Both the position numbers and the translations under genes were made by a program. The notes beneath the pieces were generated by a model, which was not told the origin of the DNA, made no database searches, and saw only the letters and a list, made by a program, of their open reading frames with translations. From positions 1 through 64,000 of the forward strand of contig SSNU01000064.1 of assembly GCA_012064415.1 (NCBI GenBank): 64,000 bases of DNA. The letters are read 5' to 3'. The stretch comes from Gyrodactylus bullatarudis (taxonomy: Eukaryota; Platyhelminthes; Monogenea; Gyrodactylidea; Gyrodactylidae). Below are positions 1 through 64,000 of the stretch, in pieces (position 1 is the first letter of the stretch; each line of letters starts with the position of its first letter).

Positions 1-140
1 TTACCTCTCAGGGTCTACTCAATTCGTCTGCGGACGTGCCTGAAAAAACCACTCGTTAGTAGGCTGTAACATCAGAATCTCGTTCGAATCACGATTTGTC
101 CCTTTCATACGGGGAAAGAAGATAAATCTTCATCACTCAC

Positions 141-205
141 CTCCTCGGATCAGCCTGGAAAGTAAAAGTCTCATCAGCATCATTGGCAATCAGGGTAATT
201 TTCAT
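141..205 (-). CDS. possible first coding exon of a gene leaving the left edge (partial)
   Basis: On the minus strand an ATG at 205-203 opens a 21-codon frame reading MKITLIANDADETFTFQADP, ending at a good donor (GAG|GTGAGT, GT at 140-139). The start loosely resembles the first two strands of a ubiquitin-like fold, as at the N-terminus of DDI1-type proteins; that is a weak inference from about 20 residues. A good acceptor (TTTTTTCAG before position 39) follows, but the exon it would open has a stop in every phase before the window edge unless a weak donor is used. The gene is therefore not resolved and may be a chance pattern. Confidence 0.25.
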
Positions 206-1009
206 GATTCTATTTTGATTTTTTCAACTTTTTAAAGCTTTTTGAAATTTTTTTCATTGTTTCGCTTATTTTGTTCTCTTCATCTTAAAGTAGTTTTTTT
301 AATTTCAAATTTTCACTCGGGAAAATCCATTCTTATATTCTGGCATTTCCATATAAATTCTGAACTTCTTCAAGTTCTCAAATATACATTTTCTCTTAAT
401 TCTTTTTCTTGTCTGTTTTTTCTCTATCATTTAATATATTTCAAAATTCTCTAGATCTGTAGTTCAGATTCAGAACTCTAACCCGGCTTGATATTATTCA
501 TGTATTATATAGTAGATTTATATTCATACAATCTACAATGAATATTTATACAATGTATCTATAATATACATACAACTCATATTAAATATTTATTTGGAGT
601 TTATACTATAAACGAGTAAGATAACTGCATATCCATAATATTTCCATGTTTTTAAAAATTGATTGATTGATCTGAAATCTGGCTCTCAAGGCGAATGTGT
701 TATCAAGCATGTAAATCCACTTTCTCCTGTGTGGTTTTATTTTGATTGAGGTTTCGAAGGTCGTTTACTGAATGAGGATGCTGTAGTTGCAATTATTCTG
801 AGCCATAATGGATATTAGCCATCTCTAAGACTACGAGTAAGACTATGAATGATTGTCTTTTCTGAGGATAGGAGGATTTAGATATTAGAGCATGATCTTA
901 TGTGCTATGTTTAGAGTTGTAGTTAAGCCCTAGGTCATATTTGGAGGTACCATTTGATTATACGATGGTTTAAATGGGATCATGTTTTCATTCCAACTAA
1001 ACGCATTCT
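206..1009. other. intergenic AT-rich stretch
   Basis: No supported gene. The longest open frames lack an ATG start and read as low-complexity Phe/Leu/Ser runs typical of T-rich noncoding DNA. The interval separates the possible leftward exon from the small secreted-peptide gene and would hold the promoters of both. Confidence 0.5.
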
Positions 1010-1016
1010 TATAAAT
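1010..1016 (+). promoter_or_regulatory. TATA-like box upstream of the secreted-peptide gene
   Basis: TATAAAT lies about 73 bp before the first ATG at 1083 and 178 bp before the preferred ATG at 1188. With a start site about 30 bp downstream it would give a short leader. It is supported only by motif and position; AT-rich DNA produces such motifs by chance. Confidence 0.3.
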
Positions 1017-1187
1017 TATCCGTTGGGTCGCTGTTTTTATCTAACATTCTAACTTAGACTCGCTAACCTTTTTCTCAAATCAATGTTGTATGTTGATAAA
1101 TTCTTCATCTCAATTAAATTTCTTATTATTACTTATTGCTTATGTACAATATATATTTTAGATCTTATACATTTCGGTTCATTCACG

Positions 1188-1496
1188 ATGCTAATTAAGC
1201 TTTTTCTGCTTTCTCTGTATGCAGCAAATTTGCTTGCAACCTGTTTCATCGATTGTCTTCAAACCTCAAAGGATATCACGTATTTTCAATGTCCTGATGA
1301 TAATTACGATGAATGCTTTGATGATCATTACCATTTAAATCTTTTTTCATGCTTCCAGGAATGCAACAGTGATAATCACCCTTGTGAATCTAATTCAATT
1401 GATATATTCAAGGATTCATCTAGAAAATATAAGGAATTATACGATTTCTTTCTTCAATCCTTTCTGACTTGTGCCATTGAATCCAATGAAATTTGA
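1188..1496 (+). CDS. small secreted cysteine-rich peptide, single exon
   Basis: An open frame runs from ATG 1083 to TGA 1494-1496. I prefer the in-frame ATG at 1188 because it starts a textbook signal peptide: MLIKLFLLSLYAANLLATC, with Lys4 then a hydrophobic core and small residues before a cut near residue 18. The mature chain of about 84 residues has eight cysteines if the one at the predicted cut is counted, and is acidic (DDNYDECFDDHYH). A poly(A) signal follows the stop by 8 bp and a TATA-like box lies upstream, so the gene looks complete and intronless. I do not recognise the family. In a parasitic or venomous arthropod such peptides are often gland products; that is speculation. Use of the 1083 start would add 35 hydrophobic residues. 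Confidence 0.5.
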   Translation: MLIKLFLLSLYAANLLATCFIDCLQTSKDITYFQCPDDNYDECFDDHYHLNLFSCFQECNSDNHPCESNSIDIFKDSSRKYKELYDFFLQSFLTCAIESNEI

Positions 1497-1503
1497 ATTA
1501 ATC

Positions 1504-1509
1504 AATAAA
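1504..1509 (+). terminator. poly(A) signal of the secreted-peptide gene
   Basis: AATAAA begins 8 bp after the TGA at 1494-1496. So short a 3' UTR is plausible for a compact single-exon gene; no transcript evidence is available. Confidence 0.45.
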
Positions 1510-1851
1510 ATTATTAATTAATTGAATATCTACTTATAAGTAAATCGCTATTTTATTGTGTATAATAAATGTTTTTTCAATTTTTCCCATGATAGGGTTT
1601 TTTTCATAATTTCTTTTTAGGGATGTTGAATATTTTATTCTTATGACTTCATAATACCACATATCCTTATTATTTATGTGAACTCGATAGTAATCTGACC
1701 AATCATTGATCTATTTAATTTATAACTGATTCCTATTGGCTAACCAATCAGAATCAAGTGTGCCTGTGATACAATGCCTATTCTTTTAGCCAAACTTTGA
1801 TTTCAATGCTTTCAAACAGGATGCTTGAATTCTCCTGAATCACTGAAAAGT

Positions 1852-4800
1852 ATGCTCAACCTGTCTCGAAATGCTAATTGTCAGCTTGAAATGTTTATCC
1901 TGATAATTGGAATACTATTTCAGTGCTCGCTTAGCCAGAAGCGATATGGATTTCGTCTGTCTGAGGAATGTCCCAATGGAACCCTTGTGACTAGAATATC
2001 AACAAATAGATTATATTATCAAGATTCCTACTCCAAGACTACTAAAGATACTTATCAATTATTATCAGCTAGTGATTTATTTTCTGTCGATAAAGAGACT
2101 GGTGATATTTCCACGATATCTCGTATCGACAGAGAATCAATATGCCCTTCAGACTATGCCACAGAGAAAGATGGCAAGGAAGTATTTTATGAGAATCCAG
2201 TTTCTTTCTCTGTTCAGTCGAGTAACTGTAAAGTTTCCTTGCAAATTCTCCGAATGTCCAAGTCAGAAATTGACAATGTAAGCAAGACAGATGTCATTCT
2301 GATAGATATTTTCATCATTGATATTAACGATAATCCCCCCAAGTGGCAAGATCAACTTTTGAATATAACAGTACCAGAACATTCACCCATTGACTATAGG
2401 ATACCTCTACCAGTTGCCCATGATCCGGATTGGGGCCCACAAAATACAACATCGAGGTATTACCTTGTTGAAGACTCCAACATGGACTCAAGTCTTATGC
2501 AGGCCTTCAAATTGGAAGTAAAAGAGATTTATCCAACAGATAATCAGGTTAACATGTGGAATTCCAATAGTATTTCGTCATCCTCATGGCAACGAAGAAA
2601 GTTTAAGTTGATGCTTCGTGTTGACAAGGACTTGGACCATGAAAACCCCTTGGATCCTTGGAATAAGATGAGCAAGGCATCTTTTAAGCCCAAACAATTA
2701 TTCCTCAAGTTATTTGCAGAAGACGAAGGCCAGCCATTTCCCCTGCACAGTTTCATCAAGTTAAACATCACCATTGCCGATATAAATGATCAAGCTCCGA
2801 TATTTTTGCCAATTTCCGATCAAAAGAAAAATGTTGAACTAGATTTATTGGAGAATACCCCAATCGACAGGGTTGTCTATCAGCCAGAGGTCTTTGATCC
2901 GGATCCAAGTGATGCAGAAAAGTTGAGATTTAAATTTGAGAATTCGATCCTTAAACAGGCCAGGGATACTTTCAAGATTGACCCATTAACTGGGAAAGTT
3001 AGCGTTCAAAACCCCCCAGACTATGAATCATGTAAGGAATATTTATTGCCAATTGTCGTGTCAGACGGAGAGCACGAGACCCATCAAAATGTCCTCATAC
3101 GAATTCTCAATGAAAATGATCACGAGCCAAAAATTACTGTCCAGTCTATTTTCGATGAAGCTCGGGAACAGAGTACTCCGGGAACTGTTAAACAAATTGT
3201 TTTATTTTTACTAGAACATCAGCCAAAAGGAACTCTCATTGGAACAGTTTCTGTGGAAGATGCTGATCAGAATGATTTTGATAAACTCAAGATTACCTGT
3301 CGAATGATGCATGATAATTTTGCGCTGGAACCGTTATTCGAGAATGCTAAAAACCAGTTTAAATTGATAACAAAAGTTTCCTTTGACCGTGAATTGGCTA
3401 GTGAACAGTTTACATCGCTCATATGCCAGGATAACGAGAGCAATTCAAAGACAGCTCAAATAAATATGAAAGTTATCATTCAAGACATTAACGACCATGG
3501 TCCAATCTTTAACAATCAACCGATGCAGGCGATGATCAAGGAAAACTCACCCATTGGCACTTGGATTTACAAGGTGAAAGCGAGAGACTCGGACACTGGA
3601 ATTAACTCAAAGTTGGGCTATTCAATTGATGCGGAAAGCTCGAGATATTTCAGTATTGATCCGGATCACGGAGACATAACCAGTCTAAGGTTATTCGATA
3701 CGGAAGAACAAAATAACTATGATATTTATGTAACAGTTGTTGACAGATTTGATTCAGGTAAATTATCTGGGGATGAATATTCAAAATCTTCCAATTCAAC
3801 ACTCTCGATAAAAATTGAGGATGTTAATGATTGTGAGCCACAGTTTACTCAGCCTGTCTTTCCATTTTATGTGTCAGAAGAGGCAAAGTTCAACGAAAAA
3901 ATTGGCCAAGTATTCGCCTTTGATCGTGATGCAACAGATAAAAATAACCAGGTGAGTCTAGGAAATTGTTCAAACAAAAGAGTTAGAAATAGTAGTCCCT
4001 TTTCTCTTGTCAATTCCCAACTTTAAATTGGGCGTAAATCTTTTATTTTTTTTCTCATTATTTGATTTTCCAAATCCAAGTATTATTTTTCAATAAGAAT
4101 TCTGCACTGTGGAAAGAGTTGAGTCACTTTGGTTATGAACTAACATATTCTCAAGAAATTTCATTTGAGTTTATCTTAAAACAGTAATAAAATACATTGT
4201 TGCGTAAAGAGACTTGTAAGAAATAAGGAAATTTTATATTCTTTCACTTGTAAACTTTTCGAAACTCTTAATTTATCCTTTCTCGTAGTAAAATTAATTG
4301 AAAAATATTGACTTATAAGTAAAATAATTATTTTCAAAAATTGAGAAATCAGAAAACTAACTCGAAAATATATGGTTTTGTAGGAAAAAATAAGATTAAG
4401 GCTGGGAAAAGTTGAAAAATTTGACTCTCCCCAATACTGTATACTATATAGGAGAACCCATTTCTTTGGAGTGTGACAGGTGAGGAAATGATTGATTAGT
4501 TACAAGGTGAACCATCATAATGGTAGTTGTATGCTCTTTATATGATGAATGGTTATTACTATCGTATAATGATTATATCACCATATATCAAAATTAAATT
4601 CAAAAATTATTATTATGCTGAATTATAGAACGATAAGAACCTCTGATCCCCTTCTTTCAAATGATAAAGTTTATTCCTTGATTGATGTGTATCATTATTA
4701 CTATTGAATTAAGAGTGTTGTAATATGTACTACATATTATGTTGTATAGTTTTTATCAATTTTAAATATATGTGTCTAATTGGGTGTTATAGGGATGATG

Positions 4801-7800
4801 ATGCTCACACTCACATCAAGTTTGAGTGTCAAGTGTCTACAATCTACACACCCTTTTGTTTTCCTATATGGGCCTTTTGATACTCTACATATCTATCTAT
4901 CTATGAAGTAACAATTGAAGAACCTATTACTATATCATTTTCAATATCCTTCTGATGGATCCTTTGTTGAAATACTACACATCTACAATAAAGATTTTCA
5001 AGTTCATTTCAAAGGTGTTAAAAAGAAATAAAATCAATTTGAATTTAATAAATTATAATTTAGGATAATTATCCTAATGTAATGTTACAGTTTATCCTTC
5101 CCGTGTTAAATCCAAAAGAAATAACTTTATCTCTATGCTCTGTCGTCAGATCATCAAACAATCTGGGAGAATTAAGGTTTTTTTTAAAAATTGGTTTCGA
5201 AGGAGTTAACGAATGAAGAAAAGGCATATATTTTTATAATAAATCATTTTTACAACTGAAAAAAAGTTCCCTAGTCCCTTTCACATGTTTATGGATCTGT
5301 ATTTATTTGAAACACTTTTGGTTAAGAAAGGTCACACCGTTGTCTTGCCGGAAATGGATAAAATTTTGTACTTGTGTGTCTTTTGTGTCATCCAATAGTT
5401 TGATATAAAGGATAAATAAATCATGTAAAAATTGTTTGTAATTTCTGACTCTTCCTTCCATCTTCCTCTATGTCTTTCCAAAAATGGGACGGATACATTA
5501 CTAATTAAAGTGGAAAAAAACATTTATTGGAAAACTATCTATAAAGGTTTTCGATGAAGGAAACATTTTTTCTGATGCGTCATTCCTTGTCCTATGAATT
5601 GGACAATGTCATCTTGTATAAGAATGGAAAAGGTAGAAGTGGACTTCAAGTTAATTACACTGGCAAGACTTTTGTGAGCCTTGTCAGTTGAAATATGCCA
5701 ACTCTTTATTTGATGAAAAGTAATAGTTTTCGAGAAACCTAAGTATTGATTCCTTCTTGAAATGCTGCAAATAAACTCATCTCTGTATTTTAAAATTAAT
5801 TTCCTGCATTTCGCTCACACATTGCTCAGAAAATACATTAACTAAGGAAGATGCCTTCCCTGCTCACCTGATCTCCAGTGTATCATAATCATTCCTAGAA
5901 GAAGAAGGATATATACAATTTGATTTTCTGTAGAGTTTGTAAAAGGAAAAAAAATTCATCTTGCACGAAGTTCATTAATAAAATAAGCAATAAGTAAAAG
6001 TAGTTTTAGTAATATTATTAGTGATACAATATCCAATAATATGAACATGAAAAAATATTCAGTCGAATGATGCATTCCTCTTAACACAGCATGAGAAAAG
6101 AATAGGATCTACTCAATAGTATAATAGTTATTACTCAAAAAGTCTTAAAAAGCATATTTTAGCTGGCGAAGGCCAGCATTTAAAATGATTACTATAGTAA
6201 AATAGCTATTTTTGGAGATTCTATAAAACCTGAAGATAATACTTGATATCGGGCAAGTAATGAGAGGGGATCTAAAATAAGTTTCTATATTAGTATCTAT
6301 CAAAACTACATGGCCTCTATGCATCTTATTAGGCAGCTGTAAGACTGAATTCTCACAATTTACAGGGTTTCATTTCTTGTATAAAAAACTTTAATTCCAT
6401 GATAAAACAGTACAGTAATAACCCCATTATTTTTCCAATGTTAGGTTCGTTATGCTATGAAAAGTGACCCGGATAATCGTGCAACAAATGACTTTAGGGT
6501 TTCGACAAATGGTGAAATCTTTGTCAAATCAACAAGACTTGACCGGGAGAAGTATAGCAATTATTCATTTACAGTAATTGCAAAGGATAACGGATCCCCA
6601 GCTCATACCTCAACAACTCAGGTTAGTTATTGAAAAACAAAATGTTTACCTTTTTATCCATTGACCTCATAGATAAAATAGAATACTAAATATCAATGTA
6701 AATAAAAAAATTTTTCATGAATAACATTTTTTAGGTTCATATCTACATAACTGATGTAAATGACAATGCTCCTTATTGGAAATTCCCGGGGGAAATTGCT
6801 CAGTCTGTAAATCTATCGATAAATGAACCAAATGGTTTTCTAATCGCAGAACTGAGTGCCACCGATCTTGACGAGGGAGAAAATGGAACTGTCTCATACA
6901 CCCTAAATAAGGTCAATTTTATACCCTTGAGGAGAATTCAAAAGATTGAATCCTCGAATAAAACTGAAGACAGCACTGGCCAACAGCATAACAGCTTAAG
7001 CATTAACGAGGATGGTATTTTTGAGTTGGACTCTAGCGGGAAGCTTTACGTGATACGTCAATTGACAATGAATGATTTGGGCACTGCCAAGTTATATGTG
7101 GAAGCTACTGACAAGGGGATCCCTCCAAAAGTATCGCAGAGCATTCTAACTGTTCATATAATTAAAGAGAAGGCATTTAATCCGGTTGAAATTGGGTATG
7201 GAAGTCAAAAATCATTGTTGAACCTAAGTAAGGATGGACGTCTGGAAAATGACCTAATTGTCATCGTGATAATGGTCGCAGTCACACTGATAATTTCTCT
7301 TATTCTAATCGTGGCCATCCTATTCTTACGATGTAGATATTGCATTGGCTTTGGGACAAATAATCATATCAATCATAGAAATCTGCCCCTTCATGTACAA
7401 CAACAGCTGATTACCCAGGCAAATCATTCAGAGGAGGTATTCAGGGACTCTCCGAGAGACTTTGTCCTCTCCACAGATCTAATGAATGATTCCGTCTTGG
7501 TTGACTATGGAAATAACACTGTTATACGCGGAGGTATTGTTCAGAGTCCATCGGGAGACTTGTGGTATGCAACTGAGGATCGTCCGAATAACAATACGAA
7601 TAGTTTGTTGAAAAACAAATTTGAGGAGTCTGATTACTGTAAGCTGAGTAAAAATGGAAAATCGAACACAGCAAAGCCTGGCCTTTTATGGCCAAAGGTT
7701 CTGTTCAATAGAAACTCCTTCAATAGACCTGCATTGCAAAACAACTTGAATAACAATCCAAATGGAATTTTAAACACACCTCCAAATCGTCTTCTCAACG

Positions 7801-10800
7801 GAGGGACAGAATACAAGTCGTTCAATATAAAATCAGCAACCATAGCCAGACAGAGTTTAAATAACAAAATCAACAATTCTCGTAGCAGAGATATAAGCAA
7901 TGGTGAGTCTTTCTTTTCATTGTGAAAGCCTCTTGAATCAGAGGTTACATCCATTCTAGGCCTTCACTTTTCCATCAGATAATGTAGAAAATAATAGTTT
8001 AAAGTTTGATTTTAAAAATGTATCTCTGCAAAGTATGGGACATCTTATTTACCTCTCGTGATTCATGTCAGTAAATGGTTGTTTTTCTCCTTTTTTTTAT
8101 TATTTTTTTCCTCCACATCCCTCTCATATAGTAATCGAATTGTAGAGAAAAAACCCTCCTATTGTCAAGAAAGGGGACAGATAAAAATCAGGAAATTCTC
8201 CTTTTTAAATCCATAGAATATGCAGCAAGGGAGATAGATTTGCTTTTCCGTTTACTTACGAGTAGCAAAGAGTCATTCCATTTTTCCTCTGAAAATGCGT
8301 TCAAGATAAGGAAACAGGGTTTATCTCAACTCTCCAGTACACGTATCATCATCATTATTATAATGAACACAATGTCACTTTTATGTTATCTCCCCCCCCC
8401 TCGTATAAGGTTGTAGTCATTCATCTCTTCTACAGTTAGTTATCCCATCATATTCTCAAATACTTTACTGTTATCTGTTCTGTACATATGTTTACTATAC
8501 TCTATATATTTCTATCTCATAGCCAAAAGTTTCTTTTTCTTCGTCTTCCCTTCCTCACAGTAGGGATTTCATTATTTTTTTAAAAAAATGAATCTTAAAC
8601 AGGGAGAAGAGAAAAGCCTAGTCGTCATCCTTTTCCAGAGTGTGGTCTATTCTCCTGGTTAAAATGAACAAAAGAAATAGATGGCATTTTGTAATTGGAA
8701 TTCTGACCTCAACTATTTTCCATCGTAATGATTCCTCATTGTCTTTTATTTCTGATTAGTAGGGTAAAAAGAAATACATGGAAAAGAAGAAGAGATAGGT
8801 TTTCATTTTCTCCCATTCCCAAATATTGTCTCTACATGCTCTCTATTGAGATATGAAGATTGAAATTATCAAAATATTAATTAAAATCTTCAAAAGTTTC
8901 TAATTGTTTTAACAAAGTTGGCAATCTATGATTTTTACAAATTTTCCATCAGAAATTTAAACTTGTTAAAGATTTTTGGAACGCTTTTTTTACTATTTGA
9001 AAGTGAATAAGACTAGAAAATCAATTATGCTATATCTGATCTAATGATTCGGCTCTTTAGTTCGTTCGTTAGTTGGATGAGATCATGAAAATACAGGTGG
9101 GAACCGTATTTGTGGAGTGTAAAATCACACCTCCGTTCATTTGTGTACATTTGTGAATATTCACAGTTTTTCAATAAATAAATAACTTGTCATTGTACTT
9201 TGAAGTAGGTCTATTAGGGTCTTGGTATAAAATTTTGTCTAAAAATTTCAAAAAGTTGAGATTTTCAGATCAATCGATAGAGAATTAAATTCTGATCAGA
9301 ATGGTATAGTATATTGGGGAGGGTGATTGATTTATATAAGCTTAAAATCAGATTAAAGTCGGCCCAAATAAATTTTGTACATTTTTCATCGATGTCGATT
9401 TTAGTGTCAAATGAAAGAGGATAATTACAGGTGACTAATACATTTTTCAATTTAATTGCATCTTTTCTTAACTTGTATCATATGAATAGTGTTTTATGGT
9501 TGATGAATTTACCGTACCACTGAAGAAGACGTGTAAAGAGAAACTCCGTCGAACCGTCTGAATGACCAATGGCTGAGATTTCTAATGTTTAAGCCAAGAT
9601 TTAATAAATTTTATCACTGAATCAATAATGATCCAATTAATCAGCTCATTATCGTTTGGTAGTTGAATTTCGATTTCTTGATTATTTTTACTAAAAAATC
9701 AATGAAATTTTGAAGATAAAAAATCTGTTAAAAATAGCAGGTCTTTTAAATGTTATTGATTCAGTATATCCTCAAGGCTGGTCAAAACGAAGAAAAACAA
9801 AAATATCGATTTCGAAATCTGAGACATGAATATCGAAAGTCTGAACTTGAAGTCTTATTTCTTGATAGTCTCAGGTATCCTACCGTATTTTGAATTAACC
9901 ATCAAAGTTACTGTCAAGATACCAGATTGAAGAAGAATCACGTACAGTATTCAGTATGGTGATGATTTGTTAATGATTTTTCTAGTTCAAATCTAAAACC
10001 AAGGATAAAGAGCGAATGGGGGGAGGGTTAGAAAGTGAAAGTATTCAACGATTACTAATACAAAATAGGAAAAAATTCTGTACTGGAAATTATGTGTGCA
10101 TTAAATAATAAAAAATCCATAGGTTATCCTGCATACTTTAATGGTTTCTTCAAGATCGATTCATACTAAAGGTTTTTCCTCTATATACCTTTCTCTCTTT
10201 CTTTGGCTACCATACAACTAGTATTTAGTTTAAGCCCCATCATGTAATAGTCATCATAATTTGTTACATTATCAGAGTTTATTAACACAGTTTATGTACA
10301 GATGAAAAACCATAAAGATCTCTTGTTCTACTCCACATACTGCATTTTTTACTTTCAAATATATATATCTATATAAGAACCATTAAGCTGTATTCATGTA
10401 TATAATGTATAAAATTGAGAGATTCTCTAATATAGAATTATTCATTCATTCATTTTTATAAACGGAGATTGTATTAAAAGTATAAAGTAATAGATATAGT
10501 AGAGAGTACAATCAGAGAATATTGTTCTTGTTCATCTTGTAATCTATAAACAGAAGAGTAGGCCAAATTTTTCAACTTTTCCCAGCCTTAATCTCATTTT
10601 GAAGTCGATCGTAAACTAAGCATTTTTTCCTATAAAACCATACGTTTTCGAGTTTGTTCTGATCTCGATTGAAAATGAAAATTTTGAACACGCGCCAAGA
10701 TTTTTTCAATGAATTTCACTACGAGAAAGGACAAAATTGAGATTTTTGAATAGTTTTTGTAACATTTTGAATAAAAATAGGGCTTATAGTAAGAATTGAG

Positions 10801-13800
10801 TGTTCTCTTACATGTCGGAAGAAAGTCCCAGGAAATTAGGTAAATTTTGATGATTTTAGGGAAAATAGGATTTTTGTATATCATTTTGATTAAGGCATAG
10901 AACATTGTTCGGGGAAAATAAAATTTTGTATTACCCTAATAAACAGTCAATTCAGTCAATTAGATCAGGGCCCTAATCGGCTGAGTAAGAATTGAAAATT
11001 GGATCCCTTACTTTTGCCTATTGGAAATACTCTTTGAAGGAGTTAGTTAAATGAATGAATATTTTCACACTCTAAACTTAATAAACATAACAAAGGAAAG
11101 TACAGTAAAAGGAATGAATCAAGTGACAAATCAATTTCCCATAATAATTCTTTCTCCCTCTTGTCTGTCAGACTCTAGATTAGGCTATTCTTCAGCTCTC
11201 TTGGGCATTATTTGCTCCCATCTTTTGTCTAAAATCTCTAATGTGGCCCTGTTAAGTTTTTTGTTAATTTTTGACGATACTCACAAGTAACCAACTATAA
11301 AATCTCATATGACACCGTTTAGGTTAAGAGGGATCCTGATTATACTAACTTTTAAGTAGTAGTAGTAAAAGTAGCCAGACATAATCCAAGGACATTAATC
11401 ATAATTCAAGAAATTTACTTTTTCCCCTCAGCAATCAAAACTTGGGTTTTGGAAGTTACACAAACAACTTTTCTTCCATCTCTCAAATTTTATTTTTTAT
11501 TTTGGTTTGTGAATTGAAAATGATGTCTCTTTTTCTTCTTTTAAAGTAACTCCGTTGCTTTTACATGGAAAATTGACACCAAAAGTTTATGTAGCCTGTA
11601 AATATTCAAATCTTATTGAGTTGCAAATGATACAGTAACAAAATTTTGTATTATTTTCGAGGCCCTAGTAATCAGTTGAGTAGATATCTAAAAAATAAAT
11701 GAAGCCATAGTAGAGTGAGTGTTATATAATAATATGTAATCGAGCTAATTGATGTTCAATTTAAAAAATAAAATACAATTCAATTTTCTCCTTAAATAAA
11801 CTGTTCTGCTTCATCAAATTCTGACTGACTTATTCTCCAGTTGTTGACACACACAAAAAGTTGAGATGGGAAATTCGTGTTAACCGTAATCTGTATGTGA
11901 AAGGGGTGAGAATGTGTGTTATTTTTTGAGCTGATGAGTATCGATTCTTCTCAAGCAAAGGGAAGGGAATACAACAACAAGAATCTTGTGTCTAAGAAGA
12001 GAAAAAAACAAATTCTGTTTAATATACATGCTGTGTCGATAAATTGAAAAAACTAAATTCTCTTTACCCCTTTGTAGAGAAGAAAAAGTTTATACCGCAG
12101 CAAGATCAACTAAAAAAATAGCGATCAAAGTTTCAATTTGTCTGGTATAATTCTCTTGAAATTCTCAAGGAGTTTTAGCCTCGAATATTTATTTTCAAAT
12201 GGCTTATCACATACAGAGTTCTTTCTCCGCAAAATTTGAAATTAGCCTTAAAATTTCATGCTCAGATTTTGTTCATTACCGAATTCTGAGTTAGATTTTG
12301 CAATTTCTTTTTGAAATGATACAGAACAAATGATAAAGAAACTTATGAAAGAAACTGTACTCTACAATGCATAGTGGGTCAGAGAGAGAATTAAATACAA
12401 TTTTTACTCATACACTATGTAGAAGGGGAAGATAATTTATTTTATTACCCGTTTTCTTGGTGAATAAGACGATAATAATTCAGAGGTTGTACTCAGTAGC
12501 TTACCAGAGTAACGATACAACTAAATTTGAGCAATACTCTGTGCAATTACGCTAGATTAATTCAATTCTCTAGTTAAATCAGTACAAGAATAAAAATTTA
12601 TTATTGAAAAATTAATAAAAATTTCCGATAATTCACCAACTGTAAAAATTATTGCAAAAAGGTGATCGAGAGGTGGGAAACCATTGATTTTGTGAATGAA
12701 TTCAAGATATCTGAGTTCATTGATTATTGTAATTGGGATCATTCATCCAATTTATTAGGAAAACTAATAAAAAGTGTTGTTCAATTGTTGAAAAGTACTG
12801 AATGGGGAATTAAACTCTTGAGTGTGTCAGTTAACTCACAAAATAAATTGTATCGCTCAAATTAAAAAAAATTTTTTTAAATAGACTAATTTTTGATTAT
12901 TTAAAATTTCGTATACTTTTATTTTTTCGTACTCTATGAGGGATCCTTTATTGAGTTTAGAGAACCCGAGTGATAATTTGTTAACCTCTCATTACATTCA
13001 GAAATTTATTGAAAGGATATTTTTAAAAATTTGAAAAAATCAATGAGGTGATTCTAATGACAGTTTAAAGTAAGTTGACATGAATATGAGAATTTTTACA
13101 AAAGACTAGATATTTTTCTCCGGATTCACAGAAAATAATAATTTTTTGAATTCTGAAACGGAATAAGCTAATAAGACGTGGATATTCGAAAAAATTCCGA
13201 AAAAATTCAATCTGACCAAAATTAGGCCGTCTTTTGAATCTCAAAAATGCACCTTTCCAAATTTCGATGATTTGAAACAGTTAAGTGATGATATTTGGGA
13301 TCAACATTAGACGAATAATTCGTATTTGGCCATAGAGAAAGCGAATTTCTTAATATTTCAGAGAAAAAGTTAAACTTCCACATTTTAGATAATTTGCCAC
13401 CGTGATAATCGAAAAATTCAAATGGTTCGATTTCCCACAGTAACGACGAAAATTAGTGAACTTCTGCAAGTGAATTCGAATTCTCCGTTCAATATTGCTC
13501 CCAAATATCACCACTTAACTGCTTCAAATCATCGAAATCGATTAAAAAGTTTTGGTTCAAACTTTGGTGCACTTTTGAGATTCAGATTGTATTTTTTTCG
13601 GAATTTTTTCGAATATCCACATCTTATCAGCTCATTCAATTTTAGAATTCAAAAAAATTATTTTTTTCTGTGAATCCGGAGAAAAATATCTAGTCTTTTG
13701 TAAAAATAGTAAATTCTCATCTTCATGTCAATTAGGATTAATAATTGTAGGTTCTGAGAAGTTTGAATAATTTTCCATGATTTATTTCGAAAATTTCTTG

Positions 13801-16800
13801 TATTAAAATAAGAGAAGGTTTATGAATAGTGCAGCAACTAAACTTACAAAGGTTGACTAGAAATATTTCGTTCTAGGTGCTTAGGTAATATATTCCACAG
13901 GAAGGTCTTATTTGGTAATGAATTAGCCCATGTCGCTGAATGTTACAGTTTACTAATGGACCCCACCGAGACTGGTACGAAAGAAACTCACATAGTATTC
14001 AGAAATAATCTAAGTATACATCTTTGGTAGACATATACGCGCGTTTCGTCCTCTTTTTGGACTCACCACAACCTGGGATTTGAAGAGAAGGTTTAATCTA
14101 AGAGATTTTTGGCACCTAAACCTAATTGACAGGAAGATGAGAATTTCCTATTTTTACAAAAAACTCAATATTTTTATCTAGAAAGTCAGGAAAAAATTTA
14201 TTTTTTGGATTCCACTATGAAATGAGCTGATTAGTTTTGGATACATAATAAATTTCCGAAAAAAATTTAATCTGACCAAAATTTTTATCGATTTCAAAGA
14301 TTTGAAGCAGTTAAATATTGATATTCAGGATCAAAATTAGACGAAGATTTCGAATTCACCTGCAGGAATTCACAGAAATTCGTCATTACGGTGAGAAATC
14401 GAACCATTTGAATTTTTCGATTATCACGAGGGAAAATGATCCAAAATATAGAGATTGGACTTTTTCTTGGAAAGAGTAATTTTCTCTCAAATTCCACGTT
14501 CAAATTCGAAATCTTCGTCTAATTTTGATCCTGAATATCAATAGTTAACTGCTTCAAATCTTTAAAATCGATAAAAATTTTGGATTTGAAAGTTGAAAAA
14601 GTGGAAATTTGAAACATTTCCGAAATTCAAAAAACTGCTCAATTTTGGTCAGATTTAATTTTTTCGGAAATTTATTTTGTATCCAAAACTAATCAGCTCA
14701 TTTCATAGTGGAATCCAAAAAATAAATTTTTTCCTGACTTTCTGGATAAAAATATTGAGTTTTTTGTAAAAATAGGAAATTCTCATCTTCATGTCAACTA
14801 GCTTTAGAATCCTTAGATATTAAAGCATCATCATATTGTGTAGGCAACCTATGAGAATTTTACCTAATGTGGATTTCCAAAATGAGTCATTGTATTTCAG
14901 ATCATTTCATCATTACCACCCTTTTTTAGAGTCATCTCCAATTGCTGAATTAACCTATCCTAATGGGAACAACATCAAGTTGCAAAATTTTTCAGCCAAC
15001 CAGATCAACAAGAATGAGCTAATTCTTTCAAATAATGGGCGAAATTCCAGAAACCGAGTGAGTTGCTCAAACTAAAAATTGTATTGATCAGTAGAAAAGG
15101 CGTTACTATCTTGCTTTTGTCTGTCTGAGAACCAAGAATCTTTAACATTTTAGAAAGCGGGAAAATGTGTAAAGAGAATCTCTAACACCCTAAATACAAC
15201 TTCACTCAATGAAATGTAAAACCCAGAAAGGAACTTGATTTATTACAATTATTTCAATGTATTCTTTCTCTCTTTTACATACTTTCTTGCCTGCTGTAAG
15301 CCAGATTTAAAAAATCTCCCTGCCACCCCCACTTTAAGTTATATTTTTTTCTTTCAAAATAAAAAAAAGAGTAAAATAATCTTGAAAATCAGGGGTAAGA
15401 AGATTGAAGCCTTTTTCACTTTCCACACTCACTTGGCAATCCTAGAACATAATCTAAGGTCATAGTATATAGTATTAGTATAATCGATAGACATGTAAAA
15501 AGAGATTTCTGTAACACCTTTCCTGCTATTCTCTCATTCTCACTTTCTTTTATCGATATGTATAAATATTTATAGATATCTGTGGGTGTATATATCTGTA
15601 TCTTGAAGGGAAGAATTTTATGCCAACATAACAGCAAATTTGATTTTTACATGAATTTCAAAATAAACCCGTACTTTTATTATTGCATCACTAAAGTAGT
15701 CTTAATTTTATCTCCATCCTAATATCTCTCTGGTTTATTTTCCAAGTGAGTTTACAGTAAATTTTTAAGTTATCTCGGTTAATGAGCCAATATGAAATTT
15801 CCTTTTTTTTATCCTACAACTGTTAGCTTATCAAGATTTAATGAGTTTGGTGCAGAACACTTTGAAGAGTTGGAAATAAAAATTTCTCTGTCCTCTCTCA
15901 ACAGGCTGTCTGATGTACACAGAAGGAAGGCAACGTGAAATGTCCATTAGAATCTTTTCACACAATTTTAAACCAATTTCGATTAAATCTCATGATAAGG
16001 AATAAGGGAATATTTGAAAATTAAAATTCTTTTCGTATGTTTTATGATTGGATATCATGTGATAATAATGATAATCAAAAAAGGGTGTATTAAAACAACA
16101 CCAACACACATCAAATCAAAACTGTGTTTGGGTTAATGCTATATATAAGAGAGAGGGCAAACAACACTCTTGATTCTCATAAATGGTTTCACATTCACTT
16201 AACATTTGCTATCCTGCAGTTTTAGTTCTTCTATCAGCTAAGTTATCTACTGTTGATGTTCCATCATTCATGTTTGGCATAATTTTATTTAAGAAAAAAA
16301 ATAACAATACAGAACCATGTATTATATCAATAAAAGTACATTTGCACATTTACCCTTGAGATTGATTACTTATTGGCCAATAGGTTTCAGATGGAAAATG
16401 TGTTTTAAATCTAGTGTGAAAAAGTTGTGTGACCACATGTTACTTTGCTTCAAAACAACAGCTAAAGGGTTATCTGAGTGAACTTGAATTTGAATAAGCA
16501 TTCTAAGCAATTTAAATTAAATGATGAATGAAACTAAGCCTTGGGCCATCTCTGGATGTAACATAGAGATTGATGAGCTCTACTTAACCACACGGAAAAT
16601 GAACAGTTAGAGAATTCGACCTTGAGATTAATTAAATTCTCAACTTTATATTAACAAGCTTTAGTTTCCTTGTATTAGGACATCTAATCCCTCCAAATTC
16701 ATTAGGGGAAATAAGCTCTGGTGAGGAAATTGATAGAAAGAATCGTAAATCTCTCTCTTGCATACAATGTGTAATACAATGGTTATGGGTTTCAGGTTAT

Positions 16801-19800
16801 TCCATCTTGAAATTGATTTAGATTGAAGGAAACAGGACGTAGAGTGAGAGTTAGAAGGATGCGAAATAAAATGGAAAAATATAAAACCAAAAAAAGAAAA
16901 GACCAATAAAACATTTCAGATAAACTTTTTATTTCAATGATTTCAATAGTACAACTGTTTTTTAATCGACAATTTATTAATGTTACGTCCGAATATTCGA
17001 TTCTCTTCAAAACTTCCCTCTGAAATCAAAAAAAGGTATTAAAATCTACACTTTTTTATCGGTAACATTTCTTAATTCAGGCTCGTCTAGGTTTTCATTC
17101 AAGGTTGTTTTCTTTGGAATCAAAATCAGACAAGAGGATCAAATTTATTCAGAGGTTTTTCGATCATCAACATTTCACTAATTTCAAGGCAGTAAAAATG
17201 ATCATGAAATTGAAATACAACTCTTATACGATAAGTTGGATCTCATTTAAGGCATATTTGATTTCCTTGGCTCATCTTAAGAAAATCTTTTGATCAACCT
17301 GTCACAAAAAATAGAATTAAAAGTTTGAATTTCCTTTCAAAAACTAATTTTATTCATGCATAGCACATAGTTTTAATTAATCTGATCTAATTTAGATGTA
17401 AAATAGACTCAACTAGAATCCAAAATGTATTTGTATTTTAACCCGAAATGAATCGTCTCTTTGCTCAATCTTACGGCCTCAAAAATACTTCATTAGTCAT
17501 GAGCTGTAGATGAAAAAATAAGAGATTCTTCCAATATATTCCCTGTATACTCCTTGATCTTAATCATGATCTATTTAGGAAGCATAACAATATATATAAA
17601 CATGTATTTCATGAATAAATAATTGCCTTCTCCTAATTAGTCAGATGGTAATGTAATGAAGCTCTTTTAGTTCTCCACATGATGCCACCACCATTGCCCA
17701 ACATCTCTCTAAAAATAACAAAAAAAGAGATCTCACTTTGATTTCTTTATTCATTCTTTTTAAAAAAATGTATCTTCTTCACAATGGATGTATAGGAATT
17801 TGCCCTATGCCACTCACCACCTCTAATTGAAACTGTGTAAATTAAATTATACACACATCGAGGATTAGAAGTAAACGAGAATGGCCAGGCATGTATGTAT
17901 GTATTCATATTATCCGGAGTGAGTAATCCTGGTTCACTTGAGAGGGAATATGCTAATGATGGACGAGAAAGTTGTCATTCTTCTTTTTTTCTCTTAAAAG
18001 TTCGATGGAGATAAAAAGTGTATACAGGCCCTTTGTTACATTTTGACTTGAAACGAAAATGTTCCCTTGTGAATCAAAGACTTTCTCACACCTCTTCTTC
18101 TGAATAGGAAAAAAGAAGAAGAGTACCGACTTCATGTGATATGGAAATGTCTTCCTCGATGAATTAAAATGAAACACGTGACGTTAACTTTGATAAATAA
18201 ACTTCTCAGAGATTTTACTTGTCTCTTTCCCTTAAACTCTCTTTGGAAGTTATGTAAAAGGAAGGTCTTTCTCTCTCTCATGTTGGAAAACATCTAATAA
18301 ACGCCTGTTGTTCCTCTGTGTGTTCCTGTGAGTAAAGATGAGCAATTCATGACATGTCTCAGATTATATTTGAACAACACTCCATCCTCAAATTAATTCA
18401 TGCATAACATTTTTAGAAATAGATACGGAGAGAGTTTATTCCTCTATATATTAATCCGTTTACTCTATTCTACAAATATCTGGCATTAATAATAATACTA
18501 AAGGGTGAATATTATTATTATTTCAGGAATGAAGGGGAAAAAATCTATATTTCAATTTTCCTCCTTTAGGGATGGATGTAGGACTGAAATCTGTGCACGA
18601 ATGATAAACTGTAATTTTTTTGGATTAATATCGTATTTTTAATAAATAAATATACATACAAATATGGAGCTTTCCAAAAACTATCTATCCATGAATGTCA
18701 AAATCATGAAAATTGAAAATTAATCTCTTACCCCATCTTCTTACTTTTCCATTCGAGAGGGGGAGTGTAGGCAGTGTGGAATGTACGAGGGAAAACATAA
18801 GACGTTCATCTAGCTAAATGGGGACAAGTCCCATGAAAACTGCAACAGACTGAAACAGACTTCTTGCATTGACCTTATTAAATTTCTTTTATCATTCTAA
18901 ACCAACTTGAGATATTTTAAAATGTATGTAATTAGAAAATTTAAGTGATATTCCGAGAAAATGGTCATTTTTTGAATTTACTCACTTTTCTCGAAATTGT
19001 TCAGGATTAAAAAGTTAGAGAGGAAACTTAGCCAAACGAGTTCTGAGGATTCCTTATCGTCAGATTTGGATTTCTTGATCATTTTTCCTGCTCGAAAATT
19101 AGTAAAAATAGGGGTACTTTTGGTGGTATTAACGTTTATTAAAATTTAAATAAAAAATATATAATTTTACAACTTATATCATCTTGTTAAGCGGAAACTT
19201 CTGGGCATTTTAGCATTTTGAACTTTCTAACCGAAGTTATCGTGCTTTGAAAATAGTAAATTTCCTAATAATGATAATTTTCTTGCATAATCAAACAAAG
19301 AAGGGCAGAGAGGGAATGTGTGACAAACATGTGAATTAATTCACATTACGCACTTTTTTTAACTTGAAAAACTTGGGACAGGGAAAATATTTTGTCAGCT
19401 ACACCATTACCAAAAGCTCAAAAATGAAAAGTTTGAAAAATTCTTTTCTTCTAACGTTAGATTCGAGTTCTTGATCATAAGAAACAACTTCATATCAACC
19501 AACTTTAGGTTCTTTTCAACCAAGATTTTTTTTGTTTGTTTGTTAGAAAATACCTTTATTACAAATTTGATATATATATGTACAAAATAATAAAAAATAT
19601 TAATTGAGTTTTCTTGGGAACAAATTAGAAATATCATTGAATCTTGATGGATGGAGAATTTTGGCTTTTAATAAATAAACAAAAAAGCCTTTCAAGAGAT
19701 TTCGTTAATATTCTGGAATTATTGAAGATTAGCATAAAGAAGACTCTTTGAGTAGTCAAGTTTAGACCTTATATGAGACATTATGGTTTTAATGTTTGTA

Positions 19801-22800
19801 AGATCATTACATTCTGTAAGTTTGAATTTTTTATCGATCATCTTATAAGAGGATAGTAAATAATGATTAGAGAAAGAGGGGTTTCTAAGGTTATATGTAT
19901 TTTTAAGTAATTCGGCTGATTTAACAAAGGTTTTTACAATAATGGCATATCTCCTATCATTCACCGATTTTGTATACATTTCTCTGAAACTAGTCCAATT
20001 TCCTTGAAAGATAAAAGCTGAAACCTTTATACCGGTATTTCTATTCATTTCAGTTGAATATTGTGTAAAAGTGTTACTTTCTTGAAAAATTCTAACTAAC
20101 AATAGATTTTGAGAATTTCAAACTTTATTCAAATTATTCCCCTCAGATAGAAGGAAATAATGATTAATCTAAATTCTAATAAAGAGAAAAAATTCATCCA
20201 ATAAATTACACGAGTTGCATAAATAATAATTTAATTTCGGAGATTCTTATCAAAAGAGAAGTACAAGAAGAATACTATAGAAGAAGATGTACAGTTTAAA
20301 GTTCTCAAACTACTATAGGCGAGAGATGATTCAAATAAAATATGGAAAGTAAGAGTTTTTTACTCAAAACTTACCATCTCTATTCAATAAAATAATAAGT
20401 GCTATTCATCTTATCCAGTTTGAGATACATTTACTCTTTCCTTCACCTCTGACACCAACAAAAAATTTCAATTCTTTAGTTTTGTATCCATTCGAGCATT
20501 CTATAGACATCTAGTTGTTCTATGGTCCATAAAATAAGGTTGATTCATAAAGGTTTCCTAAAGCCAGGGGGAGAAGACTATATTATTTAACATATTCCAG
20601 TATGTGGCCTCATAAATAAGTGGGATACTGCGGTTACTAGACATTTTAAACAAGAAGAACATGCAGCTACTATTTCAAAATTTTCCGTTTTATACAAAAA
20701 CCCTAGTGATGACAGAATAGATGTATGGGTGAAAGAAAAATTTCTTATCAACCAAACAGAAGCTCGATAATCCAAAGAATAACAAAATTCACTTTTAGAC
20801 AGTAAGAACATCCTGTGCTATTGGATGGCCCTAAAAATGAATCTTTGGCACTATATTATGTAACCATCTAAGGAATATCTTACACCAATAAATGACTGTA
20901 TAATGTGCAAGGCATTTTGAGATTACCGAAATCGAATTCCTACTCATTCCGTAATTTTATTTTTCTCAAACATCTCTCTACTCACAATACCCTTATCCGT
21001 ATGATGCAGATTATAGACCAGATTCAAGTTTACCCCGAGTCATTTGAATGGAAATGCGATAATTCCTGATTGAAAGACACTTTAATCCGACTTGGAGAAT
21101 TCTTCTGATAATAAAATAGCGTACCTTGTGATATGAATATAGCCTCTTCTGTCATTCATTCCTAAGATAGGCTTTATTTTGTTTATTTTTTTGTTTACCC
21201 AGTCTCGATCTGAATCACGAATTCATTTTCCAGATCATTTAACAAGCACTCTGTCCCAGAGAGAGAGAGAGAGAGAGAATCTTCCCACTGCCATCTTAGT
21301 TGTTTTTTTCAAAGAGAGATTCTGAATTATTGTTATCATTGTTACTTCTTTGCGTGGAGTGAACAAGTTCATGTTGTGTCAGTTTGAAAGTGGAGGGCAT
21401 TTGTTTGATCTACCAGTACCACTACTCAATCCTTCATCATTGAGAATAATGATAATTTTCATATATTTCCCCCCAACTACCACTTCATATAACACCATGG
21501 GCTATTTATGTACACTATAGTGATTAATACAGCTATTTTTCTATACTCTTAAAAGCTTGATTATATACAGTAGATGAACTCGATTTCATATGGCTTCATC
21601 GATCTGGTTGAGGATGAGGTCTTGTAAGAAATCTAATTCATTTTTCAAGAGTTCACATGAAGTTTTTGATTAACTTGTCCGGACTCCTAACAAGTCCGGA
21701 CACATTGTGGAGTCCATAGCCGTTGAAACGCTTGGATTGGCCAAAATGGTTGAGAACCTTTATATTGACATGAGTTTTAATAAACTTTTAATTTCAACTT
21801 GAAGGTTATGTGAAAGTCAATCTTTGTATAGTAAATAACCTACCAAGAGTGAATTTTTTATGACATTGTTCATAAATGCTTTTTTAGGGCCCTAAAATAT
21901 TTGAGGTCAAGATTGTACTTTTTATTATGCAACCCTTGAAATAGAGAATTTTTATAGCTTCTGATGTATTGAATTGTGTGACAAAAGTGGTGTAAATATT
22001 AGTCAAGTGGTATACGACTAATATGCATAAATGTAATAAAAATATGCATACTTTTTAATGCCCAGGAAAAGTTTTAAGATGTAAAAAGTACTATAGAACA
22101 ACAAGCTGTTTCTTTACATTCGAGATTAATATTTCTTATTGTCACATAGGGAATTACTCACAAGTAGGCTAATTTAACCTCATCCCTGTATTGTATTAGT
22201 TCACCAGAAATATCACTGAATAATCGATAAACTAAAGTAATGTATATAGATAATGTCTTGGATATATACTTTCTTCTGATGTCTTTCATAATTAGAGCGA
22301 ATGATTGCTAGACGTCAATCTTCATCTTTACACAGAATGCTCCTCATTCCCAAATATGCATTAAAACCATCTTGAGAAAATTAATCATACAGCTAGGAAT
22401 TTCCTCGCTACGATACCATGTTATTCTCAAAAGGACTGACCTTGTAGTCGAAAAATTTTGCTCATTATTTTTACATCTAAATCTTTTAATTGATTTCGAA
22501 AATTTAAACCAATTCATTTGAAAAAGAATTTGGTCATAGCGGTTGAGAGAATCTCGCCATCTTCAAGAAAAAGTTAAACTTGTAAATTTTGGGCCCTTTG
22601 TGGTAATCCAAAAATTCTAATGGTTCCATTTCCCGCAATAATGACGAGTTTCTGTGAAGTTCTTTGAACGAATTGTATCATTTGTTCAATTTTGATCCCA
22701 AATATCACGATTTAATTGCTTCAAACCTTTTGAGCTCAAAGGTTAAATTAGAAATAAATTAGAAATTCTACTCGCTTTACATAGGTGGCGCATGTCTTAT

Positions 22801-25800
22801 AACCCTGGGGATATGTTAAAGTGTTACAAATTCATCATTTTACTATTTTACGCATAAATTCAAAATTTAGTTTATTAGAACATTCAAGGTAACCTTTTAG
22901 CCTGACGACAAGTAATGATATATTTAGATACTTCCGAAATAAAAGCACACAACAAAAAACATGAATAAATAGAGTGGAATGAGAGGTTCATTCTGATCTG
23001 GGCATTAGCTTCGTGTAAATGCTTTTGCGAGAGAGTAGAATTTCATTCTTTTTGATTTATTACTCTGGCAAAAGGAGAAACCCATTTGACATCATAAACC
23101 ACGATTGCTTAGTCTATTTCCATTTCTACCTCTTCATTGTGTACATAAACCGATAGATCACATTTCCTATAGATATAGAAGGATAACAGAAACATTTATA
23201 TCAAGAAAGTTGCAAACCCAGTTTTAATTATAAATGTATATATACTTATATACTAATACATATAAAAACAATATATATTATATATTGTATATTTGATAGG
23301 GTTTGCTATGTCCCTCTATTTCCTACAATCTTTTTATTCTTCAAAATATAATGTTATTGGTTTGAAAGGATCATAAAATGTCACATTTATATTCTCTTAT
23401 AATTACTCTGATATTCTTAAAGTACACACAGATTCATTCATTCATTGGATAAATTATAGAAAATTTACTATTTTTTTCTTGAAGTTTGAATGAAAATTAT
23501 AATCTACAAATTTTATGAAAGAAATAGTAAAAGTTGAAGAAATTTATAGTAAATAGTAAGCTGAAAACACGCCAAAACACTTCAGTATAAATAGCAACAA
23601 TCTAGAGAAAGACGAAACAGCTCACACATTAGCCAGGGTATTTGAAGGGTTTAATCGAAAATTTTTAAATTGAAGCCCTGCGCTCTTCCCGTCAAAGATA
23701 CCAGTGGTGACATCTGACGAACTTTTGAACTGAGATGCTCTTTGCCTAGTAGTCTCTAAAAGAACATAATATTTTTGAAACAACCTCTTACTTCTTTTCC
23801 CTTTTAATCTTTGAATGTGTGAAATTTTATTCTATAATTTCCCTATCAATGGACGTTCAGCTAGAGTTACTGAATAAAAATACGGCAGAATTGATAAAGT
23901 AAAGATGGGTTCTCATGATGTCTTCATGAGCACCAGCCTTCTCTATTCTCTTAGTCTATAAGAAGAGAAGGTGTCTAGAATGTCACATTAACGGGTAGTC
24001 TGTTTTGTTGTAATTACATAATTACAGTACATAATGCTGTGTATTATGTAATTGAATATATAAAAAAGGATAGAATATATTGAAAGAAGAAAGTATGCAA
24101 AGCAATTTTGCCTGCCCATCTCCTGCAGACACGGCTTCTAATGAAACTTCTTAGGGAATGTACTTTATACGTATCATTATGCAGATTTATTATTTAAGAA
24201 ATATAGATACAGATGTGTATTTTTTCATTTAAAAAGAAGAAATCTATTGTACAATATCATGAATTATAAGAGAATTAAACTGAAAATGTCTCGAAAGTCT
24301 AACTACTTCAATTCATTCAATTTTTATCTTGGACCAACCAAATTTTGTCTGAAGCAATATATATTGATTCATAATTTGCTATAGTAAATTACTTTATGCA
24401 TTTATTCAACTAGCATTTTGAGGTTCTGCAAACACCGGAAGAGGTATTAATGAGAATAATTAATTTCCAAATCGAATTACATTCCTATAATGATTTATAC
24501 ATTTTAATTAGCTATTTCCTTTCGGGTAACCTTTTCAATATAGAATCATGCTTTTCAAAAGATTAATTCATTCATCTTTCCATAGACGAAATAATCTTGC
24601 GTCTGTTGTCTAAGGGGAAAACTTATTAATCCTATAGGTTTTGGTAAATCATGATCCTTTTAGTCTACCTGTGTTGACAGACTGGAAACTTCCTAGTCTT
24701 TTATTATTAGACACTAAGAGATATGTCATTTTTCCCAAAGACCAAATATAACTATTCTACGGATCGAGTCATTTTATTCATAAAAACAATAGTCAATGTT
24801 TTTTAAATATAAATATAGTAGCGATCAAATATTAAATTAGAAAAATTTAGATATCTTGTCGTAAACTCAGTCTGTAGGTTCTACAGTTAGAATTGATTCA
24901 AGATTTTTATATTCTAAATGCATTTCGAGTCCAAAAATTTCGCCTTGTTTGTTAGCTTTAACATCCAGGGACACGAGTTAACCCAAGGCTCAGAAAACAC
25001 ATCTTTTACCACCCAATCGATAGGAAATCTATTAGTCTCCTGGAATTGGTGCTAAACTAATTTACAAATTGTTGATTTTTACTGAGAAAGTAATTATTTA
25101 AACTAATTTTCCAGGGTCATAGTAATCATAGTCATCAAATATGCAATCGCCCAACCTCTATCTGCTAAAGCTTGAGAGATTACTAGTTTTTGGGATCAAA
25201 ATATGACCCAATTTTTGATCAATAGCTTTAAAATAACTGTAGATTTGTAATGAGCATCTAAATTTATTTGATAGACAAAAGAAATTATTTGGGACTTTTT
25301 GAATGTCTTTTTCACACTGCATATTTGTACTGTTTGTGTAGCCCTCTTAGGATTTTCAATTTGGAAATTTTCAAGTCAGTGATGAAATATTTTCTTTATC
25401 AAAGAAAATGAAAAATTAAGAATTTTCTGACATGCAATCAAGTTTCTTCTTGCAGCAGTATAACGTAATCATAAAAGTAAAGTTTGACTCGATAATTTCT
25501 TATTTGTCGAATGATAAATATTCAACTTTCCTGAGCAAATTCATTTTAATTCTTTTCCCCACTTCTTCATCTCCAACTGGCTTCATTCTGGCCATCACTC
25601 GAATATTTTCCTATTAATATTATTAATAGAATCCGAGTGTGTTACAAAAAACTCTCGGGGGAATTTCAGACCTTTTTATCATCAGATCAAGATTAGTCCT
25701 CTATTATTCTTTTTATTCTGATATAAACTATAGTTTAACTTCAATGGAAAAGTTGTCTCCAGGCATGGAAACATGTTTTTCTAAAATAATCCGCTACTCT

Positions 25801-28800
25801 AGGGGATACGCTTGTGGGAAATTGAAAAACATTTTTGAATTTACATAGGAACAATGTCTGATTTTTGCATTAGAGAAATTTGATTATCAAAACTCTTTGA
25901 TTAAATGAGACATTTTTATTAAAAGGCCACCTTTATTCTTAGATTCTAGACGAACGTGAAAACGAAACAAGCATTGATAGTGATTCAAATACTAATCCCA
26001 GCAATAACATTTCTGGACTGTTAACAGATGACAGAAATCTAGAATCAACATATCTCAAGCTGAACAACAACAATCCCGAAAATCAACTGCAACAGAGTAA
26101 GTCTGCGTTTCTGTTTATAGAATATATCAACATCCTTTTGATAAGAGGTTGTTGTGCAAACCATTTTTAATAAACATTATAAAAAAGATATTCTGTCTAA
26201 ATGATACGCTAGTTGTATCCTTATAGACAACCATCAATGTACTTGAAAACATGCTTACTTATCAACATTAGTTCTTCGTATGATAGTCTTACCTATTAGC
26301 AAGATTCATTAACCAACTTAGCCCTTGGTAATGGATAAAATCTAGGCTAGAAATTCTTTAACCCTTTCCAGTGACATGTCTCATATTTGATCCAAATATA
26401 TTAAACCTAAAAATTGTTTATCAAACTTCCCGAAGAAAGTCATTAGAATTAACTAAATTTACCTTATTTATTAAAAAATTCTTAAAATTACTTGTGCAGC
26501 CGCCTGAAAGTTGATAAGGAAATTTTATAGTAAAGTACAGTATCGAAAAACACCTCAAAAGTTTTTTCAAAATTAAAAAATTTTCTTGTGAATTCAAGTT
26601 GAGAATGCATTAGACCAAAAGGGAATGAAAAAAAATTTCTTCCTAAGGCTACTCAATTTCAACTTTGATTGAATGGAAAAATCAATTCATTTCTAGAGTT
26701 TCAAAGGGAGATTTCCCTTAAAAACATCTCTTGTTATAACTATAAATTGCATTGATGAATATTGGAAAAAAACATGTAGAGCGTACTTTTTTCCGATATG
26801 ACACCAAATCTGCATGCATTTCGATCATATTATACATCCGGTTCAAGAGGAATAGTATAACCAATTCACATTTATTAAGAATTGGGAATTATTATTTTGA
26901 TAATTGGAATTATAAATAGATTCAAGATTGTTCAAAATGTAAAATATTGTTAACATGAAGACTAGATCATTTGTGCTCCTGAATATTCGGAGAGAAACAT
27001 TTAGTTTTTCGAATCAAGTCTCTTTTTAAATACCCTACCCTGGCCTTGTTAGTTCATTGCCCATCTCTGATAAGAAGTGTACTTTGGGAAAGAAGACAGA
27101 AGAAAAGGGTTTGATTATAATTTATTTATCAGACAATAGTAATAGTAGTAATAATAATATTAATTTGCGATTACACATAAAAACGTAATGAACACGTTTC
27201 CAACCAACTTTTCCTTGAAACACTTCCAGATGAGGTTTCCTCTCTGCATTCCAATCATAAAATAATAAAAACCATGTGTGTCTTGTATGCCTCCAAAATG
27301 ATTTTATACTTCATCTGTACAGTGTACATTGTACAATATATAGAAATAATAAATACTATTATTAATCAAGCAATTAGTAAAGAATTCAATCTATTTTTAA
27401 TGTAATAAGAATTAATTTAAAAAATCATTTCTGCAATACCTAATTTTAACCATGTTATTATTATACTATTATTATTTAGGCCCTGAATAAACTTGCTTAG
27501 TCTAATGTTACTGCAAATGTATCTATTATACAGTCTACTAGAGTTATCATTTTTGTAATCCATGATTTTCTAGCACATTGTAAGATACAGCGTAGCACTT
27601 TTGTCTTCTTGGTAAAACACAATGTATGAACATCTTTTAACATGTTCATGATACAGAATGTATTACACTTGTATCACTTAAGGCACACTGTTTAGTACAA
27701 ATTCAAGGTTCATTTTAAATCTAGTCTCCCTAGAGTGTTATTAGTATCTGTTAATATATAATAAACTAATTCCAATAATATGATCATCTCTCACATATTC
27801 CATAGAACGAAGAAAGGACCTAGGCATAGATTTTAGGAATGCAGATGATCTCAAAATACTTTTGTTCATTAAGGTAAGATATTTCTCAGATAGTGGCATA
27901 ATACAGAGCCAAAGTTTTTGTCTCTTTAGCCATTCAGCAGAAAAAAAAACTGATCTGACCACTTACAAGTGAATTAAATTAGATTCTGACCCATGATGAA
28001 AGTCAAAAATTTGAAAAACTCAAGCTTTGTCAAGCTGTGACAATTTGAAATTTTTCTTTTAATGCGAACTGATCTCTTCATAATTAGATAGATTGGTTTG
28101 AAGTAAACCACCCTTGGACCTGTTAATAATTTCAAAGAGTTAATTTCTTTTTACAGGGAAAAGTAAATAAAAAAAACCCCTTTCTCCTTATCTACCTAGC
28201 ATGTTGCTAGTTTTTCCTGCATTCTGTTTATTATTGCTGGACAGGGAAGAAAGAACTGTTAACTCTCCCTTTAGCCCTTATTGCCTTGTGATAATTTCTC
28301 TACAATACATGTCCTTCTTTCTGTAAAGTAAAAAAAGAAATGACGATGCAGCAATAAAATCCTCATACTTTACTCTGTACAGATCCCTGTGTCCTATCAG
28401 TCCTTGTGGGATTAGATGTGAACCTTTTTCTGATAAGTACAAGATAACTTTTACTTCCTACTAGCCTAATAATAGAATACAATTGAACAAGCAATATAAA
28501 ATACAAACCTGAGGTTTATAATTCTGGTTATTCCTTCGAGAAGACCAAGGTAAACAGGTAATGGAGGATTGTTTATTCTATTCTATAAATCTATACTCTA
28601 TTATGGACTATAATAATAGCAGTGTAGTAATGATGCTAGATCCATAAATTGATTCTGATATCTACTTAATTACTGAAGGATCTTTCTCCCCCTAAGGAAG
28701 TCAACTTACCGTCTCCCAGATATTCCTTGCATTCATAATAATAAAGTGAAATATGCTATGAGTTATCAGTCTTGTTTTAAACCACCTAGACTAGATTCTC

Positions 28801-31106
28801 TTTCTTTTCTATAAATTTTCTTCTTTTTCCTCTAATATTTCTCTCGGGGAAGCGTGAAATTGTTTTTAATTAAATCTCTATCGATTATTCAAAAACAAAA
28901 CTGTTGACCAATCAACTCTTCTCTACTCAGAATAATAATAATACAGTAATATTGTAGTAAATTTCAGAGTTATGTCTTCCTTATCCATCCCCCCCTTCTC
29001 ATTGTTTTGTGACATGAGTCATGATAACTTTTTTGGATTCATCTTGCGAGTTGAACCAATTTTTTCCTTTATCGAATTACTCAAAAGTAAAAGTATTTTC
29101 AGCTTCTCTATTTTGAGGTGAGATTGTTTACATAGAAAGATTATTATTACATTTCTTACAAATGGTTGATTAAAGGCTAATTACTTCTATGCCTTTGTCT
29201 GTGATTCATTGATGAAAAAAAAAGTTGAAAGTAAATGGCCTTCCCTGTGAAAATCAAAAGTTTGAATCATCCTCTCGCCGACAGGAAACTCTTGATGAGA
29301 TTCCTCTAAATGTTCCTTATCGAGTAGATACTGTTTCTTATGAAATAAAGTTGGAAGGAAACTGGAGAAAAGATTTCCCCTTATAGTCTTAACAAAGAAT
29401 TCCGACAAATTCTATAGAAATCTTTTGAAAAATTCTCACAAACATCTTAATATTCATTTGAGGAACAATTTGATTTTTCAATGATTCCAAGATAATAGGC
29501 TGCCGATTATTGCGCTGAACAACTCAATATGTGAAAAAATTGGAAACTCATTACATGACTCAGAATTTTAGTGGTTGCGTAGTAAAAATTCATTGAAATT
29601 TGAGTATTTTATAGAAAATGAGTATGAAATATGGCTAAGAATTGAAAAAATCGGTACGAAAATGAAGTGGAAATTTCCATTCCTACTCTAACATTGTGTA
29701 TATCTTGATCTTTGATGCATTTTTTCCCAAGCTAATTAACGAGAAGAATTCATTCATTAATTTTACAAGTACGTAGCTAACCCTTGCTCTTGTAGTTGTA
29801 GAATGAGATTTCTTATTTATTCAAATGAATCAAATGACATACCACACAATACAACTTAAAGTCTATGCATAATATGTACGGTACACTTGATACTTGAAAA
29901 GAGGAAAAGAAATCACTTTCTGGAAAGTTTGCTAGGAAATTAACAGAGGATAGTGTGGAGCAATAAAAGGGGATTCAGATCAAGTTTCATGTTTGTTCAA
30001 AAAGCAAAGAGAGAGTGATCAGGAATAACAACCAGAGCTAAACTATTTTTACTAAATTCCCCTCTTATGTACACACTGTATACACACTGTATCAGTGGAT
30101 GACTACGTTTCTATGTAAATTATAAAAGATATATTAATTCCTATCCATAATCCATATCTATGCATAGGCAATGCATACACAATGGTATCCACTCTTTAGT
30201 TCTAACCCTGTTCATTTCCTTTGATCATTTCTATGCGTTGTCTTCTTTCTAGGCTTACTTTTCCAACTTTTTGTGTTTTTATTACACTCAAGACTTGTAG
30301 TTCAAAGGAGATACTTTCTCACAGACCTCAGAGTTTTTCCACCACAGACACTTTTCCTTAGAGATTCCTAGTACAGTCTAAAGGACTTGCAGATTCAAAA
30401 ATGTAGGTGTCGTTGTATTTTTAAACAGTAAAAGGATAAATACTCAATATTTTCTACAGTCCGATAGGGATAAATGAATTTATCTAATTTTTCTGGAAAT
30501 AATACTTTTGTTTGAGGAAAAAAATTGAATAAATATTTACTGATAAAGAAACTGTTTCCTTTGAAACTAAATAGGAAAATTTTACTTTCTAAAATGATTC
30601 ATCTTTCCTGGTTAGACAAGTTCAACTTTTCCTGGCAAAACCAAAATCAATTTACAACATTTCAAAAAGAGACGAATGATTTGGTGAATCGGGCTCGTGC
30701 ACGATCAAAGTCTCGCCAAGATAACAGAGAGACTTTCGGTGTTAGCTGGATGGATGAGCAAACAGATGTAAGTATCATGATGAATGCGAAAAAATATTGA
30801 TAATTTTATTAATAGTATCATCCGACTACTTTTTAGTAGATATAATATATTAATTTTGATTTCAAGAATTTTGTTTAGATAAATCAAGATAAACCTGAAC
30901 TAAAACCAGGTAATATTGATGGTATTGCAAACCTCATTCCTGTTCATCAATTTCGTCAGTCCAACTCGAGTGCTATTTACACAAAGTTAAATCTATCAAA
31001 CTCAAATCTCAACTCAAACCCCCCACAAGATCAACACGAATTGCCAAGAGATAATTCCAATAATGACCAGTCGATTTATAATAAATTTCCTACCAGTTTT
31101 GTATAA
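1852..31106 (+). CDS. protocadherin-like transmembrane adhesion protein, 7 coding exons, about 1368 aa
   Basis: Exons by splice site and phase: 1852-3951, 6445-6621, 6735-7902, 14930-15057, 25943-26096, 30616-30767, 30879-31106 (stop TAA). Every junction has GT-AG ends and matching phase. ATG 1852, or 1891, gives a signal peptide (MFILIIGILFQCSLSQ). Seven cadherin repeats follow; the first six end in linker motifs DINDNPP (residue 157), DINDQAP (310), NENDHEP (420), DINDHGP (545), DVNDCEP (657) and DVNDNAP (766), with DRE/DHE/DYE calcium motifs. Repeat 7 is degenerate. A membrane helix lies near 933-957, then RCRYC and a tail of about 410 residues rich in Asn and Ser. The C-terminus PTSFV fits a class I PDZ ligand (S-x-V). 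Seven repeats plus one helix match delta-1-type protocadherins, which mediate homophilic cell adhesion. The exact orthologue is unsure. Confidence 0.85.
3952..6444 (+). other. cadherin intron 1 (2493 nt)
   Basis: Donor CCAG|GTGAGT and acceptor TGTTAG|GTTCG, phase 0. Reading through the donor gives 24 more codons and a TAA at 4024, so retention would truncate the protein inside repeat 6, before the membrane helix. It contains a degraded repeat copy at about 4255-4432 (listed separately). I see no gene in the remainder. Confidence 0.7.
4255..4432. repeat. degraded partial copy of dispersed repeat family A
   Basis: The blocks around CTTTCTCGTAGTAAAATT, AACTCGAAAATATATGGTTT, TAGGAAAAAAT and AAGATTAAGGCTGGGAAAA match, with gaps, the longer copies at 10553-10935 (opposite orientation) and 53885-54297 (same orientation). 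Similarity was seen by eye; no identity value was computed. Confidence 0.55.
8915..9010. repeat. fragment of foldback family C (left arm)
   Basis: The words AGTTGGCAATCTATGATTTT and TTGTTAAAGATTTTTGGAA match the left arm of the foldback element at 47284-47834 and the copy at 54998. A second related block, TCATTATCGTTTGG followed by a stretch with ATCAATGAAATTTT at about 9647-9712, resembles the inner part of the 54998 copy. The intervening 600 bp does not match by eye. Confidence 0.45.
10553..10935. repeat. dispersed repeat family A
   Basis: This block is, over nearly its whole length, the reverse complement of 53885-54297. Shared landmarks are GAGTAGGCCAAATTTTTCAA, CTAAGCATTTTTTCCTAT, CGAGAAAGGACAAAATT, TAGGGCTTA and AGGAAATTAGGTAAATTTTG. 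No coding frame is shared. I see no clear terminal repeats or target duplications, so the element class is unknown. Confidence 0.65.
13075..13731. repeat. foldback element of family B, copy 1
   Basis: The two ends are inverted repeats: TTGACATGAATATGAGAA at 13075 pairs with its near-complement ending TGTCAA at 13731. Pairing continues inward for about 250 nt per arm (for example GGATTCACAG at left against CTGTGAATCC at right). A spacer of about 150 nt, roughly 13326-13481, lies between. There is no transposase frame. It looks like a nonautonomous foldback/MITE-type element inserted in the cadherin intron. No target duplication is clear. Confidence 0.75.
13856..14065. repeat. repeat family D block
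   Basis: The stretch around TCGCTGAATGTTACA, AATGGACCCCACCGAGACTG and GTACGA has a clear counterpart at 47965-48020. The word TTTCGTTCTAGGTGC at its left edge matches, inverted, sequence at about 48080-48095. It lies between the two family B foldback elements. I recognise no gene or named element. Confidence 0.45.
14126..14797. repeat. foldback element of family B, copy 2 (opposite orientation)
   Basis: Left end TTGACAGGAAGATGAGAATT pairs with the right end (TGTCAA at 14797). The arms pair through GGATTCCACTATGAAATGAG, CTGATTAGTTTTGGATAC and GATCAAAATTAGACGAAG. Arms are about 235-290 nt around a spacer at about 14357-14502. The spacer is the reverse complement of the copy 1 spacer (shared AAATTCAAATGGTTCGATTT), so the two copies belong to one family in opposite orientation. 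Confidence 0.75.
19719..20102 (-). other. antisense 127-codon open frame inside cadherin intron 4, status unknown
   Basis: The frame has mixed, protein-like composition (for example NRNTGIKVSAFIFQGNW and YTKSVNDRRYAIIVKTFVKS) unlike the Phe/Ile/Lys runs of neighbouring noncoding frames. It has no ATG at its upstream end; the first is at codon 19 (TEMNRNTG). I recognise no domain. It could be one exon of a nested antisense gene, a decayed transposon gene, or chance. A clear acceptor for its upstream end was not found. Confidence 0.25.
21258..21278. repeat. (AG)n microsatellite
   Basis: About ten uninterrupted AG units lie in cadherin intron 4. Similar short CT/AG runs occur near 41845-41861 in an intron of the large nuclear-protein gene. 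Confidence 0.9.
22540..22740. repeat. partial copy of foldback family B
   Basis: The blocks AGAAAAAGTTAAACTT, TGGTTCCATTTCCCGCAATA, TTCAATTTTGATCCCAAAT and TTAATTGCTTCAAA follow the order of the spacer and right arm of the element at 13075-13731. The second arm is absent, so this is a truncated or decayed copy. Confidence 0.5.
26097..30615 (+). other. cadherin intron 5 (4519 nt)
   Basis: Donor CAGA|GTAAGT and acceptor CTGGTTAG|AC, phase 1. I see no gene or clear element inside it; open frames are short and lack starts or recognisable domains. The following intron (30768-30878, 111 nt) separates the last two cytoplasmic exons. Confidence 0.65.
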
Positions 31107-31227
31107 ATTCTTAGCCTATATGATAATATTGCTACTACTTTTAAAAGATGAAACCTACCTAAGAAAAGAAAGGAAAGATTCAATTTTTTTTATCTTCAAA
31201 TGAAATTTGTTGAACGAACGTTGTTAT

Positions 31228-31233
31228 AATAAA
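31228..31233 (+). terminator. candidate poly(A) signal of the cadherin gene
   Basis: AATAAA lies 122 bp after the TAA at 31104-31106. The gene faces GOT2 tail to tail. The 300-450 bp between the two poly(A) signals holds nothing else that I can recognise. Confidence 0.45.
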
Positions 31234-31542
31234 CATTGATTTATGAGAAAAGAAAACGATTATTAGTGCCTTTTACAAAAACTCTGTTCATATATGAAAT
31301 TATTGTTAACAAATAATGCATTTTAACGCTGTAATTAACTTATCAAAAGATTGTACATACTGAGTATTGTAATGAATAATACCATGATAAAACTTATTTA
31401 TTATCTAATTTTAGGCTAAGATTGTAAAAAAACCACTGAATTTTTAATGAATGGCTCAATACAGAGAACAGTCCAAGTCTGTATCCCAGGTTTATTGTTG
31501 TGACGATGAAAATATTATTATTATTTTACACAAAACCTTGTT

Positions 31543-31548
31543 TTTATT
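31543..31548 (-). terminator. candidate poly(A) signal of GOT2
   Basis: TTTATT on the plus strand is AATAAA on the GOT2 strand, about 128 bp after the stop codon at 31678-31676. Another AATAAA overlaps the stop codon itself and is less likely to be used. Confidence 0.4.
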
Positions 31549-31675
31549 AGTTTAAGAAAATTAATTAAAAATAAATTTCGAAATAGAGAAAAGTACATTT
31601 CGTTCCCAATAATCTATACAATAATACATTGTAAAATGATCTTATTGATCAATAGAAAATATATGGGCAAAAGTT

Positions 31676-33034
31676 TTATTTTGTTACTTGGTGAATGGCT
31701 TCAGCTAAATAACCAACATTCCCTGAAGTAACACTGGCCACACTTATCCGACCATCTTTAGTCATATAAATTGAGAAATTATCACATAATTGAGACACTT
31801 GTTTCTCATCTAATCCAGTATAGCAAAACATACCGATTTGATCGACAATATGCTGCCAATTCCTTGAAGAGCCATTCTTTTCAAGAAGCATTTTCAATGA
31901 TTCTCGCATATCGATAATACGATTCGCCATGGCCTTTACGTCCTTCTCCCTAGAATAAAATTTAAAGTTTATTGGGAGTATAGCTCTTTTTTGTATAACT
32001 AACCATTGTATTCGTAGTCCTTTGGTGTCGGAGAGAATTTCCCTAACTATGCGAGCTCCGTGTATTGGAGGGTTGCTGTACATTGGTCGGATTATAATTT
32101 TCAGTTGGCTCATGACCCTTTGGGAGTCCTCTTCATCCTTGGAGATGATTGTGAGAGCACCAGCACGTTCACCATAAAGACCCATGTTTTTGGCGAATGA
32201 TTGTGATAGTAACAGAGTTGGCAAATCTAACTCATTGAGGAAATAACGAACAGCTGAAGCATCTCCTTCAATGTTGCCAGTGGCAAATCCTTGGTAGGCC
32301 ATATCGAAATAGACCAGGATATCTTTCCTCTTGATCAACTCCCCAATCTCCTTCCATTGCTCGAAAGTAGGATCGACCCCAGTTGGATTGTGTGCACAGG
32401 CATGGAGGAGTATGATGTCGCCCTTGGGTATTTGGGAAATGTCATTCATCATTCCTTGAAAGTCAAGACCACAAGTATGCTTATCGTAATAACGATAAGA
32501 GTGTGAAGTCAAACTTGAATGTTTAATAATTGCATTGTGATTGCCCCATGTGGGGTTTGGAATCCAAATATTCTTTGATTTGGAGAAGGACTTCAAGAAT
32601 TCCATGCCAATCCTCAGTGAACCAGTACCTGAAATAGTTTGGACAGTTGAATTCTAAAGATGAGTGAAATAATTCAACAAACTCTCTTCTGTTTTATGAT
32701 ACGACTATTGGATCCAAGGGCAAGTTTTATGCTTTCATCGCAAAACTCTTGAATCCCTGATATTGGTGCATACTCTTTGTCGAGATAGCGAATTTTTTCT
32801 TCAGCGGAAATAACCGAAGGCAATAAAAACGGTTTCCCTTCATTATCTCGATAGGCTCCTGCTCCCAAATTCATTTTGTTAGGATTTGAGTCTTTTTTAA
32901 AAGCTTCAGTGATACCAAGAATAGCATCAGGCGGTCCAAGAGGTATTTGATTCCATAACGAGCTAAATATTATTTGTGAAAGCTCACAGGTATCGAGGTT
33001 TAAAGTAAAATGGGTAAAATTTACCAAGATTCAT
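31676..33034 (-). CDS. GOT2: aspartate aminotransferase, mitochondrial (416 aa precursor, 4 exons)
   Basis: PLP enzyme that interconverts aspartate/2-oxoglutarate and oxaloacetate/glutamate in the mitochondrial matrix (malate-aspartate shuttle). Exons in order: 33034-32988, 32962-32683, 32653-32004, 31949-31676. Exon 1 encodes a short basic presequence ([16 protein letters not shown]). The mature part starts [20 protein letters not shown], the family's usual beginning, and has 400 residues, the usual size. Visible motifs: [40 protein letters not shown] (Asn/Asp region), YFDMAYQGF, and [14 protein letters not shown] with the Schiff-base Lys264 codon at 32191-32189. The C-terminus is [20 protein letters not shown] with the substrate-binding Arg. 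Introns are 25, 29 and 54 nt; each choice gives exact family length. Head to head with ATP5F1E. Confidence 0.93.
31950..32003 (-). other. GOT2 intron 3, 54 nt
   Basis: Donor CAATG|GTTAGT, acceptor TTTTATTCTAG|GGAG, phase 2. The intron is a multiple of three and stop-free, so the frame reads straight through it. Splicing gives [13 protein letters not shown], which aligns without gaps to QW-x6-MADRI of the family. Reading through would insert 18 residues and alter one junction. Confidence 0.85.
32654..32682 (-). other. GOT2 intron 2, ultra-short (29 nt)
   Basis: Donor AAGAGA|GTTTGT and acceptor CATCTTTAG|AATTC. Removal gives [18 protein letters not shown], matching the family spacing between the LALG block and TVQ-x-ISGTG exactly. 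Without splicing, frame is lost and a TGA follows two codons later. No longer GT-AG choice preserves both flanking conserved blocks. Confidence 0.8.
32963..32987 (-). other. GOT2 intron 1, ultra-short (25 nt)
   Basis: Donor TACCT|GTGAGC and acceptor AATATTTAG|CTCG, phase 2 on both sides. Splicing joins an ATG-led basic presequence to [11 protein letters not shown]. Without it, the ATG frame stops at the TGA inside the donor. The mature-protein frame has no upstream ATG before a stop at 33033-33031, so some splice is required here. Confidence 0.72.
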
Positions 33035-33126
33035 CAAATTTGAATTAATGAAAATTTTTGTTTAAGTTTAGATACCTATAAAATTTTCCGTTAGTAATAT
33101 TCTTATAAACACACCTAACATTTAAA
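33035..33126. promoter_or_regulatory. 92-bp bidirectional promoter between GOT2 and ATP5F1E
   Basis: The start codons of GOT2 (minus, 33034) and ATP5F1E (plus, 33127) are only 92 bp apart, so both 5' leaders and the core promoters share this interval. Two TATAAA words occur on the plus strand, at 33077-33082 and 33104-33109. The first is 50 bp before the ATP5F1E ATG and could serve it. No GOT2-strand TATA box is evident. Both products act in mitochondria, which fits joint regulation, but that is inference. Confidence 0.6.
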
Positions 33127-33325
33127 ATGTTTTATTGGAGAAACGCAGGTATCAAGTAAATTAATTATTCTTAATATTCCAAGTTATATACGCTTCTCAG
33201 AGCTTTGTGCAAACGCAGTTAGGAATTGTGTTAAACCACAACTTAAGAAAAAAACGATAGCTGGTGCAGATCAAGGAGTTACTATCTCTCATTGGCAAGA
33301 TGGTAAAAGTAAATTCTATCATTAA
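33127..33325 (+). CDS. ATP5F1E: ATP synthase subunit epsilon, mitochondrial (56 aa, 2 exons)
   Basis: Small subunit of the F1 central stalk of mitochondrial ATP synthase. Exons 33127-33155 and 33184-33325 are joined over a 28-nt intron. The spliced product begins MFYWRNAGINYIRFSELCAN and continues AVRNCVKPQLKKK, matching the family signature YWRxAGLxYIxxSxxxAxxVRxxLK. GxNYI is, from memory, usual in insects. Length 56 aa against 51 in human. There is no cleavable presequence, as is normal for this subunit. The C-terminal part (ISHWQDGKSKFYH) is variable in the family. Without splicing the frame stops at the eleventh codon (TAA overlapping the donor). It shares a 92-bp promoter with GOT2, and a poly(A) signal follows at 33400. 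Confidence 0.93.
33156..33183 (+). other. ATP5F1E intron, ultra-short (28 nt)
   Basis: Donor ATCAA|GTAAAT and acceptor ATTCCAAG|TTATA. Phase 2 gives the codon AA|T (Asn) and the conserved run AGINYIRFS. The intron is 27 of 28 bases A/T/C-rich by eye and leaves little room for a branch site. Retention puts a TAA in frame immediately after the donor. Confidence 0.85.
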
Positions 33326-33399
33326 CTAATAATTTAGAAATTGCTGCCAAATCTGTATAGATAATATCTTAATCTGTAACAATAGTTTGTAATCAATTC

Positions 33400-33405
33400 A
33401 ATAAA
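33400..33405 (+). terminator. poly(A) signal of ATP5F1E
   Basis: AATAAA lies 75 bp after the stop codon TAA at 33323-33325. Confidence 0.5.
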
Positions 33406-34108
33406 TATTTAAAAAATAATCAGTATTTTTTTAATACCTCTCAATATTAATACTAATCAAATTCTAATAGAAATCCAATCTAATGACAGTAATCTATCGA
33501 TGTTTAACTTGAGCTATTTTGATTTTAACTTTGAAACTACAAAAATTAATAACTAGATTACAGCTCGTTCGGCTTTTAGATATGACACAATTATTTTCAA
33601 CAGATATTGTGTTGCCGATAAAAATTAGCTCTTATTCTGAGAAATAATTATTATTTCAGAAATTATAATTTTAAGAATTTATTTTTGATGAAATATAAAG
33701 TTATTTGAAATTGTTGCAAAATTAAGATGCAGCATTACAAGGAGAAAATATCATATTTTTCTTATCGCATGTTTTAAAAAAAAAATTTGTTTAAACTCAT
33801 CAAATTGCCATTTTCAAGCATTCTTTGGAAATTTATAGCGCGTACGAATTTCTGCATAACTGGATTTTGGAAATTCCTATTAATCACTTCTTCGTATGGA
33901 ATTATACAGATTATAAGTCAAAAATCGTTTTTTCCTTCAAAGTTTATCTCGCATACCAGTTTTCTCTGTTGCAGATCATTTCAATATTATCTGTCAATAT
34001 GATTTTAATCAATACCTCGGAATTTTAATTCGAAAAATAAGCTTACAATGCGGATCATATTATGCATTTTCACATTTATCACTTGAGGAATTATAAATTT
34101 TACCTTAT
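33406..34108. other. intergenic region and 5' leader of the large nuclear-protein gene
   Basis: AT-rich, with no supported gene. It must hold the promoter of the gene starting at 34109. Short open frames here lack ATG starts or read as Ile/Phe/Ser runs. A noncoding 5' exon is possible but not visible. Confidence 0.5.
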
Positions 34109-37100
34109 ATGACTACGTCTGAAGCTATCGTTGATCAGACCCAAACTATTCAAAGTGACGTCCAGACAAATATTGCATCGTCAGAAAGCAGTCAGATTAC
34201 CTCTACAACAGAAACTACTCCAGTTTCCATCATACAAGCAGCAACTACGGATGATTTAGGGTCTCAAGGAAATGATAATATCAATCGTCCACCTTCATCA
34301 TCGTCTCAGACCTCTGATCCTCCAACAGAACCTAAATCAATGGTTAATCAAGTCAATTTGGCTCCCAATTCTACTCCTGTTGCTAGTAGTATTTCATCAC
34401 TTTCTCAAGCAATTACAATGCTTAATCCGGCTCCTATTGCAGCTAATCCCGTTGCAAAATTGTCTCCCCTTACTCCTACAAACACTGTGGCCAGTGCTTC
34501 CACAGTTCCATCCATGTTTTCATTCGTCCTCTCACCAAAGAACAACAAAGGAGATTTCCCTGGAATTCCAATCACTCTGCCTGGCTATCCATCTGTGACT
34601 CTCCAAGTGACTCAGCTACCTGGAGCAAAGACTAGTGATCAGTTTTATTTAAACTTGGCCACTCCCAGTGTTATTACGGCCTTGAGTGCCACTCAAAAGA
34701 ATAGTAAAGGTCAAATTGTCCTATCTATTTCATCTCAGAGTCTTGTACCTAAAAATAATCAGCCAAACTGTGTACCTACAACTCCTACAGTTATCAACAA
34801 TAGTGATCCCAAAAAAGTTAGAGCAATCGCTCCTAAACCTGTTGTCAGTGGCCAAGCTCAACACTCTATCGATATCTCGCCTAATGGAAAGGCACGTAAT
34901 ACTAAAAGAGTTGGATCTTTCCTTCCTAATCGAGGTCATCTTCTCAAGGGGCGGGGTAAAAAGTCAATTCTTGCTGGCAGTCCTGGCCACATCAATCTTG
35001 CCCCTCAAACTTTAATGCAGAACAATCAAATTGCTCTTCAAGCAGGATCTAAAATCATTACAAATCCAGGAGGTTCTGTCATCAATGGTGGTTTAGCCCC
35101 TGCATTTTTCTCAATGCCTAACGGAAGTACTTCTCTTGTCTTTCCTCAAAATTCGATACCAACATCCACAGCCGCAACTGCTCCAGCTACAACTCAGTTT
35201 GTTTACGATAGTGCTACTGGAACTACTCGGCCATTTCTCTTGAATACTGCAAACTCACTGCAACAACAAATCTTGCCTACTGTATCTCAATCTGCTCCTA
35301 TTTGTGCTTCAATAGATCCTACCAGTGGTCTGATCACATACTTTGCTAATCCGACAACAATTAATGGAAATAGAGCTATTCCTATCGGTACAAATACTGG
35401 TCAATTGTCAACTAATACTGGAGCTGGTTCTCTTATATTTACACAACCTGGTCAAGCTACACCGATATTTTTCCCTGGGAATCCGGCAACTTCCAATGGA
35501 TTTATTCAACAGTCATTACTTCCATCAGGCCAGGTTATTCAAAATCAAAATATTCATCTGAAAGCAAATACTACAACTGGAATTGTCAGTACTGCCTCTC
35601 CAACTAATCCGATTTTCATTAATTCAGCCATCAATATGGACGTTAATTCTGGTGCTCATTCCTCTGAAATTCAACAAGATGGAGAAGACATTCTCACTTT
35701 GGCCTGGAAGCTTACTCAAATGGACGAGGAAACTCCCAATTCTAAAGACGTTGTGAATCTTGATATGATGGCGGAAGAGTCTGGAGTTACCTCTGCTGAA
35801 ACTGTCCTTAATGAGGAGGACCTAGAGAAAGAAAAAGAAATAATCGAATCTGTTGAAAAAGATCAAAAGGAGAAATCATCAAATAATGCAAATTGTATAG
35901 AGGATATTGGTTGTCTAAATTCTACCATAGACATAGAAAAACTCCTGGAACAGGCAGCACAAGAAACTGTTGAAGAGAGTAGTAAAAAGAATGATGAAAA
36001 CCTTTCACTATCAAAAGAAATTATTGACGATAAACCCATGCCAAAATCTCCCACCAAATCTCACGATGATCAAGATTTTTCATTTCTCAACTCCTTCCAT
36101 GGAGATGACGATGAAGTCATCAACTTGGACAACATTAACTCTAGCCTTGAGAAGGAACCCGATGAGCCGACAGTTGAATCACAGGCCATTCCATCGTCTA
36201 CTATTGCTGGTGAAGACATTGAAGAGAAAAATGTCCAGAATGAAGCTGACAAAGTCCCTTGCACAGATCGAGATTATGAAACCCTGACCACTTCAGAACA
36301 GATTGAAGATACTCTCAACTTTCTCAAACAAAATGAATCTGCAGAGAATTTAAAAAGCCCATCTAGGGACGACCCTAAAGATGCCACGATTAACCAGCCA
36401 GGACCTAAACCAACCGAAGAAGATGATGAAGATGGTCTTATTAAAGATGAAATGATTTCTGAGAATCAACTCGACCTTGACCTGGAAAGAGCTGTCGCTG
36501 AGAGCAACCTAACATTTGAGCCCGGTGGAGAGAATTCTCTCTTTGATTTAATCTTTCTTCCGGATGAAGAAGATGAAACATTGGTGAATGGTAATGAAGA
36601 CCTGTTGAATGAAAACACTCAAGATCCTCCCCCTGCTATTGCTACTACAATCAAGGAACTCGACAAGCATCATACAGACGATGAATCTGATTCTGGAAGT
36701 GAACTTGACTTTTTGCCACAACAAAAGAAAACTGTTGCAATGAATGAAAAAGAAATTTTCAACGACAACGATTCCATACTCGAGTCTACTGTTGCCATGT
36801 TGGATGAAAACAAGAATTCTCCCAGTAAAGAATCCCTACCTCATTCGGATAATGTTGATGAAGGAGAAGAAGAGGCCAAAAGTCATCCTAGTCCTGATAA
36901 TAACAATTCCCCCCTTCCGCCAGTTGATACTAGTTCCATTTTGGAAGTGATTGCTGAACCAAACTCTATTTTGCTCAATGATATTGAAAACTATGAGGAT
37001 GAAGAAGTCTCTCCTATTAAATCTAATTTTCACGGTCTAAAATCTTTGGATAAAATGTTGAAAACTTGCCAAAAGAAAAGTGTCGACAGTAGCATTGTTA

Positions 37101-40100
37101 ACATAACCATCTCCTCAAGCAGTACAGACAACAATACTACAACAGATCAATCTCTCAACGATTCTGGTAAATCAGTTATGCAAGAAGATTTTGGCCTCGA
37201 TCAAAAAATTGACAACAACCAAGAACCAACTCTAGACAAGGTAACAGAAGCGGTCTCTGAAGAAAGCGACGATGAAGAAGAACAAGAACCGATTAGATCT
37301 TTGCGATCAAGGCCTACCCCAGGGAAAAAGAGTCCAACCAAAAAGAAAAGAATCACCAAAAATTCTGGCAAAGGAAAAAGTGTTGGTCATGAAAAAGAAT
37401 CTAATTTGTTACCTGAAGAGAATACATCAATTGATAAGGAACCCGTTAGTGAAAAGGAATTACAACCGTTAAACTCCACTTTTAATAGCAATGAGAATAC
37501 CGGACTATTTTTGCATGATTTCCCTATTAACAGTAATAGTTCTTTCTGTGATCTAACCAACGAATCAAGACCTAAATCATTCGGGTAAGTCAACTATAAT
37601 CATGAAAATTGTAGAAAAAATTTATACAAATTTTATCATTTCAGTCTTGACAAAGATCTCAGCTCTGATAACAGTTTAAAGGATATTCTGGGCAAAGAGA
37701 AGAGTGTTGCTTCTGTAGCCAATTTCTCCTTCCTGAGCAAAGATAAACCCTTGATAGAGACGGGTAAAATACAATTCCAACCACCTGAATTGAACTCAGA
37801 TTCTGACAGGGAAGATAATGAAATAGATGTTGTCTCTACCGGTAAGGATGAAGTTGAAAAAGATAAAAGTCATCAACAAATTTCTGGCATCAAGTTCTCC
37901 TCGTGTAAAGCCTATGAAGGCGGGTGTTGTTCCTCGTCTAGCGCTTCTCCTGATGAAATATTCCATTCCGGATGTCACGTCGATCTACCAATCAATTCCA
38001 TTTGCAGAATAGGAGAGAGCTATGATAAGCTCAATTCATCCACTAATCAAACAGATATATTTCAAAAGTTTACCAGTCGTCAAGATCTCTTGTCATTTGA
38101 GACAGTGTGCAAGGAGAATACTGAGCAACTCTCAGCTGTTGTATCCTGTAAGGAATCCACCAATTTTACATTGAACAAAACTGCTTCCAAAGAACAAAGT
38201 CAACCCCAAAACCCCAGTGGTACTGACTATTTGAAGAAACTAGTTCTTCCAGATAATCCGGAAAAATCAAATCCTTCTGTCAATATCTTCTCACAAATGA
38301 TTCAAATGGTACTCACTGATCAAAATTCTCAACCAATGGAAATATTCAAGGCCCTAACTGATAGCATGAACAAGAGCTTGAATCACTCTTCAACCTTTGA
38401 GTATAACGAGATCAATTCAGGTTTTGCTCCAAAGGCCAATCCGATCTATGATAACATTCCTGATAGTCGTACCCCGAGTCCAAGCCCTGCTTACACAGCT
38501 GATCTTTACGAGACTGATCCCCTGATTGAAGATTTTGCTAATGAATTCAATATCGATGTAAATTTGGAATATTCGAATTTGACAATCGTTGAAAATCCGC
38601 CTCTTTTTAATGGCAAAATTGATGTCCTCATTAAAGACTTATCAAAGTCAATCAAGTATCTCGAACCAAAAATAGAACCTGTCAAGGTAACTATCCAGTC
38701 TGAAGCCAAATCAGCTAATAAACGAAAGCTCAAAAAGAGTTCCAAATCAAATCACTCGAGTAAGAAACGTAAAGTTTCTGGTGAAGATGAGACTGTTTCA
38801 TTGACTACACGTCCCTCAATCAAGATTCACATAGCTCTACCTCAAAAAGACACAACAGAGTCCACCAAAATGTCTCCCAAAGTCCACGAGGTACAGAATA
38901 GACCTGATGGGAATGACTTCATGGATGAAAATCACGAAGACAAAGAGAATAACTCTGATGAGCCATCTCGTGAGCCCATCAAGCTTAAACTAAAGTTGCC
39001 ATTTATAAATTCGTGCAAAGAAGAGCTTGTTGAGAAGAAGAAGAGACGCGAGGAAAAGAAATTGCTGAAAGAAGCTCGACGTCAGGCACGCAAATTGAAA
39101 TTCCTTAGTGAATCAGCTCAAAAGTCTCCCGCCACTGTGGACAATAGTGCTAAAGATTCTTCCCCACATATCTCCATTGTTAATACACCGGAACAATCTT
39201 CAATTCCATCACCAGAGCCGATCCCTAAGAAATCTCAGCCAGTCAAACCTGTAGAATCTCTCGGGAAAAAGAGTCGGGGTAGACCTCCCAGAGGTAGTAT
39301 TAAGAAACAAACAAAGAACGTCAATGAAGTCGATCCAATTCCTAATAATAATGACCCTTCAAAGGACCAGAAATCTTCTAGTGAATCAAACCTCGTCTCC
39401 AAACGAATATTCAGTACATCTAAAGAAGACAGAAGATCTAGTGCAGTATTCTCGGTAAGTATCTTTGCTAATTCAGATGAATTATAACTTTTACTACTAC
39501 TATTACTACTAGATTGGGCTGGTACATTTCCCAATACTTAAATGACACTTTTCACAGCCATCTGGTTATTATTTTAAAAATTTTCTCTCACACACACATA
39601 AAGAGCTTATTCTAATTAATATCTTAAAAAATTTTTGCTAGATAAGAATGAAGTATTAAAACAATATGGGGTAAGAAAAGAAATTCTTTAATTTTATAAT
39701 ACCAAGTTTAAAACTTTATAATTTCTTCTCTTTATTCCTCAAAACTAAATCATATCAACCTGTTTTTCACCCATCATTAATTGTGATTAAATTTTAAATC
39801 CATTTCTCCCTCCCATCGGTTTATGTATAATAAAAACAGGGCATTCATCTCGATCTAATACTAACTTGTTCTTATTTGGCTACGTATAGAACTTTTTTTG
39901 CAACTTGTCTCTTCTTGATTTAGTTGAATTTCTTTTGTAATGTAATCTTTATGATCCTCACTTATGAACACATATACACAGATTATTCAGTTTTGTTGAC
40001 AAATCACTCCTTGTTTACCGAGACAATTTATTTCAAAAATAAAATAAACCCTAATAACAACAACAAAAATTAATTCAGCACACTTAAATTTGATAATTAA

Positions 40101-43100
40101 TCTTGCATTTTTTTCCAGCGAAAATCGTGTACACGTCCTGGTCCGAAAAAGTTGTCCTCATCAAAGATTACCAATTACACTCCAGTGAAATCCTTGCCTA
40201 TTGAAAAGAACCTTCCCCCTCTAGAGTTGGAAGAGCCAGCCGAGAAGGAAGAAGATGAATCAAAGCCTTTGAAATTAGTCATCAAGTTTGGAGGTAAATC
40301 CGGATCTGATGAGAAATTCAGCAAGATTCACAAGAAGGAAACTGGGCCGATGGCTAAAAAGCGAAAGAACTCCTCTTCACAGAGCGAATATAACCATGAA
40401 GAACTACCCAGAGATGTTCCCGGTCAATTTGATTCTTACCAAAGTCATGATCCACAGCAAGACTCCAGCTCTACTGGACCAACTTATCTGGACCATTTGC
40501 TTATGGTAGCTGACGCAGCTGAGACCTTTATGGATGTTCATCAATCGCAAGTGAAAAAAGTTGAAAATCAAGCTGCTCTTTCTATGAACCATAATTCTGG
40601 CTCTAATTCGACTATGGATAAACTCTCCAAGACCTGCTCAACATCTTCCAATCTCTTTCCAAAAGAACCAACCTCATACTTTTCCAAAAGTTCTGAACAA
40701 TCGAGTATGTTTTCACACAAAAATATCTACCTGAAAATTATTTAATTTCTTCCTTCATTTCCTCTCTTTTGTAGTATTCCACAATGTCACGAATGATTAT
40801 CCTAGTCAAAGGCATCCACATCATGACCAGAATTATGTTGACTTTAAAAATCCTCAATCGTCATCCTCTTCGAGTGTTGTTCCCAAGTCGCAACCTAATC
40901 ACACTGTGAATCCCATTGTTGGTGATTCAATGATGAGCCCTTTGAAAAAGCGCCCCTCCTCCAAATCAAAGACTCCTAATCATCCACAGACAACCTCCTC
41001 TGTTAATAGTACCAACATAGTTGCCAACACTTCATTGGACATGTCAACCGGCAGCAGTGATACAACCCTTGACATTATCGACGATACTAACACACCACCC
41101 AATCATTTGACGCCAAATATTCAACCAGTCCCATCATCGCAATCAGGATCTATTCCTCAAGTCACTCATCCTCATCAAAATATGAAAAAATCTAATCAAT
41201 CTCTTGCCACCAATCAATCTATCAATCCATTTCGTGAGTATTTTATTTTTTGATTTATTTCTTTCCTCTTATTACACTTGTTTATCTAAATATCCAACTC
41301 TTGACGAAATCTCTTTGTCAGTTAAATTACTGAATGTAATTCCTTAAGACCCAATCTAGTGAGAATTCATCTCTTATCAAATCGCAAATTTATCTTGGCT
41401 ACTAGCAATGTTAGAAGTCAATTTTTTCATATATTTTTTTCGAAAGGAACATATCGAAAATCCCAAATTCACTGACAATTAAGAAAAAAATTAGATTCAA
41501 TAAACTTACACTTGATTCGTTGTGAAAAAATCCAATGTTAATTTTACCAACGACTCTCAGCCAATAATTATGGAATTTTCAAGAATATGAATAATTCTCT
41601 ACCAGGTAGAGAGAGAGAGATACATGACCTTAGAACTTGTCTTCCTATTCTTGCCTTCCATCCATACCTTTTCATCATGTATCGTGTAGTAGTAGACTAT
41701 CTGTTTCATTTTTCTCTAATCGATTTCAGTATATAAATGATATACCCTATACTACTACTACTTCTGACTGTTCGTGTATGTAAGACAAGAGGTATATTAT
41801 ACATATGTCTTTGCATTTGTTCACATGATCTATTATTATTATTTTCTCTCTCTCTCTCTCTATTCAAAACGAAGCTAGTACTTTCTATAGCTCTTTTCCT
41901 CATCTTCATTCAAAATTCTTCATCAATGGTATAGTAAAAAGTGTGCCTAGTCATGATTATGTAGAATAAATACTATTCATTACAACTCACATAGGAATTT
42001 AATTGGTTGAAATATCTCATTTGCTTAATGCCTCATTGACCAATCATATTCGAATGAAAACAATGTTTCTTCTCTATACATCTTTCTGCTAATAGTGCAC
42101 AAAAATTGATACCAACCACAGTTTTTCACTCTCTTAATACAATAATTTTTTCACTATAGTGCTGTTTAATGTTAAGTTTTCTATCTCTCTCTATTTCTCT
42201 CACAAAACTCTGTCATAAAAATCGTTTAATATTTTCGCTCATTCACTGATATAAACTGATATTAATAAGAAAGAAATTGATTCAAAAAAATTATGGAAAA
42301 CTTTCTTGTCTCTCACTCTCTACATACATACAAGCACATGCATACACGTAAACATGTGTTAAATAACATCAGAGTTTACACTTGTCTCATGAAAACTTTT
42401 TCTCTCATTCAAATTTTGGCTTTACATTCGTCTATATATCTGTGAATATACTCGGAATTTCATATTCTCTTCACCCTTTTTTGAGAGAAATGTATCATGG
42501 TTTATTAGGAAAAAAATAGAAAATCAAACCTAACAAAACAGACTAAGTGAGAGATGGTCATGTTATATACACTAGAGTTGAATAATAATACAAATACTCT
42601 CTTCCAATATTACATTATTAGGCTCTGAATCACACAATAATATAACTGTAAATAATTCACTTTTCACGCAGAAGATGATCTTAACAACCTTGCTAATTCC
42701 ACGGGAGGAGATGAAAATGCTTTCACTGCCGCTTGCCAGGCTGTATATCAACAACAATTTGCAGCTGCTATGGCCTCTTATTATCAAAGTTTGTTTTTCA
42801 CCTTGTAAGAGATGTTGGTTATATCATTTACTCTCCTTTTTCCCTTTAGGTGCTCAGTTTAAACGCGAATCAAATGACTATAATGCCATGTCATATCCTT
42901 TTCCCGAACATCTCCATCAACAACAAGCTGTTCAGCACCAGCAGCAACAACAGCCAAAGCAACAAGTCCACCATCCAACTTCTCATTCATCTCAACAACA
43001 ACGACAACAGCCACACTCTCATCATCGAAGTGTAGTTGAACCTGTCCAACATTCACATCATCCTCCAGCTCACCTTTCACACCAGAGCATGCATCATTCC

Positions 43101-43574
43101 TCTTCATCTTCACAGCACCTACCTCATCATCAGTCGTCGACCTCTAGTCGTCAACAGCATCAAAATCACCAGCTTTCTGACAGGTACCAACAAAACACCA
43201 GTAACAATCTTCAAATAGAGGATTCCTATCGTCTCGGAAATAATTCCAACCTACCCCCGTATATCAATCAGTTCTTTGACACTGCCAACAATACCAACAA
43301 GGATTCCCTACTCAATCCAATGGCTGCATCAAACAATACTTCTAGCAACTCAATGATGAATAACGACCTCTCCTCTGGTTACGGTAATATTCCCTCATCT
43401 ATGCAAGAGTATTATTCCTCTGCATATACTGCTGTACAGCAATATGCTGCTGCTTTCAACTTTTATCAGAGTAAATACAGTGAATGGTCCGGTGTTAATG
43501 CAGGAAATGTTGGTGACAATACCGGTGGCACAAGCAGCATTGACGGTAATCCTCGGAATTCATCTAAACGATAA
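34109..43574 (+). CDS. large low-complexity nuclear protein, 6 exons, 2390 aa, function unknown
   Basis: Exons 34109-37584, 37645-39454, 40119-40704, 40775-41233, 42672-42788 and 42850-43574; all junctions are GT-AG with matching phase. The N-terminal third is rich in Ser/Thr/Asn/Gln/Pro, then there is a long acidic Glu/Asp region. Nuclear features: PTKKKRITKN near the end of exon 1, KKRKV at about residue 1532, an AT-hook-like SRGRPPRGS near 1702-1710, and a basic helical run KKKRREEKKLLKEARRQARK. Repeated short motifs IKLKLKLP, LKLVIKFGG and IKIHIALP recur. A helix-like block reads DHLLMVADAAETFMDVH. The C-terminus has CQAVYQQQFAAAMASYYQ, a His/Gln-rich tract, and AVQQYAAAFNFYQSKY. This suggests a chromatin or transcription co-regulator; I cannot name the family. 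The ATG is the first in frame. Confidence 0.85.
39455..40118 (+). other. intron 2 of the large nuclear-protein gene (664 nt)
   Basis: Donor TCTCG|GTAAGT and acceptor TTTTTTTCCAG|CGA, phase 0. No feature seen inside. Confidence 0.75.
41234..42671 (+). other. intron 4 of the large nuclear-protein gene (1438 nt)
   Basis: Donor TTTC|GTGAGT and acceptor TTTTCACGCAG|AAG, phase 1. It contains a short CT microsatellite near 41845-41861 and otherwise plain AT-rich sequence. The other introns of this gene are short: 37585-37644 (60 nt), 40705-40774 (70 nt) and 42789-42849 (61 nt). Confidence 0.75.
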
Positions 43575-44246
43575 CAAATACGATGATCATTTATTTGTGT
43601 CCTCAAATTTGGCGCCCAAAACACTACCTGGCTGGAATTATTACTATAATTTGTTTGTTAATTATGTGAAATCATCTGTGATAGATAAACGTTATATATT
43701 TGTGTACCTAAACCCAACAAAAGATTCATCTTATCACTTTTTTTATAATCTACCATTATAGACACAAAAATTGCACGCGAACATATGCAAGCATTCATCC
43801 CACCTCACTATTTGTCTGCCCTTCCCCCACAAACACACACAACCCATCAATCCTTGAGCAATTTGCCTTTGTCCCATATAACCCTTCCCGTCTCGTTGAT
43901 CCTCACTCTGATCCAGCATCCCTCAAGATAAAGAAAACCTATATGCAAACTAAAACAGTTTTTCCCCTTTACCCCCGTAAAAGAGTAGTGAGAGAGTATT
44001 TGAAATTATACACCAATTTTTTTTGCGAAACCTGCATTTATACAAACAAACACATATTTTAAGACCAAATAATATTTTCATTGAAAAGAAAAGAGTAATT
44101 TCTTGTGTCCGAGTCCTTTTTTTCTACAGATTCATACGAGATTTTTTCTCTCTTGGTAAAAAATTGAAATATAACCAACACAACAAAACGAATTCACATG
44201 TGTAAATATAATTATTCGAGCATCATTTCTCGATTAAAAAATAGGA

Positions 44247-44252
44247 AATAAA
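44247..44252 (+). terminator. candidate poly(A) signal of the large nuclear-protein gene
   Basis: AATAAA lies 673 bp after the TAA at 43572-43574. The interval 43575-44246 would be the 3' UTR; it has no other supported feature. Alternative signals lie further on, before the next gene at 44687. Confidence 0.35.
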
Positions 44253-44686
44253 CACTATATTCTTGTAAATAATTGTTAATCAAAGGAGATTAAAGAATCT
44301 GAGCATCTTTTGAATTTTTCCAAAGTAACAGATAAAAACTAAAAATAAAAAACAGAAAAGATTTGAACCAAAATAAAAAGAGGAGTATTTTCCTTGAAAT
44401 CATAAACGAAATTTTTTTATAAATAAAACAGATAATTATCTATTTTAAACAATCTTTCCCTTTTTCAGCTCGAGACATCCATAAACTAAATTTTCGTGTG
44501 TTTACTTTCAAGTAGATGGGAAAAATAATTCATTTAACCACTGGAATAAAATGAACAATTCGATATAATTTAAACAAAAAGCTAAAATTTATGGCCAGGA
44601 ATTCTAAATTTTTTTACTATTAAAATTTGTTTAAATGAGTTCAGGCGTCTTATTTCAAAACATTCAAAAGTATCCTAAATAATCCA

Positions 44687-47600
44687 ATGTCAAATACATT
44701 CCCAACATACGAGCAAGAATTGAGGATAAAAATTTATTCCATCGTCTATTCATTTGTTATACTAGTGGCAGTGTTCATCAATGTGAGTATAATGAAAAAA
44801 TTAATTTTCACTCTCTAATCATGTATCCTTAGGGATGTTCCTCGGAAATTCTCAGCGTGTCAATTTTGTCACATTTGAAATATTTAAATGAAGATCTCTC
44901 CTCGTTTGCTGGGTCATTGTGCTTTAAATATCTCGGCACCATCGTTGGATATTTAATTCTGCTCCCATTTATTCATTGTAGGGAGAGGACCTTTGTCAAA
45001 GATCTGTTCATAACACTGGGCATTATTGGGAATTTTCTAGCCTGCCTACTTATGAATATATCAATGACGAATTGGGACTATTTAACAGTAAACTTTTTCT
45101 TCCAAGGATTCTCAAGTGCTCTTATTGTTTATCGTAAGTCGCTACTTGATATGATTGATCTATGGATAAATTCTTTCATACTATTTTTTTTAATTTGCAA
45201 TTATTCTATAATTAGATGGGTATTTATTTTGAGTATAATATTTATATTATAGAGCAACGTGTTCTTCATTAATATTTTTTATTGGTAAAAATCAATGAAT
45301 TGAGGCGTATATTTGGTACATCTTGGGGTGTAACCTCTCAACCTTTGAAATAAGCCTCTCAAAAATCAAAGTTATCTCTATAATATCCTAATTTGATTGA
45401 TTCTCTTACCAGATGCCAATCGGATATTTGTACCGCTCCTGAAGACAAGAAGCATACTTATGTTTCAGATACAGAGTTTAATGTACATCTTTGGAGGCTT
45501 CGTGGCTGTAATTCTGGCAAAGAATACTATAACCGATACAGACTACAGTCTTAAACAGGATCCGTACTTTACAAATCCGACGAATTTGATCGATTTGAAG
45601 AAGGTCTATCTCATTATAGCCATGATGAACATATTCAGCTTCATTCTGATGCTGTTAATGTTGATATTCAATGCAGTAAGGCATACGGGAGACCATTTGA
45701 ATAATGACAATCTCATCATGTTTGTAAGTATATCTTGATGATATTTTCCATATACTTGAAAGTAGTTTAGGGAAAATTTACTACTTTATCCCACATGAAT
45801 GTGAATATCCAATGGAAAGTTTTGTCTCTTTAATCTGATCTACAGGGTAGATTTAATTTCAAACAATCCAACTAGTATCTTTGGAATGCACATTGAAAGG
45901 TTTTTTTCGGGATCACGAGGCTTGTGCTTAGTTGATTTATCTAATTTATTTCTTTTCATAATAAAATTATCAAATGAATCAAGCGAATATCGAGATTGAT
46001 TTGAGAAGGGGCTCAACTTTAACGGAATGACTCGTTCTGTTCATCTCTGTACAGCATGGTTGAGAGTTGAAAATCTTTTTTCGAATCGATTTGCTACATT
46101 TTAATAAGGCTTCATCCATAACAAATCTGTAGAGAATGTGTAAATATCCGATCAGCAATGATGAAAAGAAATATTCCTTTCATTATGATCATTCAGGCGA
46201 GTAGAAGAACATACAAGAAAGAAAGTTAACTAGCGAAGAAAGAGGAAAAATCTATTTTAATCTATTAACTTCATACAGCTCGTATTACACATGCGTGTAT
46301 TTTCTGTATTTTCTTGTCTGAGAATATTTTATCCTTTTTACTTGTCCATCCTTTTTAAAAAATAAAAATTACCTTAATTTTAATTTGGAGTTGAGTGATT
46401 TATTTTCAAAAGAGGTTAAGTCTATCATAAAAAGGTTTGCTAGAAAAAAATACAGTCCATCTATCAGAAAGATTTTTAAATTTGCGATTATCAGAGAGAT
46501 TTTTTTCAAAATATATTAAATTCACTGAATTTATTTAGCCATATAATATTTAAATAACTCAGATATATGTGAAAATATGAGCTCAAAACTTTTTTATTTT
46601 GCAACCAAATTAATTTTTGAAAGTAAATTCCTACATTTTAGAAGTAACCAAGTTATAATTCGAAATTTATGTAAAATATGCAAGCTTTTGGAAGCTGCAA
46701 TTACCTTAAAAAATTTTCTCATTGAGCAAGTTTCAAACTGTGACCAACTAAAAAAGAATTTTTAGTGAAAATTTTTCAAAATGTAAATATTTAAACTCTA
46801 ATCAATACCCGAATTGGCTTTCAGAGGAATTCGATTAGTTGAAAACTAAGGAAAACTCTTATTCAAATTGATCACTTATGGATGAGGTGAAATCTCTGAT
46901 GCCAATTCTCAAGTGCCAATTGCATCCAATAGAAACTAAAACTTTATGTCTATTCACACGAGAAGAAATCAAAAAGGGGCTACAAAATGTATAATCTTGT
47001 TAAAGTTTTCATTGTAGACTACAGCCTCTATTGATCTTCATCTTTTTTAGACATTGGGGGGGGGGGTTGACTGTTGATCATTCAACTGATTAATTTCTTT
47101 TCAAGATGATGATAGAGCTAAAATTTGAATAAATTATTCTCTAGGACCTAATATCGGGTCATTGCTCATGAGTTATTCTGGATGTTCCAGCGTAGGTCAG
47201 TTCGAGAAACTCACTTCTTTCATTTTGGATACAATTCAATATTAAAACAGCAAAAAGGAAATTTATCTTTAGTAGCTAATTAATATGAAGTTGGGAATCT
47301 ATGATTTTTACAGAAATCTCGATTTTTTCATCAAGAATTCGAATTTGTTTAAGACTTTTCGGAATCCTTCTCATGTTGTCCACTTTTAAGATTTGAATAA
47401 AAAAATTCTGAAAAAAAATTATTTTTATGAAAATTATGATCATTTTCAAATTTTCGTTTGGGAGCTGAATTTCGGCTTTTTGATCAAATCCATTTCTCGA
47501 AGATCAATAAATCGAAATACCTCAAAATGGTAGATCCTTCGAAAGTTTATCAGAGATTTTCCGCTTTCTTGTCTAATCCTAATCCTAAAAAACCTCTTTT

Positions 47601-50600
47601 GGCCACACTCCTACTTTCAAATGAAATAATAATTTTGAGCTCAAAGTTCAAAAAATGGGATTTTGGCGCCAAATCGAAATTTGAAAATGACCATAATTTT
47701 ATGAAAATTAATTTTTTTTCTTCAAATGTTAAAAGTGGACAACATGAGTAGGATTCCGAAAAGTCTTGAACAAATTCGAATTCTTGATGAAAAAATCGAG
47801 ATTTCTGTAAAAATCATAGATTCCCAACTTCATAACAACCAACTATATAACACGGAGGTAGAATTCCTAAAGTTTGAGTTCTACTTTATGTGATCTTAAG
47901 ATGAACAAGTTTTCAATATATGAAAAATTTATGTAATAATCAAGCACTTGTACTTAGTCCGTACATCGCTGAATGTTACACCTAACAAATGGATTCCACT
48001 GTGACTGATACGATTATTTCCAAATACTGTTCACGGTTTGATCCATTTGTAAACTGTAACAGACGAACCTGGGAACAAGCACCTTGAACGAAATAATTGT
48101 AATTTACAAAATCAATAGTATTTGATTTTTCAATTTTCAGAGGTAACTTAGTAATAACTAGATCCTCAAAAAATAATACCTAAAAATAATTTTTTAATAT
48201 CTAAAAAATTTGAAAAGTATTATTTTTCGATTTTAATGTATTATTTTAATACTTTATCGCTAATTTACAACAAATATCTTACATGAACTACTTATAAGTA
48301 AACAGAATAAAAATTTGAAAAACAAATTAATGTTGAAATTGATCTAAAACATCGAGATAATATCCAAATTACCAAGGCTATTTTTGCGCTTAGCAAATTT
48401 TTAGACAATGAAAATCATCTCTCTACCTCAAAAATGAGGATTGAGATCATTGATATGGATGAGATAAAGTGCTTCTATAAATTATTATTTTAATACCTTA
48501 TCTTCAAAATAATACATTTTAAGACCTTATAACTTTCAACCCTGTTGACATAGCAGAATAATTATAAGTTTAAAATGGTTTTCATAACAGAGGGAATAGC
48601 TGGTTAAAATAAGCATTTTAATACTTTTTGAGACTGAAGTAATAACGTTAGTAGGACCAGATGAAATTCCCACTGCCTCCCACTCTTTTAAACTATAAGT
48701 TATAATATATGGGCTAGGCTGATCATCATTTGGATTAATTTAAAAAATGAACCAGTATGAAACTCTTGTTCTCCCAATATTTTGGAATGTCATAAATATG
48801 GAACAAGTTCTGCTAAAAGAACACAGAATAACCCAACCTAAAGATTACATTTTTCTTCTACCCCCAGAGAAAAACAAAATAGATCATAATTATCAACTAC
48901 TTCTTCTACTAGAGAGATGCTTTATTTATTGTAATACGTTAGCTTGTGTATAGTGTAGCTGGAAAGAAGGCCAAAGTGTACAAATTTCCAGGGATTATTT
49001 CTTGTAATTCTTTCTGAGATTTATGCTAATTATCTTGAATAATAAGCAAGGGTAGTAGTAGGGATGAAAACTTCAACGAAGGAATGATGAATCTACCTGC
49101 TACTAGCCTGCCTATTGAACCAGATTAATGTTGGACTATGCTACTAGGTAACACACAGTGAATTGTACAGATCAAGAGAGAGCGAAAGAAGAATGGGATG
49201 TTATCCAACTAGGCAGATCAACATGGATTTAGGAACAGGTTTCTAAATGAGAAATATACATGGGTTGTATCATTAATTAGTTGATTCTATTCTCTATCTC
49301 TCTCCAATGTTTTACAGGGAATGTTTGACATTTCAACTCTCTACTTTCAATAGAGCAGAGCGTCTCTTGTTAGTTTTACCTTATTCTTCTTCTACTACTA
49401 GGGGTAGATGTATCATTAATCATAGCTGGATCAGTTCAAAAATAAAAAAAACAAAGATCAGTTTCATTGTCTTTTGTGCCCCAAGATTACTTCACCTTAA
49501 TCGAATTGCTATTCAAAGAACTGACATGTTCCCAGAGTCTGGGCCCTATTCAGAGCTGATTCTAAATTACTTTTGTGTTTTCTGATCAAGAATTTTTAAG
49601 CTCGGGATTCTCGTGAAGAATATAAGCTCTCACTTTTGCTAGCTAGCTGTAGAAAAGTTCGGTTCCTGGTTAAATTTGAATGATTTTCCAGACATTCAAG
49701 AAGCAACAAAATTCTCTCAGTTACATGTAATAGAGATGAGACATTTGTCAGCCTCCAAATCAAATGATGATTAAGTGTCATTGGAGTCAACTTTTGTTTA
49801 ACCTTAAAACTAATTAAAATTGCATTCCGCATTAACGTCAGGGGAGATGGAAGAAATTTATTCCTCTAGAATTTGTTATGGAAATTGTTATTTGAGCTCT
49901 CTCATCTCCTAGTTACAGAATGACTTTAGTTGATGACTCAGAATAGATTCCAAGAAAGTTGAACTGTTTTTTGACATCTAATTTAATAATCAAATTCAGT
50001 CACTCGTACGTATCCATCCGGTTTCATTCAGTTCTTACCTTTTCTAAGTGTTCTTCATTTAAATAAATAGGAATTTTCAACTTTTTATCTTGCTGGGTTT
50101 TACGTTTTCTCTTACCATTTCATTTCAGCCAAGAAGAAATTAATCAGACTTGATACTTTCTCCTTCATTAGCTCCTTAGTGACTTTTATGCGGCCTCTTG
50201 AAAGGCGAATTTGCACCTGGTATTTATTTTTGGGCAGAAGCATTTTCAGGATTAAAGAAAAGGTGGGAATACTGAATGCAAGGGGAAGAAAATTAAGCTA
50301 ACATGAATAAATTGAGAAGTAACTGATGGAAAGAGAAATTTTTACCAGGAAATGGATTTAAATTACAAATAATCAAAGACATCAATAAATAATTAATAAT
50401 GTGAGTGTAGAATAGAGTGATCTATAAATGAGTCCTATCAACCATAAAAGACAATACAGTGGCAAAATGATTTGACAATTGGAACACACACGGATATTAG
50501 AATTTATAACTTATAAACTTTAAGGATACAGGTTCACTGGAATCTAGTTTATTCAAGCTGAATAATCAGTTTATCAGTTAACTTGAAGGCTATACGATGT

Positions 50601-52764
50601 GTCATTAGATTAAGAATGTATGTCAGATTCAGAAGTTAACATTTCAACTTTAAAGATTTTCCATTTGTAAAGGATGTTTAAATGATCTACAAACTATTTT
50701 ACTTTAATCAAAATATTTTCAAACATGATTAAAACTAGGAAAGTGATGCACCTAGATCAGACAAGCAAGTGCCAATTCCATAAGAGACTCAAATTATCAG
50801 CTCATGGTGACATTTCGTCCGATTTCTAAAAAAAGAACCAAACTTTGCTACTAGGTTTCATCGTTACTTACTCGTTGATATAGTTATAAATATCCCTTTG
50901 CCTTTATCTAAAAAAGAATCTGATATCGAACTAGAAGGAATTTAATGCTTTTTAGAAATCATTTGAAAAAATCAACGCCTTTTCTATTTGATATACCGAT
51001 TTATCGAATAAAAATTGAGACTGATTATCTGAACTAGATTTATTTGTGCATACATGAACCATTTTTTCTCCCAGCTAGAACCCTAACCGAGGTCAACACA
51101 AATGTTTGGATCAAATCATAGAGATCTCTGTATTACTTTAAAGAATTGCTTTCAGAACCTTATCTAATAAATCTATAAATATTATCACTATAGAATTAAA
51201 GATGGATTTGAGCTAGATTCTATACTCATATATAGAAAGTTTAGACAACAACTAGCGTATTTTTGAGTACAATAATTAAGAATGCAATATCAAGTTTATT
51301 ATTTCAGATTTCAATTATTTTAAATTTAAAAATCTAGGGTATGTCAGACAATAAATGTAAAAAAAGAAAGAGTGAGAATTGATAAAAAGTAATGTCTCTT
51401 TATCTGAATTATCTGAAATTTCAAATGTTACATATAACATTTCTCTCGTTAGAGACATCTTTACAACTCTGCTTATCGTAATGATATTCTCAGAATATTG
51501 TTAAAGAATTACTCTTTTGCTGTTATAGCGTATAATCTAATCAATTGTACATCGTGTCAATTGTAACTCTAAAAGATGACAAGATGTTTTTATTAGAAAT
51601 TTATTTTTTAAGAAGTCAAATTACATAGCCAGCTCGAATCCCATATAATTTTTAATTCAACAGTTTGCATAAAAATAATTATATTTTTGAAGATATCTGT
51701 GAGCTATTCACCTTTTTTTAAACCCTTAAAGTTTTTTTACAGTAAAAATATTTCTATTGAAACATCTTATTTTTATTGAAACACAGTGAATTTTCACATT
51801 TTCACAAAAACTCACTTTTTTCCTATCTAAATGAATAGAAATCACTTGCTGCATTCTGATTGGTCGAGATTAATAATACTTAATTAGAGGGTAAATGTTC
51901 GTGTTTCAATAAAAATAAGATGTTTCAATAGAAATATTTTTACTGTAAATACTCTGTCTACTCCTCATCTGAACTCGGTCATTCATCTGACACTTTTCAT
52001 ACTTCTAGTTCAAAGAAGGTTGATTTAATTAGTTATGAACCTTAACTCCTCTCAAAAAGAATAGTTCTCATAATCTGTTTTATTCATAGGCCATTCAAGA
52101 GAACGAGAAAAAGATTCGTGAAGGTTCCCGAAGTCCAATCGGTCCATCTAACTTATTAAGTAAGCTGGCAAAGTTCTACTCCCTCTACAAGCCTAGCTTC
52201 CACATCCTTGGATTCATCATAACCTACTTCCTCACGTATTATTGTGCTGAACAAATTCTCTATCGTTACTTTTACATTTACATTAATCAACTGGATTTCG
52301 GCTTCTCCCAGTCAGACTGCTATGTCGTGATGATCTTTTTCTGGACGACCATATTCGTTGGTCGCGCCATGGGTCTTTTCATCCTAAAGAAAGACTTTCT
52401 CAGGATGATTACAATCGTACTCAAGCTCATCCTAGTCGCAATGGCAATCGCACTCAACTTTATCAATCATGAATCGCTCCCATTGCTCCTGTTAATGCTG
52501 GTTTTGTTATTTTTACACGGCTTCTGTGTTATAGGCCTCATGACAGAGGTGTCAGGGTTCTCATCGTACAACTTTTATTACCTTGTTGTAATCTGCTTCA
52601 TTAGGGAAGTGGCCAGCTTAATTCAGGTTTATCCCATGTCGATGATGATAAAGAATAAGGAAATGCATTATTTCTTCATCCCGGTGGCCGTCATGTACAG
52701 TGTCTCTGCTGTGGTCTATTATGGCTTTTGCTTCTACGCCTACAAGAATAAAGCCAACATCTAA
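44687..52764 (+). CDS. MFS-type multi-pass membrane carrier, 4 exons, 460 aa
   Basis: Exons 44687-44782, 44833-45133, 45413-45723 and 52090-52764 (stop TAA), with phases 0, 1, 0. The chain has about 12 hydrophobic segments in two halves. Segments 1-6 lie near residues 15-35, 64-80, 88-106, 112-132, 150-170 and 203-223. A charged loop (AIQENEKKIREGSRSP) then leads into the second half. Total length fits the major facilitator superfamily. The run FQIQSLMYIFGGFVAVILA loosely recalls the helix 5 region of the NaGLT1/MFSD4 group (sugar carriers), but the usual MFS loop 2-3 signature is not obvious. Substrate unknown. The last intron is 6.4 kb with several repeats. The start is chosen as the first ATG giving an open spliced frame. 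Confidence 0.8.
47284..47834. repeat. foldback element of family C
   Basis: Left end TATGAAGTTGGGAATCTATG pairs with right end CATAGATTCCCAACTTCATA. Pairing runs inward about 150-170 nt per arm through TTCTCATGTTGTCCACTTTT and its complement AAAAGTGGACAACATGAG. A spacer of about 220 nt contains no transposase. Related half-copies occur near 8915 and 54998. Confidence 0.75.
47940..48100. repeat. repeat family D block, second copy
   Basis: TACATCGCTGAATGTTACA, AATGGATTCCACTGTGACTG and ATACGA correspond in order to 13931-13980. The word GCACCTTGAACGAAATA at about 48079 is the complement of the left edge of the 13856 copy, so the element may carry inverted ends. Confidence 0.45.
51736..51949. 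mobile_element. 214-bp MITE-like element with identical 49-bp inverted ends
   Basis: The first 49 nt (starting TTTACAGTAAAAATATTTCT) are the exact reverse complement of the last 49 nt (51901-51949). The inner 116 nt are not palindromic and hold no frame. Perfect arms imply a recent insertion or strong constraint. Flanking bases show no certain target duplication, so the superfamily is unassigned. Confidence 0.7.
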
Positions 52765-52987
52765 TTCTAACTATATATATCATGTCGATACTAAAAAAAA
52801 TTAATTACAATTAAGAGCAATTATTGAAAAGAAACTAGAACTGATATTGTGATAAAATTTTAAGTTGCTGTATTTATTCAAAAGAAGAGATATTTTAAAC
52901 AAACTTGAGAGGTTGAAGGAAAAATGGAATTTTAAATTTAATATTGCTATGATAATGAAAATGATTTTTCTTTAACGTAAGAATCGG

Positions 52988-52993
52988 AATAAA
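52988..52993 (+). terminator. candidate poly(A) signal of the MFS carrier gene
   Basis: AATAAA lies 224 bp after the TAA at 52762-52764; a second AATAAA lies near 53099. Confidence 0.4.
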
Positions 52994-53884
52994 ATCTATT
53001 TTATTTTGTTCGTGAAAGCAAAATCCTGTTCTACACACTCTGACTTTTTTTCTTTGAAATTATACATTTTATTAAATCAAAATTATTCATTTTTATAAAA
53101 TAAACATTAACAGAATAGATCATTAGATATCAACTTCTATGGCCTTTTTATGGGCTTTTTCGTTGTAATTACAGAATCTCAAATTACCAGATGATCTCAG
53201 CAAGCAATCAATGTGCTTTTCTTCAAGAAATATTTTCAGCAGTTACCATGGTTCCTCAGTTTGTATCTACTAGTTTTCTAGGTTGGGTAGCATTTCTATT
53301 CTCATTTGATAGTAAACTCATCAGACGGTGATGATTTTTTCCTACATAATTAGTAAAAGAAACAATTGTAGAAAGTACTTTTGAAAACCTGTTTGTTTTT
53401 TGGTGTAAGAGGATAATGGAACCAAGAAAATGACTGGGCAAAGCAATGTCTGTAGATCGGTATCTTGTGAAGCATTAAAAAAATCTTTGATATTTTAGAT
53501 AAATCTTTATCGTTGTACTTATCGTTGTTTCTCACCTTTTCTTCACAAGATTTACAACTCTGAATTTAAAATAAACAGGGAATAAGATTGAAAAAATAGC
53601 AACCAATGAAAACTCTGTGTTAACGTAAGAGGTCGGGTTGCTAGCCAGTAGGCTAGAGTGAGATCTTAGAAATCATTTTCTTATGGATCAATGAATTCTA
53701 AGCATTATTTTTTAATAAGGTTTGGAAAATGGTTCTCCATAATCTCATTAATTTGGAAATTCTAGTTTTTTCAATGAGTTTCACCTTGAGTTCTTGTTAT
53801 ATTCTGTCTTATCTGGGGTAGATTCTAGACAAAATTACCGTAAACTAGAATGTATTTAAAAAATTAATTCTGTGAGAATAATAA

Positions 53885-54297
53885 GTAGTAGGGAAATACA
53901 AAATTTAATTTTCCCCGAACAATGTTGCATGCCTTGATCAAAAATTGATTTTTTAACCGAGAAAAAAACACATTTTCAAAAGACAAAATGAAAATTTTTC
54001 ATGTTCTGATATCAAAATTTACCTAATTTCCTAGGAATTTCTTTCAACATGTGAAAGAAGACTCAATTTTTATTGTAAGCCCTATTTATATTCAAAATTT
54101 TACAAAAAGTATTCAAAAATATTAATTTTGTCCTTTCTCGTTTTAAAATTCATTGGCGTGTGTTCAAAAATGGTTATTTTGTATATCAGAACAAACTCGA
54201 AAACGTATGATTATATAGGAAAAAATGCTTAGTTATCAATCAGCTTCAAAATGAGATTAAGACTGCGAAAATTTGAAAAATTTGGCCTACTCTGAAA
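53885..54297. repeat. dispersed repeat family A, second long copy
   Basis: Reverse-complement counterpart of 10553-10935, sharing GAACAATGTT, AATTTACCTAATTTCCTAGG, TAAGCCCTATTTATATTCAA, TTTTGTCCTTTCTCG, AACTCGAAAACGTATG and TTTGGCCTACTC. No open frame is conserved between copies. Confidence 0.65.
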
Positions 54298-54997
54298 AGT
54301 ACTCTCTTAAAATTTTCTGAGGAAAATCTACCTTAGGTTAGGCAGGTTTATAGAGAAACCCCAAGAAAGGTACCATCTACAATGTACATAAAGTGTCTTT
54401 TTATCTTTTTTTAAGTCTAGACATATAATTTTGTAATATCCTTAGATAATTTCTCGTGGATTAAATACGAAAAGTTTCTCTTTTAACCCAGTCTAATAAC
54501 ATTTATTTCAGTAGTATCCAAAAATGAATAGATATTTACCTATATTCTTGTTTTTTAATGAATTAATTCTTCTTGTTTCGTTACAAGAGTCAATTATAAC
54601 ATTCAACTTGCTTCGAGTCAAGTGTCACAAATCTAAATAACCATACTGTCAGCTTTTTTCAAATTGAAGTTTGGGCAAAGGGAGAAAATTAACTTTTTCA
54701 TTCATTGAATCATTAACACATTATTATAAAACTGATCTAATTTATCTAAAGTCTCTTATAGACGGCTCCGAATTTTAGGAAAATAAATTTCAGATTATAC
54801 TTTCCATGAAGTTTAAAAATTTTACTCTTTTACCAATTCTCTTGAGTTTAAGACTGTGAATTGTGAGCAAAATCTAAGCATCATTTATTATTGGAACCAA
54901 AGGAATTGCAAGATATAGAGCAACCCCCACATTTCGTTAATCTCACAAGCTTTACATGTTATTTAATGTAAAGTTATTGGTATTAATTATAATTAAT

Positions 54998-55400
54998 ACG
55001 AAGTTGGAAATCTATAATTTTTACGAAAACCTCGATTTTTTCATTAAAAATTCGAATATGTTAAAGATTTTTTGGAATCCTACTCATGTTGCCTACTTGT
55101 ACGATATGAAGAAAAAGAAATTCTGAAAAAAAATTTTTCTATGAAAAATATGGTCATTTTTCAAATTCCTATTTCGCGCCAAAATCCTATTTTTTCGAAC
55201 TTTGAACTGAAAATTTTTATTGATTTCAAAGTGAGAAATTGATCAAAAGTTGGTTTTCACGATCACAACAAGGCAAGAAAGCCTCATCTGCTGAAATTGT
55301 TCTAATTCTTAATCACATTATCGTTTGGGATCGAATTTAAACTTTATGATCATTTTCACTACTTGAAAATCAATGAAATTTCGATAATTCGAAATCCCCA
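54998..55400. repeat. half-copy of foldback family C
   Basis: ACGAAGTTGGAAATCTATAA, CCTCGATTTTTTCATTAAAA and GGAATCCTACTCATGTTGCC match the left arm of 47284-47834 in order, and the inner region (CGCGCCAAAATCC) matches the complement of TTTTGGCGCCAAATCG in that element. The second arm is missing. Confidence 0.55.
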
Positions 55401-58400
55401 AAAATCTTCAACATATTCGAATTTTTAGTAGTTTAGTTTATTTTAGCAGGAATAGAACATGAATAGACCAAAAATAGACCAAAGATTTTATCGCAATTTC
55501 TTGAACAAGGGTTGCCAATGAATTTCGCAACCCACTGTAGTTCTGAATGATATTCTTTTGGAGTATTTTTCAATCGTTAATAGTGAACAAATTCTTACCA
55601 ACTTTCGTCTAATGATAAAAAGATTTATTTGTAGCCTACATGTCTCCCCTGGGAAATCAAACTTTATCCTATATATACATTGAATTGAGTTTAATTCATT
55701 GAGTGGATAATGAGTGAAGCATAATCATCGGATTATAATTTTGGCTATTTACATTTTATGCGTAAAAATGAATGAATGAAAATGAGTTTCTGTTATGTGT
55801 AACTCACAATGAACTTATAGTGATAAATTCTCTTGAGTATCGAATTTATCAAAAAAGAGAGGTCAGTCATCAATAAGAGGAGATGATAAAAGAGTACAAA
55901 AAGTGTGAAGAGAAAGAATAAATAGATTTAGAATACTCATAATATCACACGTTTTATTTCATTTGACCCGAAAAGTTTCTCATTTTGCTGGAAAGCAAAA
56001 GATTCACTTCGATACAGCAATTCAGATCAGTTTAGTCTCCCCCCCCCAACCACCTAAGGGGATTTCTCTTTAGTTGTTACTTCTGTTTTTATTTTATGAT
56101 TAGATTATTGATACAACTCACAGATATTGGGATCATAAAAATTTCATTCTATATAGAAACTGATGGGAAGGAAATTGAAATCTTGAGTCTTTTTGCATAA
56201 ATTCATGCAATGAAGAGACCGCATGGTATTCTATTATGAAGCTACATTTTCCTTTGTGATAATTTTTAAATTCCGATGGTCCGATTTCCCATAATAGCTG
56301 AAGAATTTCTATGAACCTCTACGGCTTTATTAGATTTCCAGTATTTAATCGATTGAAATCTCCGATTGTTGAGCTTTTACGTAGAGTCTAGAAACATATC
56401 AATCTTTAACCCTTAATTGAAAAAGAAACCAAGGATTACTGCTTCAAAGATTGTGGAAATAAAATATTTAAGATAGTGAACAGTAAATCAACTCTTTCTA
56501 ATAACATAGTTAGTAATTTTAGGTATTATATGATGCCGGCGAAGCATTGAATTCAGGACCAAAGTCTGAACAAGATATTGAACTAAACGTAGCATAGAAT
56601 ACACCATTTTGAAAAGCTTTATTGAATTCAATCCGAGGAAGAACAAATTTTAAATTTCATACATATCTAATCTTCGTGTACTTGTGTAAAAAATTTTGAG
56701 CTTGATACAGTTTAGACGTTCTATTGACCTATTGTAATTGACCATATATATATTGGTATATCCCATTTTATAGGAATGCTTCTCTAACCCAGATATTAAT
56801 GGTGATCAGTGATCATATTCCCATTGCTTTTGAGAATACCTCGAATATCACCAATTATACTTCATCTAACACCTATTGTTTTTTACCATTACTCACCCTA
56901 CCTACCTTGTTTTTGTATTTAAATTCATGACGAAAATAGAACAACAATGGAGGCACCTAGTTTTATTAATTAAATGGATTTCAATCAGAGCTAAATTCAA
57001 CTAAGCAAATCATATACGCTCGCCTGACAGTTTTCAAAATGATATTTAGCCGAACTGAGATATACTGACGATAACATATAATAATGAATCATATTTCTCA
57101 TGTGTGTGTCAATCAATTCATCATTTATTGCACCAACAATTCAGCAAATCAAAGCTCAACTTCTGCATTGTAAGAAGGGAATAAATTCCAAGAGTGATCA
57201 ACTTTGAATGATGCAGATAATGACTCATTGGATTTCCATTCATGGCTACATTCAAGACATCCGCATTTTATGAAGCACACGTAACCAATAGAAGAGGGAT
57301 AGAATACAAGTCCTTGTCAATAAGCTAGTTCAAGGTTGTTATTATGTGTCCACTGGATCCCTTCAGCCGACACAATCCTTAATATTTTGTTTTATTCCTC
57401 ATTCGATAAAGTACAGTTTAGGGTACTACTTTATGAAAATTGTTCAACAACAATGCAAAAAATTTCTAATACTGAACCGAAGGCCCAATTTCGATTAAAA
57501 GAATATGTTTAACACTTTTACCACAAGATTTTTGGCGGAAAAAATACAAAACTAAAAATCTTCATTCACCGGACATACAGTTAAGCATCAGCACCTTTAA
57601 ATAAGTACCTAACTAACTCAATAGAAATGAGAATCATTTAGACCTAATCTTTTCTTCTTCTTCTTCTTCTTCAAATGAATCTTTTCTTGTTCAACCATGA
57701 AATGTTGAGAGAAAAAAACTTTTTTTATTTAACTGAAACGTGATTATTCTTCTTGAAATGGAAATATATTTTCGATTTTTTCAGTTATTCATGCCTAAGC
57801 GACAAGCTACACCTGTTATTGAGCATAGATTTTGTTTCAATTAAAAATTTATTTTCAGCTAACACGTTTAATAATTCAAAAGTAGACAGAATTCTCAATT
57901 TCTTTCTAACCAAATTACATGCCTAAATCGATTGGAGTCTCCCTTGATAACTTGAGCAATGTCTGGGCCAATTGAACCTTGGAACTAAATAGATTGATCT
58001 TTCCAAGATACGTAAGTATATGTTTTTGATACAAAGAGAATCGGAATCATTTTAAACGTTTTGTATAAGACTCAAGACTAAGACAATTTAGAGTAGATTT
58101 AGACAAAACTGAAACTATTCATCAAATATTTAAGCCGTAACTTTGATCAAAATAATTTTCTATTAAAAAAATAAATTACATGAAGTTGTATGTACAAGAT
58201 GAGTTGCTTTTTTTGTTAATATTAACTTGGGGCATTTTTAAATACAATTTTGAAAAACTTTAACATTTTATCACCAATGTTTCAAAATAAGAGTACCAAT
58301 AGCATAATTTCTAGGCTTCATATTTCAATTGGAAAGTCAAGGATTGTTCATTCATTCATTCTTCACACATTGCAAGTACATATGGAGTGAGAACTTGGTG

Positions 58401-58432
58401 ATGGGAACCAATCAAAACGGAGGGGGAGGGAA

Positions 58433-59963
58433 TTATACAACCAACATTGTGACATATTTTATATCAATTTGGTCATCTGGACTGTGAATATTCTGAGATT
58501 CATCATACGAGGAGGATTGACATGAATCACTTTGATGCTTGTGGGATTTCCTGTCAAGAGAAAAAAGAAATGGTTAAAATCAAAAAGTATTACGCATGTA
58601 CAAAAAGGGAAATACATGGCTGGAGAGATTAACAAGGAATTAAAGTTCAATAGGGGGTCATTTGTAAGGCTAACAAGCCCTCTCTCTTAATTTTTTTCGT
58701 CCTACTCGACTTGTGGTCTTTTATGTCGTGGGAAATTCTCAGCCATACCTTGTGAAGTGAGCCTCTTAATACACAAGAAAAGAGGATCAAATTTCAAGAG
58801 TCTCCTTCTACTTGGCTTGTCCGACATAAAAGAAGGTACCGCTACTTGAATTCTTAACATGATAAAGATTAAAATCAATAAACTTCAAGAGAGATTTTTA
58901 AACTAGATTATTTTTGTCTTACAGTCAAAATGAAAATAGGTTGAGTCTTTTGAAGAGGATACAACTATTTTTTTCAATTTCATTGACAACAGTAAAAACA
59001 AGACTTTTATTTGTGCGTGACTTTTCTTCTTCTGCAAAAGTTTCTCTAGTTCTCCTAATGATGTCACATGATTTTTTTTGTTCATAATTGTTTATTTAGT
59101 GTGATAACAGTCTTTTCTTTATTATTATTAGTATTTAAAAACATTGAAACCATAGTAACAAAGGGAAAAGTGAAAATTAGTCTCTCTTCTTAATGCAACA
59201 AGGCTTAATTCAGATTGGGGCTGATCTGAAAAATGCATAATTAAATAGCCATATGCTATCTATCTTAACAGGTATATTAAGACCGACTATGTAAAGGCAT
59301 ATACATTGAATGATTATATCTTGAGAGAGTGTAGCTAAAACTGGTTGATTTTTAATGTGTCTTTACACAATAAAACCATCACGAGATGGTTAATAGTTAA
59401 TAAAACATGCAAAATTTGGCGACAAATCAACATAATAAAACCAACATGTTTGTAAGAATATTAGTAGTAATTATAATCGGACCAAATGTATATTTTATTA
59501 CGCCTATGAAACGGGTTTATTATTTGTAAAAAGTAGATATTGCTTACTCGGAAGATTTTTGTTTCTTTCGAATCAACTGTTTTGAGCCGTCTGGTTTAGT
59601 CCTCAATGTCCAATTAGTAAGACTCTTCTTCACAACTGGAAGGTCATTGTTGGACCTCCGCCGGAAATCCCACGGTTCATTATAAGTACTCTGGGTGAGT
59701 CGGTCAGAGACAAAGTTGTTCATAGACTTGTTCGTCCTCGGATTCATGTAGAGATCTGATTCAGCATAAGGGGTTGCATTATCATCTGAACTGCTATTGG
59801 CCATCAGATTGCTGAGAGAATTCTGATTCAAACTGTGATAATCTTTTGCCTTTCTTTCATTATACCTCTGTATTGTAATACCCATCTTGGGATAGCCCCT
59901 CTTGAACTTGTCCATTTGACAGGGAATAGGAGGTAGAGGTTGATGGGTTGCACTCTTTTGCAT
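58433..59963 (-). CDS. partial or short gene with a PDZRN-like WTLxxKPDGSK motif (3' exons)
   Basis: Two exons: 59963-59548 and 58550-58433, with donor TCCGA|GTAAGC and a strong acceptor TTTTTTCTCTTGACAG|GAAA. Phase 2 matches and opens 39 further codons, ending KYVTMLVV then TAA. The 177-residue product has a Pro-rich start (HQPLPPIPCQMDKF), Ser/Asn-rich middle, NEPWDFRRRSN and NWTLRTKPDGSKQLIRKK. The last motif resembles, from memory, the WTLKxRPDGxRYI element near the C-terminus of PDZRN3/4 and Slip1 proteins. An acceptor-like TATTAAATAG stands just before ATG 59963, so this may be only the 3' end of a longer gene whose other exons lie beyond the window. No RING or PDZ domain is visible here. 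Confidence 0.55.
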
Positions 59964-60032
59964 TTCTATTTAATAGAAAGAGAAGAATAATGAAACTTTG
60001 AACAAATCAATAAATAACACGGACAAATTCCA

Positions 60033-60227
60033 ATGGATAATAAAAGCTATCTCACATTAGATAATTCAATTTTTCACTCAAGAAACAAACAATTGTGTAG
60101 AGCAGAGGTTAATCGACTGGAAATATTCAAGAGACACGAATTGGTTGGAAAGGAGAAAAATCTGTCACAAAGTGACTTTGAGAAAATACGAAATGAAGAA
60201 GAACTAAAAACTGAAGGGCATGAGTAG
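60033..60227 (+). CDS. small 64-residue candidate protein, single exon
   Basis: ATG 60033 to TAG 60225-60227. Composition is mixed, charged and probably helical (CRAEVNRLEIFKRHELVGKE, then LSQSDFEKIRNEEELK), unlike the hydrophobic frames typical of noncoding DNA here. A poly(A) signal AATAAA lies at 60330-60335. It has no signal peptide or membrane segment. I recognise no family. Its ATG is 69 bp from the opposite-strand ATG at 59963, so the two could share a promoter. It could instead be one exon of a spliced gene. Confidence 0.4.
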   Translation: MDNKSYLTLDNSIFHSRNKQLCRAEVNRLEIFKRHELVGKEKNLSQSDFEKIRNEEELKTEGHE

Positions 60228-60335
60228 ACTTTAGATTGATTTCAATTCTGTTTTCTTTTCTTGGATAAAACTTTTTAAATTGAATTATCATTTTTCTCAA
60301 GTTTGAGTCTTTTGAAGGGGAAAATATAAAATAAA

Positions 60336-62900
60336 TAATTTTTGTGCATGATTTAACTCAAATAAAAAGAAAATGAGAACTCAACAAGGGGGACATTATT
60401 CCAAAAGATAAATGGAAATATCTTTGACTCATCTCACACTCGTGATGGGATGATGCAAGGCAAGACTCACTGGGACTATTCACTCTTGAAATGGGACGTG
60501 AGCTTTCATCTGTTTTTCGTTCTAAAATTAATATTTAAAACGTACAAGTACAATCGAATATTAACAGATGGTATCGCCCATATAATCCCAGAGAGTTTTT
60601 CTATTCTACGAATAATTTTATTACTCAAGAAGAAATAAATATCAATTTCAATATTTAAAAAAACAAATAAAAGAGATTAATTTTGGCTTAGATATATCAT
60701 ATATATATGAATGAATACTCACGTTTCTTCTTTTAAAATATCCTTAGTTATAATCCTTTTGAAAGCACTTGTTAGTCCTCGAAGTAGAACTATAGATGGA
60801 ATTATTGTATCTTGCTTTTAATTTACAACGTTCTAAGAGATTGTTTATATATGTAATCATAATCTTGTTTTATCTCTACTCTCATTGGTTGAAAATGTTT
60901 CAACCAATCAGATTCCAATTGAATGAACAAGTTGATATTCCCCTATAATGAGTAATATGATGTAATGAGAATACTGATTTCTTTTCCTACTCCTTTAGTT
61001 AGACTGAATGACGAAAAATAACTTCCACTATTTCAATTTAAAAAGTCAGAGAATCACCTCTACATTCAAGATTCATGTGAACATCTGTTTTGTTTCTCTA
61101 TTCCTTGTCTAATCTGATGTTTGGTTATTGTGGAAAAGTTAAAGTTTATTTACCAAAAATTCCACTGGTTTTTTCTACCTGTCAAAAATAAATCTATTAT
61201 TGCAATGTAATACATTGTACAGGGTACATTGCAAAATCAGTCTAATTAATAAATTACTTGGGTATTTCTAACAAGGACCATCTGTTACTCTGTCCCAAAG
61301 GATAATGAATGCATTTCACTTTGTAAAACTGAAAATAAATTCAAAATTTAGACATACTATACTCACTGGGGGTTGGTCTTAAAATTTCCTATCAATAGGT
61401 AAAAATAGAATAGTTTTTCGAATTTTGAAAGCTATAAATGACGAATATTCGATTGAATTATATTCATGATTCCATGAAGACTAAATAGTTTCTTGAATCA
61501 ATTCGAAATACATCATGAATTCTAAAAGTCAATTTAGACATTACTTAAAAGTGGCTTTTATAATTTTCGGTAGAACTATAGAACTAATATGATACTCATT
61601 CAAATGCTTTCCGTTATAATGAATTTCAATAAAAATATCCAATTTACACTAATTGAATTCTTAAAATTTGAAATCATTTCCGTACACTTGAATAATAAAT
61701 CAATCAAGTTCTCTCTCCAGTGTTTAATGGAAAATCAACCATTTTCCCTTTTTCTTACTTACTAGGAGTGAAAGAACTTTACTTGATCAGTTAAAGACTT
61801 GCATCTTGGTCAATAAAATACATTGATGAAGACTGGGTGGTTATCTAAGGCAAAATAATAAATTTGGACTTTGTTTATTCCCATGTAACTTCAAGTTTAA
61901 CCCCCGGATAAGAAAGTCACGAGGGGGAAATTTATTGAAATAACATCATAAATTACCTAGTTAAGGAGATCACCCGGGAAGGAATCAAAAAATTATAGCA
62001 TGATAAGGGGTAATAACAAATAATTGCACAGGAATTATTTTATACAATATGTATGAGTGAAAATACCTTACAATTGAAAATTAATTAGAAACTTTTTTAC
62101 AAGCAAAAAATGAAAAATCTGATCTGTCCTCAAACTCCAAATATCAATTTAAGAAGCTTTTTTCTGAAACTTGATCTAAATTTATATCCTTAGATATGCT
62201 TAGATCTGACTAGTTTTTTACAAATAATACTCAATACAAAAGTGAGAAAGGAAACAGAAAAAGAGCCGAAGCTAATATCGAAATAATACTTTTGAAATGT
62301 TCATGGACTGAATTGATAGTAGTAGATACGGAGACTAGCTGTATAAAGGAGTAAAGCTCAAAATTAGGTCTAAAATTTACATTTCTTATGAATCACACGA
62401 TCTAAATTCTAAAAAGATATTTTTCAAAACTCTAATGTAAAGCCTAGACACACGAATATCTATGGAAAGGGAGAGATAGATCTTAATCTTGTATTTCCAA
62501 ATGTAACAGAAAAAAGAAAGGCTGAAGTACAAAACTCATCAGGTATTGCAAGAGAGAACGAAAGATCCTTCCAATCAATCATGGAGTGTAAAATTATTTT
62601 TTGCACTCGTTAATTTTCCCGAATAAGAGTGTCATTAGGATGAGGTGGAAAATCCGGTGTTTCAGTGGTGAACATTTCCTCTCTATTTGGAATGTTTAAA
62701 AGCAGACTAGGGAAATTTTCATCACCCTTTCTTGCCGTATTAGTTGTCCCTGAATCTATTTTTCAAATCAACATTCTTTCTTATCATAAAAATCAAAAAA
62801 GTGTAAGAACTGCACCTGTCAGAAGTCGGGTACACCCCCATTTTGACAAGGTTGACAAATTTTGATTTGAGCTTTCCATTCTTTGAAAGGTAAGATTAGA
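60336..62900. other. intergenic AT-rich region
   Basis: No supported gene. A donor-like GAAAC|GTGAGT on the minus strand near 60720 follows a 30-codon open stretch, but its phase does not join the exon at 59963. The frames at 60450 and elsewhere look like chance. Confidence 0.5.
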
Positions 62901-63402
62901 TTTTAACCCTTAAAGTCCCAGAGAATTTTTTTTCATGACACGCATTTAATTTTTGAATACGCTGATTAAGAATCTATTGTTGTTTCAACGCAATTATTTT
63001 TGGTTCAGAAGTTATCGATCAAAAATCATCCATTTTTTGATCCAAAAAGAGGTTATCTTTGTAGCTTTAGTAGATAGAGTTCAGGCGATTTCATATTTGA
63101 ATTCTAGAGGTATTATTCCTCGATAAAAGTTACTTTACTTTTTATTTATAACCCTGGGAAGTAGCTTTTCAAAAAAACGTTTTAAACAAAAATTAATTTT
63201 TCGAAAAAAATCAACTCTCTTTAAATTAGTATGAGTTTGACGAATGATAGAGCCAAGATATTTGCGTATTCCAGGAGATTACTAACATTCCTATCGAATG
63301 GGGGTGGTAAACGAAGTATTTTCTGAGGCTTGAGTGAATGATAATGAGTTGCTAAAATGACGTGTGGTGGGACTATCACTGTGGAACTTTTAAGGGTTAA
63401 AC
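62901..63402. mobile_element. 502-bp MITE-like element with inverted ends and 6-bp direct flanks
   Basis: Left end TTTTAACCCTTAAAGTCCCA pairs, with a few mismatches, with the right end GGAACTTTTAAGGGTTAAAC. Both sides are flanked by ATTAGA (62895-62900 and 63403-63408). Extended to eight positions the flanks match at seven, which would fit a hAT-type duplication; this is not decisive. No transposase frame is present, so it would be nonautonomous. Confidence 0.6.
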
Positions 63403-63408
63403 ATTAGA

Positions 63409-64000
63409 GATAGATTTTGCAAATTTTCGATTTCTAGCCCGGGTCAGAATCTGAATGGGCTCTTCACGAGAATTCGAATGATGTTTAAAACATATGTTCC
63501 GAAATCTATTTATGAGCGGGTTGCAATAGAAACAATGATTTTGTATTAAAATTAACGCGATGAAAAATTTGCTGAATTTGATTTCGGCTTTTTTCTCATG
63601 CTAGAAGCTAAAACATTTTTCTCCTAATCAATCAGTATAAGTAAAATAAGTCATATGGATCAACTATCTAAAGCCTCGAATTCTTTTATGACTACTTGAA
63701 AGTAATACTAATATCAAATTGGAGAGATTTTTCACTAAAAACGGAACTTTGACACTGCCACTTAAATAGAAAAAATAATTTTGGATAAACCAAGAATTCA
63801 TTCTGAACCACATTTTCATCCAGCGAAAATGAAATATAACTTATTAGAATTGAAAAATCTATCCCTGCCAAACATGAGTTGAATAGATACTGTGCTTTAG
63901 AATGTCTTCAAATATTTTAATTTTCTCGCATCATTTTTTATTCTGAGGAATTCTCAAGCTTCATTGAGAGACTAATATGTAGGTATCACGAGACTAATTT
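63409..64000. other. intergenic, nothing recognised
   Basis: AT-rich sequence with no supported gene or repeat boundary up to the window end. Confidence 0.5.

Follow-up and report, generated by a model that had tools for sequence, protein, structure and literature searches.

Three introns of 25, 29, and 28 nt in two neighboring genes, those for mitochondrial aspartate aminotransferase (GOT2) and for the ATP synthase epsilon subunit (ATP5F1E), very probably belong to the flatworm "microintron" class, as ordinary spliceosomal introns of the U2 type, here in a gyrodactylid monogenean. Judging from genomic sequence, it is most likely that these introns are real, are spliced by the ordinary spliceosome, and are typical of the genes that we sampled.

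The two genes are located in what we call the window, namely the whole stretch of 64,000 nt that was analyzed, and coordinates given without a locus number refer to it. The assembly comprises 77.3 Mb in 471 contigs, and a contig of 14,926 bases is mitochondrial. COX1, which reads with the mitochondrial code 9, places the source among the gyrodactylid monogeneans, which are flatworms: the best 4 of the 120 listed matches are gyrodactylids, and later ones are other monogeneans, flukes, and tapeworms. These four are Gyrodactylus albolacustris with 90% identity, Macrogyrodactylus with 86%, and Cichlidarus and Paragyrodactylus with 85% each. The gyrodactylid COX1 and the size of the mitochondrial contig led us to reject an origin from a dicyemid or an orthonectid. 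For Gyrodactylus bullatarudis, a table in PMC12677651 lists a GC content of 31.26% and a size of 84.35 Mb; the GC content of the window is 28–40% in 2-kb bins. On its plus strand, the window also contains a cadherin-family gene (1801-7922) with a FAT4-like N-terminal domain and cadherin repeats, and several long open frames at 34097-43571, including those of 1163, 632, and 330 aa. The latter frames gave no Pfam match at E 0.001 and perhaps constitute one large gene.

Gene models of GOT2 and ATP5F1E

GOT2 is encoded on the minus strand and reads, after removal of introns of 25, 29, and 54 nt, as an uninterrupted frame of 416 amino acids from ATG to stop. Exon 1 (32988..33034) opens with the start codon at 33034-33032 and encodes a predicted transit peptide of 15 residues plus (L), which was assigned from its position and composition and not from homology. 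It is followed by intron 1 (32963..32987; 25 nt, GTGAGC...TTTAG, GTGAGCTTTCACAAATAATATTTAG), placed by the reading frame and the start codon, and by exon 2 (32683..32962), placed by alignment with 13 homologues and by the spliced aligner. Intron 2 (32654..32682; 29 nt, GTTTGT...TTTAG, GTTTGTTGAATTATTTCACTCATCTTTAG) was recovered by the spliced aligner with each of the three GOT2 references (P0001, P0003, and P0024), and its junction is gap-free against 13 database homologues (57–66% identity). Exon 3 (32004..32653) is supported by the homologue alignment, the spliced aligner, and the complete frame, and exon 4 (31676..31949), which carries the stop codon, by the complete 416-aa frame. Between these two exons lies intron 3 (31950..32003; 54 nt, GTTAGT...TTCTAG); the boundaries chosen by the aligner were of equal length with an offset of 4 nt, and the stronger sites were picked by eye. 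As its length is divisible by three and it contains no in-frame stop, intron 3 would preserve the frame if it were retained.

ATP5F1E is encoded on the plus strand, and its spliced product has 56 amino acids with one intron of 28 nt removed. Exon 1 (33127..33155) and exon 2 (33184..33325, including the stop codon) are supported by alignment with a PDB chain, by a Pfam profile, and by translation; the intron between them (33156..33183; GTAAAT...CCAAG, GTAAATTAATTATTCTTAATATTCCAAG) was recovered by the spliced aligner with an ATP5F1E reference and is also supported by the decoy control described below, the Pfam profile, and translation. Indeed, the spliced product covers the full profile of PF04627 (positions 1–49 of 49) with 59.1 bits, as compared with 39.4 bits for exon 2 alone, and aligns as an epsilon chain with PDB 2xnd_I without gaps over residues 2–37 (E 1.4e-8). 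A search of a large protein database with ATP5F1E gave no candidate. GOT2 and ATP5F1E are arranged head to head, and their start codons are separated by 92 bp (33035..33126), which presumably serve as a shared divergent promoter.

Retention of any of the three short introns would lead to a stop codon: two residues inside the 29-nt intron of GOT2, immediately past GIK in ATP5F1E, and, for the 25-nt intron, 16 codons past the start ATG. The three GT-AG intervals proposed in the earlier note were all reproduced in this way, as was its statement that none of the lengths is divisible by three and that the frame is broken when the introns are kept. Its further claim that splicing yields gap-free proteins stood for the 28- and 29-nt introns by gap-free homology, and for the 25-nt intron solely by its reading frame and start codon. 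For GOT2 itself, the remark on longer introns in the vicinity was borne out, as seen in its intron 3.

The 25-nt intron of GOT2 is the shortest in our set of microintrons and carries the most uncertainty. The spliced aligner with homologous references did not recover this intron, given that the transit peptide is unconserved, and the mature GOT2 frame is moreover open across the 25 nt to 33030. An additional ATG is found upstream at 33121-33119 and opens MLGVFIRILLTENFIGI; an alternative donor or another first exon may therefore exist. In that case, the acceptor would be real and the donor would be located in an upstream exon, or a spliced leader would be trans-spliced at the same AG; trans-splicing is reported for Opisthorchis felineus in the text of PMC6530080. 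We nonetheless consider such an arrangement unlikely, in that an ATG was sought ahead of the mature protein in the unspliced mature frame (32677-33030) and none was found there, whereas removal of the 25 nt connects the nearest upstream ATG (33034-33032) with the mature frame. The leader thus formed is basic without acidic residues, its end RYLSLWN stands beside KRLSSHWN of Schistosoma, and the length of 25 nt agrees with the microintron class. Intron 1 as given above is the reading that we prefer.

Intron lengths and positions across conserved genes

The earlier note had proposed a genome-wide survey of intron lengths; ours covered 30 aligned conserved genes: GOT2, ATP5F1E, GOT1, 6 CCT, 11 proteasome, 8 Ras-family, DRAP1-like, and SVOP-like genes. 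The spliced aligner used a flat length cost, required introns to be at least 10 nt long, and gave a small bonus to consensus donors and acceptors; many of the reference proteins were entered by hand. Introns were called from protein homology or frame, with GT-AG ends favored by the aligner that produced the list. The alignment covered 11 of the 14 proteasome loci (at L043, L044, and L056, open frames were recognized by eye only) and 8 of the 90 Ras-family matches; the CCT-family loci L031 and L032 and the L041 match itself are outside the aligned set. Locus L020 was tried as GOT1 and rejected as another gene, with an alignment score of 62 against the reference.

Introns of 25–36 nt were common in this set; 25 of them were present in 18 of the 30 genes, on 16 contigs, with a median of 29 and a mean of 29.6 nt, and 24 of the 25 were recovered by the homology aligner. 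The carriers are CCT chaperonin and proteasome subunits, aminotransferases, ATP5F1E, small GTPases, and the DRAP1-like and SVOP-like genes. A second class consists of 14 introns of 54–69 nt (median 59), and none of the 39 introns of both classes falls in the range of 37–53 nt. A two-component mixture of lengths, with means of 29.5 and 59.9, was favored over one component (BIC −8.7 vs 36.6). When the three introns of GOT2 and ATP5F1E are set aside, the other 22 microintrons span 26–36 nt with a mean of 29.9 nt, so that the 28- and 29-nt introns are typical of the class. Three introns of 109, 118, and 125 nt fall in neither class. Aligner calls that we distrust are kept outside the 39, namely those of 126, 351, 1874, and ~2801 nt in GOT1, of 484, 806, and 1458 nt in the SVOP-like gene, and of 301 nt in L065. 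A PSMA6-like locus (L052:662-691) has a 30-nt intron that is in frame and stop-free; its retention would add 10 residues, and it could readily be misannotated as exon.

The finding rests on one assembly, and it might be supposed that deletions in assembly or sequencing have trimmed normal introns of ~50–70 nt. Against such errors, a class as narrow as 25–36 nt is present on 16 contigs in 18 of the 30 genes, and its splice donors and acceptors are good; random loss should leave neither GT-AG ends nor a sparsely occupied range of 37–53 nt, and we regard this explanation as extremely improbable. The recurrence of the class points instead to genuine introns and to a spliceosome that probably tolerates lengths of about 25 nt, as the earlier note had suggested. 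Its other suggestion, that GOT2 and ATP5F1E are unusually processed, finds no support, since equally short introns recur in unlinked genes.

A decoy control was performed on 23 of the 30 genes with the consensus bonuses off, ten dinucleotide pairs, and introns of up to 200 nt. GOT1 was trimmed to its first part, and PSMB2 and PSMB3 require no intron, leaving 21 informative genes. GT-AG gave the top alignment score among the ten pairs in 19 of these 21; in PSMA7 and PSMB7, a decoy pair outscored GT-AG by 1 and 3 points. With GT-AG, the alignment scores summed to 20,552; the best decoy reached 19,705, and alignment without introns 16,251. Furthermore, 34 introns were found with GT-AG, 21 of them of 36 nt or shorter, as compared with 22–27 for each decoy and 5–11 of that size. 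A 59-nt intron in a RAB5-like gene disappeared with the consensus bonus off. With microintrons shared by 18 of the 30 genes and decoys inferior to GT-AG in 19 of the 21, the GOT2/ATP5F1E locus is not special.

A de novo scan of 259 kb, in which no homology was used, separated real signals from decoys poorly (57 and 51 candidates, respectively, at a threshold of 15). Its list shows clusters near 28–33 and 54–68 nt and also includes four weak putative introns of 37, 42, 47, and 50 nt, which are inside the 37–53 gap. Five introns of the scan (in CCT2, CCT4, CCT6, and the DRAP1-like and SVOP-like genes) were later recovered by alignment, and a 36-nt intron of GOT1 was superseded by one of 27 nt. 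The mid-length introns of CCT8 (56 nt) and CCT3 (68 nt) come from the scan, and their flanks probably belong to these subunits.

In terms of position, microintrons precede the longer introns in all nine genes that have both, for which the chance is 1/120,960; in this count, GOT1 is represented by its 27-nt intron followed by that of 2801 nt and no others, and the SVOP-like gene by its full set of seven introns. In the seven firm mixed genes only, the same order has a chance of 1/1,728. No introns were seen in 5' UTRs among the loci, which were taken with short flanks. The earlier note had found it odd that the two affected genes are neighbors. This no longer calls for a special explanation: because microintrons are biased toward the 5' ends of genes and GOT2 and ATP5F1E are arranged head to head, both neighbors would be affected, and their microintrons would come close together.

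Splice signals and a proposed splicing route

The donors of the microintrons are usually near GTAAGT; among the 25, 22 have A at +4, 18 have G at +5, and 16 have T at +6, and the introns are T-rich just ahead of the AG. The motif yUnAy occurs in 23 of the 25, as compared with a mean of 19.2 in shuffles (P 0.04, uncorrected and the best of seven distinct motifs), and its adenosine is 8–14 nt from the intron end in 20 of the 25 by a hand count. No enrichment of yUnAy was found in the 14 introns of the mid-length class. Donors of the U12 type have the motif ATATCC or GTATCC; the latter was found in none of the 25 microintrons, the aligner having admitted GT or GC donors only. As for the snRNAs, the U1 copy at L057 retains the donor-pairing ACTTACCT, and GTAGTATCTG is kept in two of the three U2 copies (L009 and L010). 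The remaining U2-like copy (L011:1490-1700; G000:C125:86543-86730) is above the Rfam cut-off without the branch-pairing sequence GTAGTA and is probably degenerate.

An alternative would be special processing of both genes, be it splicing of the tRNA type or the Hac1 type, programmed frameshifting, or editing. The neighboring of the two genes is the only observation in favor of special processing, to which we assign next to no probability in view of the GT-AG signals, the U1-complementary donors, the recurrence in unlinked genes, and the canonical U1 and U2 copies in the genome. More probably, the normal major spliceosome excises the microintrons in an intron-definition mode, in which U1 would pair with the donor and U2 would act on a putative, loose yUnAy branch site ~8–14 nt from the intron end. 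That both genes carry microintrons would then reflect the 5' location of the class and the head-to-head arrangement.

Relation to other short introns and meaning of the two lengths

A feature of this kind has been described before in flatworms, the genus Gyrodactylus among them. According to the text of PMC5036155, tapeworms have short introns with peaks at ~36 and ~73 bp, and this is noted in Gyrodactylus salaris, a member of the same flatworm family as our source, too; the text gives no number for the intron lengths of G. salaris. Tapeworms and G. salaris thus resemble our source in having two discrete short classes, the second about twice the first (29/59 here and 36/73 in tapeworms). In tapeworms, however, the first class is ~36 bp and, as described in PMC5036155, is located toward the 3' ends, whereas it is ~29 nt and toward the 5' end here. 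The same text describes the two-peak feature as absent from flukes and Schmidtea, with a single short peak in Schistosoma mansoni and Schmidtea. For O. felineus, PMC6530080, whose text refers to Hahn et al. 2014 with regard to Monogenea, reports microintrons with peaks at 37 and 90 bp close to the transcription start, i.e., the 5' ends of genes. They are alike in being very short and 5'-biased with near-consensus splice sites, but are longer than those here, and the ratio of the peaks is 2.4 vs 2.0 here.

The earlier note had held that animal introns are rarely far below about 40 nt, and this does not fit the literature. The introns sampled in dicyemids have a mean of 26.2 ± 1.9 nt (n = 16, in the text of PMC2222250), a length nearly equal to that of the three introns in GOT2 and ATP5F1E, and the flatworm class is near 36–37 nt. 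Dicyemids differ from our source in that the genome-wide mean in Dicyema japonicum is given as 38 bp in PMC6736024, whereas the short class here exists beside introns of 54–69 nt and longer ones. Outside animals, spliceosomal introns equally small or smaller are those of the unrelated Paramecium (20–35 bp) and Bigelowiella nucleomorph (18–21 bp), as cited in PMC2222250. Figures and supplements aside, no text stating ~29 nt for a gyrodactylid was found in the literature consulted; this value and the clear 29/59 pair are slightly new.

One might speculate that short introns are quantised, their lengths standing at 1:2 (29/59 here and 36/73 in tapeworms) and shifting together between lineages. 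If true, this would mean two fixed geometries of the spliceosome or doubled introns and not independent drift. We consider the idea very unlikely; the 37/90 peaks of O. felineus, with their ratio of 2.4, and the single short peak of S. mansoni and Schmidtea as described in PMC5036155 speak against it. A view of mid-length introns as fused microintrons found no support, there being no excess of internal acceptor-donor relics in the 14 introns, which leaves mainly the geometric version. Apart from that idea, the lower working bound on intron length in this gyrodactylid would be ~25–26 nt. With introns of ~29 and ~59 nt predicted side by side in one and the same gene, this animal would be useful for measuring the limits of spliceosome geometry.

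In practical terms, many conserved genes here would be broken by software for gene prediction or read mapping in which the minimum intron is set higher. Genome BUSCO scores of 55.6–58.7% are tabulated for three Gyrodactylus species in PMC12677651, and intron-length settings may contribute to these scores. As a separate observation on the introns of 54–69 nt, an internal YAG is depleted in them (3 of 14 vs 6.3 in shuffles), as though decoy acceptors were avoided.
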